Source of the DNA: Paludisphaera mucosa
GTDB taxonomy: Bacteria; Planctomycetota; Planctomycetia; Isosphaerales; Isosphaeraceae
DNA: 64,000 nucleotides
Direction of reading: 5' to 3'
Assembly: GCF_029589435.1 (NCBI RefSeq)
Contig: NZ_JARRAG010000006.1
Location: forward strand, 1-64,000
The first letter of the stretch is position 1, and each line of letters opens with the position of its first letter. The notes under the pieces are model-generated. The model was not told the DNA's origin. It made no database searches and saw only the letters and a list, made by a program, of their open reading frames with translations. This document shows positions 1 to 64,000 of the stretch, in pieces. The position numbers were made by a program, and so were the translations under genes.

Positions 1-138
1 CCTCTCGGTCTTCTCGTTCTTGAGCAGGCCGAGGGCCGCGCGTCGGACGACGCTGAGGTTGGCGTCCGCGAGGCCCGTCCGGACGCGGCAGCGGTCCTCG
101 CCGAAGGTCACGTCGAGCTGCCAGTGCAGCGAGTTCTC
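1..138 (-). pseudogene. ISAs1 transposase, C-terminal part (separated from its N-terminus)
   Basis: Read on the minus strand from 141, the frame gives IENSLHWQLDVTFGED and then RVRTGLADANLSVVRR. This is the typical C-terminal block of ISAs1-family DDE transposases, which follows the HWxIE glutamate motif. There is no start codon, and the frame continues past base 1 without a stop. The rest of the protein is encoded at 2684-3610. The part seen here begins exactly at the glutamate codon GAG (136-138), where the nested element is inserted. The separated fragment cannot make a functional transposase. Confidence 0.85.
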
Positions 139-232
139 GATGGGCCTGTCATACTGCCCTCCAGGTGACAAGTTGTGCGAGAGGGGGAGCGAGCCGCACT
201 GCCTCGACCCCCTCCGGATCGGATAGTCAAGA

Positions 233-2374
233 TCAATCGTCACGCGGCCCGGGCGTCCGCAATCGGGCCAGCTGCTCCTGATGATTCCAGAGTCGGGGAT
301 ATTCTTTCAAGCCCCGCAGCCGGTCCAGCTCGGTCGCGTCGATCCACACCGCCCAGGGGCCGCCACGCCCACCCGATTGGCGCGCGTGCAGCCAGCCTTT
401 CTTCCGCCAGCCGTGCAGCGTATACGGCGATAAGGCCAGGGTCTGCGCCAGGTCGTGCAACCACACCTCGCCCGACGACAGGGCGCCCGCCGCCGCCGAG
501 CGCGGCACGCGCGGCCTCAGCTCAATCTCATGGAGCAGCCGTCGTACAATCCCGCCCGTGAAACGGGTCGCCCGCTTCGGCGGCCGAAATCCTTCCCGGT
601 CGAGGATCGTCGCGATCGCGTTCGGCGTCTCTCCCCGACCATGCAGAGCCGCGAGTCGCCCTGACAGCGGTTTCCATTGCTGTTGCTTTTTATATCCGAA
701 GACTTCCCGCCGCAGCATCCGCTGCCGCACCGCACCTCCGGCCCATTCGACACGCACTACGACATGATCATCTTCTGAATTCAAGGTCAGCACCACCCGT
801 TCGATGAGGAGCCTCACGATCCGGCGGCGGTCCGCGTTCGTCGTCGTGGGGGCATGCCACAAGGTCGGGATTTCCGCGGCCAGGCGGCGGATCCGCTCCC
901 GGTCGGCCTCGCCCAAGACTCGCGGCTGCGCCCCGAGGAAACGATCGAAGCCCTCCTCCACCTTTCGGACGGCCTGCAACGCCTCGTCCCAGCGACGCTC
1001 CAGGGTGCGGCCCACCAGGCGATTCTCCGGCTCGCAGGCGTGGTATTGCCGGCCGGCCCGATCGGCCTCGTATCGCGCCCGCTCGACTCGACGCTCCCAG
1101 TCGCGGATCGCTTGACGTCGCTGCTCATCGACCCGTGACGCGGCCTCGAGGCTGGCGTCCAGGGCCGCCGGTTGCAAAGCCTCCAGGACCTCCTGGGCGA
1201 CCCAGGCCTCGGCGTCGACCACCGAGACCGATTGACGCAGGGGTAGGCCATAGTCCGATCGCAGCGTGCTGCAGACGTACGTGGGACGACCGCCGCTCCG
1301 CCTGTAGCGCACGTACATCCGACGCCCGCATCGCCCGCACCGCACGACCCCCGCCAGCAAGGCGGCCCCGTCCCGCACCGCGCCGGGCGACTCGACTCGC
1401 GACCGGTTCGCCGCCATCCGCCTCCGGTTCGTCTCGAACCGGTCCCAACTGATATACGCCGGGTGCCGGTCCCTCAGGAAGACCTGGCACTCCTCCGCCG
1501 CCAGCCCGCTCTCGCGGCCGCTATTGGGACTGCCGGGCTTCCGGCGTCGCGGATCGACCGGACGAAACCCATAGATGTAAGCACCGGCATAGATGGGGTG
1601 CCGGAGGATGTGGCGGACGGTCTCCCGGCATGGGGGACGCCAGTCCAGCTCCCCGCGATCGGGCCCGCCGCGACGACGCAACGGCATCCGGATTCCGCAG
1701 GCGATCAGGTGGCGGAGGACGCCATGAACCGTCCCCTGCCGATCGAACTGATCGAAGACCGTGCGGACGATCTCCTGGACCTGCTCGTCCGGGTCCAGGG
1801 CGACCTCTCCGGCCGGCGACTTCACATACCCGACCGGGACGGCGACCACCAACTCCCCGCGACGGGCCTTGTTCAATTTCCCCTGATACATCCTCTGTTT
1901 GAGGACGTGCAGCTCGGCTTCATTCATCATGCCGGTCAGCCCGAGCAGGAGGCGATCCGAGTATTCGGTCGGGTCGTAGATCGATTCCGCGTCGGCGAGC
2001 AGGACGCGGAATCGGGCGCAGAGATCGATCAAGTGGTGCCAATCCTTGCAGGATCGGGCCAGCCGGCTCATCTCCAGGCCGAGGATCAACCCCACCCGAT
2101 CCAGGGCGACCTCGGCGAGCAACCGCTGGAACCCCGCCCGGCCTTCGATCGATCGCCCGCTCTTGCCCAGGTCGTCGTCGATCACGTGGACCTGGGGCCG
2201 CGACCATCCCAGGTCGACGGCCCGGTCGGTCAAGGCGTATTGGCGGGCCGTGGATTCCTGATGCTCGAGGACCTGCTGCGGCGTCGACTGCCGGATGTAG
2301 ACGACGGCGGACCGGTCGAGATGCCAGGACTTGAGCTTGGGGGACGCTGGCGCGTCATGCGAGAGGGTGGTCAT
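233..2374 (-). CDS. Large serine recombinase (resolvase N-terminal + recombinase + zinc ribbon)
   Basis: Predicted site-specific DNA recombinase of 713 residues. The N-terminal resolvase domain (about 20-165) has the nucleophile serine in VVYIRQSTPQQ and the downstream motif LEMSRLARS. The recombinase domain follows (about 180-290, GYVKSP...RHILRHPIYAGAY). Next come a zinc beta-ribbon with a CxxC pair (VVRCGRCGRRMYVR), a charged coiled-coil region and, near the C-terminus, a MerR-like helix-turn-helix (LAQTLALSPYTLHGWRKKGW). ATG at 2374 (MTTLSHDA) is chosen over one 7 codons upstream because the resolvase fold starts soon after. It is the only long gene of the nested element and probably catalyses its integration and excision. 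The frame is intact, so it may be active. Confidence 0.9.
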   Translation of the reverse strand: MTTLSHDAPASPKLKSWHLDRSAVVYIRQSTPQQVLEHQESTARQYALTDRAVDLGWSRPQVHVIDDDLGKSGRSIEGRAGFQRLLAEVALDRVGLILGLEMSRLARSCKDWHHLIDLCARFRVLLADAESIYDPTEYSDRLLLGLTGMMNEAELHVLKQRMYQGKLNKARRGELVVAVPVGYVKSPAGEVALDPDEQVQEIVRTVFDQFDRQGTVHGVLRHLIACGIRMPLRRRGGPDRGELDWRPPCRETVRHILRHPIYAGAYIYGFRPVDPRRRKPGSPNSGRESGLAAEECQVFLRDRHPAYISWDRFETNRRRMAANRSRVESPGAVRDGAALLAGVVRCGRCGRRMYVRYRRSGGRPTYVCSTLRSDYGLPLRQSVSVVDAEAWVAQEVLEALQPAALDASLEAASRVDEQRRQAIRDWERRVERARYEADRAGRQYHACEPENRLVGRTLERRWDEALQAVRKVEEGFDRFLGAQPRVLGEADRERIRRLAAEIPTLWHAPTTTNADRRRIVRLLIERVVLTLNSEDDHVVVRVEWAGGAVRQRMLRREVFGYKKQQQWKPLSGRLAALHGRGETPNAIATILDREGFRPPKRATRFTGGIVRRLLHEIELRPRVPRSAAAGALSSGEVWLHDLAQTLALSPYTLHGWRKKGWLHARQSGGRGGPWAVWIDATELDRLRGLKEYPRLWNHQEQLARLRTPGPRDD

Positions 2375-2551
2375 GACTCGCCTCCCCCGTCGCAACCGCG
2401 TCGGCGCCCAGGGGACGTGCGAGGAGTTCGGCGAGGAGGCGTTGGAGCCTCCGCCGACGATCCGGCGGGAGTTGGGCCCAGATCGCGGTCAGTGGGTCCG
2501 GCGGAGATGCCGTGGGCGGGGGGGGACGCAGTTGGATTCGCTGTCGAGCAT
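2355..2551 (-). pseudogene. Small ORF upstream of the recombinase, frameshifted at a G8/C8 tract
   Basis: A GGAGG sits about 8 bases before an ATG at 2551. The frame begins MLDSESNCVPP and, after the run of eight C on the coding strand (plus-strand G8, 2518-2525), continues in another frame as PPDPLTAIWAQLPPDRRRRL. That stretch ends at 2355, overlapping the recombinase start by about 20 bases. One extra C would make a single ORF of about 65 residues, rich in Pro at the front and basic/helical behind. Translational coupling to the recombinase is likely. It could be slippage-controlled, a decayed gene or a sequencing error. Function unknown. Confidence 0.4.
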
Positions 2552-2683
2552 GAGGTGCCTCCGTGGTCCTGAGAGCGGGTGTCGCTCCACGCGGCCAACG
2601 CCAACAGGGCGTCTACGGCGATGGTAATCGGCCCTTCCGACGGCGCACAAGCTGTCGCTTCGTGGGTCTTCTGGCCGGGGGAT

Positions 2684-3610
2684 CTCGATCCCCCAGTGGC
2701 CTCGCACGGCCTCGGCGAACGCCCGGGCGTCGAGGCGGCGGCTCAGGATGTAGTACCGCACCGCGTCGCTCGGCTTCCCGTCGCGCGTCGAGACGTTGAT
2801 CGCGACGCCGATCGCCGCCAGGCCGGGCCATCGCTCGCGGTCGGGGAGGTCGGCCGGGGCGTCGCAGACGTAGTAGGCCCGGTGGTCGGCCCGGCCGTGC
2901 CCCTTCTCCTTCGTCTCGTGCCGCGTCACGGCGACCGTGGCGAAGTCGTCCTCCATGTGCCCCAGGAAGTGGCCCTCGACCCCGCGGTGCAGCGTCGGCT
3001 GATTGTCCTTCACGGCCAGGACGTAGTCGGCCTTCCGATCGCGGATCGCCCCGGCGATCTCGACCTGGCAGCCCATCGCGTCGATCGTGACCAGGCAGCC
3101 CTCAAGCTCCAGGAGTTCGGGGATCGCCGTGATCTCGTTCGACTTCGCGTCGACGACCACCTGCCCTAGGCTCAGCCGGGCGTCCGTCGCCCAGGCCGAG
3201 ACCATGTAGATCGCCGACTTGCCCGAGGCCCGGTCGAAACTCCCGCGCAACGTCTTGCCGTCGATCGCCACGACCCGACCTGCGGTCGCCTCGTGGAGCG
3301 CGGCGATCCAGCCCAGCAGGCAGGCCTCGAAGGCCCTCGTGTCGAGCGCGCGGAAGATGGCGTTGAAGCGGTCGTGCAACGGGACCCCGGCGGAGAGGTC
3401 GAGGAACTTCGACAGCCAGTCGCGCCGCTCGCGGCCCCACAATGCGATGGAGACGAAGTCGTCGGCCCCGGCGACGACGGCGCAGACCGCGATGGCGACG
3501 ACGTTGATCAGCGGGTGCATAACCTTGCGCCGCCGCGGGTCGGCGAGGCTCGCGAAGTGGTCGTGGAGGCGTACGGAAGGGGGCGAGGGGTCGGGCTCGG
3601 GCGTCGGCAT
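2684..3610 (-). pseudogene. ISAs1-family transposase, N-terminal part, cut at the catalytic Glu codon
   Basis: DDE transposase. It starts at ATG 3610 (MPTPEPDPSPPSVRLHDHF) and shows the family landmarks: LADPRRRKVMHPL, the first Asp in AIDGKTLRGSFD, the second Asp in VTIDAMGCQ, then AVKDNQPTL, and the region ending RGHWGIE. After the GAG at 2684-2686 the frame passes into the nested element and runs on as unrelated residues to a stop at 2489. The missing C-terminal part is at 1-138. The product lacks the helix after the catalytic Glu and is expected to be inactive. An upstream ATG at 3694 adds 28 unrelated residues and is disfavoured. Confidence 0.85.
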
Positions 3611-3713
3611 GATCGATCCAGGACCTTGGGCGGCCCGCCCGCCGGGCTGCCGCCCGGCCATCGCGGGCCGATCCTCAAGATCTTCGCAGGTCACCCATCA
3701 TGGCGCAATCGCC

Positions 3714-4083
3714 CTGGGCGGCACCGCCGGTTCGCGAAGAATTCGGTCATATCGAAAATGTAATCGGTAAGAACGGGTCGAGTGTGAAGCCCCGGACGAA
3801 AACCGTCGACGTCGCCGGGAATCAGCCATGTCATTTCAGTAGGACCCCAGACCCTCCGTCCCATGGCTTGCCACCGACGCCAACTTCCATCGAAGCATGC
3901 CCTACCTTTGGGGACATAAGGTCCGAGAGCAACTGGCCAGCATCCATAAGCATGCACGCAATCAATATGGTCGCTTCGTGCAGGCTAACTCCCTTTCCCA
4001 TGTCCGACCGCTTGTCTCAAAAACGCTCGTTTTTGGGACAAGTTGCCGCATCATTATCCTTGTGTTTCTTCGGCACCCCTCCC
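3714..4083. other. Intergenic stretch with a strong hairpin
   Basis: No ORF here looks coding. The notable feature is a nearly perfect hairpin: arms 4011-4025 and 4028-4042 (14 of 15 pairs, 2-base loop), with A- and T-rich arms. It could serve as a terminator for the minus-strand gene that ends at 4084. Part of the sequence (about 3985-4042) recurs in degenerate form at 4804-4862. Confidence 0.5.
4011..4042 (-). terminator. Hairpin downstream of the SUKH-like gene
   Basis: Arms 4011-4025 and 4028-4042 match at 14 of 15 positions around a 2-base loop. It lies 42 bases beyond the stop of the minus-strand gene at 4084. The stem itself contains runs of A and T, and no clear separate U-tract follows, so terminator function is inferred. 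Confidence 0.4.
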
Positions 4084-4704
4084 TCATGTCCGACCGAGCC
4101 TCGCGTTCATCCCCGGCACCCCCCGGACCCATTCGGGAAGTCCAAAGCGGCGGGCCTCGGCCTGGTCGTCTCGGCAACGCTCGTAGAAGTCCTGCAAATC
4201 GTCGAGCTTCCCCTCGTGCCCTTCCACGATTCGCAACAACAGGTCGGTGAAGGATTCGGTCGGCCGGCCCCCTTCCGAGTCGGGCTCGAAGTCCCCGTCC
4301 GCCTCGTACCCGGTAAATACCCTGGGGTCGTCCCGCCCGAACTCGGCGGCGAGGACCTGCCCGCTGTGGCAGTGGAACGAGAGGACAAGATGAGGGCGGC
4401 CCGACCAGTCGACGACGGGCGGCAAGTCGGGCCCGATGCCGGACTTGACCAGCTCGTGCAGGAAGACTTCGCCGTCGACGGCAGCCTCGACGAAGCACGC
4501 CAGGGGGGTGGACTGGTAGAACTCGCGTATCGCGTCCGGTAGCCGGACCCCTCGCCGGGCCTCGAACTCGGCGACCCCGGGAACGGTGCCCAGGGCCCGG
4601 AACCAGCCTGGCACCCGGTCTTCCATCGCCCGCACCTCAGGGCAATCCAGGTAGCCGCGGGCCTCGGCCAGGTCTCGTATGCGTCGGAGATAGTGCATGG
4701 GCAC
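4084..4704 (-). CDS. SMI1/KNR4-like (SUKH) domain protein, putative
   Basis: 206 residues. The segment VAEFEARRGVRLPDAIREFYQST resembles the start of SMI1/KNR4/SUKH domains, where an acidic helix is followed by LP..hhxFY. The middle part (RPHLVLSFHCHSGQVLAAEF and DDPRVFTGYEADGDF) fits the beta-rich core with a GQ turn. Bacterial SUKH proteins are often immunity proteins of contact-dependent toxin systems, but no toxin gene is adjacent, so here it would be an orphan. It is flanked by degenerate repeats (3985-4042 and 4804-4862) and by decayed genes, a typical accessory setting. The family call is by eye and moderate. Confidence 0.6.
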   Translation of the reverse strand: MPMHYLRRIRDLAEARGYLDCPEVRAMEDRVPGWFRALGTVPGVAEFEARRGVRLPDAIREFYQSTPLACFVEAAVDGEVFLHELVKSGIGPDLPPVVDWSGRPHLVLSFHCHSGQVLAAEFGRDDPRVFTGYEADGDFEPDSEGGRPTESFTDLLLRIVEGHEGKLDDLQDFYERCRDDQAEARRFGLPEWVRGVPGMNARLGRT

Positions 4705-5211
4705 CGTCGCCTCCCGATGTTCGAGCGGTCGGACGTAGAGTTATGTCATCTTCCCACCTCGTAACCGCTTCGTGCTAACAGTTCTCTCGGGCCTTTTACC
4801 GGGGATGACTCCCTTTCTATGCGTCCAAGCGGCTGTGTCAAAAACGCCCGTTTCCGAGACGACCGGGACCGACACTGCGAGGCTTGCAGGAACGGGCCGC
4901 AATCGGTCCCGCTACCCGTCCCGGAATCTCCGTCCCAAAACCTCGCCGCATCGGTCGAGTTTCGAGACGCTCCCTCGGTCGTCCACGACGAGTCGACCAC
5001 GACGAGTCGATCGAGCGGGGACGCCCGCGGTCAGTCGCTGGGCCGCCGGACCGCCACGTCGAGCGGAGCCGCTTCAACTTCTCAGGCCAGGCCTGCGGCG
5101 AGACGACCGCCCGGTTCTTCACCTGACCGCCCTTCTCCGCCGACCGCAGGTACTCGGCACTGCAGCCTCCCTGACGGTCGTCGCCATCCACCTCGTCGTT
5201 CGGGCCGTCCC
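4705..5211. other. Intergenic stretch with a degenerate repeat copy
   Basis: No convincing gene. Bases 4804-4862 are a diverged copy of 3985-4042 (shared blocks ACTCCCTTTC and GTCAAAAACGC.CGTTT). A minus-strand frame around 5000-5190 has some protein-like composition (AVVSPQAWPEKLKRLRSTW), but I recognise no family and no start signal. Confidence 0.35.
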
Positions 5212-5475
5212 ATGCCTACCGTCGAACTTCGCAGGATCGTCAAAGGCGGCCAGCCGGGCGGCCGGGCACCGAAGGGCTGGCTCGCCAAGGACGGTCCGGC
5301 ACCGTGGCTCGCCGACTATGGGCTCGTCCATGCCTCGACCGATGCCTATCCCGAGCGGACCCGGCTGAACGTCCGGCACTCCGAAGAACTGATGGAGGAC
5401 TGCGATCCGGGCCGCCGAGTCGACCGGCTTGTGAGTCCAGGCCCTGGACCAGGTGGACCTCGTGGCGCGACTTAA
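5212..5475 (+). pseudogene. Remnant of a putative molybdenum-carrier (MoCo carrier/YpsA-like, SLOG-type) gene
   Basis: The frame from ATG 5212 reads VELRRIVKGGQPGGRAPKG, then WLAKDGPAP, ADYGLVHASTDAYPERT and LNVRHSE. In the intact family an N-terminal (I)SGGQTGVDRAALD block precedes GGWCPKGRRAEDGP, then YxLxET.S..Y..RT..NVRDSDGT. Here the residues between GGQ and the GG.APKG block (about 20, including the conserved TGVDRAALD) are missing, and after NVRHSE the sequence becomes unrelated. It is thus an internally deleted, C-terminally eroded copy. Intact members bind a nucleotide or molybdenum cofactor by homology; this one is not expected to function. Confidence 0.6.
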
Positions 5476-5745
5476 GCGGGGGGTGCGGGAATCGGGACGC
5501 GGCGGCATGGATCGGGCCGGCCGACGGCCCCGGCTGGCTCTCTTTGCGGAACGCGTGCCGCGCGCCGGGCAAGCCCCGGTGGGACGTAAACCCGGACTCC
5601 GACGCCCCCAGGCTGTCCTGTGGTTCCTATAAGCGGCCGACGCCGGGACGGTCCAGGTGCTGAGGCCTCGCGAGCAACAGGCCCGGGGCCTCGAGACGTC
5701 GGGCGGGGCCTTCCTAATTCGCCTGTTCCTCCTCGCTGCGGGCAG

Positions 5746-6657
5746 TCACGCGGCCTCTTGGTCCTCGCCCGCCTTGCCCACCCGGAGCTGATCGAGCAGG
5801 GCAAGCAGCAACGGCTCGATTGCCTCGCTCGGGACGCCCGCCTTGCGGCTCACCTCGACGCGGAACCCCTGGGCCTTGAGCACGACCCGGACGGGGACCT
5901 TCGGTGCCTTCGGCTTGCCCTTCGGGGTTCGCTTGACACGGGCGGCGAGATCCTTCTGGCCAAGCCCCTGGCGGACGGTCTCCTCGGCGAGGCGGACTTG
6001 CTCGGTCGGATCCTCGAGCTTGGCGATCTCGTGCGCGGCCGAGGGCGCCAGCCCCCCCTGCTCCACCCGATCCTGGATCTCGGCCGGGAGCTTCAGGAGC
6101 GAAAGCGCGCGAACGATCGCGGTGCGCGAGACGGCCAACTCCTCGGACAGCTTCTCCTGGGTCCAACCCTGACGGTCCATCAGCGACCGGAACGCGCGGG
6201 CCTGCTCCATCGGCGAGAGGTCCTCGCGCAGGCAATTCTCCACGAGTTGGAGGGCGAGCTTCTCCTTGTCGCCGAGGGTGCCATCGCGGATCACGGCCCG
6301 TATGGTCGCCAGGCCGGCGAGCTGGGCGGCCCTCCAGCGGCGCTCCCCGAGTATGATTACGTAAGCCCCCCTGCCCTCGTCCCAACGCACCTGGATGGGC
6401 TGGAGCTGGCCGCGAGTCTTAAGCGACTCGGCCAGCCGCTCGAGCGCCTCGGGATCGAACTCGGTGCGTGGCTGATCGGTGTCCGGTTGGATGCGGCCCG
6501 TCTCGATGACCGCTACGTCCAGGGCCCGGGTCACCCCGGCGTGCTTACCGACCCGCTCTCGGGCCTGCGGCGCCGGGGCGGCGGGGCCGCGCTCGAAGAG
6601 GCCGATCGACTCGCGCAGGTTCCCCGAGATTGCCTTCAGCTCTTCGGACTTGCTCAC
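5746..6657 (-). CDS. parB: ParB-family partition protein
   Basis: 303 residues. The N-terminal ParB/Spo0J nuclease-like CTP-binding domain (about 45-150) shows QPRTEFDPEALERLAESLK, the LQPIQVR segment and the signature GERRWRAAQLAG. It is followed by ENCLREDLSPMEQARAF and a helix-turn-helix (WTQEKLSEELAVSRTAIVRAL). The C-terminal part is basic, then ends in a short dimerisation-like region. The start at 6657 overlaps the parA stop by 4 bases (ATGA), so the two genes are translationally coupled. ParB should bind centromere sites and, with ParA, segregate the replicon. Likely targets are the three palindromes upstream of parA. Confidence 0.93.
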   Translation of the reverse strand: MSKSEELKAISGNLRESIGLFERGPAAPAPQARERVGKHAGVTRALDVAVIETGRIQPDTDQPRTEFDPEALERLAESLKTRGQLQPIQVRWDEGRGAYVIILGERRWRAAQLAGLATIRAVIRDGTLGDKEKLALQLVENCLREDLSPMEQARAFRSLMDRQGWTQEKLSEELAVSRTAIVRALSLLKLPAEIQDRVEQGGLAPSAAHEIAKLEDPTEQVRLAEETVRQGLGQKDLAARVKRTPKGKPKAPKVPVRVVLKAQGFRVEVSRKAGVPSEAIEPLLLALLDQLRVGKAGEDQEAA

Positions 6658-7496
6658 GCCGCGACTCCTTCCGCGATGGGGGACGTGCCGGCGGCCCGCG
6701 CCAGCAACTCCTCGGCCACGGCCAGGACGGCCTTAGCCGCCGCGCTCTTCGGCTTGTATTGGTGCACCGTCTTCCGGTGGGCGACGGCCTCGGGGAATTC
6801 CGGCCGCATCGGCAGGCGTGCGGCGAAGACCTGCTCCCCGTACGCGGCGCGGAGGCTCGCCTCGTACTCGCGGTGGAGGGCTCTGGCGGGCGCGACCATC
6901 GTCAACAGGTAGCCGAGCAACTCGACGGGATACCCTTCGCCGCGGACGGCGTCCAGCGAGTCTAGGACGTCCGCGATCCCCTGGGCGCCGTAGTCTTCCG
7001 GCTGGAGTGGGACCAGTAGCGCGTCAGAGGCGGCGAGGGCGGCGAAGGAGGCGCCGTACAGATTCGGTGGCGGGTCAACGAGGACGATATCGAAGTCGTC
7101 CTCAACCTGGGCGAGGAAGTCGCGCAGCGATTCCCGCGACTCACGAGGCAGGAGCAACGGGCGGGAGTCGTTCCACTCGGCCGCGGCACGGCTCCCCGGC
7201 AGGATTGACACGCCGGCCAGCGGCGTCGGCCGGATCACCTGATCGGGGTAGGGGAGGCGGCCCGCGAAGATCTCGGCAATCGTCTCCTCAGGGGGCATCG
7301 CCCTGGTTCCGGCGGGGCCGAACCACCCCTGGGAAAGCGAGGCTTGAGGATCGGCGTCAACGACGAGCACCCTCCGCCCCAGCGGCCCAGCGAGGGCCCC
7401 CGAGAGGTGGTGGGTGCAGGTCGTCTTCCCGACGCCGCCCTTCTGGTTTAATAGAGTCACGACGAGCACGGGACGCCTCCCATGTGCGGACCGCAC
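6654..7496 (-). CDS. parA: ParA-family partition ATPase
   Basis: About 280 residues. The deviant Walker A box is LLNQKGGVGKTTCTHHLSGAL. The switch I-type segment RRVLVVDADPQASLSQGWFG and the Walker B region (DIVLVDPPPNLYGAS) follow in normal order. The start is either GTG at 7496 or an internal GTG at 7469. The first lies inside a palindrome, so the leader may be autoregulated. There is little room for an N-terminal HTH, so it is a short ParA that would rely on ParB (type Ib-like) for site binding. It forms an operon with parB and sits just left of the replication gene. Confidence 0.93.
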   Translation of the reverse strand: MRSAHGRRPVLVVTLLNQKGGVGKTTCTHHLSGALAGPLGRRVLVVDADPQASLSQGWFGPAGTRAMPPEETIAEIFAGRLPYPDQVIRPTPLAGVSILPGSRAAAEWNDSRPLLLPRESRESLRDFLAQVEDDFDIVLVDPPPNLYGASFAALAASDALLVPLQPEDYGAQGIADVLDSLDAVRGEGYPVELLGYLLTMVAPARALHREYEASLRAAYGEQVFAARLPMRPEFPEAVAHRKTVHQYKPKSAAAKAVLAVAEELLARAAGTSPIAEGVAA

Positions 7497-7497
7497 A
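7483..7497. promoter_or_regulatory. 15-bp palindrome, copy 1 (parS- or operator-like)
   Basis: TGTGCGGACCGCACA: seven-base arms around a single central base. It overlaps the 5' end of parA, where a bound ParA or ParB would block transcription or translation. Identical copies occur at 7600-7614 and 7656-7670. Confidence 0.7.
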
Positions 7498-7599
7498 TCG
7501 CCCTCCCGGGAACGCCCCGGGCGCGCGATTCGACGGTGCCGCCCTGCCCTTGTGATCGACCGCCGGCGCGCGGAAATCCACCACCATTCCGGACGCGGT

Positions 7600-7614
7600 G
7601 TGCGGACCGCACAT
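7600..7614. promoter_or_regulatory. 15-bp palindrome, copy 2 (parS- or operator-like)
   Basis: Identical to the palindromes at 7483 and 7656, 117 bp from the first copy, in the parA upstream region. The perfect symmetry suits a dimeric ParB site. Confidence 0.7.
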
Positions 7615-7655
7615 CAGGCCGGCGCAGGCGTCGCCGAGGACGCATTCCGAGCCGG

Positions 7656-7670
7656 TGTGCGGACCGCACA
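7656..7670. promoter_or_regulatory. 15-bp palindrome, copy 3 (parS- or operator-like)
   Basis: Third identical copy, 56 bp from copy 2. Three copies within 190 bp upstream of a parAB operon is the classic arrangement of a plasmid centromere. Confidence 0.7.
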
Positions 7671-8220
7671 CCGTGTTGTCGGCCAAGCGCGCGGTGCGAT
7701 CCCGAGGGGGGGGTTCATAGGCCCACAAAGGCCGCCGATCGCGCGGCACACGTACGGCTATTCCGCGACCGCCTCTTTCACCTACGACGATTCTCGACTT
7801 CGGACCCGCCCCCCGTGAGCCAGTGGTCGGAAAGCTCGTAAAATAACAAACCACGAGGGTTTCGCTGGAGCCTGTCAGGACCCGCCCGACGCCGAGTGGC
7901 CGCTGTAGTTCCGCCGAACCTCGGCAAACTGGCACTGCAACAGCGCGGGGGACTACCTGCGACGTGCTGTATGGCCCGTGGCAAAGCTGTGGGCGAGGGA
8001 GTCAATCATCCGGGCTACCTCGCGCCGCGAGACGCTACTACCAAAAGAGTCGGCTCGGCGAACGGCTATTTTCGGTGAGGCGAGGACTTCTCGGCCCCGG
8101 GGGAGGGGCGTCCTGAAGGCCGCCGGAGGGCCCGAGGGGCGTCGAGTTCGAGAGGGGAGGAGAGGGTTTGGGGGGGCGTCGTTGTGTCGCCGCACGCGGA
8201 CGCGAAGGAGGCCCTGGGCC
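7671..8220. other. Intergenic stretch between parA control region and rep
   Basis: I see no supportable gene. The stretch holds a short AT-richer patch near 7840-7860 but no clear terminator or promoter. It separates the parA upstream region from the 3' end of rep, which is transcribed in the same direction. Confidence 0.4.
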
Positions 8221-9687
8221 TCACTCGCTCGCGTCGTCTTGGGGAAGGCCGAGCGTGGTCCTGATGAACGGGTTCCTGATGGAGAGCCGGAAGAGGGACG
8301 CCGCAAGCGACCCTCCCCTGACCGCCGTCTGCTCGTAGACCTTCACGAACTCCGGGTCGGCCGCGGCGACCGCTTCCCGGTCGAGGGCGTCCCGCCCCTC
8401 GGCCGAGAGCCCGTCCCAATATTCGCGGACCTGGGCGTTAGCCTCGTCGCACCGCCTCGCGTGCTCACGCTTCCGCCTGGCCTCCGCGGCCTCGAGCTTC
8501 CGCCGCTCGTTCATTGCCCTCTGCTGCTCGGCCTTCTCGGCCTTCGAGACGAAGCCCTCCGGCCGCGAGTAATCGTCCCGGACGGCCTTGGTCAGGTAGG
8601 CACCGAGATCGAGAATCTTCCTCGTCCCCTTCTTTTTGAGCCAGTCGACCTGTTCGATTTGGGCCCGCACCCGCTCCTCGGGGAAGCCCGTGACGAGCTC
8701 CCTCGCGGTCTTGGAGGACACGCCGCGGGCAACGAGTTCCGACTGCAGCTCGCTCGGCTCTTCCCCATCGCCGACGCCGTCGGCGGGGAGGGCCTGAGGG
8801 GCCGTGACGGGAACTCCGCTCCGCGCGAATGTGACGCTCCATTGGCCCCGGCCCGTCTGGGCGAACCGCTCCTCGGAATCCATCCCCTTCAAGAATCCCG
8901 CCTCCGTGAGCTCGTCGATGGCGGGCTGGAGCTTCTGCTTGAGCCGCCAGCACTCGTAATTGCGGCTCATCCCCACATGCTCGCAGGCGAGCGTCCGGAG
9001 GTCGAAAGTCCACTCGGACTTCTTGTAGAACCGCTTGTCGAGAAACCGGTAGAGCTGCTTCGAAATGGAGCTCTTCAGCGAGAAGTAGACCTTCAGGTCG
9101 AGCTTCTTCAGATTGTTCGCCTGGAAGCTCTTGAAGAACTCGGAACTCCATCGAATCGTCGAGGGGGGCGGGGCGATTTGCCGGGTCCGGCAGCCACGGC
9201 GTTGCTCTTGCTCGATGACGGTCGCCGCCTCGAGAATGTGGAAGCTGTAGTTGCCCTTCGTCTTCGTGTCGTTGTCCCACCAGGACTTCTTGTAGATCAG
9301 CGTGACCCCCACCCAGCGGTTGAGCGACTCGGTAAGCCGCTCGTAGTAAAAGCCCCGGTCGGGCCAGCCAAGGACCTTCATGAGCTCGTATCGCGTGAAG
9401 TGCAGCGTCGTGCTCTCGTAATTGTTCTTCTTCTTCGTGAGGTGCAGCAGGCCGATAATGACGTCGACGTCGAGGGCGGTCGGGAGCCCGAGCAGGTCGC
9501 TCCCGGTGATGGTGACCGTCTCATCCTTGTCGTGGTAGACGACAGTCTTAATACCCGCGGGGGCCCGGTCGGCGAGCAGGGCGATGGGGTATTCGGCGAG
9601 ATTCATCTCGTCCCGACCCTCGCGTTCTCGCGATACGTCCGGGAGAGTCTCGAGAACCGTGGTCTCGCCGACCTGCTCTGGTCCCAT
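8221..9687 (-). CDS. Plasmid replication initiator (RepA, RPA-type family)
   Basis: 488 residues. The N-terminal region (about 35-300) resembles replication initiator protein A of plasmids. It has TALDVDVIIGLLHL, FTRYELMKVLGW, YERLTESLNRWVGVTL and SKQLYRFLDKRFYKK, where paired winged-helix domains are expected to bind iterons. The C-terminal third is charged and coiled-coil-like (KAEKAEQQRAMNERRKLE). ATG at 9687 is preceded by GAGGGA at good spacing; an internal ATG at 9606 is possible. The gene faces away from seven 23-bp iterons (9824-9973), with an inverted repeat between that may mediate autoregulation. Its product should open the origin and set copy number. Confidence 0.85.
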   Translation of the reverse strand: MGPEQVGETTVLETLPDVSREREGRDEMNLAEYPIALLADRAPAGIKTVVYHDKDETVTITGSDLLGLPTALDVDVIIGLLHLTKKKNNYESTTLHFTRYELMKVLGWPDRGFYYERLTESLNRWVGVTLIYKKSWWDNDTKTKGNYSFHILEAATVIEQEQRRGCRTRQIAPPPSTIRWSSEFFKSFQANNLKKLDLKVYFSLKSSISKQLYRFLDKRFYKKSEWTFDLRTLACEHVGMSRNYECWRLKQKLQPAIDELTEAGFLKGMDSEERFAQTGRGQWSVTFARSGVPVTAPQALPADGVGDGEEPSELQSELVARGVSSKTARELVTGFPEERVRAQIEQVDWLKKKGTRKILDLGAYLTKAVRDDYSRPEGFVSKAEKAEQQRAMNERRKLEAAEARRKREHARRCDEANAQVREYWDGLSAEGRDALDREAVAAADPEFVKVYEQTAVRGGSLAASLFRLSIRNPFIRTTLGLPQDDASE

Positions 9688-9715
9688 CCATCCCTCGTAA
9701 TCGAAGAGAAGAAAG

Positions 9716-9739
9716 CAACAACCCTAGGTTTGGTTGTTG
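9716..9739. promoter_or_regulatory. Inverted repeat in the rep leader (possible operator)
   Basis: Arms CAACAACC (9716-9723) and GGTTGTTG (9732-9739) with an 8-base spacer, 29 bases upstream of the rep start. The position suits Rep autorepression or mRNA structure. Confidence 0.5.
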
Positions 9740-9761
9740 TTCTTAGTTATAAGTTGAAGAG

Positions 9762-9788
9762 GTTATAGGTAGGGTGGTCGAAAGTCAA
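9762..9788 (-). promoter_or_regulatory. Candidate rep promoter
   Basis: On the minus strand TTGACT (9783-9788) and TATAAC (9762-9767) are 15 bases apart, shorter than ideal. This is one of the few AT-rich stretches in the window and lies between the iterons and the rep operator-like repeat. Confidence 0.35.
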
Positions 9789-9823
9789 ATAATATCAAGA
9801 GTTTACATCCGAAAAACCTCCCC

Positions 9824-9973
9824 CGTTTTGCGGTAAATCCACACCTCGTTTTGCGGTAAATCCACACCTCGTTTTGCGGTAAGATCACACCTCGTTTTGC
9901 GGCCCCAGCCACCCCCCGTTTTGCGGTATACCACCCTTCGTCTTGCGGTACTTCTACCCTTCATTTTGCGGTA
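9824..9973 (+). repeat. Seven 23-bp iterons (replication origin)
   Basis: The core CGTTTTGCGGTA starts at 9824, 9847, 9870, 9893, 9917, 9939 and 9962, so the period is 22-24 bases, about two helical turns. Copies 1-3 and 5 are exact over the core. Copy 4 ends GGCC, and copies 6-7 each have one change (CGTC, CATT). Inter-core sequence is AAATCCACACCT in the first copies. Regular iterons beside a Rep gene in an AT-richer stretch define an iteron-type oriV. Confidence 0.9.
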
Positions 9974-10168
9974 CGAAATGGACTAACGCTCAAATCCTTT
10001 TCATCTTCCGGGCGATCTTTTCGTTTCCGGCCTCGGGCCTCCCTCTTGCCTCAAGCTGGCCCTTCCAGACCACCCCTCAACTTGCGGTGCTGCGGGGCGG
10101 ACGAACAGGCCTCGCTGCGAGGGCCTGGGAGGGTTTCCACAGGGTCGAGTTTTTCCGGAAAACACGAC

Positions 10169-10402
10169 CTGGTGAAGCAGTTGATAGAGGTGTCGACCGA
10201 TAAAATCCAGCTGGCGTTCACCCGCTACGGCACCTCCAAGTGGGAGACGGCCCTAGCGCAAGCTCGCCGCCTCATGGATTTGGACGACCCCGATGAGCGG
10301 GTCCTCGGCGAGCGACTCAGGGCCGAAGTGATGAAGGAATCTCGTACGAGCCAACGAGGGTGCTCACGACCCTTCGTCGACTTCGCGATCTTCCCTAACT
10401 GA
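10169..10402 (+). CDS. Small unknown ORF next to the origin (low support)
   Basis: The frame after about 10169 reads DLVKQLIEVSTDKIQLAF, then KWETALAQARRLMDLDD and ERVLGERLRAEVMKES. This looks like real, helical protein sequence compared with the Pro/Arg-rich noise around it. I see no ATG with a good ribosome-binding site; the nearest ATG in frame is at 10046, and TTG or GTG starts are possible. It may be a small replicon-maintenance protein or a gene remnant. No family recognised. Confidence 0.3.
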   Translation: MVKQLIEVSTDKIQLAFTRYGTSKWETALAQARRLMDLDDPDERVLGERLRAEVMKESRTSQRGCSRPFVDFAIFPN

Positions 10403-11281
10403 GGCTACACCGTCGCCCGGGTGGGAGAAGGAGTCGGCGAACCTATCGGGCAATCCGTCCAAGAGATCCGCTGAGCCGAAATGCCCGGCCCTCAACTCCA
10501 AGTCCCAGCCCCTGAAGCATGGGCCTGGGAGGCCTCGGAAAATCCAGGACTAAACGCCGCCCCCGAGCTCCAGGTGACTGTCGCCATACGGGTCGAGGGC
10601 GTCGACGCTGTGGCGGTTTCCACCGATGTCGCCGTCGAGGGTACTCGGGTCAGGCTGACACGGGCGATGGCGAGCTCTCGGTTCTTCAGATCCCATGCAC
10701 GCGAATCGTTCCAGACGATCCAGGACGACACAACGCAATGGAGCAGCGGCCAGGCCCGCTGAGCTGCTCGAGCCGCCCCGGTCCCCCCTCCCCAGTCCGC
10801 GGCTTCCTCCAGTTCCACGCCGATCGCGGCGACATTCCGGAACACCGCGGATGAGCGAGGCTCAACATGGTCGCCACAGTATCACGACTCGACGTCGGCA
10901 ACGCCACCTCCATCTCGGGACCGACGTCAGCCAAGTGCACAACCCGGGCACCAGGACGCGTCAGCTCGGGTGGGACGTCTAATTCGCCGTTGACGAGTCG
11001 TTCTCACCGGCCTGCTGCGTGGAAATGTCGAGCAGGTTCAATCCAGGGCCGCGAGGGGTCGTGGCGGAGCATTAACACGTCGGGAGCGAATGTTGAGCGT
11101 CCGCCTGGACGAAGGGTCGGCCGCCGTCGACCTTGCAGTCGGGGCCGGGGACTGCCGGCTGGACTGCCGAGGACCCGAGCCGCGGTCGCACGCTGAAGAT
11201 AACGGTCTCCGAGGCCGCGAAGCCGCCCGCCGCCGCGAGCCGTAAATCCTGACCGGGTCGGTTGATGAGTCGATCGCACGG

Positions 11282-11333
11282 GTCGTTTGAATTCGAGGTG
11301 GTCGTATCCACCACCAGGGCGAATTCAAACGAC
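11282..11333. repeat. Long hairpin: perfect 14-bp inverted repeat with nested stem
   Basis: Arms 11282-11295 and 11320-11333 are perfect reverse complements containing GAATTC. Between them a second stem GGTGG/CCACC is nested. It lies just outside the terminator of the recombinase gene. It could be an end or recombination site of the GC-rich module, or a bidirectional transcription barrier. Confidence 0.65.
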
Positions 11334-11365
11334 GCCGGGATTGCGGATCGACGTGGCCGAGGGCT

Positions 11366-11413
11366 AAGGAAAAGCCGCAGGGCGCCGGGGTCGAAGCCCC
11401 GGCGCCCTGCGGC
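11366..11413 (-). terminator. Intrinsic terminator of the recombinase gene
   Basis: A perfect 17-bp GC-rich stem (11397-11413 with 11374-11390) and a 6-base loop are followed on the minus strand by TTTTCCTTA. It lies 27 bases after the recombinase stop, the textbook position and orientation for Rho-independent termination. Confidence 0.8.
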
Positions 11414-11439
11414 GGGTCGGGCCGGCGAGGGCCCCGGGA

Positions 11440-13650
11440 TCAGGCCGGCGAGGGCCGAGGGCCGTCGTCGGCGGGCTTCGGGGCGTATCGGCCCAGCAGC
11501 TTGCGACGCGTGCGGCCGTCCGGCACGGCCCTGCCCAGCAGGCCGCATCCGTGCCTGATCGCCTTGGCGGCCGTGTTGCGGTCGCACCCCAGCCGGGCCG
11601 CGACCTCGTCGTACAGCAGCCCCCGGTCGTAGAGCCGGACGGCCTCGTCGGCCATCCGCATGAACGCCGGCGGCTCGAGCGTCCTCTGCGCCGGCGTCAG
11701 CGCGGAGCGGCGGGAACGCCCGTCCGGCGGCTCCAGGCCGCGGACGCGATGCCAGGCCGCCAGGGCCTTGGAGGCCAGCTTGTGGTGGATGCCCAGGCGG
11801 GCCCCGATCTCCTTGTACAGCAGGCCCTGGTCGTACAGCTCCTTGACCGCGTCGGCGTGGGCCTCGCACGGCGCCGGCGCGCGGAAGTCGATCGCGACCG
11901 CCTGCCCCGCCGCGTCCGCGTCCGGGCCCGGGACGCCCGGCAGGCGGAGGCGGAACGTCCCCCTGAGCCAGCCCCGCTTGATCTCGCGGCCGCCCGCCTG
12001 GACCAGGTCGACGCGGCCCCCGGTGAGCATGTCGACGACCTCCCGGACCTCGAGGTCGTCGAAGGCGTCGCCCCCCGCGGCGGCCTCCTCAAGGATCGCG
12101 CCCAGCCGCGCGAGCAGCTCGCGCGCGCCGCCCTCGTCGGGGACCTCGACCGGCCGGCCGGCGTCGGCCTCCAGGCCGGCGAGCTCGGCGGCGGCGGCCT
12201 CGCGCTCGCGCCGCAGCGCCTGCAGCCTCTTCGTGGACTCGCGGACGTCGCGGTCGCCGAGCCCGAGGTTGTCCATCAGGAGCCCGATCCGCCGCGTCAG
12301 CGAGCCGTCCCGCGCCCGCAGCTCGTCGAGGCGGGCCGGGTCGGGGGCCTGCAGCGCGGCCGCCGCGGCGCGGCAGGCCGCCGCGACCTCCGCCGCCAGG
12401 CCCTCGTCCGCCCGGAGTCGGCGGGCCAGGGTGGCGCAGATCAGGCGCAGGGCCAGGCCCCGGTTGAGGACCGAGCAGAGGGGCTTCAGGGCCCTCCCCG
12501 TCGCCTGGCAGTCCTTGCAGATGAGCATCTTGCCGTGGTCGCCGCCCGAGTACATCATGCGGCCGTGCGCGGCGCAGAAGAACAGGCCGCCCAGGGCCCT
12601 GGGCCGGGAGCGGCCGTCGCCGTCGCGGGGCTTGCGGCCGGCGGCGCGGCGGTCCCCCTCGCCGAGCCGGACCTGGGCCCGCAGCCAGAGGTCGTCGGGG
12701 ACGATCCGCAGGGGCTCCCACTGGGCCGACATCAGCGGCTCGTCCCTGCGGACCTGGACGACGTAGTCCTCCCGGCCCTTGTAGACGGACTGGTAGCGGC
12801 CGTACTCCCACGCCCCCCGGTAACGGCCGTTGGCCAGGAGCCGGCGGACCGACGCCTGGGACCAGCCGGCCAGCAGCCTGGAGTTGAGGGCGGCCCGCGG
12901 CTCGCCGTTGAGGCGGCGCGCGACCTCGGCGATCGAGACGCCGTCGCGGGCGTACCATTCGAAGGCCCGGGCCACCCAGGGGGCGGCCTCGGGGTCGACC
13001 TCGTAGACGCGGGCGGGCAGGCCTTTCTTGGTGAGGAGGCCCTCGAGCTCGCGGCCGCGGTAGCCGAAGGTCACCGCGCCGTGGACCCTGCCCAGCGCGA
13101 AGAGGCCCTCCTGGCCGGCGCGGACGTGGGCGGAGGCCGAGGCCACGACGACCTCGTCGACCATGGCGTGGGCCTGCAGCATCAGGGACCAGCGCCCGGC
13201 GTCGGCCGTGTCGACGCCGGTCGAGGTGAAGACGCAGCGCACGCCGCGTTCGACGATCTCCTCGTGGACGAACTGCAGCGCCCGGTAGACCTTGCGCGCG
13301 AGCCGGTTGGTGGAGAAGATCAGGACGATCTGCACGGCCCCGCCCCGGGCCAGGAGGGCGCGGAGGCGGTCGAGGCCGGGGCGGCGGTCCTTGCAGCCCC
13401 GGACGGCGGCGTCGTGATGGACGTGCTCGCGGGGCACGAAGACCTTCAGCTTGAGGGCCGCCTCGAGGACGGCCCTGACCTGGTCGCCGATGCTGCCCTG
13501 GGTCCTGGTGGAATAGCGCGCGTAGATCGCGCCGACGAGCTCGCACTCGTCGCGGGGGAGCCGGCGGTGGGCGTCGGCGATCAGGCCGTCGATCTCGAGG
13601 TCGACGTCGCGGGGGGCGTGGGGCCCGTCCGGGGATGCTGGGCGGCGCAT
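11440..13650 (-). CDS. Large serine recombinase with two C-terminal HTH repeats
   Basis: 736 residues. The resolvase domain (about 38-190) has the nucleophile Ser in AIYARYSTRTQGS and the motif FSTNRLARKVYRA. The recombinase domain (about 200-330) has VTFGYRGRE and VRRLLANGRYRGAWEYG. A reduced zinc-ribbon (GLFFCAAHGRMM...LICKDC) and a long coiled coil follow. The C-terminus carries two similar HTH units (YDQGLLYKEIGARLGIHHKLASKAL and YDRGLLYDEVAARLGCDRNTAAKAI), an unusual addition. AAGGAG stands 8 bases before ATG 13650. It is last in a row of four minus-strand genes of extreme GC content and presumably mobilises them. Distinct from the recombinases at 233 and 40098. Confidence 0.9.
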   Translation of the reverse strand: MRRPASPDGPHAPRDVDLEIDGLIADAHRRLPRDECELVGAIYARYSTRTQGSIGDQVRAVLEAALKLKVFVPREHVHHDAAVRGCKDRRPGLDRLRALLARGGAVQIVLIFSTNRLARKVYRALQFVHEEIVERGVRCVFTSTGVDTADAGRWSLMLQAHAMVDEVVVASASAHVRAGQEGLFALGRVHGAVTFGYRGRELEGLLTKKGLPARVYEVDPEAAPWVARAFEWYARDGVSIAEVARRLNGEPRAALNSRLLAGWSQASVRRLLANGRYRGAWEYGRYQSVYKGREDYVVQVRRDEPLMSAQWEPLRIVPDDLWLRAQVRLGEGDRRAAGRKPRDGDGRSRPRALGGLFFCAAHGRMMYSGGDHGKMLICKDCQATGRALKPLCSVLNRGLALRLICATLARRLRADEGLAAEVAAACRAAAAALQAPDPARLDELRARDGSLTRRIGLLMDNLGLGDRDVRESTKRLQALRREREAAAAELAGLEADAGRPVEVPDEGGARELLARLGAILEEAAAGGDAFDDLEVREVVDMLTGGRVDLVQAGGREIKRGWLRGTFRLRLPGVPGPDADAAGQAVAIDFRAPAPCEAHADAVKELYDQGLLYKEIGARLGIHHKLASKALAAWHRVRGLEPPDGRSRRSALTPAQRTLEPPAFMRMADEAVRLYDRGLLYDEVAARLGCDRNTAAKAIRHGCGLLGRAVPDGRTRRKLLGRYAPKPADDGPRPSPA

Positions 13651-13878
13651 GTCGTTTCTCCTTGATGTCGGGCGGGTCCGTGCGCGTCCGGAAGGGGTCG
13701 CGCCCCGGAATTCGCCGAGCGGCGGGCCCGAGGCCCCGCCCGACGCGCCGATCTTCGCAGGGCGCGCGCAACGGTACGGGGCCCCGAGATCCGGATTCTC
13801 GGGGCCCCGCGGGATTCCGATCTGCGAGGGCGGGCGCGACGGCGCCGGGGGCCTCCCGGCGGGCGGGGGGATCCGGCG

Positions 13879-14919
13879 TCAGGGGCGGGCGTCGGGGGGG
13901 GGCGTCGGGGTCGCGGGCCTACGCCTGAGGCGGGCGGAGGCCGCCTTGCGCCACTTGCGGACCCGGCCCTCGCTCAGGCGGAGCGACCCGGCCAGGCCGC
14001 GGACGAGGTCGGCGACGAACCCCGAGGTCCGCCTCGCCGTCCGATAGCGCGCCGAGGCGACGCGCTCCCAGTGCAGGATCTCGAACATGCGCGCCATCCC
14101 CGCGCGGCCGGGGGGGCCCGCGGCGGCGTCGGCGAGGCCGGAGGCGAGGGCCTGCGCGCGATGCGCCCGGCGGAGCTCCCGGGGCAGGCGCGCGTCGCCG
14201 TCGAGGTCGTGGTGGATCGGGATGAAGGCGTAGACGCCGCGAGGGCGCGGCGCGGTCGACGCGGGCGGGGCGCCCGAGACGACGGGGCCCAGGGGCACGG
14301 GCAGGTCCCACGTCGCGGCCCCCGCGAGCGCCCAGCGGTCGCAGAATCCGGCGAAGGCCGTCGCGAAGGCGGCCCCCGGCCCCGGCGGCCCCGGGTCGAG
14401 GCCGTCGCGACGGATCGGGAACCGGGGCCGGGCGTCCTCCGGCAGGGCGGCCCATCGGGCCCGCTGGGCCTCGAAGTCCCGGACGAAGGCCGGGTCGGTG
14501 ACCAGCCGCGCCGCGCAGGCCTTGAGGCGGAGGTCGGCGTCCCCGAGGCGGCGGCCGTCGGCCGTCGAGTCCCTCGATCGGACCGAGGGGCGGGCGGCCG
14601 GCTCGGCGGAGCCGGGGGCGAGGAATGGATAGGCGACGGGAGTCCCGTCGTGGTGGAAGCCCGCGGCGGAGGCGCGCGCGCACAGCCGGCCGAGCGCCAG
14701 TTCGGCCGCCTGGGCGGCGTCGTCGATATGCTTGGCGGCCCACAGAGTATCGATCAGGACCTTGGGGAGGCGGTACACGGGTTCGCCCCGCGGCAGCCCT
14801 TCCAGCCAGGACGCATGGTCCTCGCGGAATTGGGCCCATCGGCGAGGGATCGAAGGGTCGGGGGCGGGGGGCCGCCGGGGGCGTCCCGGGGCCGGCTCAT
14901 CCGGGGGGGCGGCGCTCAT
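13879..14919 (-). CDS. Unknown protein of the GC-rich recombinase module
   Basis: 346 residues, no recognised family. A Pro/Arg-rich N-terminus precedes WAQFREDHASWLEGLPRGE and VLIDTLWAAKHIDDAAQAAEL. The middle is predicted mixed alpha/beta, with GVYAFIPIHHDLDGDARLP. The C-terminal FVADLVRGLAGSLRLSEGRVRKWRKAASA looks like a helix-turn-helix. Codon bias towards G/C in third positions supports coding on this strand. The start overlaps the end of the small upstream gene by 23 bases, suggesting coupling. It may be an accessory DNA-binding factor of the recombinase, but this is inference from context only. Confidence 0.6.
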   Translation of the reverse strand: MSAAPPDEPAPGRPRRPPAPDPSIPRRWAQFREDHASWLEGLPRGEPVYRLPKVLIDTLWAAKHIDDAAQAAELALGRLCARASAAGFHHDGTPVAYPFLAPGSAEPAARPSVRSRDSTADGRRLGDADLRLKACAARLVTDPAFVRDFEAQRARWAALPEDARPRFPIRRDGLDPGPPGPGAAFATAFAGFCDRWALAGAATWDLPVPLGPVVSGAPPASTAPRPRGVYAFIPIHHDLDGDARLPRELRRAHRAQALASGLADAAAGPPGRAGMARMFEILHWERVASARYRTARRTSGFVADLVRGLAGSLRLSEGRVRKWRKAASARLRRRPATPTPPPDARP

Positions 14920-15130
14920 GGTCGGCGGTCCTCGCGGCCTCGGGCCCGCCGGCGGGGGGCCGGCCCCCCTCCTCGCGGCGTTCGAGCAGCCAGCGGCGGG
15001 CGAGGATCCGGCCCAGGAGCCGGACCAGGCGCTCGCGCCGCGGGTCGGCCGCGTCGGTCGGGGAGGGGGGGGCCGGCCGGGGCGCGGCGTCGGACGTGTC
15101 CGGGGCGTTCGCGTCGAAGGGGGATTCCAT
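14897..15130 (-). CDS. Small unknown protein of the GC-rich recombinase module
   Basis: 77 residues from ATG 15130 (MESPFDANAPDTSD). The coding strand has GAGGAG 8 bases upstream, a good ribosome-binding site. The first 30 residues are acidic and Pro-rich. The core ERLVRLLGRILARRWLLERR is a strongly basic amphipathic helix, and the tail is disordered. It overlaps the next gene. Size and charge pattern would suit a small DNA-binding or directionality-type factor, but no family is recognised. Confidence 0.55.
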   Translation of the reverse strand: MESPFDANAPDTSDAAPRPAPPSPTDAADPRRERLVRLLGRILARRWLLERREEGGRPPAGGPEAARTADHERRPPG

Positions 15131-15423
15131 CGGGATGCTCCTCGGGGATGGGACGCCGCCCGTGCGGCCCGCGCCCCGGGCGGGGCGGTCCGGGTCGCGG
15201 GGCGGGGCCCTTCTCATGGATCTCTGAATACGCCGCGGAAAGGGCTGCGATCGAGCGGCGTCCGGCCGTCGCGGAGGATGACGCGCGGCGCGCCCGATCA
15301 TGGGTGCGGGCGGGCCGGGCCGTCAAGCTCGGCCCGTGGGACGATCCGGACGCCGCGGGCGGGCCCTCGAGGGCCCGCGCCCGCGCGATCCTCTCTTCGA
15401 CGCCCGAGAAAGGGCGGGGGGCT

Positions 15424-16530
15424 TCACGACGCGGCGGCGAGCATGGCGACGTCGGCCCCCTCCCCGTGCCCGAGCTCCGCGGCCTCGGCGGGCGCGGGGG
15501 CGGCGAGGCCGCGGAGGTCCCAGCCGCGGCGGTGCAGGTCTTCGAGCTCGGCCGCCGGGAACCACGCCGGCCGCGGCTGGGTCGAGGCGACGATCGGCCG
15601 GAGGGGGTCGAGCAGGGCCGCCATGAGGTCGGCCGGCGCGTACGCGACCCGGGCCGAGAGCCGCCCGCGCATCGCCTCGCAGAGCGCGAGGCGGTCCCCG
15701 GGCGTGAACTCGGCGGCGTCGGCCAGCCGGGCCGCCGCGGCGTCGACCCGGGCGCGGTCGTCGCGGCGGTCGCGCGGCCCCAGCAGGCCGAATCGTTTGT
15801 AGATCTCGAGGGCCGGGTTCGCCGCCTCGAGCCCGCCCAGCCGCGCGGTCGCGGCGTAGACCGCCGCGCCGCCCGGGGGGCGGAGGGGCCGCCCGCCTTC
15901 CACTTCGATCGCGCCCGGGGCCCCCTCGGCGGACGAGGACAAGTACTCGACCGGATAGAGGAAGCGGTCCCGCCGGCCCGGGATCCGGAGCACAGTGGGG
16001 ACGCCCTCCCAGGCCTCGCGGACCTGGGCGGGGGCGGGGTCGTCGCCGAAGGCCCGGGCGAGCCGCGCGGCGAACCCGGCCGAGCGCCGGGCCCGGACGC
16101 GGGCCGGGTAGCCCAGGTACGTCCTGGGGATCGGCGGGGCCGCGGCCGGGGCCGAGGGCCGGCGGCGGGCGATCATGTCGGCGACGCGGCGGGCCAGGTC
16201 GCCCAGCGGCGAGTCGTCGGCCCGGAGGGAGGCCGGCGAGCGGTCGCGCAGGGAGAGGTCCCAGGCCCCCTGGACGTCGTCGGCCCCGAGCGCGACGAGG
16301 CCGGCGGCGTCGTCGACGCGGGGCTGCAGGCAGGCCAGGATCGGCCGGCCGCCGGCCTCGCGGACGAGCCAGAGCCGCAGGTCGGCCGCGCGTTCGAACG
16401 GGCCGCCGAAGCGGGGGGCGTCCCACCGCGTCCAGACCGCGGCCGCCAGGCCGGCGGCCTTTTCGCGCCGGCGGGGGTCGGCGAAGGAGAAGTCGGAGGC
16501 GTCGCTGCGGATCCGGGTCTTGCGGGGCAT
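15424..16530 (-). CDS. Unknown protein, first gene of the GC-rich recombinase module
   Basis: 368 residues from ATG 16530 (MPRKTRIRSDASDFSFADP), with GAAAGG upstream. The first 130 residues are mixed (AADLRLWLVREAGGRPILACLQPRV). A later segment reads VREAWEGVPTVLRIPGRRDRFLYPVEYL, then a helical C-terminus with FTPGDRLALCEAMRGRLSARVAY and AELEDLHRRGWDLRGL. I recognise no family. Reading extends 156 codons upstream of this ATG without a stop, but that part is low-complexity Arg/Pro and is taken as noncoding. It lies about 290 bases before the next gene, same strand, so probably one transcription unit. Confidence 0.55.
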   Translation of the reverse strand: MPRKTRIRSDASDFSFADPRRREKAAGLAAAVWTRWDAPRFGGPFERAADLRLWLVREAGGRPILACLQPRVDDAAGLVALGADDVQGAWDLSLRDRSPASLRADDSPLGDLARRVADMIARRRPSAPAAAPPIPRTYLGYPARVRARRSAGFAARLARAFGDDPAPAQVREAWEGVPTVLRIPGRRDRFLYPVEYLSSSAEGAPGAIEVEGGRPLRPPGGAAVYAATARLGGLEAANPALEIYKRFGLLGPRDRRDDRARVDAAAARLADAAEFTPGDRLALCEAMRGRLSARVAYAPADLMAALLDPLRPIVASTQPRPAWFPAAELEDLHRRGWDLRGLAAPAPAEAAELGHGEGADVAMLAAAS

Positions 16531-17109
16531 CGTCGGGCCTTTCGTCCGAGGGTGTGGTCGTCCAGGAGCGTCCCCTAAGGAGCACCAATCCTCTATGACG
16601 CGGAAACGGCCTCGATTCAGGCCCCGCGGCTCGCCGGCCCGGGCCCGCCGCGACGTCCGAAGCGAGGGCGTGGAGGCCTGCTTTCGGACGCGGCCCGGCA
16701 GCCGCGGCCGCGCCCCCCCGCGACGCGCGGGATTCGCCGCCGCGGCCGTCATGCGGGATCGACTTGATTCCTGGGGATCAAGGGCCGCCCGCGATCGGGC
16801 CCGCCGCGGGGTCGGAATCGGAGGCCGAGACGATCGATTCCGAGAGCGCCGGAGGGGGACGCGGAGGCCGCCCGCCGGGGCCGACCGGCGCGCCCTCGGC
16901 CCCGGCGGGCGACCTCGCCACGCTCGAGGATCGCCCGGCGAGGGCGCCCTCGCCGGGCCGCCGGTCGTCCCGCGCGGGGGCGGGCCCTCCGCCGTCATGG
17001 GCGTGGCCCGGTCCCGGGCCGCTGGATCGCCCCAGGATGACCTGCTCCCACCAGGCTGGTCGGTCTGGTATGAGAGTCATTCTCGCTCGTGAGCGCAGGA
17101 GGACTTTCG
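16531..17109. other. GC-rich upstream region of the recombinase module
   Basis: No gene supported. All frames here are long and Arg/Pro/Gly-rich because stop codons are rare at this GC content. The module promoter should lie near 16540-16620, where an AT-richer patch (around 16580-16600) occurs, but no clear boxes are seen. Confidence 0.35.
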
Positions 17110-17241
17110 ATGAAGCGCATCCGTCACTCGCCCGATCAGATCGTCCGCAAGCTCCGTGAAGCCGACGCCGAGTCGGCCAGGGGGGTCGGCGTCCCCGAGA
17201 TCTGCAGGGCCCTGGACGTCTCCGAGAATACCTACCACCGC
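17110..17241 (+). pseudogene. IS3-family OrfA transposase fragment (5' part only)
   Basis: The frame from ATG 17110 reads MKRIRHSPDQIVRKLREADA, then VPEICRALDVSENTYHR. This is the N-terminal HTH of IS3-family OrfA, whose usual form is RRHTPEQIIRKLREAD...VCR.L.VSE.TYHRWR. After TYHR the sequence changes abruptly to unrelated residues (GRLRFSCGG), so the copy is cut at about 17241. No OrfB or terminal repeat is present nearby. It marks an old rearrangement at the border between the recombinase module and the CBASS operon. Confidence 0.75.
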
Positions 17242-17371
17242 GGGCGGCTCCGATTCAGCTGCGGCGGGCAGGTCCCTCCATTCCCTCCAGCGTCGGCGAC
17301 CTGGGGGGCGAGCGAGGACGTGCTTCGTGCGGTCGATGAGTCGCTGCCCGGAGCGTGGCGTGCTCGCCGAC

Positions 17372-18106
17372 TCATCGGCTCTTTCCCTTTCGTCGTTTCA
17401 CACCGTCCGGCTGATGACGTTCGGCGATTCGATTCGCGGGCCGCGAGTCGATCGGCGACGGCAAGTCGTACTGCGAAGCGAACCATGCTCGGCCGAGCTT
17501 GGCCCGCAACTCGTTGACGATGGTATGGTGACATCGGCCGAGACGACGCCGGCTCCCGCAGGGGCAGGGCACCTTGTTGGCCGGTCGCTTCTTCAGCGAG
17601 GCGAGCCTCACGAGCTCTTGGGCCGCCATCCTGTCGGGAACCCCGAACAAGGAGGCGAAGTGCTGCCGGAGGCCGTCCCTCCCGTGCTCCAGTTCGCCGT
17701 AGGGCGAGACGCCGTGCTTCTCTCGATAGCTGTACCCGAAGAGATAGGGGACGACGAAGGTTTCGACGAAGGCGCCGATCGTCGTGTCGGGTCCCGTACG
17801 AAGCCGCAGCTCGGTCGGGGCCGCGAGGCACAGCGAGCCGTCCTCGAGCTTGTGGTAGGTCTTCGGGATCCTGCCGCCGTTCTCGAACACGGCGGGGGCC
17901 GTCGCCGGGAATGACGGCGGGATCAGCAGATCGATTTGATACGCGTCCCCGATGATCACATCGCCCGGGCCGCGAACGTGGAAGTGGAGTTCGCCCCGGA
18001 CCTTCAGGCTCGCGTCCGGGGACGGGACGATCCGCAGGTCGGGGTTGTTCGCGAGCAGTTCCTCGACGCCCCAGCGTCGGTGTCGTTCGACGACTGACGG
18101 AGGCAT
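17372..18106 (-). CDS. E2-like ubiquitin-conjugating-fold protein of a short type II CBASS, with SEC-C motif
   Basis: 244 residues from ATG 18106; TGATG overlaps the cyclase stop. Residues about 20-150 have the bacterial E2-like fold pattern: ELHFHVRG strand, YQIDLLIPPSFPATAPAVFE, GRIPKTYHKLEDGSLCL with the presumed catalytic Cys93, and a helix FVETFVVPYLFGYSYRE. The C-terminal part has a SEC-C-type zinc motif, PCPCGSRRRLGRCH. Short type II CBASS operons carry an E2 enzyme without E1 or JAB partners. In that family the E2 acts on the CD-NTase to prime signalling. Here no E1 or deconjugase gene is adjacent, matching the short type. Confidence 0.8.
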   Translation of the reverse strand: MPPSVVERHRRWGVEELLANNPDLRIVPSPDASLKVRGELHFHVRGPGDVIIGDAYQIDLLIPPSFPATAPAVFENGGRIPKTYHKLEDGSLCLAAPTELRLRTGPDTTIGAFVETFVVPYLFGYSYREKHGVSPYGELEHGRDGLRQHFASLFGVPDRMAAQELVRLASLKKRPANKVPCPCGSRRRLGRCHHTIVNELRAKLGRAWFASQYDLPSPIDSRPANRIAERHQPDGVKRRKGKSR

Positions 18107-19272
18107 CACCGTCCCCACGGCCGCGGCGCGGACGGGATGTGGAGCACCGGGGCGGTCCTCGCCACCGCGGCGACTGTGACAGAGCCGGTCGAGGTCAACC
18201 GGCGGACCTCGCCGTCTGTGAGGTCCACCCTGAAGGCCGACTTCACTCGCGTCTTCACGGAGCCGTCGCCGACGGCGGCCGGTAGCCGCGCAATGTCGGC
18301 CCGAACCGCCGCGTGCCACTCCCAGAAGCTCTTCTCCAGGCGCGGGTCGCGGGCCCACTTGTCGGCGTAGTCCTCCGCCGGATCGGCCGGGTTGGGCACC
18401 CGAGGCCTCTCAGGGTTGATGAAGTTCGGCATCTTCTCGACGATGTTCCGCAGGGCCAGGCCGATGTCGGTCTCGCCCTCGTACGCACGGGCCGCAAGGT
18501 TCGTGATGATCATCGAGATCGGGGCCATGTCGGCGACCTCCGGGTCGCTGTACATCACGTCGCGGTGCCGCTTCAGGAGCTGGATGCTCCGCTGGAGCGT
18601 CGTCTTCCACTCGTACGGGGGCACGTCTTCGACCGACGCACGGATCGCGAACTGAGCGGGAGCCCGGCCCAGGGCGGCCCGGCCCTCGAACCAGACGGCG
18701 AAGCCCCGCGGGTTGCTGCTGGGCCAGAGGGGCGAAATCCTCTCGTAGTTCGGATCCCGCTTGTCGGTGATGGCGACGGCCCTCAGGGCCAGTTCGGGCG
18801 CCACCCCGAGGCTCCGAACGCGGAGCTGCCCGGACGGTTCCTCGGGCACGCAGGGCAGCGTGTCCAGGTGGAACTTCACCTCGTCCGAATACTGAAGCCG
18901 CCAGCACCGGTTGTGCTCGGTGACGGGCTTCAGCATGTCGTGGGCTTTCGCGTAGCCCACGATCTCGCGGCCGTAGAGCTCCTTGAGCTGCCGCTGGGTC
19001 AGCGTCGACCTGCCGAGCCCTTTCAGGACGCAGACGTTGTCGAGGTCGTACTCGTCGCCGTCCCGCAAGGGCCGGTTCACCGTGCCGAATCGAAACGAGC
19101 CCTGGGGCCGGACGTCCGGATCGTAGGCCGCGAGCAGAGATTCCGGCCGCAGGAGCCACACGCCCAGGCTCCGATGTCGGTCCGCGGCCTTCTTGTAGAG
19201 AGACTTCGGGATGTCGAGGTGCTCGATCACGATATCGAGAGAGCGGCTGAAGGCTTCGTGCTCCACGTCCAT
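18106..19272 (-). CDS. CBASS CD-NTase (cGAS/DncV-like nucleotidyltransferase)
   Basis: 388 residues from ATG 19272 (MDVEHEAFSRSL). The nucleotidyltransferase signature is VRPQGSFRFGT with Gly58-Ser59, followed by DGDEYDLDNV with Asp76 and Asp78. The third acidic residue is probably Asp137 in VKFHLDTLP. The C-terminal half is the helical domain of this superfamily. On phage infection such enzymes make a cyclic di- or trinucleotide that switches on the effector. The gene shares one base with the end of the effector gene (TAATG) and with the E2 start (TGATG), so the three are tightly coupled. The exact clade and product cannot be told by eye. Confidence 0.88.
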   Translation of the reverse strand: MDVEHEAFSRSLDIVIEHLDIPKSLYKKAADRHRSLGVWLLRPESLLAAYDPDVRPQGSFRFGTVNRPLRDGDEYDLDNVCVLKGLGRSTLTQRQLKELYGREIVGYAKAHDMLKPVTEHNRCWRLQYSDEVKFHLDTLPCVPEEPSGQLRVRSLGVAPELALRAVAITDKRDPNYERISPLWPSSNPRGFAVWFEGRAALGRAPAQFAIRASVEDVPPYEWKTTLQRSIQLLKRHRDVMYSDPEVADMAPISMIITNLAARAYEGETDIGLALRNIVEKMPNFINPERPRVPNPADPAEDYADKWARDPRLEKSFWEWHAAVRADIARLPAAVGDGSVKTRVKSAFRVDLTDGEVRRLTSTGSVTVAAVARTAPVLHIPSAPRPWGR

Positions 19273-20471
19273 TACAGGTCTCCTCCGAGGGGGATGTTGA
19301 TCGTCGGCACGAAGCCGCCGGGCTCGTTGTTCTGGTCGTAGATGCACCACGTCATGTCGGCCTTGGGCATGCGGGACCGCCCGAATTCGACCGCAGCGGA
19401 CACGGACACGACCGGGAACACGTGAAGCGTGGTCGTATGGCCGTGAACGGCCTTGATGCGATCGAACAGCCCCCGCAGGACGGTCCGGAACCGCGCCAGG
19501 TGCTCCCTCGCCTTGATGACGTCGTTCCCCGGCTGGGCGACCGTCACGCTCCAGATGCGGGCGTCGGCCCCCAGCACCGCTTGAATCCGGTCGGGGGTCA
19601 CCGTGGCACTGAGGGCGAGGACGAGGGCCGGAGGGCCGTCGAACGACTCGGGCTCGCGGACCTCGAAGGGCAGGGGGGCGGCGGAGGTCGGCCACGACCA
19701 GGTCGTCGGCTCGCGGTGACGCTGGTAGACGTCGACGGGCGCGATGTCGCCGAGGAGGGTCCCCAGGAGCACGAGGAGCGGCTGCGGGGCGAGGGCGAAC
19801 ACGGACAGGTGGTCGATCTCCCGCTGCGACACCCGCTCGCGGACCCTCTGGTCGAATCGGGTCGCGAGGTGTCTCGCCTCGCTTCCCCAGAACTCGGGGG
19901 ATTTGTCCTGGAGCGAGCTGTCGGTGAGCCCCAAGGCGATCGGGCTCGCCTCGGCGGGGTAGCGGTCGGGGAACATCGCCGCGGCCGCCTCGTTGAAATC
20001 GAAGGGCGCGCCCTGCTCGCCGACGTTCGCCCCGTAGAAGAGGACGTTACTCCGACGACCGGGGTCGATCCCGGTGACGATCTCGATTCGCCGCTCGTGG
20101 CCGGCCTTCATCCGCCTGAGGAGCGTCGCCTGGTAGCGGCCCCCGTCCTGGTGCTGATCGATCTTCCGGTGGCACTCGTGGCAGACGAGGATGAGGTTGC
20201 CGACGTCGTTCAGCTCCTCTTCGGTGATCTCGTCATGGCCCCGAGGCCCGGCCGCCTTGAACGAATATATGTGGGCCTTCTGGCTCGTGTTGACCTGCTC
20301 CTGGGTCACCGACGACCGGGAGAGGATCTTGTTGCATCCGGAGAACTCGCACCGCCCCGCGGCCCGGCCCCAAAGCATCGACTCGACCGGCCGCTTGATC
20401 GTCCGGCTCGTCTCTTCCCTCACGCCCGGTGGGAGCGTTCGGCTCTTTCGTCTCGTGGCGTTCTTCGCCAT
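19272..20471 (-). CDS. cap5: CBASS effector Cap5: HNH nuclease fused to SAVED sensor
   Basis: 399 residues from ATG 20471 (an ATG at 20486 is possible). The N-terminal HNH domain (about 35-115) has the zinc pair CEFSGC (Cys41/46), AHIYSF with His67, GNLILVCHECHRKID, and the second zinc pair CHEC. The C-terminal SAVED domain (about 180-399) has LSVFALAPQPLLVLLGTLLG, PALVLALSATV, LHVFPVVSVSAAVEFGR and the ending YDQNN. In this family SAVED binds the cyclic oligonucleotide and drives assembly that activates DNA degradation, killing the infected cell. First gene of the operon; its promoter lies in the 180-bp divergent region shared with a sigma factor gene. Confidence 0.9.
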   Translation of the reverse strand: MAKNATRRKSRTLPPGVREETSRTIKRPVESMLWGRAAGRCEFSGCNKILSRSSVTQEQVNTSQKAHIYSFKAAGPRGHDEITEEELNDVGNLILVCHECHRKIDQHQDGGRYQATLLRRMKAGHERRIEIVTGIDPGRRSNVLFYGANVGEQGAPFDFNEAAAAMFPDRYPAEASPIALGLTDSSLQDKSPEFWGSEARHLATRFDQRVRERVSQREIDHLSVFALAPQPLLVLLGTLLGDIAPVDVYQRHREPTTWSWPTSAAPLPFEVREPESFDGPPALVLALSATVTPDRIQAVLGADARIWSVTVAQPGNDVIKAREHLARFRTVLRGLFDRIKAVHGHTTTLHVFPVVSVSAAVEFGRSRMPKADMTWCIYDQNNEPGGFVPTINIPLGGDL

Positions 20472-20599
20472 ATGTTCTACTCGCATTGGATGGACGGCCA
20501 ACTCGGTCGCCCGGCACATGGGGCGGCGGGCATCGCACCGGGGTCGGCCTAGGTGGGACCCGGGCGTGGCCACAGGGCCCGCTATACTGGTCAACGACG

Positions 20600-20639
20600 G
20601 ACCGTGACATCCGGCGAAGGTGCGGGATTTGTCACGGTC
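20600..20639. promoter_or_regulatory. 10-bp inverted repeat between CBASS and the sigma/peptidase operon
   Basis: Arms GACCGTGACA (20600-20609) and TGTCACGGTC (20630-20639) are perfect, separated by 20 bases. They lie in the divergent region, 24 bases before the sigma factor ATG. A TATACT hexamer on the plus strand (20583-20588) stands just upstream. A likely operator for a dimeric regulator of one or both operons. Confidence 0.6.
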
Positions 20640-20662
20640 TGCCGTAGACGTTGGTGGACGAG

Positions 20663-21361
20663 ATGACCGAGCCGAGTATTGCGGGACGGGCCGACGGGCC
20701 GACGACCGACGACGGGAGTGAGCCGTCGGACGACGTCCTCCTTGCCCGGACCTCGGACAAGTCGGACGAGTCGTCCTGCCGGGCGGCTTGGGGGATGTTC
20801 TACGGGCGGCACGCCGAGTACCTCTACGGTGTCTGCATGCCCGCTTATCGAACAAAACTGGGGGAGACCGGCGTCGGGGATCTCGTCGCCGAGACCTTCC
20901 TCAAGGTGTACGACAAGGCCGCCGCGACCTACCAGCCGGCCAGGGACGGTGATGCTGATTACCGGCGGCAGCGGGTCCGTGCGTGGTTGGGGACCATCGC
21001 GAAGAACCTGGTGCGCGACATCCTCCGGGGCCGCAAACGGCTGCCCGCGTCCCACCTCGAACACGATGAGTGGCGGGACGTACCCGAGCACGACCAGAGC
21101 CCGCAGTCGACTTCGACCGAGGAAGTCAGCCGGGCCATGGAGCAGGTCCTCAGCGAGCGGGAGCAGGATGTACTGCGGGTCACCTTCCATTGGCACGATC
21201 CGACGAAGGACCGCCAGAAGCTCCCGAATGAGGCCGTGGACGAACTCGCGCGACTCTGGAACCTGAAGCCCGACAACATCCGGCAGATCCGGAGACGGGC
21301 CCTTCAGAAGCTCAAGGCCGCCCTTCCGCCCGATGTGTCTGCGGATGCCAGCGGGAGGTAG
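20663..21361 (+). CDS. Sigma-70-family RNA polymerase sigma factor (ECF-like) beside CBASS
   Basis: 232 residues from ATG 20663; GTG 20654 and TTG 20651 are alternatives. Region 2 is seen at GMFYGRHAEYLYGVCMPAYR and VGDLVAETFLKVYDKA, then VRAWLGTIAKNLVRDILRGR. Region 4 is LSEREQDVLRVTF, then NEAVDELARLWNLKPDNIRQIRRRALQKLK. It is the first of three close plus-strand genes, followed by an unknown protein and an ImmA/IrrE-type peptidase, and is divergent from the CBASS operon. It may direct transcription of its own operon and of the defence genes; that role is inferred from position. Confidence 0.85.
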   Translation: MTEPSIAGRADGPTTDDGSEPSDDVLLARTSDKSDESSCRAAWGMFYGRHAEYLYGVCMPAYRTKLGETGVGDLVAETFLKVYDKAAATYQPARDGDADYRRQRVRAWLGTIAKNLVRDILRGRKRLPASHLEHDEWRDVPEHDQSPQSTSTEEVSRAMEQVLSEREQDVLRVTFHWHDPTKDRQKLPNEAVDELARLWNLKPDNIRQIRRRALQKLKAALPPDVSADASGR

Positions 21362-21364
21362 ACC

Positions 21365-21802
21365 ATGCCGAAGCTTCCACCAAACGACATCGATCCCACC
21401 GACCCGGCCTTGGAGAAGCTCGTCGAGCGAGCGATGCAAGACTGCGGGTGGCTCCTGCCGACGACCATCGAGGGGGTGCGCCGCGCCGAGGCCGAACTGC
21501 TGGAGAGGCACGTTCCGCTTCCCGAGCGGTTGCGTGATCCGCATCGTCTCCTCGACCGCCGTGTGCTCTCCGAGCCGAAGGCCGTGCCCTCCAGCACACC
21601 GGTTGCCTCGACCGACCCGTGGAAGGCCTTGCCGATCGCTCTCATCGAGCTCGCCCGCGAGGTCGGCCTGACCATCGAGCAGTCGTTGAAGCTCCTGAAG
21701 ATGGGCCGCCAGGTCGTCGCGCATCGGAGCAGCACGAAGAAAGACGAGATGGATTTGGCCGACTGGCGGAAGTTCTACGAGGCGGTGAAGGAGTTCCTGT
21801 GA
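21365..21802 (+). CDS. Unknown protein between sigma factor and ImmA-like peptidase (candidate anti-sigma)
   Basis: 145 residues, ATG 21365, three bases after the sigma stop, with GGGAGG upstream. The N-terminal half is LPPNDIDPTDPALEKLVERA and GVRRAEAELLERHVPLPERL; a linker follows. The C-terminal half has EVGLTIEQSLKLLKMGRQVV and MDLADWRKFYEAVKEF, which look helical. No membrane segment is seen. No known family is recognised. Its place between a sigma factor and a cytoplasmic metallopeptidase makes it a candidate soluble anti-sigma factor and peptidase substrate, analogous in logic to ImmR/ImmA. That is a hypothesis only. Confidence 0.75.
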   Translation: MPKLPPNDIDPTDPALEKLVERAMQDCGWLLPTTIEGVRRAEAELLERHVPLPERLRDPHRLLDRRVLSEPKAVPSSTPVASTDPWKALPIALIELAREVGLTIEQSLKLLKMGRQVVAHRSSTKKDEMDLADWRKFYEAVKEFL

Positions 21803-22839
21803 GCGGGATCGCATCAAGTCGCAAGGTGCAAAAGCTCGCATATGACCTGGGCCTCCGCGGCGACGGGGCCGTCGTCGACCAGGTGCTCGAATACTGCATG
21901 GGCCAGGTTGCCGGTTGGGCCGATGAGGACGGAGTGGCGACGCTCGCGGAGCTGGAGGGGGTCGCGTGCCGCCGCTTGTGCCTCGAGTTCGAAGAGATCT
22001 GGAGCGACGACGACATCGAGCGGCTCGTCAGGAAGTACGCCGAGCAAGGCGAGTACGCCTTCGCCTACATCCGCACGGCGTTCGACGGCGAGACGTTCGG
22101 GACGACGCTCATCCGCGACGACGTCGCCCCCGGCGTGAAGAGCTATATCGCCTTCATCGACTGCCGCGGCCCGAAGGCCCATCGCCGCTACTTCACCCGC
22201 TGGCACGAGATCGCCCATCTTCTCACGCTGCCGCCCCGGTCGGGAGAGCCGGTGAACCGATCCCCCCTCGGCCGCTGCCCCGTCGAACAACTGATGGACA
22301 AGATCGCGGCGGAGGTCGGCTTCTTCGACCCGATCTTCCGACCCGCTCTGGAGGGCTACCTCGCCTCGGGCTCTCTCGGGTTCCAAGTCGTCGAGCAGAT
22401 CCGTCGTGACCACTGCCCGACGGCGAGCTTCCAGTCGACGCTCATCGCGTGCGTCCGCCAGGCACCCGTGCCCGCGGTCTACGTCGAGGCGGCGATGGGC
22501 TACAAGAAAGACGAAGCGACGAAAGTCTTCTCGCCCCAGAGGACGCTCTTCCCGGTCGAATTGCCCGAGGCCCGCCTCCGCATCCAGAATGCGACGGGGA
22601 ACGACGAAGCACGGAGGCTCCGCCTGAGGTTCGATCGCAACATGGAGGTGCCTGGAACCTCGGTTCTCGCCCGTCTTTTCGGCGGCGAGGTTGATCGGGG
22701 CTCCTCGACAGACCTCGCCGGTCACGAGGCTCTGTCGAATTGGGAGCACTCCGACGGCTCGACCCTGAGTGACGCGACCGTTTTCATCGAGGCAAGGCGA
22801 CTCCCGTCGCAGGTATTCGGGCTCGTCGTCCCATGCTGA
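21799..22839 (+). CDS. ImmA/IrrE-type zinc metallopeptidase
   Basis: 346 residues starting at GTG 21799, which overlaps the previous stop (GTGA). The zinc-binding motif is HEIAH (His136, Glu137, His140) in YFTRWHEIAHLLTLPP, with a downstream acidic helix VEQLMDKIAAEVGFFDPIF that can supply the third ligand. The C-terminal 150 residues contain a beta-rich domain of unknown type (VPAVYVEAAMGYKKDEATKVF). The family typically cleaves a repressor or regulator upon a stress signal. Coupled to an unknown gene and a sigma factor, it may cleave the middle protein to release sigma. Confidence 0.85.
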   Translation: MSGIASSRKVQKLAYDLGLRGDGAVVDQVLEYCMGQVAGWADEDGVATLAELEGVACRRLCLEFEEIWSDDDIERLVRKYAEQGEYAFAYIRTAFDGETFGTTLIRDDVAPGVKSYIAFIDCRGPKAHRRYFTRWHEIAHLLTLPPRSGEPVNRSPLGRCPVEQLMDKIAAEVGFFDPIFRPALEGYLASGSLGFQVVEQIRRDHCPTASFQSTLIACVRQAPVPAVYVEAAMGYKKDEATKVFSPQRTLFPVELPEARLRIQNATGNDEARRLRLRFDRNMEVPGTSVLARLFGGEVDRGSSTDLAGHEALSNWEHSDGSTLSDATVFIEARRLPSQVFGLVVPC

Positions 22840-22872
22840 TGGCGACAAGCGGGCCGCCTGGATGTTCGGCGA

Positions 22873-23772
22873 TCAAGTCTGCTTCATACGCTCGTTAACG
22901 TCGTCGGGCGAAGCCGCCATAAACTCGTCGAGCGATAGGGGCAGGGTTGGCAGCCCAAGGAACCGGTGAGCCGCTCTCAACCGCATCAGGTAGCGGCCGT
23001 CGCCCGTCACGACGACGTTCGCCGCAGCAGCGTAGATCGCGTGCGAAACGTCGTGCATGCGGGAGCGGAACTTGTCGAACGAATCAGCCCGGTAACCAAT
23101 CTGCTCCAGGTATGCGAACACGAGATTGACGACCGTCTCCCTCGTCTTGTGCGAGGCCAGCAGCTCTGCCCCTTTGGGTAGGGTATCGAGGTTCCATTCG
23201 TAGTTGTAGTTCCAGAGCTTCACACCCAGGCCCGCCAAGACCTTCGAGTCGGTGAAAAGGTTCTCCGGAGCTAGGTTGTTTACAGCCAAGACATTGATTT
23301 CGTCCTCCGCACGTCTGCGTTCGAACAAGGGGACGCCGGGCTCAGCTTTGACGTCCGCGCCGAGCTCTCCATAGACCTCCTCGAAAGCTGCCGCGGACTT
23401 CATGCTCATCAGAGATCGCTCATTCTCTTCGGCCGCCAGAGTTAACTCGTATCCGTCGAGCACACGACTCATGCAAATTCGTGGATCTTCCTGGATGAGC
23501 CGGGATGGTCCCTGATTGTGTTCCGCTGGGAGGAACTCCCAATTCCCCGTCGTTTGCGAGAGGATCGCGATGCTCTCGGCGACTCGCTTCTCGGCCTCGG
23601 TCTGGTCTTGGACCTCCCGGATGATGACTGCTATTTCCTCCAGGTGGGCCGGGCTGTAGGTGAAAAGGAACTCCTCCTGCTTGAAGGCAGCTATATGTCC
23701 GGCGAGCCCCGGGCGCTCGTCGCGGCGTAGCCGCACGAAGACGTCGTGATCCAGGTAAATCGTCTTCGCCAT
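22873..23772 (-). CDS. PIN-like domain protein
   Basis: 299 residues. GGAGGG stands 8 bases before ATG 23772. The N-terminal YLDHDVFVRL and the late block HDVSHAIYAAAANVVVTGDGRY match the scattered acidic residues of PIN-fold nucleases (first Asp near residue 8, a conserved D..H..A.A helix, and TGD). The middle 150 residues are extra, helical and Glu-rich. It is about twice the length of VapC toxins and has no adjacent antitoxin, so it may be a defence-type RNase rather than a classic toxin. It is convergent with the ImmA-like gene (33 bases apart) and lies upstream of nothing else on its strand until the vapC-like gene. Confidence 0.65.
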   Translation of the reverse strand: MAKTIYLDHDVFVRLRRDERPGLAGHIAAFKQEEFLFTYSPAHLEEIAVIIREVQDQTEAEKRVAESIAILSQTTGNWEFLPAEHNQGPSRLIQEDPRICMSRVLDGYELTLAAEENERSLMSMKSAAAFEEVYGELGADVKAEPGVPLFERRRAEDEINVLAVNNLAPENLFTDSKVLAGLGVKLWNYNYEWNLDTLPKGAELLASHKTRETVVNLVFAYLEQIGYRADSFDKFRSRMHDVSHAIYAAAANVVVTGDGRYLMRLRAAHRFLGLPTLPLSLDEFMAASPDDVNERMKQT

Positions 23773-23847
23773 TTCGCTGACCCTCCTTCGTTTGATCCTC
23801 GGCCCGCGGCGTCGATCGATGATTCAGGCGGCCGGCCGTCAAATTCG

Positions 23848-24273
23848 TCAGGGGGAATACAACGTGACGCCCACTGCGGCCGCCGTCGCCTTGAGCTTGG
23901 CGTCGAGGGTGGCCAAGGGCAGGCCCCGCCGCATGGCGAGCTCGAGGTAGGCCGCGTCGTACGCCGACAGCTTCTGGGCCCGCGCGAGCGAGAGCGTCTC
24001 GCCCCAGGCGTGGGCGGTCGTCTCGTCATCGACCGTGATGGGGAACGTGCCGAGGAGCGAGAGGAACCGTGACGTGTCCGCGGCGGTGATTCGCTGGCGG
24101 CGTTCACCCACCAGCAGGACGTTCGCCACTTCGAGCGGCCAGAGGCTCGGCACGTAGGCTCGGGCCGAGGGGATTAGCCCTAGCAGGTTGTCGGCGTACG
24201 GGTCGGCCTCGTCGTCGAAGCCCCAGGCCATCACCACCGAGTTGTCGAGGACGAACTCATCCGTGCTGCTCAT
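23848..24273 (-). CDS. vapC: VapC-type PIN ribonuclease toxin
   Basis: 141 residues. It has the PIN features FVLDNSVVMAWGFDDE (first Asp), WPLEVANVLLVGERR (Glu) and LSAYDAAYLELAMRRGLPLATLDAKL (two Asp), in correct order. Length and layout are typical for VapC, which cleaves tRNA or rRNA when its antitoxin is lost. The antitoxin gene lies 33 bases upstream on the same strand. Confidence 0.9.
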   Translation of the reverse strand: MSSTDEFVLDNSVVMAWGFDDEADPYADNLLGLIPSARAYVPSLWPLEVANVLLVGERRQRITAADTSRFLSLLGTFPITVDDETTAHAWGETLSLARAQKLSAYDAAYLELAMRRGLPLATLDAKLKATAAAVGVTLYSP

Positions 24274-24306
24274 GACGCTCCTTCGTGAGCGGTAGACTCA
24301 TGTCCT

Positions 24307-24552
24307 TCAGAACCGCCGGCCTTCCTCGATCATCTCGCGGATGGTGAGCCCGTCGAGGGAGCGACCCTTGCGGAAGCGCCGCATCTCCTCGACGGCCGCC
24401 CGGACGTCCGGCTTCTCGGCGGCCGGGGGCGGCACGAGGACGGCCACGGGCACGCCGTGCTTGGTGATCGTGATGCGCTCCCCCTTGGCCACCCGCTCGA
24501 GCAGCTGCGGGAGATGCGTCTTGGCCTGATAGCTCCCTACAGTCTTCTCCAT
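24307..24552 (-). CDS. Phd/YefM-type antitoxin of the VapC-like toxin
   Basis: 81 residues from ATG 24552, which has AGGAGGGG just upstream, so the longer frame to 24618 is rejected. MEKTVGSYQAKTHLPQLLERV followed by GERITITKHGVPVAVLVPP is the standard Phd/YefM DNA-binding fold. The Pro/Arg-rich C-terminus (MRRFRKGRSLDGLTIREMI) should wrap and neutralise the toxin. Expected to repress its own promoter in the region right of 24560. Confidence 0.9.
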   Translation of the reverse strand: MEKTVGSYQAKTHLPQLLERVAKGERITITKHGVPVAVLVPPPAAEKPDVRAAVEEMRRFRKGRSLDGLTIREMIEEGRRF

Positions 24553-25149
24553 GACCCCTCCTGGTTTAGACCGGTCTTCGACCAGTCTACCAGCCTTCTC
24601 CAGTTTCGGCAAACCCATGCCGATCGTAGGTCATAACAGGAAATTATGACCTGCAAAGGCGTAAGTTCTTGCGGTAAAAGGGGTCGCGTACTTGACGCCC
24701 GTGCGACACCAGCCGAGCAAGGGCCCCACGTGGGTCGTCCGAGAGCCCCCACCGTATGTCACCTGCCCGTGTTGCCCACCAGTTGCTCAAACGGCTGGCT
24801 CTTCGCCTCGCCAAACTGGCCCGGAGGCGGCCAGCGCGCCTATACAGCACCGGCAGCTGAAGTGCATCTGCCGCGGCTTGGAGGCCCTGTGGCAAAGGTC
24901 CGCTGCGATGCCAGAGGACGACCCCGGCGCCGGTTCGTTACCGGCGCAGCAGGACGTCGCCCTTTGTCAGGCACCGACGTCCATAAATCAGGGCAGGACG
25001 GCCGCGGTGCCGGCGAGGCCGACCCGACCGGATCACGAAGGGCACGACGCAACCAGCCGGCCCGGAGGAGGGCAGGGGCCTACCGGGCCGTCGGGTACGG
25101 CCTTTATGTTGCGTTAGTCAAAGCTGACTTATCACGCGGCGTGGCGACC
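24553..25149. other. Intergenic stretch, antitoxin promoter side
   Basis: AT-richer near 24620-24660, where the antitoxin promoter must lie. To 25149 I see no convincing gene, RNA or repeat. The open frames have irregular composition. Confidence 0.35.
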
Positions 25150-25956
25150 CTATCCCTGACGCAGTCGCAGTCCCCCGGTTGGGGCAGGCGGAATCTCCAC
25201 CCGTCCTCGCGGGGCGCCGGTCGCGCCGCCGTCGACTACGATCTCGGCCGCCGTGATGAATGAGGAATCGTCGGACGCGAGGAACAGGGCGGCCTTGGCG
25301 ATCTCCTCGGCCTCGCCCATCCGGCCGAGCGGTATCGTCGCGATCAGTTCCCGTTCCAAGGCCTCCATCGCCCCGGCGTCCGGCGCGAAGGCGTTCCAGA
25401 TCGGCGAACGGGTCGCGCCGGGCGTCAGCTGGTTGACCCGAATCCCGCGAGGGGCGAACTCCGAAGCCAGCACGCGGGTCATCGATCGCACCGCGCCCTT
25501 GGACCCCGCGTAGGCCGCCCAGCCGGCCGTGCCCAGGACCGCGTGGACCGATCCGGTGAGGATGATCGACGCCTTCTCGTTGAGGTGCGGTGCGGCCGAT
25601 TGGACGGTGAAGAACACGCCCGTCAGGTCGGTGCGAACGACGTCCTCGAACTCGGCGAGCGTCGTCCCCCCGACCGGCGTGACTGCGGCGATCCCGGCGT
25701 TGGCGAAGACGACGTCGAGCTTGCCGAAGGCCCGCACGGCCCGGGTCACGGCCTCGTCGATCGAGGCGACGTCTTTGGAGTCGGCCCGGATGGCCAACAG
25801 CCTGTCCCCGAGCTCGGCCTTCGCGGCCTCGAGCGTCTCTCGATTGCGGCCCGTGATCGCGACCCTGGCCCCTTCGGCGACGAACGTGCGGGCCGCGGCC
25901 AGGCCGATGCCGCTGTTGCCGCCCGTGATGAACGCGGTCTTCCCCTCGAGCCTCAT
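25150..25956 (-). CDS. Short-chain dehydrogenase/reductase
   Basis: 268 residues. The Rossmann nucleotide-binding motif is TGGNSGIG near residue 11, and DVVFANAGIA matches the NAG motif. The catalytic set is Ser in ILTGSVHAV, Tyr and Lys in AAYAGSKGA. A classical SDR with the usual C-terminal GRMGEAEEIAKAALFLASD and VVDGG. The last 20 residues (after VVDGGATG) extend slightly beyond the family norm. NADP preference is suggested by Arg in TGRNRET. Substrate unknown. Confidence 0.93.
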   Translation of the reverse strand: MRLEGKTAFITGGNSGIGLAAARTFVAEGARVAITGRNRETLEAAKAELGDRLLAIRADSKDVASIDEAVTRAVRAFGKLDVVFANAGIAAVTPVGGTTLAEFEDVVRTDLTGVFFTVQSAAPHLNEKASIILTGSVHAVLGTAGWAAYAGSKGAVRSMTRVLASEFAPRGIRVNQLTPGATRSPIWNAFAPDAGAMEALERELIATIPLGRMGEAEEIAKAALFLASDDSSFITAAEIVVDGGATGAPRGRVEIPPAPTGGLRLRQG

Positions 25957-26027
25957 GCGGACCTCCAGGAATGGAAATGGTTCGATCGGTCTCGCCGTGC
26001 ATCCCGCCCCCGACGTCCCGGGTCGAT

Positions 26028-27452
26028 TCAGAGTCGCCTGAGGAAGGCGACCAGGTCGGCCTTCTCGGCCGAGGACAGGTGCAGCTCGAGGGTCAGGTTG
26101 AAGAACTCCGTCGCGTCTTCCAGCGTGAGCAGCCGGCCGTCGTGGAAGTAGGGCGGCGACTCCTTGATCCCCCTCAGGGTGAACGTCTTGATCGGCCCCT
26201 GGCGGGTCGCGACCAGCCCGTTGATCGTCTGGGTCTCGTAGAATCGCTCAACCCTCAGGTCGTGCATCGAGTTGTCCGTGTAATACGGGGCAGGATGGCA
26301 GGCGGCGCATCGGGCCTTCCCCTCGAACAGGGCCTGCCCCCTCATCTCGGGCGAGTCGGCCGCGAACTTCGCCGCGTCCAACCTGCCGAAAACGTCGAGC
26401 CCCGGCGCGGGCGGGAAGTCGAGGAGTTCCTGCACTTCCGCCATGAAGTGGACCTGGCTCCCCCGTTCCAGCGGGTTGACCCCCTTGGCCGAGGCCGAGA
26501 CCTGGTCGCCGTCGAAGTACGCACCCCGTTGCTCGAACTCGGTGAAATCCTCGACCGTCTTCAGGGCCCTCTGCGAGCCGAACAGTCGCTGGACGTTCAC
26601 GCCCCGCAGGCTCGTGGTGTCGAGCCGCCTCCGGTGCGACTGGGGCCGAATGTCGCCCGCGAGGTGGGTCGCCCCCGAGGTGTGGCCGTTCACGTGGCAG
26701 TCGAAGCAGGCGACGCCTTGCATGCCCGCGGAGCTCTCGGTCTTCCGGTCGGCGGTCGCGTTGAACTGCTGCTGCGGGAATTGCGTGACCAGCAGTCGCA
26801 TCCCCTCGAGATCCTTGGAATTGAGGACGCCCGCGAAGATCTCCTGGAAATTCTCGACCGTGACGACCTTGCCCTGCGAGACGTCGCCCAGGTCGGGACG
26901 AGTCGTCAGGTATAGGGCCGGGGGGAACTCCGGGAGGAACTGATCGGGGAGGTCGAAGTCCAGGTCGAACCTCTCCAGCCTGGGCAGGGCCTTGATCTCG
27001 GCCTGCGGAAAGACCATCCCGCCCACGCCGTGATCGGGGTGGGGCAGGGGGAGGAAGCCCTTGGGGAAGAGGCCCTTCGCGCGAATCTCCCCCGGCGGCG
27101 ACGCGGCCAGTCGATCCCACGTCAGGCCTTCCGGGAGCCTCGCCGTCGGCCCGACCTGCACCGGCTTCCCGCGCGACATCCGCAGGCTCGGGTCGGGCCT
27201 CGGGGCCAGGTCGTAGCGCGAGCCCAACAACGCCATCTGACGCTCCATCACTCCCGCCCGCTCCGCCTTGTCCCCGGCCATCCGGCCCTGGAAGGATTCG
27301 AGCCCCAGGAGGACCGGCGAGACCTGGTCGTAACTCGAGGCGTTCGCGGCCTCTTGGGCGTCGCCGCCGCCCGGGAGCACGCCGATGAGGACCACCGGCA
27401 GGAGGCAGGCGCGAGCCCAGATTCGAAGCATGCGAGGCGATGGACGGCTCAT
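26028..27452 (-). CDS. Dihaem cytochrome c peroxidase-like protein, exported
   Basis: 474 residues from ATG 27452 (MSRPSPRMLRIWARACL). A signal peptide of about 35 residues is predicted (LLPVVLIGVLPGGGDA). Two haem c sites are seen: CFDCH near the middle and CAACH in KARCAACHPAPYYTDNSMHD. The C-terminus contains TFTLRGIKESPPYFHDGRLLTLEDATEFFN, typical of MauG/CcpA-type proteins. Reading upstream of this ATG lacks a signal-like sequence. Probably periplasmic redox enzyme; peroxidase activity is not proven by motifs alone. Confidence 0.85.
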   Translation of the reverse strand: MSRPSPRMLRIWARACLLPVVLIGVLPGGGDAQEAANASSYDQVSPVLLGLESFQGRMAGDKAERAGVMERQMALLGSRYDLAPRPDPSLRMSRGKPVQVGPTARLPEGLTWDRLAASPPGEIRAKGLFPKGFLPLPHPDHGVGGMVFPQAEIKALPRLERFDLDFDLPDQFLPEFPPALYLTTRPDLGDVSQGKVVTVENFQEIFAGVLNSKDLEGMRLLVTQFPQQQFNATADRKTESSAGMQGVACFDCHVNGHTSGATHLAGDIRPQSHRRRLDTTSLRGVNVQRLFGSQRALKTVEDFTEFEQRGAYFDGDQVSASAKGVNPLERGSQVHFMAEVQELLDFPPAPGLDVFGRLDAAKFAADSPEMRGQALFEGKARCAACHPAPYYTDNSMHDLRVERFYETQTINGLVATRQGPIKTFTLRGIKESPPYFHDGRLLTLEDATEFFNLTLELHLSSAEKADLVAFLRRL

Positions 27453-27755
27453 GGGAATTCCTCTCTTGCAAAGCCTGGGCGAGCTGAAGCTGGACGAATC
27501 GCCGCGATGATCGGCGAGTGGGGCGAGGGCTGCCATGCGGGGGAGATCGGCGGAGGGGCGTCATGCGCCCCTCCGCCCCCGGCGGCGGGAAGGACCTCGG
27601 ACCCGCAGGGCAGTCACCGATGGATTGAGATTCCGCGCCGCACCGAGCTCGGCGAACACCCGCGCCGACGGAAGCCGGCATCGTCGAAATCGAGGGTCGT
27701 TTCGAGCCGCGTCGGAACGGGACGAAGTCCTCTCGTGGCCGCGGCCGACGAGGAT

Positions 27756-28079
27756 TCACGGCCTCGATTGCGCATGCGACTCCACGAACCAGAGCCACTT
27801 GTCCAACCCTCGCGAGACTTCGGTGAAAAGGTCGGCCGTGCCCTGGGCCACGCCGCCGAGCTGGACGGCCCGCTCGGCGATGTCGTCGACGTAGTCCTCG
27901 ACCGCCTCGTTGATCTCGTCGAACAACTCGTGCAGGGCGATGAAGTCCCGCCCTTTGACGTTCCAGTGGGCGTGCTTGACCTGCGTCTGGAGGTCGACGC
28001 AATCGGCGAGGCGGGCGTTGAGGAGCCCGATGAATCGCCCGCGGACCTCGAGCGCCAGGTCGTTCATCGTCTCGAACAT
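27756..28079 (-). CDS. dps: Dps-like ferritin protein with a large internal deletion
   Basis: 107 residues, against about 155-180 for the family. The N-terminal half is good Dps: DCVDLQTQVKHAHWNVKGRDF with the His of the ferroxidase site, then ALHELFDEINEAVEDYVDDI with acidic ligands, and AERAVQLGG. After VAQGTA the sequence jumps to DLFTEVSRGLDKWLWFVESH, which normally ends the protein. About 45 residues (the loop and one long core helix) are missing with the frame kept. The four-helix bundle cannot be complete, so the product is probably non-functional or folds differently. Upstream spacing (AGGACG) suits ATG 28079. Confidence 0.8.
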   Translation of the reverse strand: MFETMNDLALEVRGRFIGLLNARLADCVDLQTQVKHAHWNVKGRDFIALHELFDEINEAVEDYVDDIAERAVQLGGVAQGTADLFTEVSRGLDKWLWFVESHAQSRP

Positions 28080-28159
28080 GGTCGTCGTCCTGATGGGTCG
28101 CTCAGTTGCGGTCCGCCCGCCGGGACGGACCCTCGTCGTGCATGGGCGAAGCCCATCCG

Positions 28160-29332
28160 TCACTCGCGCGGCCCGGAGGCTTCGGGGGCGATGTAGACGT
28201 CGGACCGCGGGAATTTCTCGAACAGGGCGGCAGGCTTGCCGAAGTTGGCGGCCAGGACGTCGAGCGGGTTCCCGGCGATCCACTCCGACAGGTCGATCTT
28301 GGAATAGACGCCCGAGTTGAGGCCGATGAGGATGCGGCACGTCTTGGCCCCCACGTTCTCGATCGAGTGCCCGTAGCCCTGGGGGATGTAGGCGACGTCG
28401 CCCGCGGAGAGCCTTTCGTCGCGATATCGGCCGTGCGAGCCGAACATCGTGACGACGACCTCGCCCTCGACGACGTACTGCCACTCGTCGGCCGTCGGGT
28501 GCCAGTGCAGCTCGCGCAGGCCGCCGGGCTCCAGGTCGAAGACGACGCCCGTGATCGTCTGCGAGATCGGGAACGTCGTGGAGTCGACGCGCCACTCGCG
28601 GCCGCCCTTGAAGACCCCGTGGGGCGGACGCTTGAGCAGCTCGTATTTGTGCGGCAACGCCGGCGGCTTCCAGCCCTGGAGGGGCCGGGAGGGTTCCTGC
28701 GGAGGGAGATCGCCTCGCGCGAAATAGACCTCCCCGGTCGGGAAGCCGTCGAAGGCCGACTCCGGCAGCCCGAAGTTCTTGGAGAGGAGCGGCCTGGGCA
28801 GATGGCCGATCCAGTCGCTGATGCTGAAGGTGCCGAACTCGGAGAAGTAGCCGTTGTCGAAGATCAGGATGAAGTGGCAAGGCTCGTCGCCGAGGCACTC
28901 CAGCATGTGGCCGTGGCCGCGGGGGAAGTACCAGACGTCGCCGGGGTCGAAGTCGTCGGTCTCGGCCCCGCCCTGCGGGTCGAACAGGGTGGTCCGGACC
29001 CGGCCGGCGACGACGAACGCCCACTCGGCGGCCGTGGCGTGCCAGTGCAGCTCCCGCATGGCCCCGGGCTCCAGCTTCATCGAGACTCCCGCGATCCCCT
29101 TGGAGATGGGCAGCTGCTCGACGGTGGCCTCCTTGCCGTAGCTGGCGCCGATGACCTTGCCCACCGACTTCTCGAGCTCGAACTTGAAGGTCGGCAGCTC
29201 CTTGCCCGCGAGGATCGGGTCGGGCGCGTTGTTCGCGAAGCTCGGGTCGCCGGCCTCGGCCTCTCGAGCGGACAGGTGCGCGACGGCCGCGGCGGCCGAT
29301 CCAGCGGCCGCGAGGAAATGACGTCTTTGCAT
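28160..29332 (-). CDS. Bicupin oxalate decarboxylase-like protein, TAT-exported
   Basis: 390 residues. The start MQRRHFLAAAGSAAAAVAHL is a twin-arginine-like signal. Two cupin domains follow, each with a metal site: ELHWHATAAEW with GHGHMLE, and ELHWHPTADEWQYVVEGEV with GYGHSIE. The lid between is YFSEFGTFSISDWIGHLP. Oxalate decarboxylase has SENST at this place, so the key Glu is kept while the next residues differ. Mn-dependent conversion of oxalate to formate and CO2 is the best guess; oxidase activity cannot be excluded. It lies upstream of the dps remnant on the same strand. Confidence 0.85.
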   Translation of the reverse strand: MQRRHFLAAAGSAAAAVAHLSAREAEAGDPSFANNAPDPILAGKELPTFKFELEKSVGKVIGASYGKEATVEQLPISKGIAGVSMKLEPGAMRELHWHATAAEWAFVVAGRVRTTLFDPQGGAETDDFDPGDVWYFPRGHGHMLECLGDEPCHFILIFDNGYFSEFGTFSISDWIGHLPRPLLSKNFGLPESAFDGFPTGEVYFARGDLPPQEPSRPLQGWKPPALPHKYELLKRPPHGVFKGGREWRVDSTTFPISQTITGVVFDLEPGGLRELHWHPTADEWQYVVEGEVVVTMFGSHGRYRDERLSAGDVAYIPQGYGHSIENVGAKTCRILIGLNSGVYSKIDLSEWIAGNPLDVLAANFGKPAALFEKFPRSDVYIAPEASGPRE

Positions 29333-29455
29333 GGGACCCTCTCCGGTTGTGTTGATATCTCGATGGATGACGACGGAGCGATGCCGCGAGGTATGATTGC
29401 CGGAGGACGGACCTCGATCCCGCCGCGGAATTGTCGCGGAGTCGGCTGTGCCGGC

Positions 29456-29998
29456 TCATTGAACATCGGGGATTCCGGGATGATCGGCCGGGCGAGGCCC
29501 GGGGGCGGTCCAGAAGAATCGCCGGTCCTGCTCGCGCATCTCGATTTCGTTGATGCTGGCCTCGCGACGTCGCATGAGGCCGGCGACGTCGAACTCCCAC
29601 AGCTCGTTGCCGTAGCTGCGCCACCAACGGCCTTCCGCGTCGCGCCATTCATATTGGAATCGCACGGCGATTCGGTCGTCGCCGAAGCACCACAGGGACT
29701 TGGCGAGCCGATAATCCAGCTCGCGGCTCCATTTGTCGGCCAGGAAGCTCCGGATCTCGTCCCGGCCGGTGACGAACGTGCCGCGGGCCCGCTATGCGGA
29801 ATCCTCCGAGTAGGCCAGCGCCACATGGGCCGGATCACGCGAGTTCCATGCGTCCTCGGCCGCCCGGACTTTCTGCACGGCGGCGGCGAGGTCGAAAGGC
29901 GGCACGACGACATGCTTGCCGACGCGGCCCTCGTCGGCCGCGGACGCATGGCTGGTAGTGACAGAAGTTGGATCGACTCCGGGGTGATCGATGGGCAT
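29456..29998 (-). pseudogene. DUF1348/NTF2-like gene interrupted by an amber codon
   Basis: From ATG 29998 the frame gives [20 protein letters not shown] and ALAYSEDSA, then TAG at 29792-29794. Reading continues in the same frame as [20 protein letters not shown], then [17 protein letters not shown] and [20 protein letters not shown]. This is the complete SnoaL/NTF2-like DUF1348 fold (about 150 residues). The family has Trp (TGG) at the stop position (EDS.WRNR.TF), so a single G-to-A change explains it. The first 40 residues are unrelated to the family. It is probably inactive unless suppressed. Confidence 0.75.
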
Positions 29999-30249
29999 GA
30001 GATTGTATCTCCACTGCTGGTGAAACCCGCGATGTTCGGCCGCGACGGAGATGCCGAGGCGAAGGATCCGAAGGTGGACCGAGATGGAGGCCATCCTCAC
30101 GCCCCGGTGCTGGGCCGGACCATCGTCGGTCACCGGGCGTGGCCCACTTCCTCTCCCTCGTCTTTCGAATCACAAGGCGTTCGGGCTGGACATCGACCGA
30201 CCGGGCACGAGTGACACGAGCTAAACTCGAGGGTAGAATCCGTGACATC

Positions 30250-30891
30250 ATGGACACGAATCAGACGACACTCGTGGTTCAGCGCTACCTCGACGAACTG
30301 GCCGTCGCGCGTGGCGACGACGACGTGGGCCCGATCATCTCCGCGCTGCTAGGCCAATCAGTCCGCCGCCTCCAGTTGCTCTGCAATACGCTGCTCCATC
30401 GCGGCTATCCCCGCCTGGCGCGGCCGCCGGTCGGGCTCCAGGTCGAGGACCTGCTCGGCGCCGTCGTGGAGAGGCTCCTCAAGGCGCTCCGCGAGACTCG
30501 GCCCGGAACCGTCCGCGGCTTCTTCGCGCTCGCGAGCCGACACATGCGTTGGGAGCTGAATGACCTGGCCCGCCGCCTTGATCATCGTGACGTTCCATTC
30601 GACGTCCACGCGATCGACGTCGCCGCACCCGCAGAGAGCGACTCGGGGCTGGGCACGGAGACCAAGCGGATGCTCGACGCCATCGATGCGCTCCCCGAAG
30701 ACGAGCGAGAAGTCCTGGAACTGGTGATGATCCATGGGATGACCCACGAGGAAGCGGCCGCGGTGATCGGGTCGTCGACCAAGACCGTTCAGAGGCGGCT
30801 GAATCGCGCCCGGCACGTGCTGGTCGAGACCTTGGGGTTCCCCGGGATGGGCCCTTCGCGATCCGACGGTCCCGGGACATTGGACGACTGA
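30250..30891 (+). CDS. ECF-type sigma factor, paired with a kinase gene
   Basis: 213 residues from ATG 30250 (MDTNQTTLVVQRYLDEL). Region 2: VEDLLGAVVERLLKALRETR and FFALASRHMRWELNDLARRL. Region 4: LPEDEREVLELVMIHGMTHEEAAAVIGSSTKTVQRRLNRAR. The gene is followed after 35 bases by a Ser/Thr kinase with TPRs. Such pairs are common in planctomycetes, and the kinase may control the sigma factor. No anti-sigma gene is present. Confidence 0.88.
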   Translation: MDTNQTTLVVQRYLDELAVARGDDDVGPIISALLGQSVRRLQLLCNTLLHRGYPRLARPPVGLQVEDLLGAVVERLLKALRETRPGTVRGFFALASRHMRWELNDLARRLDHRDVPFDVHAIDVAAPAESDSGLGTETKRMLDAIDALPEDEREVLELVMIHGMTHEEAAAVIGSSTKTVQRRLNRARHVLVETLGFPGMGPSRSDGPGTLDD

Positions 30892-30926
30892 GCAGCGCCG
30901 CACGACGCCGAAAGGGGCCATCGCCC

Positions 30927-33779
30927 ATGTCCATCGAGCCGCTGGTGCTGTCCCTCTTGGAGGAAGTGGATTCCGGCAAGTCCCCCGAAGAGGCCTGCGC
31001 AGCCCATCCCGAAATGCTCGGAGAAATCCGCGCCCGCCTGTCTCGGCTGGCGCGAATCGACAATAGGTTGCAGATGCTCTTCCCGGGGGCCGGGGCGATC
31101 CAGGTCGAGGCGGACGCTCGGCATCCGCCGAACTCGACGCCCGAGATCCCCGGACACGTCGTCGAGTCCGTGCTGGGCCGGGGGGGGATGGGCGTCGTCT
31201 ACAAGGCCCGTCACCTACGCCTGAATCGGCTCGTCGCGGTCAAGATGATGCTCCACGGAGGCCATTCTGGACCGTCGGAACTGGCGAGGTTCCACCGCGA
31301 GGCCGAGGCACTGGCCGCGGTCGGCCACCCGAACATCGTCCAAATCCACGAAGTGGGCGACCTCGACGGGCTGCCTTACTTCACGATGGAGTACGTGGCC
31401 GGCGACACGCTCGCCCAGCGATTGAACGGCGTCCCGCTCGCTTGCGACCAGGTCGCGCCCCTGCTCGCGACGATCGCCGAGGCCGTCCACGCCGCCCATC
31501 GAGTCGGGATCGTCCACAGGGACTTGAAGCCGGCGAACCTCCTGATGGCCACGGACGGTTCTCCCAAGGTCACGGACTTCGGGCTCGCCTGGCGACATCA
31601 AGCCGGCGTCGGTTTGACATGGACCGGCGCCAGGATGGGCACACCGAGCTACATGGCGCCTGAGCAGGCGGCCGGCCTTACGTCGGCGATCGGGAATCAT
31701 ACGGACGTCTACTCGCTGGGTTCCATCCTCTACGAGATGATCACCGGACGTCCCCCATTCCGCGCCGAGACCGCGATCGAGACCGAGCGTCAGGTCGTCG
31801 CCAACGACCCGGTGCCGCCCTCGCGCCTGAATTCGCGCGTGCCGCGGGACCTGGAGACGATCTGCCTGAAATGCCTGAGCAAGGAGCCGCAGAAGCGATA
31901 CGCCACGGCCGCGGCGCTCGCGGAGGACCTGAAACGCTTCCAGCGAGGCGACGCCATCGCGGCGCGTCCGGAGGGTTGGATCGCCCGGCTCGCTCGGAGG
32001 ATCCGACGGCGTCCGCTGGCATTCGGGGCGGTCGCGCTGGCGGTAGTCCTGACGTTCACCGTGGTCGGAGGCGCGGCCTGGCTGACATCCGAGCGGTCGG
32101 CCGCAGCCCGGGCTGCGGAGGCGGACTTGCAGGAGATGGCGGAGTCCCTGCGAAAGTCCGATTGGCCCCAGGCCAATGCCGACCTCGAGAGGGCGAAGGG
32201 TCGTGTCGGGGTCGGCGGGTCGGCCGACCTGCGTCTCCGCATTGACCAGGGCGGGCGGGACCTGGATTTGGCGGCGCGGCTGGACGCCATGCGACTGGCC
32301 CGGGTGGACAAGACCGGCAGTTCCCTCCCGTTCGTCCGGGCCGATGAGCAGGAAGACGAAGCCTACGAGCGGCAATTCTTCGAGGCCGGGTTCGGTCGCG
32401 TCCGAGATGACGTCGAGGGAGTCGCGAAGTGCATCCGGAGGTCCCACATCCGCGCCGCCCTCGTGGCCGCCCTGGATGACTGGGCCGTATGCACCCGAGG
32501 CGCGGACCGGCGGGGCTGGATCCTGAAAGTCGCCCGGATGGCCGATCCGGATCCGACCGGCTGGGGCGTCCGCATCCGAGACCCCGAAGCCTGGGGGAGC
32601 AGGGCGGCGCTGATCAATCTGACGGAATCCGTCCCCGTCGGCGACCGGGCCGTATCGTCGCTGGTGGCGATCGCCCACTACCTTGAGGCAAGCGGAGGCG
32701 ACCCGATCCCGTTCCTGACGCGGGTACAGCAGGCCCACCCCTCCGACCTGTGGGCCAACTATACTCTGGCCAACAAGCTCCGGGAGCGGCACGAGTACGG
32801 CGATTCGATCCGCTACTACCAGGCTGCGCTGACGATGCGCCCCCGGACGGCCTCCATCTGCAACAACCTCGCCCTCTCGCTGATGTTTAGCGGCCGTTTC
32901 GACGAGGCTACTCAGTACTTAGAACGCGCCTTGGCAATCGAACCTGCGTATAACACCGCCTTCGGTAATCTGGGCATCCTCTGGTTCAATCAGGGGCAGT
33001 ACGAGAAGTCGCTCGAACGGTTGCAGCAGGCCGTCAAACGCCGCCCCGAGTTCGGCGAGGTCCACCACGCCTTAGGCCTAGGACTCGAGCGGAAGGGCAT
33101 GAATGACGAGGCCTTGTCCCACTACAGGCGGGCGGTCGAGCTCGCACCGAAACTCCTATCAGCCCAGAGGGATCTCAGACGCATTCTCATACTTTCGGGC
33201 CGGACGGAGGAAGCGCTTTCGTGCTGGGCCGAGTTGCTGGAATCCGATCCGGACGAGCACGAGGTGTGGTTTGGGCATGCCGAATTGTGCCTGTTCCTCG
33301 GCAGGGAAGACGAGTACCTGCTCGCCCGAAAGGCCTTGCTCGCCAAGTTTGGCGAGACTGCCGACCCGAACATCGCAGAGCGGACCGCGAGGGCGTGCCT
33401 GGTCGGGCCCGCGGCGGGCGACGAACTCCGGAAGGCCGTCGCCCTAGCCGAGCGTGCCGCGGGCGTCGAACGATCGGAATTCGAAGGCTCGTTTCCATAC
33501 TTCGAGTTCGTCCGAGGCCTCGCCGAGTATCGGCAAGGGCGGTTCGATCGCGCGATTGAGACGATGGGGGGCGATGCGGCCGGCGTCATCGGGCCCGCCC
33601 CGCGCCTCGTCCTGGCCATGGCCATGCGGCGAGCCGGCCGTGCAAAGGAGGCGCGGGAAGCCCTCGACGAGGCCGTCAAGAGCCACGATTGGCGGGCAGG
33701 CCTGCCCCATGATCACGAGAATTGGATCGTCCACGTGCTCCGTCGCGAGGCCGAGGCTTTGATCATCCCCAAGCCCTGA
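30927..33779 (+). CDS. Transmembrane Ser/Thr protein kinase with TPR repeats
   Basis: 950 residues. The N-terminal 70 residues are helical with a Pro-rich spacer. Kinase domain about 75-340: GRGGMGVVYKARHLRLNRLVAVKMML (P-loop and Lys), HRDLKPANLLM (catalytic Asp), VTDFGLAW (DFG), then GTPSYMAPEQ. A single membrane helix is at AFGAVALAVVLTFTVVGGAAW (about 370-390). A linker region with coiled coil follows, and from about 590 to 800 TPR-like repeats (YYQAALTMRPRTASICNNLA, ALAIEPAYNTAFGNLGILWF and so on). The TPR part is predicted to be extracytoplasmic and to sense or bind partners. Co-transcribed with the sigma factor just upstream. Confidence 0.92.
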   Translation: MSIEPLVLSLLEEVDSGKSPEEACAAHPEMLGEIRARLSRLARIDNRLQMLFPGAGAIQVEADARHPPNSTPEIPGHVVESVLGRGGMGVVYKARHLRLNRLVAVKMMLHGGHSGPSELARFHREAEALAAVGHPNIVQIHEVGDLDGLPYFTMEYVAGDTLAQRLNGVPLACDQVAPLLATIAEAVHAAHRVGIVHRDLKPANLLMATDGSPKVTDFGLAWRHQAGVGLTWTGARMGTPSYMAPEQAAGLTSAIGNHTDVYSLGSILYEMITGRPPFRAETAIETERQVVANDPVPPSRLNSRVPRDLETICLKCLSKEPQKRYATAAALAEDLKRFQRGDAIAARPEGWIARLARRIRRRPLAFGAVALAVVLTFTVVGGAAWLTSERSAAARAAEADLQEMAESLRKSDWPQANADLERAKGRVGVGGSADLRLRIDQGGRDLDLAARLDAMRLARVDKTGSSLPFVRADEQEDEAYERQFFEAGFGRVRDDVEGVAKCIRRSHIRAALVAALDDWAVCTRGADRRGWILKVARMADPDPTGWGVRIRDPEAWGSRAALINLTESVPVGDRAVSSLVAIAHYLEASGGDPIPFLTRVQQAHPSDLWANYTLANKLRERHEYGDSIRYYQAALTMRPRTASICNNLALSLMFSGRFDEATQYLERALAIEPAYNTAFGNLGILWFNQGQYEKSLERLQQAVKRRPEFGEVHHALGLGLERKGMNDEALSHYRRAVELAPKLLSAQRDLRRILILSGRTEEALSCWAELLESDPDEHEVWFGHAELCLFLGREDEYLLARKALLAKFGETADPNIAERTARACLVGPAAGDELRKAVALAERAAGVERSEFEGSFPYFEFVRGLAEYRQGRFDRAIETMGGDAAGVIGPAPRLVLAMAMRRAGRAKEAREALDEAVKSHDWRAGLPHDHENWIVHVLRREAEALIIPKP

Positions 33780-33920
33780 GAGCACTCCAGGACTCGAGCC
33801 CATCGCGGGCGATCTGCGAGTCGCCTCGGCATCGGTCGTCCTGAGGCGTCGGGCCGACCGAGGCTCGAATTTTCGCAGCAGCCTGCGATGGACGAAGCGC
33901 CGCCGGGCCGCGCTTGATGG

Positions 33921-35660
33921 TCAATGGAATAGGTCCTTGTGATCCTCCTTGATCAGGTCCGCCCCCTTCTCGCCGATCATGTAGACGGAGTTCTGGGGAC
34001 GGCAGTCGGGGATGATCGGGATGATGGAGGCGTCGACGACCCGAAGCCTGTCGACTCCGTGGACCTTCAACCTGGGATCGACCACGCCCTGCTCGATGTT
34101 CCTGGAGAGGCGGGCGGTCCCGACCGGATGGAACGAGGTCTGGACGCGATCTTGGATGGCCGTCCTCATCAGCTCGTCAGAATGGAGGGGCATGTCCCAG
34201 GGGTACTGGTCGACCACGAGGTCCTTGAAGCCGTCGCCCTTGGTGAGGACGTCGTAGCAGAACCTGACGCCCTCGCGCAGCGCGATGACGTCGAGCTCGT
34301 TCGAGAGGTAGTTCAGGCTGATGTTGGGCTGCTCGAGGGGGTCGGCGCTGTTCAGCGTCACCTCGCCGCCGTCGTATACCGGCCGTACCAGGTCGACCAT
34401 CACCGTAATGTGATCGCCGTCCGGCGGGAGTGGGTACTGCCACTGGAATGCGCTGCCGAACGCGCAGACGAAATCTAGCTCGAAATGCGGCTGCCCATCC
34501 GGCGAGAAGGGGTCGAGCCCGCCGTTGGCGGCCTTGGCCGCGCGGTAGATGGGATCCTTTTCCAGATACGCGTCGATGCGGGGGAAGCCGATCAGCTCCA
34601 GCAAGCCCGAGCCGACGGGGCCGGAATGGTCCTTCTTGTAGGCGGCGACGGCGGCATCATTCTTGGGGCCCTGACGCAGGAGCGTGCCGTCCATGCCGAA
34701 GCCGTCCTTGAGGCGCAGGACGAACGGAACTCCCGGGTGGTCGAACAAGTGGCGGCCGACGTGGCGGGAGTCGACGACCACGGGGATGCCGTGCTTGGCC
34801 AGCTCGCGGGCCGGGCCGACGCCGCTGAGCATGAGCAGCTTGGGAGTCTCGAAGACACCCTGGGAGAGGACGACCTCCCGGCTCGCGTAGAGTTCGAGCT
34901 CATTGCCAGAAGAGTCGACGACCGTGACGCCCTTACACGTGCGGTCGGCGTAATCGATGATCAGGCGTTTGGAGCGGACCTCCGGCGCGATCGTGATGTT
35001 CGGCCTGTCCTTCACGAACAGGTAGCTCCCGGAGCGTTGGCCCTTGTAGATGGTGTTGACCGAATGGGTCAAACCGATCATCTCGCCGTCGAAGATGTTC
35101 TCGGTGAGGGGCTGGCCCATGGACGTCCAGGCCTTCGTGAGGGCGTCGCGGAAGGGCTGCATCTCGGGGATGAGCTCGGCGTGGGAGATCGGGATCGGGC
35201 CTCCGGCGCCGATCTTCCGAAGGTCGGGCGAGTAACGATCGGCGTCGTCGTGGTAGCTGGCGCACTTCCGGAGATAGGGGACGAGCGGATCCCAGGTCCA
35301 TTCCGCGCCGCCGTATTCGCCCCAGCGATCGAAGGTCGGTCTGCAGCCGGGCGCCCACGAGAAGTAGTTGAGCGAGGAGCTGCCGCCGAGGATCTTGCCG
35401 CGGGTGTCTTCCCTTTCCGTGCGCTCCCAGACGTCGCGCTTGACGAACCTGGCCTTGTAGTTCCAGTCGTGTCTCCCGTGGCGGAGGCCCATGGCCTCCG
35501 ACGGTGTGGTGATCTTTTCGAGGTCCCAGGGGTTGCCCACGCCCGCCTCGATGACGAGGACGTTGACGTTGGGGTTCTCGGCGAGGCGGCCTGCGACGAC
35601 GCAACCCGCCGTGCCGCCGCCGACGATGATGAAATCAAAGCGAGCACCGCTGGCGACCAT
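33921..35660 (-). CDS. GMC-family FAD oxidoreductase
   Basis: 579 residues from ATG 35660, which has GAGGAGGAACTG directly upstream. The FAD-binding motif is FIIVGGGTAGCVVAGRL at residue 10, and ILGGSSSLNYFSWAPG is the second FAD block. The C-terminal signature contains HPVGTARL, whose His is the usual active-site base, followed by VDASIIPIIPDCRPQNSVYMIGEK. Length is typical of choline dehydrogenase or alcohol/glucose oxidase-like enzymes. No signal peptide is seen. Substrate unknown. The frame extends 118 codons upstream of this ATG but shows no homology, so that part is rejected. Confidence 0.93.
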   Translation of the reverse strand: MVASGARFDFIIVGGGTAGCVVAGRLAENPNVNVLVIEAGVGNPWDLEKITTPSEAMGLRHGRHDWNYKARFVKRDVWERTEREDTRGKILGGSSSLNYFSWAPGCRPTFDRWGEYGGAEWTWDPLVPYLRKCASYHDDADRYSPDLRKIGAGGPIPISHAELIPEMQPFRDALTKAWTSMGQPLTENIFDGEMIGLTHSVNTIYKGQRSGSYLFVKDRPNITIAPEVRSKRLIIDYADRTCKGVTVVDSSGNELELYASREVVLSQGVFETPKLLMLSGVGPARELAKHGIPVVVDSRHVGRHLFDHPGVPFVLRLKDGFGMDGTLLRQGPKNDAAVAAYKKDHSGPVGSGLLELIGFPRIDAYLEKDPIYRAAKAANGGLDPFSPDGQPHFELDFVCAFGSAFQWQYPLPPDGDHITVMVDLVRPVYDGGEVTLNSADPLEQPNISLNYLSNELDVIALREGVRFCYDVLTKGDGFKDLVVDQYPWDMPLHSDELMRTAIQDRVQTSFHPVGTARLSRNIEQGVVDPRLKVHGVDRLRVVDASIIPIIPDCRPQNSVYMIGEKGADLIKEDHKDLFH

Positions 35661-36034
35661 CAGTTCCTCCTCGAACGTGTCGACATGTGTATGCTTCCCG
35701 ACTCGACCGCCCGCCCGGACGGCGCCCGGGCCGACGGACCTCTTCGATCCGGCCCACCGACTAGGCGAGGCGGGTGGACATGGGCGATGGCTCGGCGGTG
35801 CGCGATCGCCGGCGGGTCGAGGCGGACACCGTCCAACGACGTGCTCGATTTCCAACCCCCCCGCGCGAGCCGTCCTGCCGCGTGGAGGCTCGCTCCCTCG
35901 GCGAGATCGGAGGGAGCTGTCCACCTGCGCCGCCCAGCAGGGTCGGGGGAGTAGGCTCCGGGCGACATGGTGCATCGCCGCGGGGCGCCGGGATGGGTCC
36001 GGCCGCCCCGTCATCTCAGCCTGGAGGATTCGAC
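35661..36034. other. Divergent intergenic region
   Basis: Lies between the GMC gene (minus) and a small exported-protein gene (plus), so it should hold both promoters. No clear boxes, repeats or RNA gene are visible. Confidence 0.3.
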
Positions 36035-36376
36035 GTGCGATTCAAGTCCAAGCCATGGGTGATCGCCGCCGTCGTCGCGGGATCCGTCGGAGTCTTCGCG
36101 TCGAAGGCTCGCGCCTTCGACGGGGGGTGGGACTTCTATTCCAACGGCGCCCCGGCGCCCGACCAGTCCTCGGGCCGCCGGCCTTCGACCCGCCATCTCG
36201 CACGGCGGCCCTCGTTCCGCAGCCCCTACATAATCTACCGACCCCCCCAGGCGGTCGCGCCCGCGCCCGGGGGCTATTGGCTCTACTACCCTCAGCAACC
36301 CCCACCGCCCGCCGAATCCGTTCAAAGATATGACTATTTCCAATACTCGATGCCCGGTCCGGCTGCGCCCCGTTGA
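36035..36376 (+). CDS. Small exported Tyr/Pro-rich protein, unknown
   Basis: 113 residues from GTG 36035, preceded by GGAGG at 8 bases. A basic start (RFKSKPW) and hydrophobic core (VIAAVVAGSVGVFASKARA) form a signal peptide with a cleavage site near residue 27. The mature part is rich in Tyr, Pro, Arg and Ser (RSPYIIYRPPQAV, GYWLYYPQQPPPP, YDYFQYSMP) with no Cys. Similar small Tyr/Pro-rich secreted proteins are common in planctomycetes; function unknown. Confidence 0.65.
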   Translation: MRFKSKPWVIAAVVAGSVGVFASKARAFDGGWDFYSNGAPAPDQSSGRRPSTRHLARRPSFRSPYIIYRPPQAVAPAPGGYWLYYPQQPPPPAESVQRYDYFQYSMPGPAAPR

Positions 36377-36460
36377 GGTCGTCTCCGACTCGGCGCCGAG
36401 TATTCGCTCTCGCCTGCAAACCGACGCTACGCCTCCTCCAAATCCTCGAACCAACGGTGT

Positions 36461-37432
36461 ATGAACATGCGAGCTGTCGTTATGAACCAAGCCGGCGCCG
36501 CCGTGCTGGAATACGTCGAGCGTCCCGACCCGGCGGCGGGCCCGGGGGAGGCCCTGGTCGAGGTCGCTTGCGCGGGCGTCAACTTCATGGACATAGGCGT
36601 GCGCCGGGGCGCGTTCCTGACCGAGATCCCCGACCCGAAGGTCCTGGGCGTCGAGGGAGCCGGCCGCGTCCTGGCGGTGGGAGACGGCGTGGAATCCGTC
36701 GAACCCGGCCGGCGCGTCGCCTGGGCCTTCGCGCTCGGGAGCTACGCGGAGCGGATCGCGATCCCCGCCTCGTCATTGGTGCCGGTCCCCGACGCGATCG
36801 ACGATCGCACGGCCGCCGCCGTGATGATGCAGGGCCTCACGGCCAGCCATTTCGCGACCGACTTCTACCGGGTGGAGCCAGGCGACGTCGCCTTCGTCCA
36901 CGCCGCCGCCGGCGGCCTCGGCCTGCTGCTGACGCAGATCATTAAGCTGCGGGGCGGCCGCGTCATCGGCCGGGTCTCGTCGAGCGGGAAGGCGGCCGCG
37001 GCCGAGCACGCGGGGGCCGACCACGTGATCGTCGACGCCGGGAGTGGGTTCGTCGAGGAGGCCCTACGCCTGACCGGAGGGGAGGGCGTGCACGTCGTCT
37101 ACGACGGATCGGGGCCGACGACCTTCCAGGGTTCCCTCGACGTGCTGCGTCGGTCCGGGACGTTCTGCTGGTACGGCCCGGTCCTCGGAGGCCCGGGGCC
37201 GATCGAGATCATGAGCCTGCCGAAGAGCGTCAAGATCGGCTACGCCGTGTACCGCGACCATGTCTCGACGCCCGAACTGCTTCGCTCGCGCTCGGGTCGG
37301 CTGTTCGACTGGATCGAGGAAGGCAGGCTCGAAGTCCGAATCGGGGGGGAGTATCGACTCGCCGACGCGGCCGAGGCCCTCGCCGACATGGAAGCCCGAA
37401 GCACCATCGGCAAACTGCTCCTCATCTCGTGA
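36461..37432 (+). CDS. Zinc-free quinone oxidoreductase (MDR superfamily)
   Basis: 323 residues. An MDR family member with the N-terminal catalytic domain (GEALVEVACAGVNFMDIGVR, VLGVEGAGRVLAVGDGVE) and the Rossmann part (FVHAAAGGLGLLLTQIIKLRGGRVIG). No structural-zinc cysteines are present, typical for quinone oxidoreductase. YDGSGPTTFQGSLDVLRRSGTFCWYG matches the family. NADPH-dependent reduction of quinones or enones is expected. It stands alone on the plus strand. Confidence 0.93.
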   Translation: MNMRAVVMNQAGAAVLEYVERPDPAAGPGEALVEVACAGVNFMDIGVRRGAFLTEIPDPKVLGVEGAGRVLAVGDGVESVEPGRRVAWAFALGSYAERIAIPASSLVPVPDAIDDRTAAAVMMQGLTASHFATDFYRVEPGDVAFVHAAAGGLGLLLTQIIKLRGGRVIGRVSSSGKAAAAEHAGADHVIVDAGSGFVEEALRLTGGEGVHVVYDGSGPTTFQGSLDVLRRSGTFCWYGPVLGGPGPIEIMSLPKSVKIGYAVYRDHVSTPELLRSRSGRLFDWIEEGRLEVRIGGEYRLADAAEALADMEARSTIGKLLLIS

Positions 37433-37709
37433 CCGACCCGGGCGTCGGCACCCCGGGGCCGCCGTCCCCATCGGCGCGACCGTCCAGTCGATCGGACTTC
37501 GGCGGGGCGTGGCCGCGAGACGCCAAGGATCGGGTCCGGCGTCTCGCCGCTTCGATATCCTGAATCGGATCCACGCCGCCCATGCCGACGACCGGCTGAC
37601 CTTCCATCTGCCCGTGCCCACAGCATGCGAAATCGAGGGACGCGCGATGCTCCCGTCGACGGGGGATCCCCCGTCCGGACGCGAAACTGCACGGCCGATC
37701 CATGGAGGC

Positions 37710-38327
37710 TCAGGGCTCCTCCGAAGGGCCGAAACGCATCGTCCAGATCGGGATCTGCCCCGGCTTATATTCATTCCCGGCCCAGGGAGTGCCGCATACG
37801 TGGAGATAGGCGTAGGGAGTGCCGTCGAACATCACCCACACCCCGGCATCCCTCACCGTGGAGGGCAGGCCGCAAAGCCTCGCGTCGAACGGCCAGAGGA
37901 TCATCCAATGGGGGCCGATCGGGATCGGGGGGCTCGTCCTGTCGAATGGATCGGTGTTGCTGTGCTGGGCGGCTCCGCAGAGCATGTAGACGAGGCCGGG
38001 CGCCGCGTTGGTCGGCCTGGGCTTCCTCGCCAGGACGTCCCTCATCCACTGCATGCCCATCGGATCCGCGCACATCGGGACGTTGCCGACGTCATTTTCG
38101 TCGCCGGGGAAGCAGATCCAGTCGTTGCTCCCCCGCCGCAGCACGACGATCTCGCCGTCCACGCCCATCTCCGCGACCGTCGCGTCCCTGGTTATGGCGC
38201 GTGGGCCGGACAGCATCGCCCTGGCGATCTTGGCTTCGACCACCCGCTCTTCCATCGCGGCCGAGCCGTTGCCGCCGGCCCCCGGCACGCTCGCTCGGTC
38301 CTGCGATCCCGCGTCAGGCGAATCCAT
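37710..38327 (-). CDS. Conserved-looking hypothetical protein
   Basis: 205 residues from ATG 38327 (MDSPDAGSQDRASVPG). After a disordered start come ERVVEAKIARAMLSGPRAIT and a compact domain with DWICFPGDENDVGNVPMCAD and MQWMRDVLARKPRPTNAAPG. It continues with PIPIGPHWMILWPFDARLCG and VWVMFDGTPYAYLHVCGTPW. The lone Cys residues and lack of signal peptide suggest a cytoplasmic protein. No family name is assigned. Composition strongly supports coding. Confidence 0.7.
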   Translation of the reverse strand: MDSPDAGSQDRASVPGAGGNGSAAMEERVVEAKIARAMLSGPRAITRDATVAEMGVDGEIVVLRRGSNDWICFPGDENDVGNVPMCADPMGMQWMRDVLARKPRPTNAAPGLVYMLCGAAQHSNTDPFDRTSPPIPIGPHWMILWPFDARLCGLPSTVRDAGVWVMFDGTPYAYLHVCGTPWAGNEYKPGQIPIWTMRFGPSEEP

Positions 38328-38458
38328 ATCGATGCCCCTTGGATGGAAATCTCGTCCGTCCCGTCGACGCCCGGCGTCTGCGGGCCATGGACCTCGGCAT
38401 TGGTCTTGAAATCCTCGATCCCTCGGCCCACCCGCGTCCCAGGTATTCCCGCCCGCGA

Positions 38459-38815
38459 TCAGACCTTGGACTTCTCGACGCTTTCGCGAGTTTTCGCCGC
38501 GAACGCCTTGATCGTGAAGCCTTCGGGGAGCGAGTCGATCACCACCATGTCGGATATCGAGCTCTTGACCCGGAGAGGGCGTAGCGCGGTGTACTCCGGC
38601 GAATCGTACCACTCGTCGAACGATTCCCGGCTGGGGAACGTGATCAGGACGACCGCGCCCGGCCACGCGCCTTCGATGACGTCGATCGACCCCTGGGCGA
38701 GCCACCTGCCCCCGTAGGGTGAGACCGTCGCCTCGACTTGATCGAGATAGGAGAGAGCATCTTCGTTCGGGATGTCGCCCGGGATGCGTAGGTGGTTGAT
38801 CAGATACGTCGCCAT
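38459..38815 (-). CDS. DUF1330-family protein
   Basis: 118 residues from ATG 38815 (MATYLINHLRIPGDIPNEDA). The dimeric alpha/beta ferredoxin-like fold pattern is seen: YLDQVEATVSPYGGRWLAQG, then IEGAWPGAVVLITFPSRESFDEWYDSPEYTAL as in DUF1330, followed by RPLRVKSSISDMVVID. These proteins are small and of unknown function, often near stress or catabolic genes. Same strand as the unknown gene at 37710, 131 bases apart. Confidence 0.85.
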   Translation of the reverse strand: MATYLINHLRIPGDIPNEDALSYLDQVEATVSPYGGRWLAQGSIDVIEGAWPGAVVLITFPSRESFDEWYDSPEYTALRPLRVKSSISDMVVIDSLPEGFTIKAFAAKTRESVEKSKV

Positions 38816-39307
38816 GATCGCTGCTCCGTCGCCTTGCGAAATTCGAGCGAAATGGGGCCGGCAGCTCGGCTTCCGGGCGATCTGCACCCCGGTCGTCCGC
38901 CGTCCGCCCGTCCATCGCATTGGCTAGGCGCGTGAGGTGGACACGAGGGTCGACCGTAGGGCCGGTAATCCCGAGGTCGCCGCCCGGAACCTCGTGTCGG
39001 TCGTCGAGTACCTCGACGGAAGGACGCATAACCTATAGCCCGAAGACGCGAGGCCGATCCGACCCCCTCGGCGTCGCGAAGCGCGGGCTACAAGCCGGGA
39101 TCCTTGCCGGGGGACGAAGGCCCCTTCGACGAGCGTGGGAGGGGCCGGCGGGTTTCGCTGATGGTGCGCCTCCCTCCTTCGATCGAGGAGGAACGTCCTG
39201 GAAGCGGCCTTTATGTTCGCTTCAATGTGTTGAAGCCGAAGCGAGATTTGTGCAGGGCGTCAGCTTCGTCCTGCCCGGAAGTCGGGGATGGCCTTTATGT
39301 CCGACTT
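38816..39307. other. Intergenic stretch left of the IS5-family element
   Basis: No gene supported. The phrase GGCCTTTATGT occurs twice (about 39209 and 39291) in a slightly wider similar context, and once more at about 25096, suggesting small dispersed repeats or IS scars. Confidence 0.35.
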
Positions 39308-39320
39308 AGAGCCTATCTCA

Positions 39321-41696
39321 TTAGGCGGCGATTGTGTATGTTCTCCTGAAGCGAAAGGAAGCCGCTCCAGGAGGTTGCAGCAATGGCCAAGGCCGCCCCG
39401 CGCAAGGCCCCCGTCGACGACGGGTGGCGCATCCCCGACGCCTTGTGGACCCGCCTCGAACCCCTGCTGCCGGCCCGCAAGGCGCACCCGCTGGGCTGCC
39501 ACAACCCCCGCGTCGACGACCGCCGGGCGATGGACGCGATCTTCTTCGTGCTCCGCACGGGCTGCCAGTGGAACGCCCTGAACGCCACGGGCCTCTGCAC
39601 CAGCAGCTCGGCCCACCGCCGGTTCCAGGAGTGGGCGAAGGCCGGCGTGTTCCGCGAGCTGTGGCGACTGGGCCTGCTGGAGTGCGACGAGCTGGGCGGG
39701 ATCGACTGGGAGTGGCTGTGCATCGACGGGGCGATGACCAAGGCCCCGCTCGGGGGGGGGAAAGACGGGGCCCAACCCGACCGACCGGGGCAAGTCGGGG
39801 ACGAAGCGGTCGCTCTTGACGGACGGCGGCGGCATCCCCGTCGGCCTGGCCGTCGCCGGGGCGGACGAGCATGACAAGTGGCTGGCCGGCCCGACGCTCC
39901 TGAGCCAGCCGGTGCTGGGCCCGGAACCTACGCCCGAGGAGCCGATCCACTTCTGCGCCGACAAGGGCTACGACTACGCCGACGTGCGGGAGGTCGCCGA
40001 GCTGTGGGGGTTCACGGCCCACATCAAGGCCCGCGGCGAGGAGGCGGCGGAGAAGGCCGCGATCCCGGGCTATCGGGCCCGACGCCGGGTCGTGGAGATA
40101 GTCTGAACGCAAATGACAAAAGCGGATGTTCTCGCTTTTATCGCTCGTGGGCAGGACGTAGCGGATCTCGACCTCGTCGCCCGTGACGACCACTCGGTCG
40201 ACCAGCAGTTCGACCAACTGCCGCTTCCCGTCGAACGTCGCCGTCTCGAGCCCGGCGGCGATCCGCCCGCAGAACGCTTCGAGCGTCGCCGCCATGCCCA
40301 CGACCTCGTCGAGGCGTTCCGATTCCCCGGCGAGCCGGGCCTCCTGCTCGGCCAGGGTCTGCTGCCTCGACTCCAATTCCCCGCGCCTGCGGCGATACTC
40401 TTCCAGTGGGACGACGCCGCCGAGGTAGGCCTCGGTCAGCCGATCGAGCTGGCCCGACAACGACGCCTTCCCCTGCCGCAGCCGCTCCCGTCTCGCCTGG
40501 AATTCCTGCGGGTGCCAGCTCCCGGCGGCCGCCCGACGGAACGCCCCGCCCGCCGCGGCCGGATCTCGCAGCAGCTCGCATAGGTCGCCCCAGACCAGGT
40601 CGTCCAGGACCGCCGCCGGGATGAACCGCGAGCCGCAGGTCGCCCCGTTGCGATTCCGCGCCGCCCGGGACTTGCCGGTGCAGGTGTAGTAGCCGTAGTG
40701 GGGCGGGCGTCGCCTCGCGATGCTCGCCAGGCCGCAGTGGCCGCAGCTGACCAGGCACCGCAGCAGATAGGATCCGACCTTGTTGTTGCGGGACGAGAAC
40801 GACCGGTTGGCCGCCAGCTTCGCCTGCACTCGCTCGAACAGCCCCGGATCGACGACCGCGGGGATCGGCCCGACGTCGATCCACTCGTCGCGCGGCGTCG
40901 GCTCGGCCGTCCCGTGGGGGCGGCCGATCGGGTGGGTCGCCGAGCGTCGCGCTCGGGCCTCGCGGTATCGGTGCCGTCCGGCGTAGACGCGGCCCGTATA
41001 GGCCGGATTTCGGAGGATCCCGCGGACCGAGGCGTCGCTCCAGCACGCCTTGCCCGAGGGCGAAGGGACGCCGAGGTCGCGTAGATGGTCGACGAGGCCG
41101 TGGAGCGTGCGTCGTCCCTCGGAGTACCAGGCGAACATCTCGGCGACGACCGCGGCCTCGCACGGGTCGAGGTGGACGCCCGAGGGGTCGCGGGGCCTGT
41201 CGACCGCCATCCGGTAGCCGTACGGGGCCCGGGTCCACGGCAGCATCTCCCCGGCCCGATATCGACGCTGGCGGCCGCGGCGCGTCCGCTCGGCGATCAA
41301 GGTCCGCTCGTACTCGGCGACGGCGCCGCGGATCTGGAGCAGGAGCTGGTCGTGCGGGTCCCGGGACATCGGCCGGTCGAGGAACTCGACCCTGCAGCCC
41401 TTGGACTGCAGCTCCTCGAGCAGGAGGGTCTGGTGGACGAAGTTGCGGGCCAGCCGGTCGGGGTCGGTCAGGAGGATCGCGTCGAACGAGGCCATGGCCG
41501 CCGCGTCGCGGAGGCGGTCGAGTCCGGGCCGCTTGAGCGCGGCCCCGCTGTAGCCGTCGTCACGAAAGACGTTCGCCTCCTGGAGGTCCCAGCCCCGGCC
41601 TCGGGCATGCTCCCGCAGCCGCCCGATCTGCTCGTCGATGGTCTGCGCCTCGGCCTGCCGCTGCGTCGAGACGCGTGCATATATCGCGATCTTCAT
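39321..41696 (-). CDS. Large serine recombinase of the nested element (runs out of the element)
   Basis: Start ATG 41696 (MKIAIYARVSTQRQAEAQTIDEQ), with catalytic Ser in ARVST and LTDPDRLARN. The recombinase domain has ACWSDASVRGILRNPAYTG, then the zinc ribbon VSCGHCGLASIA...TCTGKSRAARN, a coiled coil, and the C-terminal block VELLVDRVVVTGDEVEI, IRFCHLRSDY. The last native residues lie in the element end at 40098. No stop codon is met there, so the frame continues about 258 codons antisense through the IS5 gene to 39321. The native enzyme is thus about 530 residues plus a host-dependent tail. Confidence 0.85.
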   Translation of the reverse strand: MKIAIYARVSTQRQAEAQTIDEQIGRLREHARGRGWDLQEANVFRDDGYSGAALKRPGLDRLRDAAAMASFDAILLTDPDRLARNFVHQTLLLEELQSKGCRVEFLDRPMSRDPHDQLLLQIRGAVAEYERTLIAERTRRGRQRRYRAGEMLPWTRAPYGYRMAVDRPRDPSGVHLDPCEAAVVAEMFAWYSEGRRTLHGLVDHLRDLGVPSPSGKACWSDASVRGILRNPAYTGRVYAGRHRYREARARRSATHPIGRPHGTAEPTPRDEWIDVGPIPAVVDPGLFERVQAKLAANRSFSSRNNKVGSYLLRCLVSCGHCGLASIARRRPPHYGYYTCTGKSRAARNRNGATCGSRFIPAAVLDDLVWGDLCELLRDPAAAGGAFRRAAAGSWHPQEFQARRERLRQGKASLSGQLDRLTEAYLGGVVPLEEYRRRRGELESRQQTLAEQEARLAGESERLDEVVGMAATLEAFCGRIAAGLETATFDGKRQLVELLVDRVVVTGDEVEIRYVLPTSDKSENIRFCHLRSDYLHDPASGPIARDRGLLRRLLAAGLDVGREPPQLGDLPHVGVVVALVGAEVDRLLGRRFRAQHRLAQERRAGQPLVMLVRPGDGQADGDAAAVRQERPLRPRLAPVGRVGPRLSPPRAGPWSSPRRCTATPSRSRPARRTPAGPVATARGTRRPSPTPGTGGGPSCWCRGPWRSGRSTGSPCGARRRSRPSPGGRRRGGCGSPAGAPCGPAAGVRGGSTRRRGCATRRRRGPCAGRPWPLLQPPGAASFRFRRTYTIAA
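39383..40097 (+). pseudogene. IS5-family transposase, N-terminal and catalytic part, frameshifted
   Basis: ATG 39383 follows AGGAGG. Frame 1 reads WRIPDALWTRLEPLLPARK and FFVLRTGCQWNALNATG, with the first DDE Asp in WEWLCIDGAMTKAP. At a G9 run (39752-39760) the sense switches to another frame: TDGGGIPVGLAVAGADEHD, then HFCADKGYDYADVREVAEL (second Asp) and IPGYRARRRVVE. With eight G the frames would join (GGGKTGPNPTDRG). This is either programmed slippage, as in some IS5 relatives, or mutation. The frame is then cut at GAG 40095-40097 by the nested element. Confidence 0.85.
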
Positions 41697-42011
41697 CGGT
41701 CGTCTCCTCCGCGGTGGTGGGATGGCCCGGCTCGTCGGGCTTGGCTCGCGCCGGCCCGGGGCCGGACGGCGACCAGCCCAGGAGCAGCTGGTAGGCGCGA
41801 TCCCATCGGCGCTGCCCGTCCGGGCGGGACGCGAATCGGCGGGTGGTCCGCCAGTCGTGGTGCATGGCCGCCTCCCCGAGGCGATGTGCCTCGGGGAGAA
41901 GGTACGGGACAAGCCCAGGGCCCGCCCGGATCATCTGGGCCGGCGCGGCCTCAGGGCCAGCCGGCGGGAGCGTGCCAGGCAGAATTTGTCATTTGCGATT
42001 AGACCATCGAG
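40095..42011 (-). mobile_element. Nested 1.9-kb serine-recombinase element in the IS5 transposase
   Basis: It is bounded by direct GAG copies (40095-40097 and 42009-42011), giving a unit of 1,914 bp. The ends are imperfect inverted repeats of 23 bases: 40098-40120 and 41985-42007, 20 of 23 matching, with the shared block GCAAATGACAAA. Joining the ends through GAG gives a symmetrical site of about 50 bp, as expected for attP of a large serine recombinase. Removing the unit restores the IS5 frame VVERTHSW. The element carries one recombinase and a short upstream ORF. Confidence 0.88.
41560..41865 (-). CDS. Small ORF upstream of the nested recombinase
   Basis: ATG 41865 (MHHDWRTTRRFASRPDGQRR) opens a frame of 101 codons. 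The first 60 residues (WDRAYQLLLGWSP, then a Pro-rich stretch and TAEETTDEDRDI) look protein-like. The rest overlaps the recombinase start by 137 bases. Its position matches the small ORF ahead of the recombinase at 233-2374, which also has helical and Pro-rich segments. The two do not look alike in detail. Function unknown; it may only be a coupling leader. Confidence 0.4.
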   Translation of the reverse strand: MHHDWRTTRRFASRPDGQRRWDRAYQLLLGWSPSGPGPARAKPDEPGHPTTAEETTDEDRDICTRLDAAAGRGADHRRADRAAAGACPRPGLGPPGGERLS

Positions 42012-42143
42012 CGGACGCATAGTTGGATGAATCGCTTCCGCCGGCTATTGATCCGCTGGGAGAAGAAGGCGGAGAACTATGAGGCGATGCTGCATCTGGC
42101 CTGCGCATACATCACCCATCGCGCCGCACGCCTACTGGGATAG
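42012..42143 (+). pseudogene. IS5-family transposase, C-terminal part
   Basis: Begins right after the right-hand GAG (42009-42011). The frame reads RTHSWMNRFRRLLIRWEKKA, then ENYEAMLHLACAYITHR and a TAG stop at 42141-42143. This is the C-terminal helix of IS5-type transposases, normally continuous with VVE at 40097. It has no start codon. Confidence 0.9.
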
Positions 42144-42148
42144 GCTCT

Positions 42149-42612
42149 TGGTTGTCCCGGTGACTCGCGTGGCACGATTTGCAACTTTTCCCCGCCGCGG
42201 CGAAAGAAGCCTCGAGTCCCCTGAGAGAGTCGGGCGAGCGTTGACCGCCGTGCTTCGACATCGACTCGCAGAGGCCGTTCGCGAGATTCTCGGCCGATGC
42301 CATCTGCTTGAGGAACTCCTCGCCCTTGGCTTTCGACTCAGGCAGCCGAGACGACTCGCGATACAGCTCCAGCAGTTGCAGGGCCTCGGCCGTCGGGTCG
42401 ACGTTCGGATGGTCGGCGGGCGGCTTGAACCCGGTCTTCTGGATGGCCTTTAGGGCGTCCCATCGCTCGTCCACCTTGACCATCATCTCGACCAAGGCGG
42501 GGACCTCCGAACGTTCGGGCAGTTCGGCCCCCGCAGCCGTTAGCTCCTCCGCCGTGGCAACTCGGCGGACTTCGACTTCCTCACGACTCCGACCCTCCTC
42601 TCCCGGGGTCGG
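42149..42612 (-). pseudogene. Haem-c protein remnant truncated by the IS5 element
   Basis: The minus-strand frame gives VPALVEMMVKVDERWDALKA, then EALQLLELYRESSRLPESKA, SLRGLEASFAAAGKS and the haem site CKSCHASHRD. The helical pattern with a C-terminal CxxCH resembles cytochrome c prime-like proteins. The IS5 right end follows at once, replacing any natural tail. Upstream the frame stays open only to the TAG that ends the kinase gene at 42613, and no good start is seen. It may be the remains of a gene cut on both sides. Confidence 0.55.
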
Positions 42613-45600
42613 CTATCGCACCGCCGGTCTCAAATGCGACGGACTCGATTCCGGGGTTAAGGGCGTGTTTCGGCTGATGAGCTTGGAGTAGATCTCGTCA
42701 AAATATGCGGCGAACTCGAGGATCCTGGACCTGGCCGCATCGCCTTCGCTCCGTGCGAGAGATCGATCGAAGCATTGCAACGCACGATCGGTTCGCCCAT
42801 TCAAGGCATTGGCGACGGCGAGTTTCGCAAAAGGGTCAGTGAGCCGCATGGCCTCATCCATCGGCAACAAGACGTTGAGGCTGGATGCGGCCGAGACGCG
42901 GAGGCGGGCCGGCGACTCCTTGATCGGCAGTCGGAGGATCAGCGGCTGGCTCTCGGGGGTTGATGGCTCGGTGTTCGTATCCGACAGGAGCACGCGGCGG
43001 ATGATTTCGGTCGAAGGATTCGGGGCCTTTTCGACTAGCTGCTCGAAGACGGCTCTCCTCGATTGATCGAGAACTCGTATGCGAAAATGTGTCATTCGCT
43101 GCACGAGGTCGAACTCGACTCGATTCCAGACGACGATCCGGTCGATCGCCTGTTCGCCGCCGAGATCGACTTCCCACCAGGGCTCCGCTTCGCCCCCGGA
43201 GTGGGCGTAGGGATTTCCCTGATCATTGCCGGTCGTGTTGCCGTCCACGGCACGCTCGGCCACCAGGCGATCGTCGTAATTGCTGGATTGCCGAGCCGCT
43301 TTACTCGCCGCGACGTTCTGGTCGCCGTGGAACACTTGCAGTTCGGCCAGGTTGATGATTTTCATGGCACCGTCTTTGGGGTGCCTCGGGAACTGGGCGT
43401 TGTCCCCGGGCAGGTCGAGCCGAACGAATCGGCCTCGGAGGGCCTCGGAGCGGGAAGACGCCGCGCTCGCCGCCACGACCTGGCATTCATCGGGGAAGTG
43501 GGCTCCTACGGCGGTGCCCGGCTCCTGGACGCCCGTCTCGATTCGTAGCGCTCGGGCCGGCCCGGGGCCGGGGTGCCAGCGAATCGTGTGTGCACCGGTC
43601 GCCGACGGTGCCTCGACGAGGACCGATCCGTCTTCCAACTCCTTCAGCCTCGCGCCCTCCTCTGAGGTCGACTCCGATGGTTTGAGGACCGTCCATCGGC
43701 TCGCGTTCGACGATTTCCATTGCTGAAAGAGCGCTTGAGCCAGGGATTCCGCCGATTTCGGGTCGCTGGGATCTTTCGCGAGCGCCTCGTCGAAGTACGC
43801 GAGCATCTCTCGCTCGAAGTCACGAGCCGCGGTCGCGTCGCCCGCGTTCTCGAGGACTTCGATGTGCAGGATTCGGAGCTGGGCGTTTCCCGGGTCCCTC
43901 GCGATCGCGGCGGCGAATACCTCGGCCGCTACGTCCCATCGGCCGTCCCCGGCCAGGATCTTGGCTCGTTCCAGGGCGTCGGTCGCGGTGTTCAGGCGCC
44001 TCAGCATCTCAACCTTATTCCGGTAGCGGACGTCGTGCTCCGCGATCAGGGTGGACGGGAGGGGCGCTGCATTCCAGATGAAAGCCTTGAAATCGAACCC
44101 GCCGGATACGATCAGGTTCCCGTCGGGGCTGAAGCCCAGGCTGAGCACGCCCGCGACGTGCCCGCGAAGCGTGAAGAGATCCTGGCCCGTCTTCATGTCC
44201 CAAAGCTTCAAGGACCGATCGAAGCTCGCCGTCGCGAGCCGACGGCCGTCCGGGCTGAACGCCATCGCGACGACGTCGGCCGTGTGGCCGGTCAGGTTGT
44301 GGACGACCCGGCCCGTCGCCGCTTCCCGGATCAAGATCGAGCTCTTGGCGAATTCCTTGCTGCGCGAAACGACCGCGCCGTCCGAGGCGGCGAGTTGAGC
44401 GACCAGCCTCCCGTCCGGGCTCGTGACGACCTCGTCCACGCGGGCCTCCGGATCTCGGAAGCCGGGCCCTCCGAGGATGTAATCCTCCGGCAGCCGGGCG
44501 AAGCTCATCCCGGCCAGCGAGTCGTCGATATCGCCGGTGAAGGGATCCCATCCCCGAGCGACCTCGGGGCCTTCCGGCATCACCTTGGCGAGCACGCGAA
44601 GCCCGTCGGCGCGGAACGCGAACCGCGTCGTCAGCCCGGGGTGGTCGACGACGACGGGCCGGCTGGTTTTAAGGTTCCAGAATCGGATCGACCCGTCGAG
44701 GCTGCCCGTGCAGAACTCGCGACCGTCGGGCCGGAAGGCCGCCGCCTGGACGAAATCGGGGTGGCCGTGGAATGCGTCCAACAGCCGGCCGGTCGGGACG
44801 TCCCAGAGCCGAACTCCGCGGTCCTCGCTCGTGCTGACAAGGGTGCGGCCGTCGGGCCCGAAGGCGAGGCTCAGGACGAACCCACGATGCCCGAAGAGGG
44901 TCGCCGCCTCGGTGCCGGTCGCGGCGTCGCGAAGCTTGACCGTGCGGTCCCAGCCGCCGGTGGCGATCCACTTGCCGTCAGGGCTATAGGCGACGGCGTA
45001 GACCCATTTTTCGTGCCCCTTCAGGTCCTGGACCTTGCGGGCAGCTTCGATGTCCCAAACTTCGACCACGTTCGAGCCCGCGACGGCCAGCCGTTTCCCG
45101 TCGGGGTGGTACGCGACCTTGTTGACCCCGTGATGCAGGCTCGCGAAAGCCTTGATCGCCTCTCCCGAATTCACGTCCCAGATCTTCACGTGGCCCGTCT
45201 GGGTGTGGCTGTAGTATCCGTACCCCACGGCGATCGACTTGCCGTCCGGGCTGAAGGCGGCGCTCATCGAATCCAGTCCCGGATCCGTCAGGCTCCACAG
45301 CACCCGCCCCGTGTCCACGGCCCAGACGACCGTGAGGCCGTCCGAGCAGGCCGCCGCGAGCATCCTGCCGTCTGGGCTGACCGCCACGTCTCGAACGACC
45401 CCCTTGGCGCCGGCCAACGTTCTCAGCGGCCGCCCCGTGACGCTCTCGCGAATCTCGACGATCGGAGCCGTATCGGCGGGGTATCCGAATGTCGGCGAAC
45501 CCGCGCCCACGGCGAGCCAGGCCCCGTCGGGGCTGTACGCCAGCGCGTTGCAACTCGCACCCGCGACGTCGACTGTCAGTCGATCGGCGTTGCAGAGCCG

Positions 45601-47367
45601 CTCGACGTAATTCCATTCCCAGCCTCGACGCTCGGGGGCGCAGCCGTGCAACAGGTCCTCGGCCAGGGCGACGTTGTCGTCCTGCAGTTCGCGGTAAGCC
45701 CGGCCGACGCGGTTGACGTAGTCCTCGCGGGCGAGTTGCTCGGCCTTCTCCAGGGCGATCCGCTCTTGCTCCTGCGCCCGATCTCGCGCCTTCGTCTCGC
45801 TCTCGGCCAGCGTTTGCGCGTCTCGCTCTTTTGCGCGCGCGAACGTTGCATTCCGCTCGGCGCGTGACCACAACATCGCCATGACGACGAACCCGACGAC
45901 CAGCACCGCGGCGAGCGCGCCGCCCAACGCGGCGATTGCCGGATTGCGCCGCGCCCAGCGCCAGTAGCGTTCCGAGACGCCGACCCGCCGCGCCTCGAGC
46001 GGCTGGTCGTCGAGGAAGCGGCCGAGGTCTTCGGCCAGGGCGTCGGCCGAGCGATAGCGCCCGGCCGGGTCCTTGTCGATCGCCTTCAGGACGATCGTCT
46101 CCAGGTCGCGGGGGATTCTGGGGTCGAGCGACCGGGGCCGGGGCGGCTCCTCGTTCTGGATGCGCTCGATGAGCTCGAGCCGATCGGTCGCCTGGTGGGC
46201 CGGGCGCAAGGTCAGCAGCTCGTAGAGGGTCAGCCCCAGGGCGTAGACGTCGGCGCGGCCGTCGCCCTCGCCGCGGAACCTTTCGGGGGCCATGTAGCGG
46301 AGCGTGCCCAGGATATCGCCGGTGGCCGTCAGGCCGTCGTCGTCGGCCTTGGCCAGCCCGAAGTCGGCGATCCAGACGACTCCCGCGGTGTCGAGGAGCA
46401 GGTTGGACGGCTTGACGTCGCGGTGGACGATGCCGCGGGCGTGGGCGTATGCGAGCCCCTGCGCCGTCTGGCGGCCGATCTGGGCCACGCTCCGGAAGTA
46501 CGGAGTCCGGCGGCCGGATGAGTCGACCGACGAGACCGCCGCTCCGCCCGGGAGGACCGCCGACCCCGTCGATGCGGCCGGCGGTGCGACCTCGGCCGGC
46601 GGCCGGTCGACGGCCAGCGACTCGAGTCCCGCCCAGGTCGCTTCCGCGCGGAAGGAACCGGGACCGGCGGCTTCTGCGAACGATCCGGCGGCCTCCATCG
46701 ATTGGGCCCCCAATCGGCCCTTCCACAGCGATTGGGCCACCTGTCCGAACTCTCGATCCCGAGGGACCGCCGCGGCGACGCTCGCGGCCTCCGTCCCCTC
46801 GACGGCCGCCCCGGCCGCCGGCCCGTCGTCGCCCGCGCGCAGCCGGGCCAGCTCGTCGATGACGTGGTCGAGCCCCTGGCCCTGGATGAACTGCATGGCA
46901 TAGAAGGCGATCTCGCCTTCGCGGCCTACCTCGAAGACCGGCACGATGTTCGTGTGGTGTAGCCTGGCCGCGGCCTTGGCCTCGCGGCGGAACCGTTCCA
47001 GGGCCTTGGGGTCGCGCGCGATGTGATGAGGCAGGACCTTCAGGGCGACCCGGCGGCCCAAGCTGACTTGCTCGGCCTCGTAGACCACCCCCATCCCGCC
47101 GCGGCCGATCTCCCGGACGATGCGGTAGTCGCTGAGCTGCATCGGCCCGACGCGCCGGGGCGGCGGGTCGGCCGAGGGAACGCGATCGATGGACAGGTCC
47201 TGCTCGATCCTCACCAAGGCCGGCAGCAGCTCGCGGATCTGCTCGGCTAGCTCGGGGTGCAGGGCGGCGAGCCCTTCGACGCTCGGCCGCTCGCCGGCGC
47301 GGTAGCGGGCGAGGAACGACTCGGCCAGGACTTCGAAGGGGTCTCGATCGTTTCCCGGATTCGTCAC
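42613..47367 (-). CDS. Giant Ser/Thr protein kinase with WD40 repeats and a discoidin-like domain
   Basis: 1,584 residues, start GTG 47367, overlapping the sigma stop by 4 bases (GTGA). Kinase domain about 75-460: GRGGMGVVYEAEQVSLGRRV, HRDVKPSNLLL, WIADFGLAK. A long low-complexity insert of about 130 residues lies between the hinge (AMQFIQGQGLDHVIDEL) and the catalytic loop. A membrane helix GGALAAVLVVGFVVMAMLW and a coiled coil follow. From about 600 to 1,130 are WD40 repeats (for example VYAVAYSPDGKWIATGGWDR). A region near 1,360-1,480 has a discoidin (F5/8C)-like pattern (AERAVDGNTTG, WWEVDLGGEQAIDRIVVWNR). Likely outward sensing through WD40 and carbohydrate- or lipid-type binding domains. 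Confidence 0.9.
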   Translation of the reverse strand: MTNPGNDRDPFEVLAESFLARYRAGERPSVEGLAALHPELAEQIRELLPALVRIEQDLSIDRVPSADPPPRRVGPMQLSDYRIVREIGRGGMGVVYEAEQVSLGRRVALKVLPHHIARDPKALERFRREAKAAARLHHTNIVPVFEVGREGEIAFYAMQFIQGQGLDHVIDELARLRAGDDGPAAGAAVEGTEAASVAAAVPRDREFGQVAQSLWKGRLGAQSMEAAGSFAEAAGPGSFRAEATWAGLESLAVDRPPAEVAPPAASTGSAVLPGGAAVSSVDSSGRRTPYFRSVAQIGRQTAQGLAYAHARGIVHRDVKPSNLLLDTAGVVWIADFGLAKADDDGLTATGDILGTLRYMAPERFRGEGDGRADVYALGLTLYELLTLRPAHQATDRLELIERIQNEEPPRPRSLDPRIPRDLETIVLKAIDKDPAGRYRSADALAEDLGRFLDDQPLEARRVGVSERYWRWARRNPAIAALGGALAAVLVVGFVVMAMLWSRAERNATFARAKERDAQTLAESETKARDRAQEQERIALEKAEQLAREDYVNRVGRAYRELQDDNVALAEDLLHGCAPERRGWEWNYVERLCNADRLTVDVAGASCNALAYSPDGAWLAVGAGSPTFGYPADTAPIVEIRESVTGRPLRTLAGAKGVVRDVAVSPDGRMLAAACSDGLTVVWAVDTGRVLWSLTDPGLDSMSAAFSPDGKSIAVGYGYYSHTQTGHVKIWDVNSGEAIKAFASLHHGVNKVAYHPDGKRLAVAGSNVVEVWDIEAARKVQDLKGHEKWVYAVAYSPDGKWIATGGWDRTVKLRDAATGTEAATLFGHRGFVLSLAFGPDGRTLVSTSEDRGVRLWDVPTGRLLDAFHGHPDFVQAAAFRPDGREFCTGSLDGSIRFWNLKTSRPVVVDHPGLTTRFAFRADGLRVLAKVMPEGPEVARGWDPFTGDIDDSLAGMSFARLPEDYILGGPGFRDPEARVDEVVTSPDGRLVAQLAASDGAVVSRSKEFAKSSILIREAATGRVVHNLTGHTADVVAMAFSPDGRRLATASFDRSLKLWDMKTGQDLFTLRGHVAGVLSLGFSPDGNLIVSGGFDFKAFIWNAAPLPSTLIAEHDVRYRNKVEMLRRLNTATDALERAKILAGDGRWDVAAEVFAAAIARDPGNAQLRILHIEVLENAGDATAARDFEREMLAYFDEALAKDPSDPKSAESLAQALFQQWKSSNASRWTVLKPSESTSEEGARLKELEDGSVLVEAPSATGAHTIRWHPGPGPARALRIETGVQEPGTAVGAHFPDECQVVAASAASSRSEALRGRFVRLDLPGDNAQFPRHPKDGAMKIINLAELQVFHGDQNVAASKAARQSSNYDDRLVAERAVDGNTTGNDQGNPYAHSGGEAEPWWEVDLGGEQAIDRIVVWNRVEFDLVQRMTHFRIRVLDQSRRAVFEQLVEKAPNPSTEIIRRVLLSDTNTEPSTPESQPLILRLPIKESPARLRVSAASSLNVLLPMDEAMRLTDPFAKLAVANALNGRTDRALQCFDRSLARSEGDAARSRILEFAAYFDEIYSKLISRNTPLTPESSPSHLRPAVR

Positions 47368-48008
47368 GGCCCGTCCTCCGAGCCCGCGCCGGGGAGCCCG
47401 GCCAGGATTTCCTTCAGTCGCGTCAGCGCCCGCGTGTAACGCTTGCTGGCCGCCGAGCTCTCCAGCCCGAGGGCCGCGGCGACGTCGCCGTTCGTCATCT
47501 GCTCGTAGTGGCGGAGGACCAAGATCTCGCGGTCGAGCGGGTCCATGCGATTGAGGGCCTCCTGGAGCCGGACCTTGCGCTCGGCTTTCTGCGCCGCCTG
47601 GCTGGGGCTGGTCAGCTTGCCCAGGAGCCGGGCCGCCAGGAGACCGGTGCTGGCCCCTGGCATCGCGCTTCGGTAGATCGACACCTCGCGACCGACGTCG
47701 CGTCCGGGCGCGCCGAGGTGCCGCCGATGTTGCTCCTGGACCCGCTGGCCGACCAGGAACCGGAGCCAGATGTAGAACGGGACGGACGGATCCCGGATGA
47801 ACTCCTCGAGCCGTCGCATCGCGTCGAGGTAGCCCTCCTGGATCACGTCCGAGGCGTCGATGCGGCCCCGGAGCCGGGGATCCAGCCTCAGCGCCACCAT
47901 CCGGCGCAGCCGGGATCGATAGCGATCGAGCAGTTCGACGATGGCTTCACGGTCGCCCGCCGCGGCGCGGGCGACCAGCTCGGGGATCTGTCCTGGGGGC
48001 GGCGACAT
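47364..48008 (-). CDS. Sigma-70-family sigma factor paired with the WD40 kinase
   Basis: 214 residues from ATG 48008 (MSPPPGQIPELVARAAAGDR). Region 2: DASDVIQEGYLDAMRRLEEF and FYIWLRFLVGQRVQEQHRRH. Region 4: LDREILVLRHYEQMTNGDVAAALGLESSAASKRYTRALTRLKEIL. The stop overlaps the kinase start (GTGA), implying translational coupling and a fixed ratio of the two products. The frame reads on upstream, but no homology is seen there. Confidence 0.88.
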   Translation of the reverse strand: MSPPPGQIPELVARAAAGDREAIVELLDRYRSRLRRMVALRLDPRLRGRIDASDVIQEGYLDAMRRLEEFIRDPSVPFYIWLRFLVGQRVQEQHRRHLGAPGRDVGREVSIYRSAMPGASTGLLAARLLGKLTSPSQAAQKAERKVRLQEALNRMDPLDREILVLRHYEQMTNGDVAAALGLESSAASKRYTRALTRLKEILAGLPGAGSEDGP

Positions 48009-48336
48009 ATCATTCACGATACTGATTCGTACTGCGAGTTCCAGCCGTTGGCGACAGATCACCTCGCCGATCCTCGCCCGGCCCCGCCCGATCGGCTCGA
48101 TCCGGTACCGACGGCTCCCCGATATTTCCGAATCCTGTCCTCGATCGTTGTCGACTCGCAGTACTGATGGCATGTCCGACGAGGGGACGGGACGGCCGGG
48201 GGCCATCGCCAGGGTCGGGATCGCAAGAGTCGCGTCGACGCGACGTGGGATCGCTCTGCGCGCCGTCGCCCCTCGAATTCGAAGACGACTGAGCATCCCA
48301 GAAATGCGCCAGCCCGGACCCACGAGGAGACTCATC
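48009..48336. promoter_or_regulatory. Divergent intergenic region with a spaced inverted repeat
   Basis: Lies between the sigma gene (minus) and the TIGR03032-like gene (plus). It holds GTACTGCGAG at 48029-48038 and its reverse complement at 48155-48164, each next to ACTGAT. This pair is a candidate for a DNA-looping regulator or for paired promoter elements. No clear -35/-10 boxes. Confidence 0.35.
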
Positions 48337-49482
48337 ATGACGACGGCCGTCGCCCCATCCGGACCGGAATTGGAACTGGCCCCCGCCGAAGCGGACGCCC
48401 CGCCGGCCTTGCGTGCCGTCCACACGCCCGGCTTCCCCGACCTGCTGCGACGGATCGGCTCGTCCTTGCTCGTCACCACGTACCAGGCCGGCAAGCTCGT
48501 GATGGTCCGCGGCGAGGGGGATCGCCTCAACACCCACTTCCGGACCTTCCCGGCGCCGATGGGCATGGCCCTCGACGGCGACCGCCTGGCCGTCGGCACG
48601 AGCATGCAGGTCTGGGAGTTCGTGAACGTCCCCGCGGTCGCCGCCAAGCTCGACCAGCCCGGGCGTCACGACGCCTGCTACCTGCCCCGCTCCTGCCACG
48701 TCACCGGCAACATCCAGGTCCACGAGATGGCCTGGGGCGCCGGTCGCGAGCTGTGGGTGGTGAACACGAGGTTCTCGTGCCTCTGCACTATCGACCCGTC
48801 GGCCAGCTTCACGCCCCGCTGGCGACCGCCGTTCGTCACGGCGCTGGAGCCCACCGACCGCTGCCACCTGAACGGCCTGGCGATGGTCGACGGCCGCCCG
48901 AAGTACGTCACGGCGCTGGGCGAGGCCGACGCGCCGGCCGGCTGGCGCGCGAACAAGGCGCGGGGCGGCGTCGTCCTGGACGTCGACTCGGGCGAGGTAA
49001 TCACGCGGGGGCTGTCGATGCCCCACTCGCCGCGATGGCACGGAGGCCGGCTCTGGGTCTGCGAGTCAGGCGCGGGGACGCTCGGGTTCGTCGACCCGAA
49101 CACGGGGAAGTACGAGCCGATCGCCCAGATCCCGGGCTTCACGCGCGGCCTGGAGTTCGCCGGGAACCTCGCCTTCGTCGGCCTCTCGCAGGTGCGCGAG
49201 AGCGCCGTGTTCAGCGGTCTCCCTATCACCGAACGGTTAGCGGCCGAGGAGCGGACCTGCGGAGTGTGCGTGATCGACGTCGCGACGGGTCAAGCGGTCG
49301 CCCTGCTGCGGTTCGACACCGGCGTCCACGAGGTGTTCGCCGTGGCGGTGCTGCCCGGCCAGCGCTATCCCGACCTGATCAACGACGACCCGAAGCTGCT
49401 GGAGAACTCATTCACGGTTCCGGATTCGGCGCTGGTCGACGCTCCGGTGTCGTTGCGGGGCGCGGCTGTTACGACGCGGTAA
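48337..49482 (+). CDS. TIGR03032-like (DUF4915) protein
   Basis: 381 residues from ATG 48337, with GAGGAG upstream. After a disordered start, the beta-propeller-like pattern includes SSLLVTTYQAGKLVMVR, VGTSMQVWEFVN, LPRSCHVTGNIQVHEMAWG, LWVVNTRFSCLCTID and HLNGLAMVDGRPKYVTALGE. This matches the TIGR03032 family of uncharacterised proteins. No signal peptide. In some genomes these occur with prolyl-hydroxylase-type and other secondary-metabolism genes; here the neighbour is a beta-helix protein and nothing links them. Confidence 0.85.
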   Translation: MTTAVAPSGPELELAPAEADAPPALRAVHTPGFPDLLRRIGSSLLVTTYQAGKLVMVRGEGDRLNTHFRTFPAPMGMALDGDRLAVGTSMQVWEFVNVPAVAAKLDQPGRHDACYLPRSCHVTGNIQVHEMAWGAGRELWVVNTRFSCLCTIDPSASFTPRWRPPFVTALEPTDRCHLNGLAMVDGRPKYVTALGEADAPAGWRANKARGGVVLDVDSGEVITRGLSMPHSPRWHGGRLWVCESGAGTLGFVDPNTGKYEPIAQIPGFTRGLEFAGNLAFVGLSQVRESAVFSGLPITERLAAEERTCGVCVIDVATGQAVALLRFDTGVHEVFAVAVLPGQRYPDLINDDPKLLENSFTVPDSALVDAPVSLRGAAVTTR

Positions 49483-49563
49483 CGTCCGCGCCCCAATCGA
49501 TCCTCGATCTTGTCTCCCCGATGTGACCGCCCCGAGAACCTTCAACCGGAGGATGAAAGCGCG

Positions 49564-52500
49564 ATGACTCGACCGAGCGCGAACGGACGGAAGCGAGACC
49601 GCGGTCGATTGCGGCCGACCTTGACGGCCCTGGAAGACCGCAAGCTGCTCTCGACGTTCACCGTCACCAACACCCTCGACGACGGCAGCGACGGCAGCCT
49701 GCGGTGGGCGATCGGCCAGGCGAATGCGAACTCTGGGCCGGACACGATCGACTTCTCCAACCTGTTCGACACGCCGCAGACCATCCCCCTGGGCGGCACC
49801 GAGCTCAGCCTGGCCGACACGACCGGCGCCACGAGGATCGACGGCCCGGCACCGGGCGTGACGATCGACGGCGGCTGGATGAGCGGGGTCTTCCGGATCG
49901 AGCCTTCGGCCGCGGCCTCCCTGTCGAATCTGAGGATCACCGGGGGGATGAATATCGGCGGCGCCGGCGTGCTGAACGCCGGCACGCTCACGATGACCGA
50001 CTGCACCATCAGCGGCAACCAATCCACCTTCTGGGGAGGTGCCGGCCTGTCCAACGCCGGCACGGCCACTCTGATGGGATGCACCATCAGTGACAACAGC
50101 GCCTATGCCTTCATCTATGGCGGAGGGGGCGTCTACAATAATTTCGGCAGTACGCTCTCGCTGACCAACTGCACCGTCAGCGGCAACAGCGTGACCGGTC
50201 GACGTCAGGGCACCGGCACCGGCCTCTACTCCCTGTACGGCGGCACGCTCTCGCTGACCAATTGCACCGTCAGCGGCAACGCCGATAGCGGCGTGGTCAT
50301 CCGAGGCAGCACGACCACGGCGGTCAACACGATCATCGCCGGCAATGGCTACGATTCGACCGACCTGGTCGGGCCGCTCACCCCGGCGAGCACCAACAAC
50401 CTGATCGCCGTCGACGCCCGCCTCGCCCCGTTGGGCGACTACGGCGGGCCGACGCGGACGATGCCCCTGCTCCCCGGCAGCCCGGCCATCGACGCCGGCA
50501 CCACCGCAGGCGCCCCGGCGACCGACCAGCGCGGCGTCGCCCGCGTCGGCGGCGTCGACGTCGGCGCCTTCGAGAGCCGCGGCTTCACGATCGTTGCGAC
50601 GTCCGGGGGCGGCCAGACGTCGGGCGGTGCCTTCGCCGCGCCGCTGGTCGCGACGGTCGCGGCCAACGACCCGACCGAGCCGGTCGCCGGCGGCCTGGTG
50701 ACCTTCTCCTCGCCGACGCCCGGGCCGGGCGCGATCTTCTCGGGCAATCCGGCGACGATCGGTGTCGACGGCACGGCGAGCGCCACCGCGTCGTCCAATT
50801 TCATCGGCGGGAGCTACTTCGTCACGGCCGTGGCCGCCGGGGTGTCGGGGACGGCATCTTTCGAGCTCACGAACGATGGATTGGTGTCCATCAAAGTCGT
50901 GGCCAGCGTCGCGGATCCGACTTTAGCCCTGGGCGTGTCGGGCCGGTTCTCGGCCGTCGGCGTCTTCGCCGACGGATCGACCGTCGACCTTACGAATTCG
51001 GTGACCTGGGCCTCGGCGGACGTGTCGGTGGCCGCGATCGGCGCCGACGGGTTGGCTACGGCCCTGGCCGTCGGCAGCACGGGGATCACGGCCTCCTTCG
51101 TCGGCATCACCAGCCCGGCCGACGTCCTGAGCGTGATCGCGCCCAGCTACGTGGTCGACACGGCCGACGACTCGTTCGGCTTCTACGACGGGACGACCAG
51201 CCTCCGCGAGGCGCTCGCCGGCGCCAACGCGGCCGCGGGCGGCCAGGCGATCACCTTCGACGCGGCGGCGTTCGCCACAGCCCGGACGATCGTCCTGGCC
51301 CTCGGCCGGCTCGAGTTCTCGGACGCGAGCGGTGCGACGACGATCGCCGGCCCGGCCGCGGGCCTGACGATCGACGCCGCCGGCGCGGGCCGGGTCTTCC
51401 AGGTCGACGAGTCGGCCGGGGCGTACCTGGACGGGCTGACGATCACCGGCGGCCGCGAGGCCGCGGGCGGCGGCGTGCTCAACCTGGGCGCGCTGACGAT
51501 GGTCGACTGCACGATCAGCGGCAACTCGACGTTCAACGGGTCCGGGGGTGGATTGCTGAACGCCTCGGGCGCGGCCACCCTGATCGGCTGCACGATCACC
51601 GGCAACAACGCCGCCGTGTATTTCATGTACGGCTACGGCGGCGGCGGCGTGATGAATCAGAACGGCACGCTCTCGCTGACCAACTGCACCATCGCCGGCA
51701 ACTCGGTATCCGGCTTCGGAGGCAGCGGCGGCGGCCTCAATTCGCTCAACGGGACGGCCACCCTGATCAACTGCACCGTCGCCGGCAATTTCTCGGGCGG
51801 CGTCGTTATCAACGATGCCACGGCCACGGCCGTCAACACAATTATTGCCGGCAATGACTATAACCTCTCCGGCTCGCTCGACCCCGCGAGCACCAACAAC
51901 CTGATCGCCGTCGACGCCCGCCTCGCCCCGTTGGGCGACTACGGCGGGCCGACGCGGACGATGCCCCTGCTCCCCGGCAGCCCGGCCATCGACGCCGGCA
52001 CCACCGCAGGCGCCCCGGCGACCGACCAGCGCGGCGTCGCCCGCGTCGGCGGCGTCGACGTCGGCGCCTTCGAGAGCCGCGGCTTCACGATCGTTGCGAC
52101 GTCCGGGGGCGGCCAGACGTCGGGCGGTGCCTTCGCCGCGCCGCTGGTCGCGACGGTCGCGGCCAACGACCCGACCGAGCCGGTCGCCGGCGGCCTGGTG
52201 ACCTTCTCCTCGCCGACGCCCGGGCCGGGCGCGATCTTCTCGGGCAATCCGGCGACGATCGGTGTCGACGGCACGGCGAGCGCCACCGCGTCGTCCAATT
52301 TCATCGGCGGGAGCTACTTCGTCACGGCCGTGGCCGCCGGGGTGTCGGGGACGGCATCTTTCGAGCTCACGAACGATGGATTGGTGTCCATCAAAGTCGT
52401 GGCCAGCGTCGCGGATCCGACTTTAGCCCTGGGCGTGTCGGGCCGGTTCTCGGCCGTCGGCGTCTTCGCCGACGGATCGACCGTCGACCTTACGAATTCG

Positions 52501-55317
52501 GTGACCTGGGCCTCGGCGGACGTGTCGGTGGCCGCGATCGGCGCCGACGGGTTGGCTACGGCCCTGGCCGTCGGCAGCACGGGGATCACGGCCTCCTTCG
52601 TCGGCATCACCAGCCCGGCCGACGTCCTGAGCGTGATCGCGCCCAGCTACGTGGTCGACACGGCCGACGACTCGTTCGGCTTCTACGACGGGACGACCAG
52701 CCTCCGCGAGGCGCTCGCCGGCGCCAACGCGGCCGCGGGCGGCCAGGCGATCACCTTCGACGCGGCGGCGTTCGCCACAGCCCGGACGATCGTCCTGGCC
52801 CTCGGCCGGCTCGAGTTCTCGGACGCGAGCGGTGCGACGACGATCGCCGGCCCGGCCGCGGGCCTGACGATCGACGCCGCCGGCGCGGGCCGGGTCTTCC
52901 AGGTCGACGAGTCGGCCGGGGCGTACCTGGACGGGCTGACGATCACCGGCGGCCGCGAGGCCGCGGGCGGCGGCGTGCTCAACCTGGGCGCGCTGACGAT
53001 GGTCGACTGCACGATCAGCGGCAACTCGACGTTCAACGGGTCCGGGGGTGGATTGCTGAACGCCTCGGGCGCGGCCACCCTGATCGGCTGCACGATCACC
53101 GGCAACGACTCCACCGTGTACTCCTACGGCGTAGGCGGCGGTGGCGTGATGAACTACCGCGGGACGCTGGCGATGACCGACTGCACCATATCCGGCAACT
53201 CGGCCTCGGGCTGGGCATGGGGCGGCGGCCTCACCTCGCTCTACGGAACCGCGACCCTCACCGACTGCGTCGTCAACGACAACTCGGGAGACGGCGTGGT
53301 GATCATCGCGGACGCCTCCGGCTCCGACGGATCGGCCGCCCTGACCGACTGCACGATCAGCGGGAATTCTGGCCGGGGATTGTCGAACTCCAGCGGCACG
53401 GTCGCGGCCGTCGGCGTCACGATCAACGGCAACGGCGGATCCGGGTTGTCGAACGACAGCGGCAAGGTCACGGCGATCGACTGCACGATCAGCGGGAATT
53501 CCGGCGGCGTGCTCACCAGCGGCTTCTACGGCGGCTACTTCGGCACGACGACCCTCACGGGCTGCCTCATCAGCGGCAACGCGTCGTCGAGCAGCGGTGG
53601 CGGCGTGGCGACCTCGGCCTACGGCACGACCAACCTGACCAATTGCACCGTCGCCGGCAACGCGTCGTCGAGCAGCGGCGGCGGCCTGTGTACGACGGGC
53701 GCATCCGCGGTGACGAATCTGACCGACTGCACTGTCAGCGGCAACACCGCGTCGAGCAGCGGCGGCGGCATCGCCACCACGGCCCGCGGCACGACCAATC
53801 TGACCAATTGCACCGTCGCCGGCAACGCGGCGTCGTTCAACGGCGGAGGCGTGGTCACGGTGGGCGTGTCCGCCGTGACGAATCTGACCGACTGCACCGT
53901 CAGCGGCAACGTCGCCGGCAACGGCGGCGGCGGCCTGGCGACCGCGTCCCGCGGCGCGATCCTGGCCGTCAACACCACCATCGCCGGCAACGCCGCCGCC
54001 ACCTTCGGCGGCGGCGCCTGGAGCAGCGGTGCCCTCCCGACGCTCCGCCTCATCAACTGCACCGTCAGCGGCAACAGCGCCGGCGCCTCCGGGGGCGGAT
54101 TGTACTCGACGTTCTCCGGCGTGGCCGGCACGATGGCGCTGACCAACACGATCGTCGCGGGCAACACGGGGCCGGACGGAGCCCCCTCCGACATCAAGGG
54201 GAACGCGCCCGTTTCGGGCGTCAACAACCTGATCGGCGTCGGCGGCTCGGGCGGGTTGATCGACGGAATCGACGGCAACCTCGTCGACGTGGCCATGGCC
54301 CTGCTCGCCCCGCTCGGCGACTACGGCGGGCCGACGCAGACCATGCCCCTGCTCCCCGGCGGCCCGGGGCTCGACGCCGGGACTTCTACGGGCGCCCCGA
54401 CGACCGATCAGCGCGGCCTGGGCCGGGTCGGCGGCGTGGACATCGGAGCCTTCGAAAGCCAGGGCTTCAAGATCGCGCCCATCGCCGGTGCCACACCTCA
54501 GACGTCCCTCGTCGATACGCCCTTCGGCAACCCGCTGGCCGTCTCCGTGACGGCGCTCAACTCCGTCGAGCCGGTCGACGGCGGCATGATCCGCTTCCTC
54601 AACGTGAGCAATGGACATGGCAGGAACGCCGTAACGCTCTCGTCCGAGTTCGCCGTCGTCGCGGACGGTCGGGCTTCCGTGACCGCCACGGCGGGCGACA
54701 GCGCCGGCCCTGCCACCGTCCGGGCCTTCCCCGGCGGCGAGAATGGTTCGGCGAGGTTCGACCTGACGATCGTGGCGGACATGGTCGCCGGCGTCAGCGT
54801 CGGCTGGGGCACGCAGACGGCCGGCCTGGTCACCGCACCGGACGGCGTCCAGCTCCTGCCTGTAGGCCGCAAAAGCACGATCGACTGGGCGGGCATCAAG
54901 TCGATCTCGGTGACGATCGCCGGAGGCGGCTCGGTCTCGGCGTCCGACGTGGTGGTCAAGGGCGTCAACGTCGCGGATTACGGCCCGGTCACGGTGATCG
55001 ATCTGGGCGGCGGGACCTTCCTCGTCACCCTGGCCAGGCCGATCAACGAGGCCGACCGGGTCACCATCACGATCTCCAACCCGACGATCGGGACGTACAC
55101 CCGCAGGCTCGACGTCCTGCCCGGCGACATCAACGACGACGGCACCGTGAATGCGGCCGACGTCAACTTCATGAAGTCCTACCTGGCCGGGCAGCCCAAC
55201 GTCCTCGGCGGGATCGACCCCGTCTTCTTCGACCTGAACGGCGACGGGATCGTGACGTCGGCCGACTACCTGGTCCTGACGAAGGCCATCGGCAAGAAGA
55301 AGACCAAGCTGCCCTGA
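49564..55317 (+). CDS. Giant exported beta-helix protein with Big-like repeats and C-terminal dockerin
   Basis: 1,917 residues from ATG 49564 (MTRPSANGRKRDRG). The N-terminus carries the planctomycete-type LEDRKLLSTFTV motif. Tandem parallel beta-helix rungs follow (TMTDCTISGN and LTNCTVSGN repeats), in three blocks separated by Ig-like regions. The last block is rich in SSSGGG. The C-terminal dockerin type I (LPGDINDDGTVNAADVNFMK and FDLNGDGIVTSADYLVLTK) has two Ca-binding loops. It is probably a surface adhesin or polysaccharide-binding protein. Two stretches (codons in 50386-51606 and 51886-53106) are identical at DNA level, so the protein contains an exact 407-residue duplication. Confidence 0.93.
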   Translation: MTRPSANGRKRDRGRLRPTLTALEDRKLLSTFTVTNTLDDGSDGSLRWAIGQANANSGPDTIDFSNLFDTPQTIPLGGTELSLADTTGATRIDGPAPGVTIDGGWMSGVFRIEPSAAASLSNLRITGGMNIGGAGVLNAGTLTMTDCTISGNQSTFWGGAGLSNAGTATLMGCTISDNSAYAFIYGGGGVYNNFGSTLSLTNCTVSGNSVTGRRQGTGTGLYSLYGGTLSLTNCTVSGNADSGVVIRGSTTTAVNTIIAGNGYDSTDLVGPLTPASTNNLIAVDARLAPLGDYGGPTRTMPLLPGSPAIDAGTTAGAPATDQRGVARVGGVDVGAFESRGFTIVATSGGGQTSGGAFAAPLVATVAANDPTEPVAGGLVTFSSPTPGPGAIFSGNPATIGVDGTASATASSNFIGGSYFVTAVAAGVSGTASFELTNDGLVSIKVVASVADPTLALGVSGRFSAVGVFADGSTVDLTNSVTWASADVSVAAIGADGLATALAVGSTGITASFVGITSPADVLSVIAPSYVVDTADDSFGFYDGTTSLREALAGANAAAGGQAITFDAAAFATARTIVLALGRLEFSDASGATTIAGPAAGLTIDAAGAGRVFQVDESAGAYLDGLTITGGREAAGGGVLNLGALTMVDCTISGNSTFNGSGGGLLNASGAATLIGCTITGNNAAVYFMYGYGGGGVMNQNGTLSLTNCTIAGNSVSGFGGSGGGLNSLNGTATLINCTVAGNFSGGVVINDATATAVNTIIAGNDYNLSGSLDPASTNNLIAVDARLAPLGDYGGPTRTMPLLPGSPAIDAGTTAGAPATDQRGVARVGGVDVGAFESRGFTIVATSGGGQTSGGAFAAPLVATVAANDPTEPVAGGLVTFSSPTPGPGAIFSGNPATIGVDGTASATASSNFIGGSYFVTAVAAGVSGTASFELTNDGLVSIKVVASVADPTLALGVSGRFSAVGVFADGSTVDLTNSVTWASADVSVAAIGADGLATALAVGSTGITASFVGITSPADVLSVIAPSYVVDTADDSFGFYDGTTSLREALAGANAAAGGQAITFDAAAFATARTIVLALGRLEFSDASGATTIAGPAAGLTIDAAGAGRVFQVDESAGAYLDGLTITGGREAAGGGVLNLGALTMVDCTISGNSTFNGSGGGLLNASGAATLIGCTITGNDSTVYSYGVGGGGVMNYRGTLAMTDCTISGNSASGWAWGGGLTSLYGTATLTDCVVNDNSGDGVVIIADASGSDGSAALTDCTISGNSGRGLSNSSGTVAAVGVTINGNGGSGLSNDSGKVTAIDCTISGNSGGVLTSGFYGGYFGTTTLTGCLISGNASSSSGGGVATSAYGTTNLTNCTVAGNASSSSGGGLCTTGASAVTNLTDCTVSGNTASSSGGGIATTARGTTNLTNCTVAGNAASFNGGGVVTVGVSAVTNLTDCTVSGNVAGNGGGGLATASRGAILAVNTTIAGNAAATFGGGAWSSGALPTLRLINCTVSGNSAGASGGGLYSTFSGVAGTMALTNTIVAGNTGPDGAPSDIKGNAPVSGVNNLIGVGGSGGLIDGIDGNLVDVAMALLAPLGDYGGPTQTMPLLPGGPGLDAGTSTGAPTTDQRGLGRVGGVDIGAFESQGFKIAPIAGATPQTSLVDTPFGNPLAVSVTALNSVEPVDGGMIRFLNVSNGHGRNAVTLSSEFAVVADGRASVTATAGDSAGPATVRAFPGGENGSARFDLTIVADMVAGVSVGWGTQTAGLVTAPDGVQLLPVGRKSTIDWAGIKSISVTIAGGGSVSASDVVVKGVNVADYGPVTVIDLGGGTFLVTLARPINEADRVTITISNPTIGTYTRRLDVLPGDINDDGTVNAADVNFMKSYLAGQPNVLGGIDPVFFDLNGDGIVTSADYLVLTKAIGKKKTKLP
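50386..51606 (+). repeat. 1,221-bp perfect direct repeat, copy 1
   Basis: Line-by-line comparison with 51886-53106 shows no difference over 1,221 bases, at an offset of exactly 1,500. Flanks differ on both sides. The length is a multiple of three, so the frame is kept. A copy this exact implies recent duplication or gene conversion, and it is a deletion hot spot. Confidence 0.92.
51886..53106 (+). repeat. 1,221-bp perfect direct repeat, copy 2
   Basis: Second copy of the repeat at 50386-51606. It encodes a beta-helix block plus an Ig-like region of the exported protein. The sequence diverges right after 53106 (AAC against GAC). Confidence 0.92.
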
Positions 55318-55404
55318 GGCATCCCGAGGTCGACCTCCAGGCCACCCGCGACCGCAGGGCGGTCTGTTACCCTTTCATCTCCAGGACACCGACCGAGAAT
55401 CATC

Positions 55405-56058
55405 ATGATTACGACCCTCCGCAAGCGTTTCTCGCTAACTTCGACCGTCCGGATCACCGGCCGAGCGCTGGTCGTGGCTCTCGCCTGCCTGACGGCGGCG
55501 GGCTCCTCCGACGCTCGGGCCGGCTTGACGATCGAGATCCAGAACTTCACGACCCTGGCCGACGACACAGGCTCGTTCGACGTCATCCTCGTCAACGATG
55601 GCCCGACGTCCTATAGCGTCGGCTCCGACGTGGTGGAGGTCGCGATCCTCGGCGCGACCGGAGCCAAATTCACCGACGCGACCACCGCCACCGGCATGAC
55701 GTACATCTACGCGACGTCGTTCGCCGATTTCCTCGGCATCCCCCTGTACGCCGGCCTCGCTGACCGGGATCTGACGGTCGTCGATTCGGAGTTCGACGTC
55801 CCGTTCTATCGGGTCGTGGGGTTCGGCGAGAGCTACGGCCTCGCGCACGTCACCTTCCAGGACGACCCACTTTCGCGCCTCTCGGCCGGCATGATCCAGG
55901 TGGTCGCCGAAGGGACGTCGATCTCCGACGAGTCCGGCGAAATCATCTACCCCGCCCAGGCCGTCCCCGAGCCTGCTTCGCTTTGCGCGTTCGCACTCGG
56001 CGTCGCCGCGATCGCCGCCGCTTCGACCAAGCGGCGATTGGCCCACACGCTTCCTTGA
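55405..56058 (+). CDS. PEP-CTERM sorting domain protein
   Basis: 217 residues from ATG 55405. Signal peptide with RALVVALACLTAAGSSDARA. The mature domain is beta-rich (IEIQNFTTLADDTGSFDVIL, VEVAILGATGAKF). The C-terminus has VPEPASLCAFALGVAAIAAA followed by STKRR, the PEP-CTERM signal handled by exosortase. Expected to be displayed at the cell surface. It lies 88 bases after the beta-helix gene. Confidence 0.9.
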   Translation: MITTLRKRFSLTSTVRITGRALVVALACLTAAGSSDARAGLTIEIQNFTTLADDTGSFDVILVNDGPTSYSVGSDVVEVAILGATGAKFTDATTATGMTYIYATSFADFLGIPLYAGLADRDLTVVDSEFDVPFYRVVGFGESYGLAHVTFQDDPLSRLSAGMIQVVAEGTSISDESGEIIYPAQAVPEPASLCAFALGVAAIAAASTKRRLAHTLP

Positions 56059-56210
56059 TTTGTCGATGAGGTTCGGGGTCGTTTCGGCGGCCCCGAGCCA
56101 ACAAGCTGCTATCCCGACAAGCTTTCAGGCAACACCGCTTTCGCCCAGGCGCTTCATTGCACGTTCCCGCTGTCTGATTTCTCTGCCGGTCGAACGGCGG
56201 TCGGTGTCGT

Positions 56211-56771
56211 ATGATCGACCTGATGAACGAGGTGACCCGCATCCTCTCGAATATCGAATCGGGCGAGCCCGCGGCGAGCGAGAAGCTCCTGCCTCTCGTC
56301 TACGACGAGCTGCGCAGGCTCGCGGCCGCCAGGATGGTCGGCGAGCGGGCGGACCACTCGCTCGACGCCACGGCGTTGGTGCACGAGGCCTACCTGCGCC
56401 TGGGCGGCGACCAGAAGTTCGAAGGGAGGGCGCACTTCTTCGCTGCCGCCGCCGAGGCGATGCGACGGGTCCTCGTCGACCACAGTCGCAACCGAGCCCG
56501 CCTGAAGCGAGGGGGCGGGAAGAAGCGGATCGATCTCGACCGGCTCATGGAGCCCGCCTCGGCGACGAACGAGGAACTCCTCGCGCTCGACGAAGCCCTC
56601 GGCGACCTCGCCCGCCAGTATCCGGAGGCCGCCGAACTCGTGAAGCTGCGGTTCTTCGCCGGCATGACCATGAACGAAGCGGCCGAGGCGCTGCAGCTCT
56701 CGCCCAGGACGGCCAACCGGCAATGGGCGTTCGCGCGCGCCTGGCTGGCGGCGTCGCTCACCCGCGAGTGA
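56211..56771 (+). CDS. ECF-type sigma factor
   Basis: 186 residues from ATG 56211 (MIDLMNEVTRILSNIESGEP; ATG 56223 possible). It has the pattern of the planctomycete-rich ECF group: LLPLVYDELRRLAAARM, DATALVHEAYLRLGG, EAMRRVLVDHSRNRARLKRG. Region 4 is PEAAELVKLRFFAGMTMNEAAEALQLSPRTANRQWAFARAWL. It is followed by a PEP-CTERM gene and a large kinase, and may be functionally paired with that kinase. Confidence 0.92.
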   Translation: MIDLMNEVTRILSNIESGEPAASEKLLPLVYDELRRLAAARMVGERADHSLDATALVHEAYLRLGGDQKFEGRAHFFAAAAEAMRRVLVDHSRNRARLKRGGGKKRIDLDRLMEPASATNEELLALDEALGDLARQYPEAAELVKLRFFAGMTMNEAAEALQLSPRTANRQWAFARAWLAASLTRE

Positions 56772-56872
56772 TCCGAAAATTCATCCAGATCGCGCGGCAT
56801 GTTTTCCGCCCGGACGGAGCATTGGATGCGCTTGAGACGCATCGTCCTCCATCCGTTGGAGAGCTTGCCGCC

Positions 56873-57694
56873 ATGTTCCACCTCCTTCGCCGGCGCCATC
56901 ACGCCGCGATCGCCCGCCTGGCCCTCCTCGCGTCATCCTGCCTCGCGGTCGCGACTTCCGCCGATGCGGACGTCCTCTATGAGACCGGATTCGAGGCCCC
57001 GACCTTCACCGCCGGAGCGCCGATCGACGGCCAGGGCGGTTTCCACACCGATTTCTTCCCGAACGCCTCGACCGTCAGCACGGCGTTCCCGGCCGGCGGG
57101 AGCCAGGCGCTCCGGATCGACGCCGCCTCGCTGCTGGAGATCGATCCGTCGATCCCGATCTCTCAGAACTACAATTGGGTCGACCTCGGCGACCCGGTGG
57201 CGGGCGGGGCCCGAGTCTTGCGCGTCGAGGCGGACGTCGCCGTCTTCGCATCCGGGCCCGGCGAGGTCCAGGTCGGCCTCCAGGCGTACGACCGGGACTT
57301 CAACGGCATCGCCGGGATCACCATCACCACCGACGACGAGGGGACCGGGCCGAAGCTCGCCTATTACACCGACCCCGCGAACCCCGAATTGATCGCATTC
57401 ACCTCCTTCGGCGAATACGTTCATCTCGGCATGACCCTGGACTATACGCTGCGAACGGCGTCATTCGACCTGAACGGAGTGACGCTCGGGACGGCGGCGT
57501 TCGCCCCGGGAGTCGGCAATGTGAGCGACTTCGATATTTACATGCAACGCATAGACTGGTCGACTCCGACCGGGACCGTGGCGTACTTCGACAACTACGC
57601 GGTGACCGCCGTCCCGGAGCCCGCCAGCCTCGGGCTGCTTGCGGGCGGGCTTGGGGTCCTCGCCGTGCGGGCCCGACGGCGGAACGCGCGTTGA
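56873..57694 (+). CDS. PEP-CTERM sorting domain protein
   Basis: 273 residues from ATG 56873 (MFHLLRRRHHAAIARLALLA). A signal peptide ends near ATSADADVLYETGFE. The body is a beta-sandwich, concanavalin/lectin-like by pattern (GNVSDFDIYMQRIDWSTPTG). The C-terminal PEP-CTERM is VPEPASLGLLAGGLGVLAVR plus ARRR. Placed between an ECF sigma gene and a kinase gene, 102 bases from the first. The reading frame extends further left, but that part is out of register with the real sigma gene. Confidence 0.88.
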   Translation: MFHLLRRRHHAAIARLALLASSCLAVATSADADVLYETGFEAPTFTAGAPIDGQGGFHTDFFPNASTVSTAFPAGGSQALRIDAASLLEIDPSIPISQNYNWVDLGDPVAGGARVLRVEADVAVFASGPGEVQVGLQAYDRDFNGIAGITITTDDEGTGPKLAYYTDPANPELIAFTSFGEYVHLGMTLDYTLRTASFDLNGVTLGTAAFAPGVGNVSDFDIYMQRIDWSTPTGTVAYFDNYAVTAVPEPASLGLLAGGLGVLAVRARRRNAR

Positions 57695-57811
57695 TCTCCG
57701 ATCCGTTGGCCGGCGGCGGGTCCGCCACCCGTCGTCGGAAGTCATACGCAGGCGTGAAATCGCGAAAAATGCAGGACATTGTGACTCGACTCCCATCCCC
57801 GAGGTGACTCG

Positions 57812-60800
57812 ATGCCGAGCCCCGACCCGCAGTTGATGACCGTCTTCTCGGACGCGCTGGAGCGGAACGACCCGGCCGCCCGCGCCGCCTATCTCGACGA
57901 GGCCTGCCGGGGGAACGCGGGGCTTCGCCGTCTGGTCGAGGAGATGCTGGCCGCCCACGACGGCGCCGGCCGGTTCCTGGAACCCGGCCCTCCCGCAACG
58001 GCGGAATCCTCCTCGATCGCAAACCTCCCCGTCACCGAGCGCGCCGCCCCCGAAAGCCCGGCCCGCGCGGGAACCGCCACGGAAGCCCATGATCGCGACG
58101 GCTCGAGCACGAAAGCGGCGTCCCTGCAGTTCTCCGCCGAGTCGGCGGGGACGGTCGTCGCCGGCCGGTACAAACTGCTCCAGCAGATCGGCGAAGGGGG
58201 CATGGGCACGGTCTGGATGGCCGACCAGACCGATCCCGTCAGGCGCCGGGTCGCGGTCAAGCTGATCCGCGTGCATCAGGGGAATTCGCGGACGATCCTG
58301 TCGCGGTTCGAGGCCGAGCGGCAGGCCATCGCTCTGATGGACCACCCCCACATCGCCAAGCTCCTCGACGCCGGCACGACGGCCGACGGCTCGCCGTTCT
58401 TCGTCATGGAGCTGGTCAAAGGCGTCCCGCTCAACGAGTATTGCGACGCCCACCACCTGAGCATCCGCGATCGGCTTGCGCTCTTCGTGCAGATCTGCTC
58501 GGCCGTGCAGCACGCGCATCAGAAGGGCATCATCCACCGCGACCTGAAACCGACGAACATCCTCGTCGAGGATCACGACGGCAAGCCGATGCCCAGGGTG
58601 ATCGACTTCGGCCTGGCCAAGGCGACCTCGGGGCTGCAACTGAGCGAGAACACGCTGTTCACGGCCTTCGGAAGCGTCATGGGAACGCCGCTGTACATGG
58701 CGCCCGAGCAGGCGGCATTCAACGCCGTGGACGTCGACACCCGGGCCGACGTCTACGCCCTCGGCGTGATCCTGTATGAGCTGCTGACGGGCACGACGCC
58801 GATCACGCGGGAGTCGATGAAGAAGGCCGCGCTCGACGAGATGCTCAGGTTGATCCGCGAGCAGGACGCGCCGACGCCGTCGAGCCGGCTGAGCACGGTC
58901 GACTCGGCCCCCAGCATCGCCGCCAACCGGAGGACGGAGCCGCAAAAACTGGGCCGGTTCGTGAAGGGGGAGCTCGACTGGATTGTGCTGAAAGCCCTCA
59001 GCAAGGAACGCGACCGCCGTTACGAAACCGCGACCGGGTTCGGGAGGGATGTCGAGCGTTTCCTGAATAACGAGGCCGTCGCCGCCGGCCCGCCGAGCGC
59101 GAGCTATCGGCTGCGGAAGTTCGTGAAGCGGAATCGCGGCCAGGTCCTCGCGGCGAGCCTGGTGCTGCTCGCGCTGCTGGCGGGCATCGCCGGGACGACC
59201 TTGGGGCTGGTGGAAGCCCGGCGATCGGCCGACGCGGAGCGCAAGGCCAAGCGCGACGCGGAAGAGAAGAGCGTCCTGGCCGAGTCGAACGAGAAGAAGG
59301 CCCTGGCCGCCGCCGAGGAGGAGAAGAAGGCGAAAGAGTCGGTCGAGTCGGTGCTGGGCTTCGTGGAGGGCAAGATCTTCGCGGCCGCTCGCCCCAAGGG
59401 CCAGGAGGGGGGCCTGGGCTACGACGTCAAGCTGGTCGACGCCATCACGGCTTCCCTGCCGTCGATCGATGGAGACTTCCGCGGCCGACCGCTGATCGAA
59501 GCCCGGCTCCGCCGGACGATCGGAAATTCCTTCTTCTTCCTGAGCCTTTTCGATCGGGCACTCGAGCAGCACGAGGCCGACTACAAGATCCGTCGCCGCG
59601 AACTCGGCCCCGACCATATCGACACGCTCAAGAGCCTGATGAACGTGGCCACCAACTACTGGCTCGTCGGCCGACGCGCCGAGGGCATCAATCGCATGGA
59701 AGAGGCAGTGAGGCTCATGAAGGCCGGGCAGGGCCCGGATTACGAGCTCGCCATCTGGTCCATGGGCAACCTGGCGGGCATGTACTTGGAGGCCGGCCGG
59801 CACGCCGAAGCCATCGAAACGCAGCAAGAGGTCGTCGCCAGGCAAACGTCCAAGGTCGGTCCCGAGCACTACGACACGACGTTCGCCAAGCTCAACCTGG
59901 CCCGCATGTACGACGAGATGGGCCACCACGCCGAGGCGCTCAAGCTCTTCGAGGAGGCGCTGCCCAGGGAGGAAGCCGCGCTGGGCCGCGATCATCCCGA
60001 CACCCTTGCCAGCACGACCGATCTGGCCAAGATCTACAACGAACTCGGCCGGCACGCCGAGTCGCTCTCGCTCTTCGAAAAGACGCTGCCCCTTTTGAAG
60101 GACAAGTTCGGCCCCGATCACCGTAGTACCCTGGCCGCCAACAGCGTCCTGGCCGACGTCTACTCGGCCTTGGGCCGGGAAGCGGACGCCCTCCGCCTGC
60201 TGGAAGAGACGCTGGCTCGAGGGAAGGCCCAGTTCGGTCCGGACCACGTCTATACGCTCGAGAGCATGACGTCCCTGGCCCGCGTCCATATGGCCGCGGG
60301 CCGCGGCGATCGCGCGAAGGCGCTCCTCGAGGAGTGCTCCGCGGCGAGCCGCAAGGAGCCGGCGAGCTCATGGAAGGTCGCGGCGCTCCAGGCGTGGTTC
60401 GGTCTCGACGACGACTTCGCCGAGACCCGGACGCGCATCCTCGAGTTCGCCCGGGGGACCAACGACGCAACGACGGCGCTCCGCGCCGCACAGGTCGGCG
60501 CTTTGCGGCCGTCGGACGACCAGGCCGTCCAGCGCGAGACGCTGGATCTGGGACGGAAGGCGGTCGAGCTCCACAAGGGGGAGAGACAACTCCTGGCCCT
60601 GGGCATGGCCGAGTACCGCATTGGCCGCTTCGCCGAGGCCGAGAAAACCTTCCAGTCAGCCGCCACCCCTTGGCGGGATATCACCGCGGCGGACACGGCG
60701 GACTTCTATCGGGCGATGTGCCTCTTCCGGCTCGGCCGAAAAGAGGAGGCCAGGGACCTTGCGACCAGGACCGCCGGGCGGATGAAGCCGCTCCCGAAAG

Positions 60801-60916
60801 TCGGGCAAGGCCCGGGCTCGGGCAACAGCGGCGATTCAGGCAACCTCATCCTGTGGCTGGCCTACAAGGAAGCGAAGATGACGATCGACCTCGAAGAGCC
60901 CCCGCCGCGTCGGTGA
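57812..60916 (+). CDS. Ser/Thr protein kinase with kinesin-light-chain-type TPRs
   Basis: 1,034 residues. The N-terminal 110 residues are a helical leader plus disordered linker. Kinase domain about 120-430: GEGGMGTVWMADQTDPVRRR, VAVKLIRVHQG, IIHRDLKPTNILVED, VIDFGLAKA, GTPLYMAPEQAAF. Membrane helix VLAASLVLLALLAGIAGTTLG near 447-467. A Lys/Glu-rich coiled coil is followed by TPR units of about 42 residues (REEAALGRDHPDTLASTTDL, KFGPDHRSTLAANSVLA). This type, with upstream ECF sigma, recurs in planctomycetes. It should be phosphorylated and may act on the sigma factor. Confidence 0.93.
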   Translation: MPSPDPQLMTVFSDALERNDPAARAAYLDEACRGNAGLRRLVEEMLAAHDGAGRFLEPGPPATAESSSIANLPVTERAAPESPARAGTATEAHDRDGSSTKAASLQFSAESAGTVVAGRYKLLQQIGEGGMGTVWMADQTDPVRRRVAVKLIRVHQGNSRTILSRFEAERQAIALMDHPHIAKLLDAGTTADGSPFFVMELVKGVPLNEYCDAHHLSIRDRLALFVQICSAVQHAHQKGIIHRDLKPTNILVEDHDGKPMPRVIDFGLAKATSGLQLSENTLFTAFGSVMGTPLYMAPEQAAFNAVDVDTRADVYALGVILYELLTGTTPITRESMKKAALDEMLRLIREQDAPTPSSRLSTVDSAPSIAANRRTEPQKLGRFVKGELDWIVLKALSKERDRRYETATGFGRDVERFLNNEAVAAGPPSASYRLRKFVKRNRGQVLAASLVLLALLAGIAGTTLGLVEARRSADAERKAKRDAEEKSVLAESNEKKALAAAEEEKKAKESVESVLGFVEGKIFAAARPKGQEGGLGYDVKLVDAITASLPSIDGDFRGRPLIEARLRRTIGNSFFFLSLFDRALEQHEADYKIRRRELGPDHIDTLKSLMNVATNYWLVGRRAEGINRMEEAVRLMKAGQGPDYELAIWSMGNLAGMYLEAGRHAEAIETQQEVVARQTSKVGPEHYDTTFAKLNLARMYDEMGHHAEALKLFEEALPREEAALGRDHPDTLASTTDLAKIYNELGRHAESLSLFEKTLPLLKDKFGPDHRSTLAANSVLADVYSALGREADALRLLEETLARGKAQFGPDHVYTLESMTSLARVHMAAGRGDRAKALLEECSAASRKEPASSWKVAALQAWFGLDDDFAETRTRILEFARGTNDATTALRAAQVGALRPSDDQAVQRETLDLGRKAVELHKGERQLLALGMAEYRIGRFAEAEKTFQSAATPWRDITAADTADFYRAMCLFRLGRKEEARDLATRTAGRMKPLPKVGQGPGSGNSGDSGNLILWLAYKEAKMTIDLEEPPPRR

Positions 60917-60982
60917 AATCCGACGGCGACCGGATGACCATCGGCCGGAAGCCGGAGGCTTCGGCAGTCGGAGCCTTGATCC

Positions 60983-61030
60983 ATGAAGAGAACCAGGTTC
61001 ACCGCCGGGTAGATCGTCTTCGCACGGACG
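60983..61030 (+). pseudogene. IS3-type OrfA N-terminal scrap with nonsense mutation
   Basis: MKRTRFTAG then a stop and IVFAR in the same frame. It resembles the conserved first residues of one group of IS3-family OrfA proteins (MKRTRFTxEQIVFAL). Too short for a firm family call. Confidence 0.4.
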
Positions 61031-61371
61031 ACCGCTCGTGCCACAAGTTGCCCGAGGCCGAGGCGGCAATTCCGGGTGGCACCGCCCGCGGCACGGGCCA
61101 AGGCGGAAGGCGAGGCCTCCGACGAGGTAAGTCCGGCCGTGGAGCCGCCAGCGCCAGGGAGTCAGCGGGGCCGACGCGGCGAGCGGGCGGATCGAAGGGT
61201 CGGCCCGCAGGGCCGCCAGCAGCTGCCGGGGATGCGCCCCGCGGAAGTGGTTCCCCGCCCGGCCCAGCTCCCGGAGCAGGCCGGCGAGGTCGCCCTCGGG
61301 CGTCTCGTGCCACCCCGCGAACGTATCCGACGAGACGACCTCGGCGACGAGCGTCGCCTCGCCCCCGGGCG

Positions 61372-61446
61372 AGGCCAGGCTCGTCGATGCGACGCACCGC
61401 CTCGACCTTGAACTCGCGCGTGAACGTCCTTCGGGTCTTCGCCATC
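61372..61446 (-). pseudogene. Transposase OrfA N-terminal scrap
   Basis: MAKTRRTFTREFKVEAVRRI is typical of the N-terminal HTH of IS3-family OrfA (usually continued as VAEKGLSLAEVGRELG). Here the reading changes to unrelated residues after RRI, so only about 22 residues remain. Confidence 0.6.
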
Positions 61447-61690
61447 GGGGGGCCTCCGCAGGTCGAGCTTACGTTCCTACCTAGGCGCTCGCCATCCGTG
61501 GGGAAGTCCATATGGACGCTCCACGCTCGATACGGCGCATTTCGGCGTAGGAGTCGCGGCCGAGGCCGTCGTTCAGCGGGAGGAGCTCGACGAAGCGGCT
61601 CCAGCCCAGCTCACGGGTCAAGGCGGCGACGACCTCGCGGTCCGGGAGCGGCCCAACCCCTCGTTCATCCTCCGTCCTCTCGTCGGCCGA

Positions 61691-61996
61691 TCATTCGGCC
61701 TGTCGAGGCGTCTCTTGTTCGGGATCCCACATCTCGCGGTAGGCCCGGATGTATTCGAAGGTCGCCGTCGGGTCGATCGCGAAATAGCGGCGACAGAGCT
61801 TCCTGTAGAGCGACGACGCCCGCGGGTCGAAGCAGAAGTCCAGCAGGCCGTCCAGCGTACGCTCGACCTCGCTGATTCCGGGGGATGGGTCCAGGATGAT
61901 CGACTCGACCAGGGGCTCGTACTCTTCCACCGCCCGGCGAGCCAGCGACGACATGGACCTCGCCAGATCGTCCATCGACCGCCCCGGGGGATTCAC
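61691..61996 (-). CDS. Small helical partner of the YhcG nuclease
   Basis: 101 residues. Starts at ATG 61996, overlapping the nuclease stop by 4 bases (ATGA). MDDLARSMSSLARRAVEEYE, then VERTLDGLLDFCFDPRASSL and YRKLCRRYFAIDPTATFEYI indicate an all-helical protein. No known family is recognised. The tight coupling suggests that it works with, or counteracts, the nuclease. Alternatively it is a remnant of a gene fused elsewhere. Confidence 0.75.
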   Translation of the reverse strand: MNPPGRSMDDLARSMSSLARRAVEEYEPLVESIILDPSPGISEVERTLDGLLDFCFDPRASSLYRKLCRRYFAIDPTATFEYIRAYREMWDPEQETPRQAE

Positions 61997-63132
61997 GACC
62001 CCTCCTTGAGCGTCCGCTCCACTTCCTCCTGCAACTCCTCGCGTCGAGGCAGGTGGAGCTGGTATTTCGACACGAAGAGCTGGTTGTCCATCCCCGCCAG
62101 GGCGTATTCCGCCAGGGCGTGGTCCTTCTGCGTGCAGAGGAGGATGCCGATCGGCGGGCCGTCGCCCTCACCCCTCACGTTCTTCGCGTACCAGCTCACG
62201 TAGGTGTTGAGCTGGCCGATGTTCTCGTGGTTGAATTCTTGGAGCTTGAGCTCGATGAGCACGTGGCACTTCAGGATGCGATGGTAGAACACGAGGTCGA
62301 TGAAATAGTGCACGTCGCCGATGAGGATGCGTTTCTGGCGGGCCTCGAAGCAGAATCCGTGGCCGAGCTCGAGCAGGAACTCCTGCAGCCTGTCCAGGAG
62401 CTGATCCTCGAGATGAGATTCGCTCATCACTTCCCTCGGCCTGAGGCCGAGGAATTCGAAGATGTAAGGATCGCGAACCGTCAGGCCGGGCGTCGCCCGC
62501 TCCGCGGAGGCGTGGGCGAGCCCCGACAGCTTCGCCCGGTCGTGCGACAGCCCGGAGCGCTCGAAGTAGAGCGAAGCGATCTGCCTCTTCAACTCGCGTA
62601 CAGACCAGTTGCCCCGGATGCACTCCGCCTCGTAGAAGGAACGTTTGGTTGCTTCACCTATCGCCAGCAGCTCGACGATGTGCGTGAACGACAGGCTGGA
62701 GATCAACGCCTTCCCGTCCGGGCCGGATTCGGGAGTCGCCGACTCCCGGATCATGGCGGTCGGCCCGGCCGTCTGGGAGATCACGCGCTCCGCCAATTCG
62801 GGAGGCAGCGACTCCCGGATCCGAGGATACGTCTCGTAGAACTTCCGGTAGCGTCGAAGTTCTCGCTCCTCGGCCCGGCTGACGCCGGCCCCGACCAGGC
62901 GGGCCGATAGATTCGCGAGGAGTTTCTCGCCGTACCGCGCGCGATCCGCGCCTTGCATCTCGTACTCGGCGATGTAGAGGCCGATGAGCCAGTTGCGGAG
63001 CGTGAGGCTGATGTTGACGGCGCGCCCGGCCTGGACGCCGAGATCGTGGTCGACGTCGCTGATCGACAGGACGAGGCCCTCGAAGGTCAAGCCGGCGGCT
63101 TGGGGCGCGGCGGGCTTCCTGGCCTTGCTCAT
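61993..63132 (-). CDS. YhcG/DUF1016-family PD-(D/E)xK nuclease
   Basis: 379 residues. The N-terminal DUF1016-N domain (about 20-170) has INISLTLRNWLIGLYIAEYEMQG and YGEKLLANLSARL, then ERELRRYRKFYETYP. The C-terminal nuclease (about 220-370) has LRPREVMSESHLEDQLLDRLQ, GFCFEARQKRILIGDVHYFIDLVFYHRILKCHVLIELKL. The catalytic set is Asp in YFIDLVFYH and Glu-x-Lys in IELKL. Members are found in restriction and mobile-element neighbourhoods and are likely defence-related. The upstream insertion of AESATPESG (Ala/Ser-rich) in the linker is not typical. A small gene overlaps its end. Confidence 0.9.
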   Translation of the reverse strand: MSKARKPAAPQAAGLTFEGLVLSISDVDHDLGVQAGRAVNISLTLRNWLIGLYIAEYEMQGADRARYGEKLLANLSARLVGAGVSRAEERELRRYRKFYETYPRIRESLPPELAERVISQTAGPTAMIRESATPESGPDGKALISSLSFTHIVELLAIGEATKRSFYEAECIRGNWSVRELKRQIASLYFERSGLSHDRAKLSGLAHASAERATPGLTVRDPYIFEFLGLRPREVMSESHLEDQLLDRLQEFLLELGHGFCFEARQKRILIGDVHYFIDLVFYHRILKCHVLIELKLQEFNHENIGQLNTYVSWYAKNVRGEGDGPPIGILLCTQKDHALAEYALAGMDNQLFVSKYQLHLPRREELQEEVERTLKEGS

Positions 63133-63427
63133 GCCCCGTCCCCCATTTCCGGGATGCGGGAGGCGTGCCGCCGGAGACGCGGGGGCTGCGGGTCGGGGCT
63201 GCTGCTCGTCATGGCCATTCGTGAAGCTTACCGCAGGTGCCGTCCATGATCCAATCGAGGACTCCCCTCGCAGCCTCGCTCGGGGTTTATGGCGGAAGGC
63301 AACCGGTTTTATCTTCCGCCATCAACCGGCGAAATCACGGGCGGGGGGCCGACGATTTCTCGCCTCAGGACTGACCAGCGTGGAGGTTTCGCTTGGCCGG
63401 CGACCCCGGCCGTGCTATGACGACGCG
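63133..63427. other. Intergenic region upstream of the YhcG gene
   Basis: Contains an AT-richer patch near 63300-63330, where the motif GGCGGAAG (63291) faces CTTCCGCC (63313), a 7-8 bp inverted pair. It may be part of the yhcG-type promoter. No gene supported. Confidence 0.3.
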
Positions 63428-63706
63428 ATGAGGGCATTCGTCGGCGAAATCGATCACACCGGGCTCCGCCGGTTCATCCCCGAGGACCAGGTCGCTCGGA
63501 ACGAGCTGCATCGCCTGACGCGTCGTCGTCACCCGGGACCGAGCGCGTTCGTCTGGACGCTCCTCGCCGATGAGGACGCCGAGGATCTCCGGGTCGACGT
63601 CGGCACCGGTCGTCACGCCGAGGCGTACAGCCTGCTCCTGAACCGGGCCGTCGAACTCATCTCGCTCCGCGACGCCGCCTCTGGCTGCGCTCGAGCGGAA
63701 TCCTGA
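63428..63706 (+). CDS. Small hypothetical ORF, low support
   Basis: 92 residues from ATG 63428 (MRAFVGEIDHTGLRRFIPED). The composition is mixed (ELHRLTRRRHPGPSAFVWTL, LADEDAEDLRVDVGTGRHAE), moderately protein-like. No good ribosome-binding site and no recognised family. It could be chance at this GC content. Confidence 0.35.
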   Translation: MRAFVGEIDHTGLRRFIPEDQVARNELHRLTRRRHPGPSAFVWTLLADEDAEDLRVDVGTGRHAEAYSLLLNRAVELISLRDAASGCARAES

Positions 63707-64000
63707 ATCCAGGGGTCCGCGAAGCCGGCTGCGAGACTCCTCCCAGCGTCGAGGTGATTCTCAGGCATGGCGATTAAACTTCTTGCCGGATCACCCCTTC
63801 GCCGGAACCCGGTTCGCGCAAACTTCATGCCGATTCGGTCTTCCAGATGAGACTTCGTAGGACACCGAACAGATCCGGCAAACCCCGAGCCTAGCCTCGG
63901 GGATCATTCGGATTGACTCGGCCACGTCGGTGGCAAAGGCCAACCTCAGACGATGTTGGTCCTGACGCTGGAGGAGCGAGGCGAAGCTCGGGCCTGTAGC
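63707..64000. other. Right end of the window, nothing recognised
   Basis: No supported gene, RNA or repeat in the last 294 bases. Confidence 0.4.

Follow-up and report, generated by a model that had tools for sequence, protein, structure and literature searches.

A serine-recombinase element in the Glu codon of an ISAs1 transposase gene of Paludisphaera mucosa, and its relatives in other transposase genes

Does a mobile element that lies in the Glu codon of a transposase gene lie there because its recombinase aims at that codon? The question is raised by a stretch of 64,000 nucleotides from the planctomycete Paludisphaera mucosa (assembly GCF_029589435.1, contig NZ_JARRAG010000006.1, positions 1 to 64,000; here called the window), in which an ISAs1 transposase gene is split at HWGI-E-NSLHW by a 2,548-bp element with a single large serine recombinase gene (Table 1). 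A preliminary description had proposed that the recombinase uses this codon as its attB. The reading preferred here, to which we give a probability of roughly 0.87 from comparison of sequences, is that the element is a serine transposon with one recombinase gene, aimed through GA at the codon of the third acidic residue (Glu) of DDE transposases. The recombinase would join a circular form of the element to the DNA target, with the crossover at the GA that opens the Glu codon (GAA or GAG) of the DDE triad, and each insertion would break the host transposase. Such a target would be plentiful, evolutionarily stable and dispensable, because the Glu motif is conserved within each IS family.

Table 1. 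Coordinates of the element and of its host ISAs1 in the window
Feature	Positions	Strand	Remarks
Serine-recombinase element	136..2683	minus	2,548 bp, one core copy counted in
Left core GAG, Glu codon of ISAs1 N half	2684..2686	minus	first two bases GA are the inferred crossover dinucleotide
Right core GAG	136..138	minus	in frame with ISAs1 C half
Large serine recombinase, 713 aa	233..2374	minus	Pfam Resolvase, Recombinase, Zn_ribbon_recom
Outward-facing GGAGG (158-162) and ATG (150-152), predicted start of circle-joint ORF	150..162	minus	17 bp from core end
Small ORF body, start codon predicted to be supplied only by excised circle	2371..2683	minus	stop overlaps recombinase ATG (ATGA)
Run of 8 C in small ORF	2518..2525	minus	divides two conserved reading frames
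ISAs1 transposase N-terminal half	2684..3610	minus	ends at Glu codon
ISAs1 transposase C-terminal half	1..138	minus	begins at Glu codon; rest at far end of contig C6
ISAs1 inverted repeat, N-half side	3700..3716	minus	

The junctions in the window bear out the account given before, of a gene cut between HWGIE and NSLHW, with ATCGAG on each side and halves that rejoin. CTCGAT, which is ATCGAG on the minus strand, stands at both borders of the element (136-141 and 2684-2689), and the flanks read GHWGIE in the N half and ENSLHW in the C half. The ISAs1 is otherwise intact. Contig C6 of this genome (G000; 94,982 bp) joins into a circle, the C half resumes at the opposite end and reaches a normal stop, and the whole ISAs1 lies between matching inverted repeats CAGGGCGATTGCGCCAT / CAGGGCGATTGCACCAT, so that there is one ISAs1, cut once. 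The same genome also has an uninterrupted ISAs1 relative, with HWGIENSLHW at the site and 88% identity over the N half. The element probably leaves its site as a circle; the excised joint was not found in the window's own assembly in a search allowing up to two mismatches.

Of 45 genomes searched within the same family, the own genome included, 21 contain relatives (E <= 1e-40). Among the 26 planctomycete insertions for which both junctions could be read, the window included and those read on one side left out, 22 place the core at the codon for the third acidic residue, Glu, in a DDE transposase gene of ISAs1, IS4, IS5, IS630 or IS701 type. These family names follow Pfam where Pfam gave results, and otherwise characteristic motifs. 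Within the clade of the window recombinase, the survey of disrupted genes that the preliminary description had called for gives the same ISAs1 Glu codon, HW.[IV]-E-N, in 7/7 two-sided insertions (window, L075, L076, L077, L083, L089, L093); an eighth member, L078, is readable on one side only and agrees with that codon. In several copies (L075, L078, L083, L089) the recombinase gene has decayed or been interrupted. Genome G040 has a 2,516-bp element whose 13 copies are identical and end sharply, and by these the type of element end was set. In ten of the 13 the core GAG coincides with the Glu codon of a DDE transposase gene, and seven different transposase genes are involved: one Tn5-like gene, two IS4-type genes (one of them in two copies), IS701-type genes, in one of which the N half is reduced to a stump (L058), and one chimera with a left half of IS4 type and a right half of IS701 type (L061). 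The other three lie in a TPR gene, in a region that matches RibD_C only weakly (E 0.0056, short of the curated cut-off) and in one without an assigned family. Singulisphaera acidiphila (G037) has four identical copies, three of them placed at the Glu codon of IS5-type genes and the fourth not; elsewhere the same codon is struck in an IS630-type gene (L079) and an IS4-type gene (L080). Planctomycete insertions lie in sense orientation to the transposase.

The idea of the transposase Glu codon as attB is largely supported, and reaches further than first proposed: it is carried by 22 of the 26 insertions and fails for four (L055, L059, L062, L073), which lie in unrelated, non-transposase DNA. Homologues at such sites had been named beforehand as evidence against the idea, and in this part it does not stand: the specificity is strong, not absolute. 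A sister clade (clade C: L002 of the own genome, L051, L069, L082) has a target of its own, with all four insertions in IS3-type orfB genes and a core AA in a conserved Lys codon, seven residues downstream of the Glu; the L002 target was confirmed by Pfam rve. Close relatives are not common across the whole phylum, with matches at E <= 1e-150 in 5/392 evenly drawn genomes, the own genome included (two candidates were scored per genome).

Comparison of the loci, which is evidence at the level of sequence, shows the exact position, the single core, and that one identical element has inserted several times independently into transposase genes of unrelated kinds, and it is here that two other explanations can be weighed. 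The core of Tn4451 is likewise GA, and the off-target insertions have little beyond GAG in common, as would be expected of a serine transposon of the Tn4451/Tn5397 kind with loose specificity, whose surviving copies are mostly seen in insertion sequences as these are dispensable and abundant. Such a survival bias predicts insertion at any point of the transposase gene, however, and three intact genes contain 50-52 GAG/CTC triplets each; if every hit fell on one of 50 triplets, the chance that seven distinct G040 genes were all hit at one codon would be 1.3e-12. Counted by sites, seven of ten distinct G040 sites are at the Glu codon, for which the binomial chance of at least seven is 1.7e-13 with 3,000 target codons assumed. 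It might also be thought that the copies merely appear targeted, and descend from a single ancestral insertion carried passively by its host IS. Some copies are indeed duplicates, as left flank of about 1.1 kb or more is common to L063/L065 and to L057/L060, but identical elements sit in a Tn5-like gene, two further IS4-type genes and several IS701-type genes with unrelated flanks. Neither passive spread nor pure survival bias accounts for seven different genes struck at one codon; we regard loose specificity as very unlikely and passive spread as barely credible.

As for the core itself, ATCGAG, which had been put forward as the shared border, is present on both sides in the window, but what is common to Glu-type insertions is only GA, usually GAG. 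Even here there is one exception, the left side of L080, which reads AAG and fits the Glu type only on the assumption of one changed base. The extra ATC is partly chance, since the borders of L077 differ (GTGGAG on the left, ATCGAG on the right); taken together with the relatives it exceeds chance. In L115 the third bases of the core are unequal (GAG left, GAA right), so that GA is the likely crossover dinucleotide. Natural empty sites are available from G040, in which one uninterrupted stretch equals the healed L057 site over 143/143 bases, a second is identical over 121 bases, and three match the healed L066 site at 98%. At these sites the core is single and no bases were lost, and the healed junction with one core copy that had been foreseen is therefore found in a relative.

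Whether the codon is also the catalytic one is best seen in the Tn5-like target of G040 (L056), which aligns to the Tn5 transposase structure 1MUS with the core codon at E326, within Y319-R322-E326-K333; we take E326 to be catalytic. The core Glu falls on Pfam DDE_Tnp_1 positions 163-165 in targets of ISAs1 type (L006, L093, L115, L117), IS4 type (L063, L064), IS5 type (L071, L072) and IS701 type (L057, L067), and on DDE_3 positions 123-124 in two IS630-type targets (L079, L114), all counted backward from the end of the match with gaps assumed absent. In ISAs1 the target Glu is the presumed catalytic third acidic residue by this profile homology. An AlphaFold model of the ISAs1 transposase from four sequences was too poor to place the Glu (mean pLDDT 58) and was discarded, as was a fold search of the PDB with the ISAs1 models, which returned only unrelated proteins and no match at E <= 0.001. 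Sequence searches with ISAs1 against the PDB found no DDE transposase relative (one was empty, another gave two weak, chance-like matches), and an hhalign comparison with the IS4-type targets was not significant (probability 0.1) and is not used as proof.

A harder alternative is that the enzyme reads a DNA pattern that is unrelated to catalysis and merely located at the Glu codon in these genes. Across 13 sites from clades B and E, several bases besides the core are enriched (T-23, T-21, C-12, T-9, A+4, T+10, G+17, T+19, A+21, A+22 and T+31), among them bases about 21 bp to each side of the core. At five chosen positions (T-23, T-21, T+19, A+21, A+22) the four off-target sites match in 9/20 cases against an expected share of 0.169 (nominal P 0.003). 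This is a hint only, because shifted controls reach up to 7/20 and the test is partly circular, three of the four sites belonging to the 13 that had served to pick the positions. In IS4-type targets, moreover, the outer enriched bases fall within the Tyr and Lys codons of Y-R-E-K, which stand seven codons before and after the Glu, so that pattern reading is in part the same claim at the level of DNA. A pattern without a tie to the active site is rather unlikely in our judgement, and the recombinase, if aimed at the Glu codon as preferred here, would recognise the DNA around it directly.

Relatives in other phyla show both how far the Glu codon is used and where its use ends. In Streptomyces, with both sides read, two insertions (L107, L109) are in IS5-type Glu codons and two (L115, L117) in ISAs1 Glu codons; in Belnapia (L114) the Glu codon is of IS630 type, again with both sides read. 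In IS1380-type transposases the corresponding Glu codon is struck, as judged from the single readable side. Rhizobial and other alphaproteobacterial relatives mostly strike a conserved Asp codon, also GA, of IstB of IS21, and for L135 the IstB target was confirmed by Pfam. In a tree of 50 recombinases a mainly-IstB clade stands apart from mostly DDE-hitting clades, with one IS5-like exception inside it (L132, one side read). Given this Asp codon and the Lys codon of clade C, the Glu codon is not a rule for the whole superfamily. The wider collection had 194 candidates, from which 80 loci were kept: for 33 an IS gene could be named as the target from one or both sides, 13 duplicate loci already included, and 34 are without an assigned target, many of these having been examined by motif scan alone. 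Loci without a firm target reading are clade D (L081, L085-L087), L084, L088, L074, Nostoc L221 and L104, which at 59% identity to the window recombinase has no transposase in its flanks.

A further feature would exist only in the circle. When the two ends are joined, the right end brings a start codon to a small ORF at the left end, 16-17 bp before the end of the core, in 14/14 built joints (ATG in 11, GTG in L076, L077 and L089). A GGAGG precedes the start codon in 12 of them, L079 having GGACGG and L069 a more distant GGAG. The frame is open through a conserved segment (..ALLALAAW..), and the ORF has 106-114 aa in 13/14 joints and only 64 aa in L082. A predicted small protein could thus be made from the excised circle, with its translation probably coupled to that of the recombinase. 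In all 14 the conserved segment is followed by a run of 6-9 C and then by a second conserved frame (about W..LP..RR..L..L), which shares the frame of the start codon only in L076 and L002; there is perhaps slippage at the C run. Before this run the third-position share of differences is 0.35-0.40; in the opening 20 codons of clade A the differences at codon positions one to three number 61, 31 and 34, and in the 15 codons around LLxLA 41, 13 and 43. These counts are a weak sign of constraint at the protein level, and the argument for the ORF therefore lies in its fixed start codon and open frame. The small ORF has no family in NCBIfam or PHROGs.

How does this compare with known systems? Like Tn4451 and Tn5397, the element would be moved by a large serine recombinase (TnpX or TndX in those cases) with a GA core; unlike them it is only about 2.5 kb long, has no cargo that could be seen and is strongly aimed at transposase codons. 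Homing introns and inteins sit in active-site codons and in this sense also target the most conserved codons of their hosts, but the window element has no splicing and the host gene is lost. In the Tn4451/Tn5397 family the circle joint is described as forming a promoter for tnpX (PMC13023037), whereas the joint of the window element would give a start codon. DUF4368 is reported in 63% of a multi-targeting clade including TndX-like recombinases, hence not in every member (PMC10083194), and in the window recombinase it was not found by Pfam at E <= 0.001. Site-specific large serine recombinases use one conserved coding site as attB, and the accessible part of that source names as targets a gene for a Mg-chelatase/protease and a prolyl isomerase, and no transposase (PMC10083194). 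The window element is alike in taking a conserved coding site, and differs in that its type of enzyme crosses gene families by way of the corresponding codon. RmInt1-type group II introns also reside inside a transposase gene, that of ISRm2011-2, whose spread they are said to limit (PMC4238363); these are retroelements able to splice from RNA, whereas the window element would depend on DNA recombination, without splicing. IS607 serine transposons are described with a small serine recombinase that has its DNA-binding domain N-terminal to it, whereas the window protein has 713 aa with the Resolvase domain at residues 23-174 (Pfam). Together with its Recombinase and zinc-ribbon domains, and with a short core at both ends that is single in the empty sites of the G040 relative, this places it among the large serine recombinases.

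As far as the accessible parts of these sources go, already known are transposons moved by large serine recombinases, serine recombinases that target conserved genes (PMC10083194) and group II introns housed in IS genes (PMC4238363). The aim at transposase codons, its breadth and the joint ORF appear to be new; a search by title and start of abstract, with most subscription papers outside its scope, found no account of a serine recombinase directed at the active-site codon of a transposase. Insertions across several phyla and transposase families look like a little-noticed parasitism between mobile elements. If this holds, a recombinase family has settled, across phyla, on the catalytic codons of a very common class of mobile genes, which would account for some broken transposases and suggests a natural brake on insertion sequences. 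The recombinases would have an attB logic open to testing, and the way in which serine recombinases select and switch targets could be examined directly. The element may be active, and silencing of the IS may carry some benefit. A bolder and tentative view would see a phylum-spanning guild of compact serine transposons that read the imprint of the DDE active site in DNA. The Tyr, Glu and Lys codons, seven apart, would form a near-symmetric attB that lets one enzyme attack unrelated IS families, the gene split by attP would be a state switch complete only in the circle, the C run a second switch of frame, and the elements natural suppressors of insertion sequences. This view is weakened somewhat because the evidence for a DNA motif from the off-target sites is in part circular.

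It is also found that plasmids carry such elements. There were 552 matching plasmid records, and 14 of these, hand-picked and mostly from the top among the 40 listed, were read, the targets being judged by eye from motifs, with one additionally annotated as IS701 family. Eight are at a DDE Glu codon, three in IstB, one in IS66 tnpB and one between IS66 tnpB and tnpC, while the fourteenth gave no clear target. The Glu set has six two-sided readings and two one-sided ones (L216, L219), and the two-sided plasmid insertions are antisense to the transposase in 6/6 cases. Relatives are also present in two viral contigs.

In the genome of Paludisphaera mucosa itself, two different ISAs1 N-terminal halves are found joined head to head on a second contig, C2 (locus L005). 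The point at which they meet is exactly the Glu-codon core, the inferred crossover site, and reads GGGGGATC-TC-GATGTCC. The recombinase element is absent from this joint, which resembles a scar that recombinase activity would leave behind. In G040, a relative's genome with 13 identical copies of a 2,516-bp element, one copy (L061) has the N half of an IS4-type transposase as its left flank and the C half of an IS701-type one as its right flank, a mixture that would be expected as the outcome of recombination between two element copies. Loci L083 and L078 belong to the window clade; their recombinase genes are split by other DNA or adjoin fragments of further recombinases, a nesting of elements of this kind.

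The window probably belongs to a plasmid, because the ends of its contig (C6) join to form a circle and the contig carries ORFs which we take, from their motifs, to be ParA- and ParB-like. Base composition within the window is uneven.

Coordinates of the joint and of features in the window
Feature	Location	Coordinates	Detail
ISAs1 head-to-head joint	L005	2421-2442	G000:C2 near 2531582
ParA- and ParB-like ORFs (presumed)	window, C6	5746-7496	
G+C-rich stretch	window	11001-17000	per-kb G+C 0.73-0.79 vs 0.56-0.74 in the remainder

On a Nostoc plasmid (L221), a gene annotated as a Y4bD/Y4pK family protein is followed by a recombinase, which is flanked on both sides by parts with a reverse transcriptase annotation.
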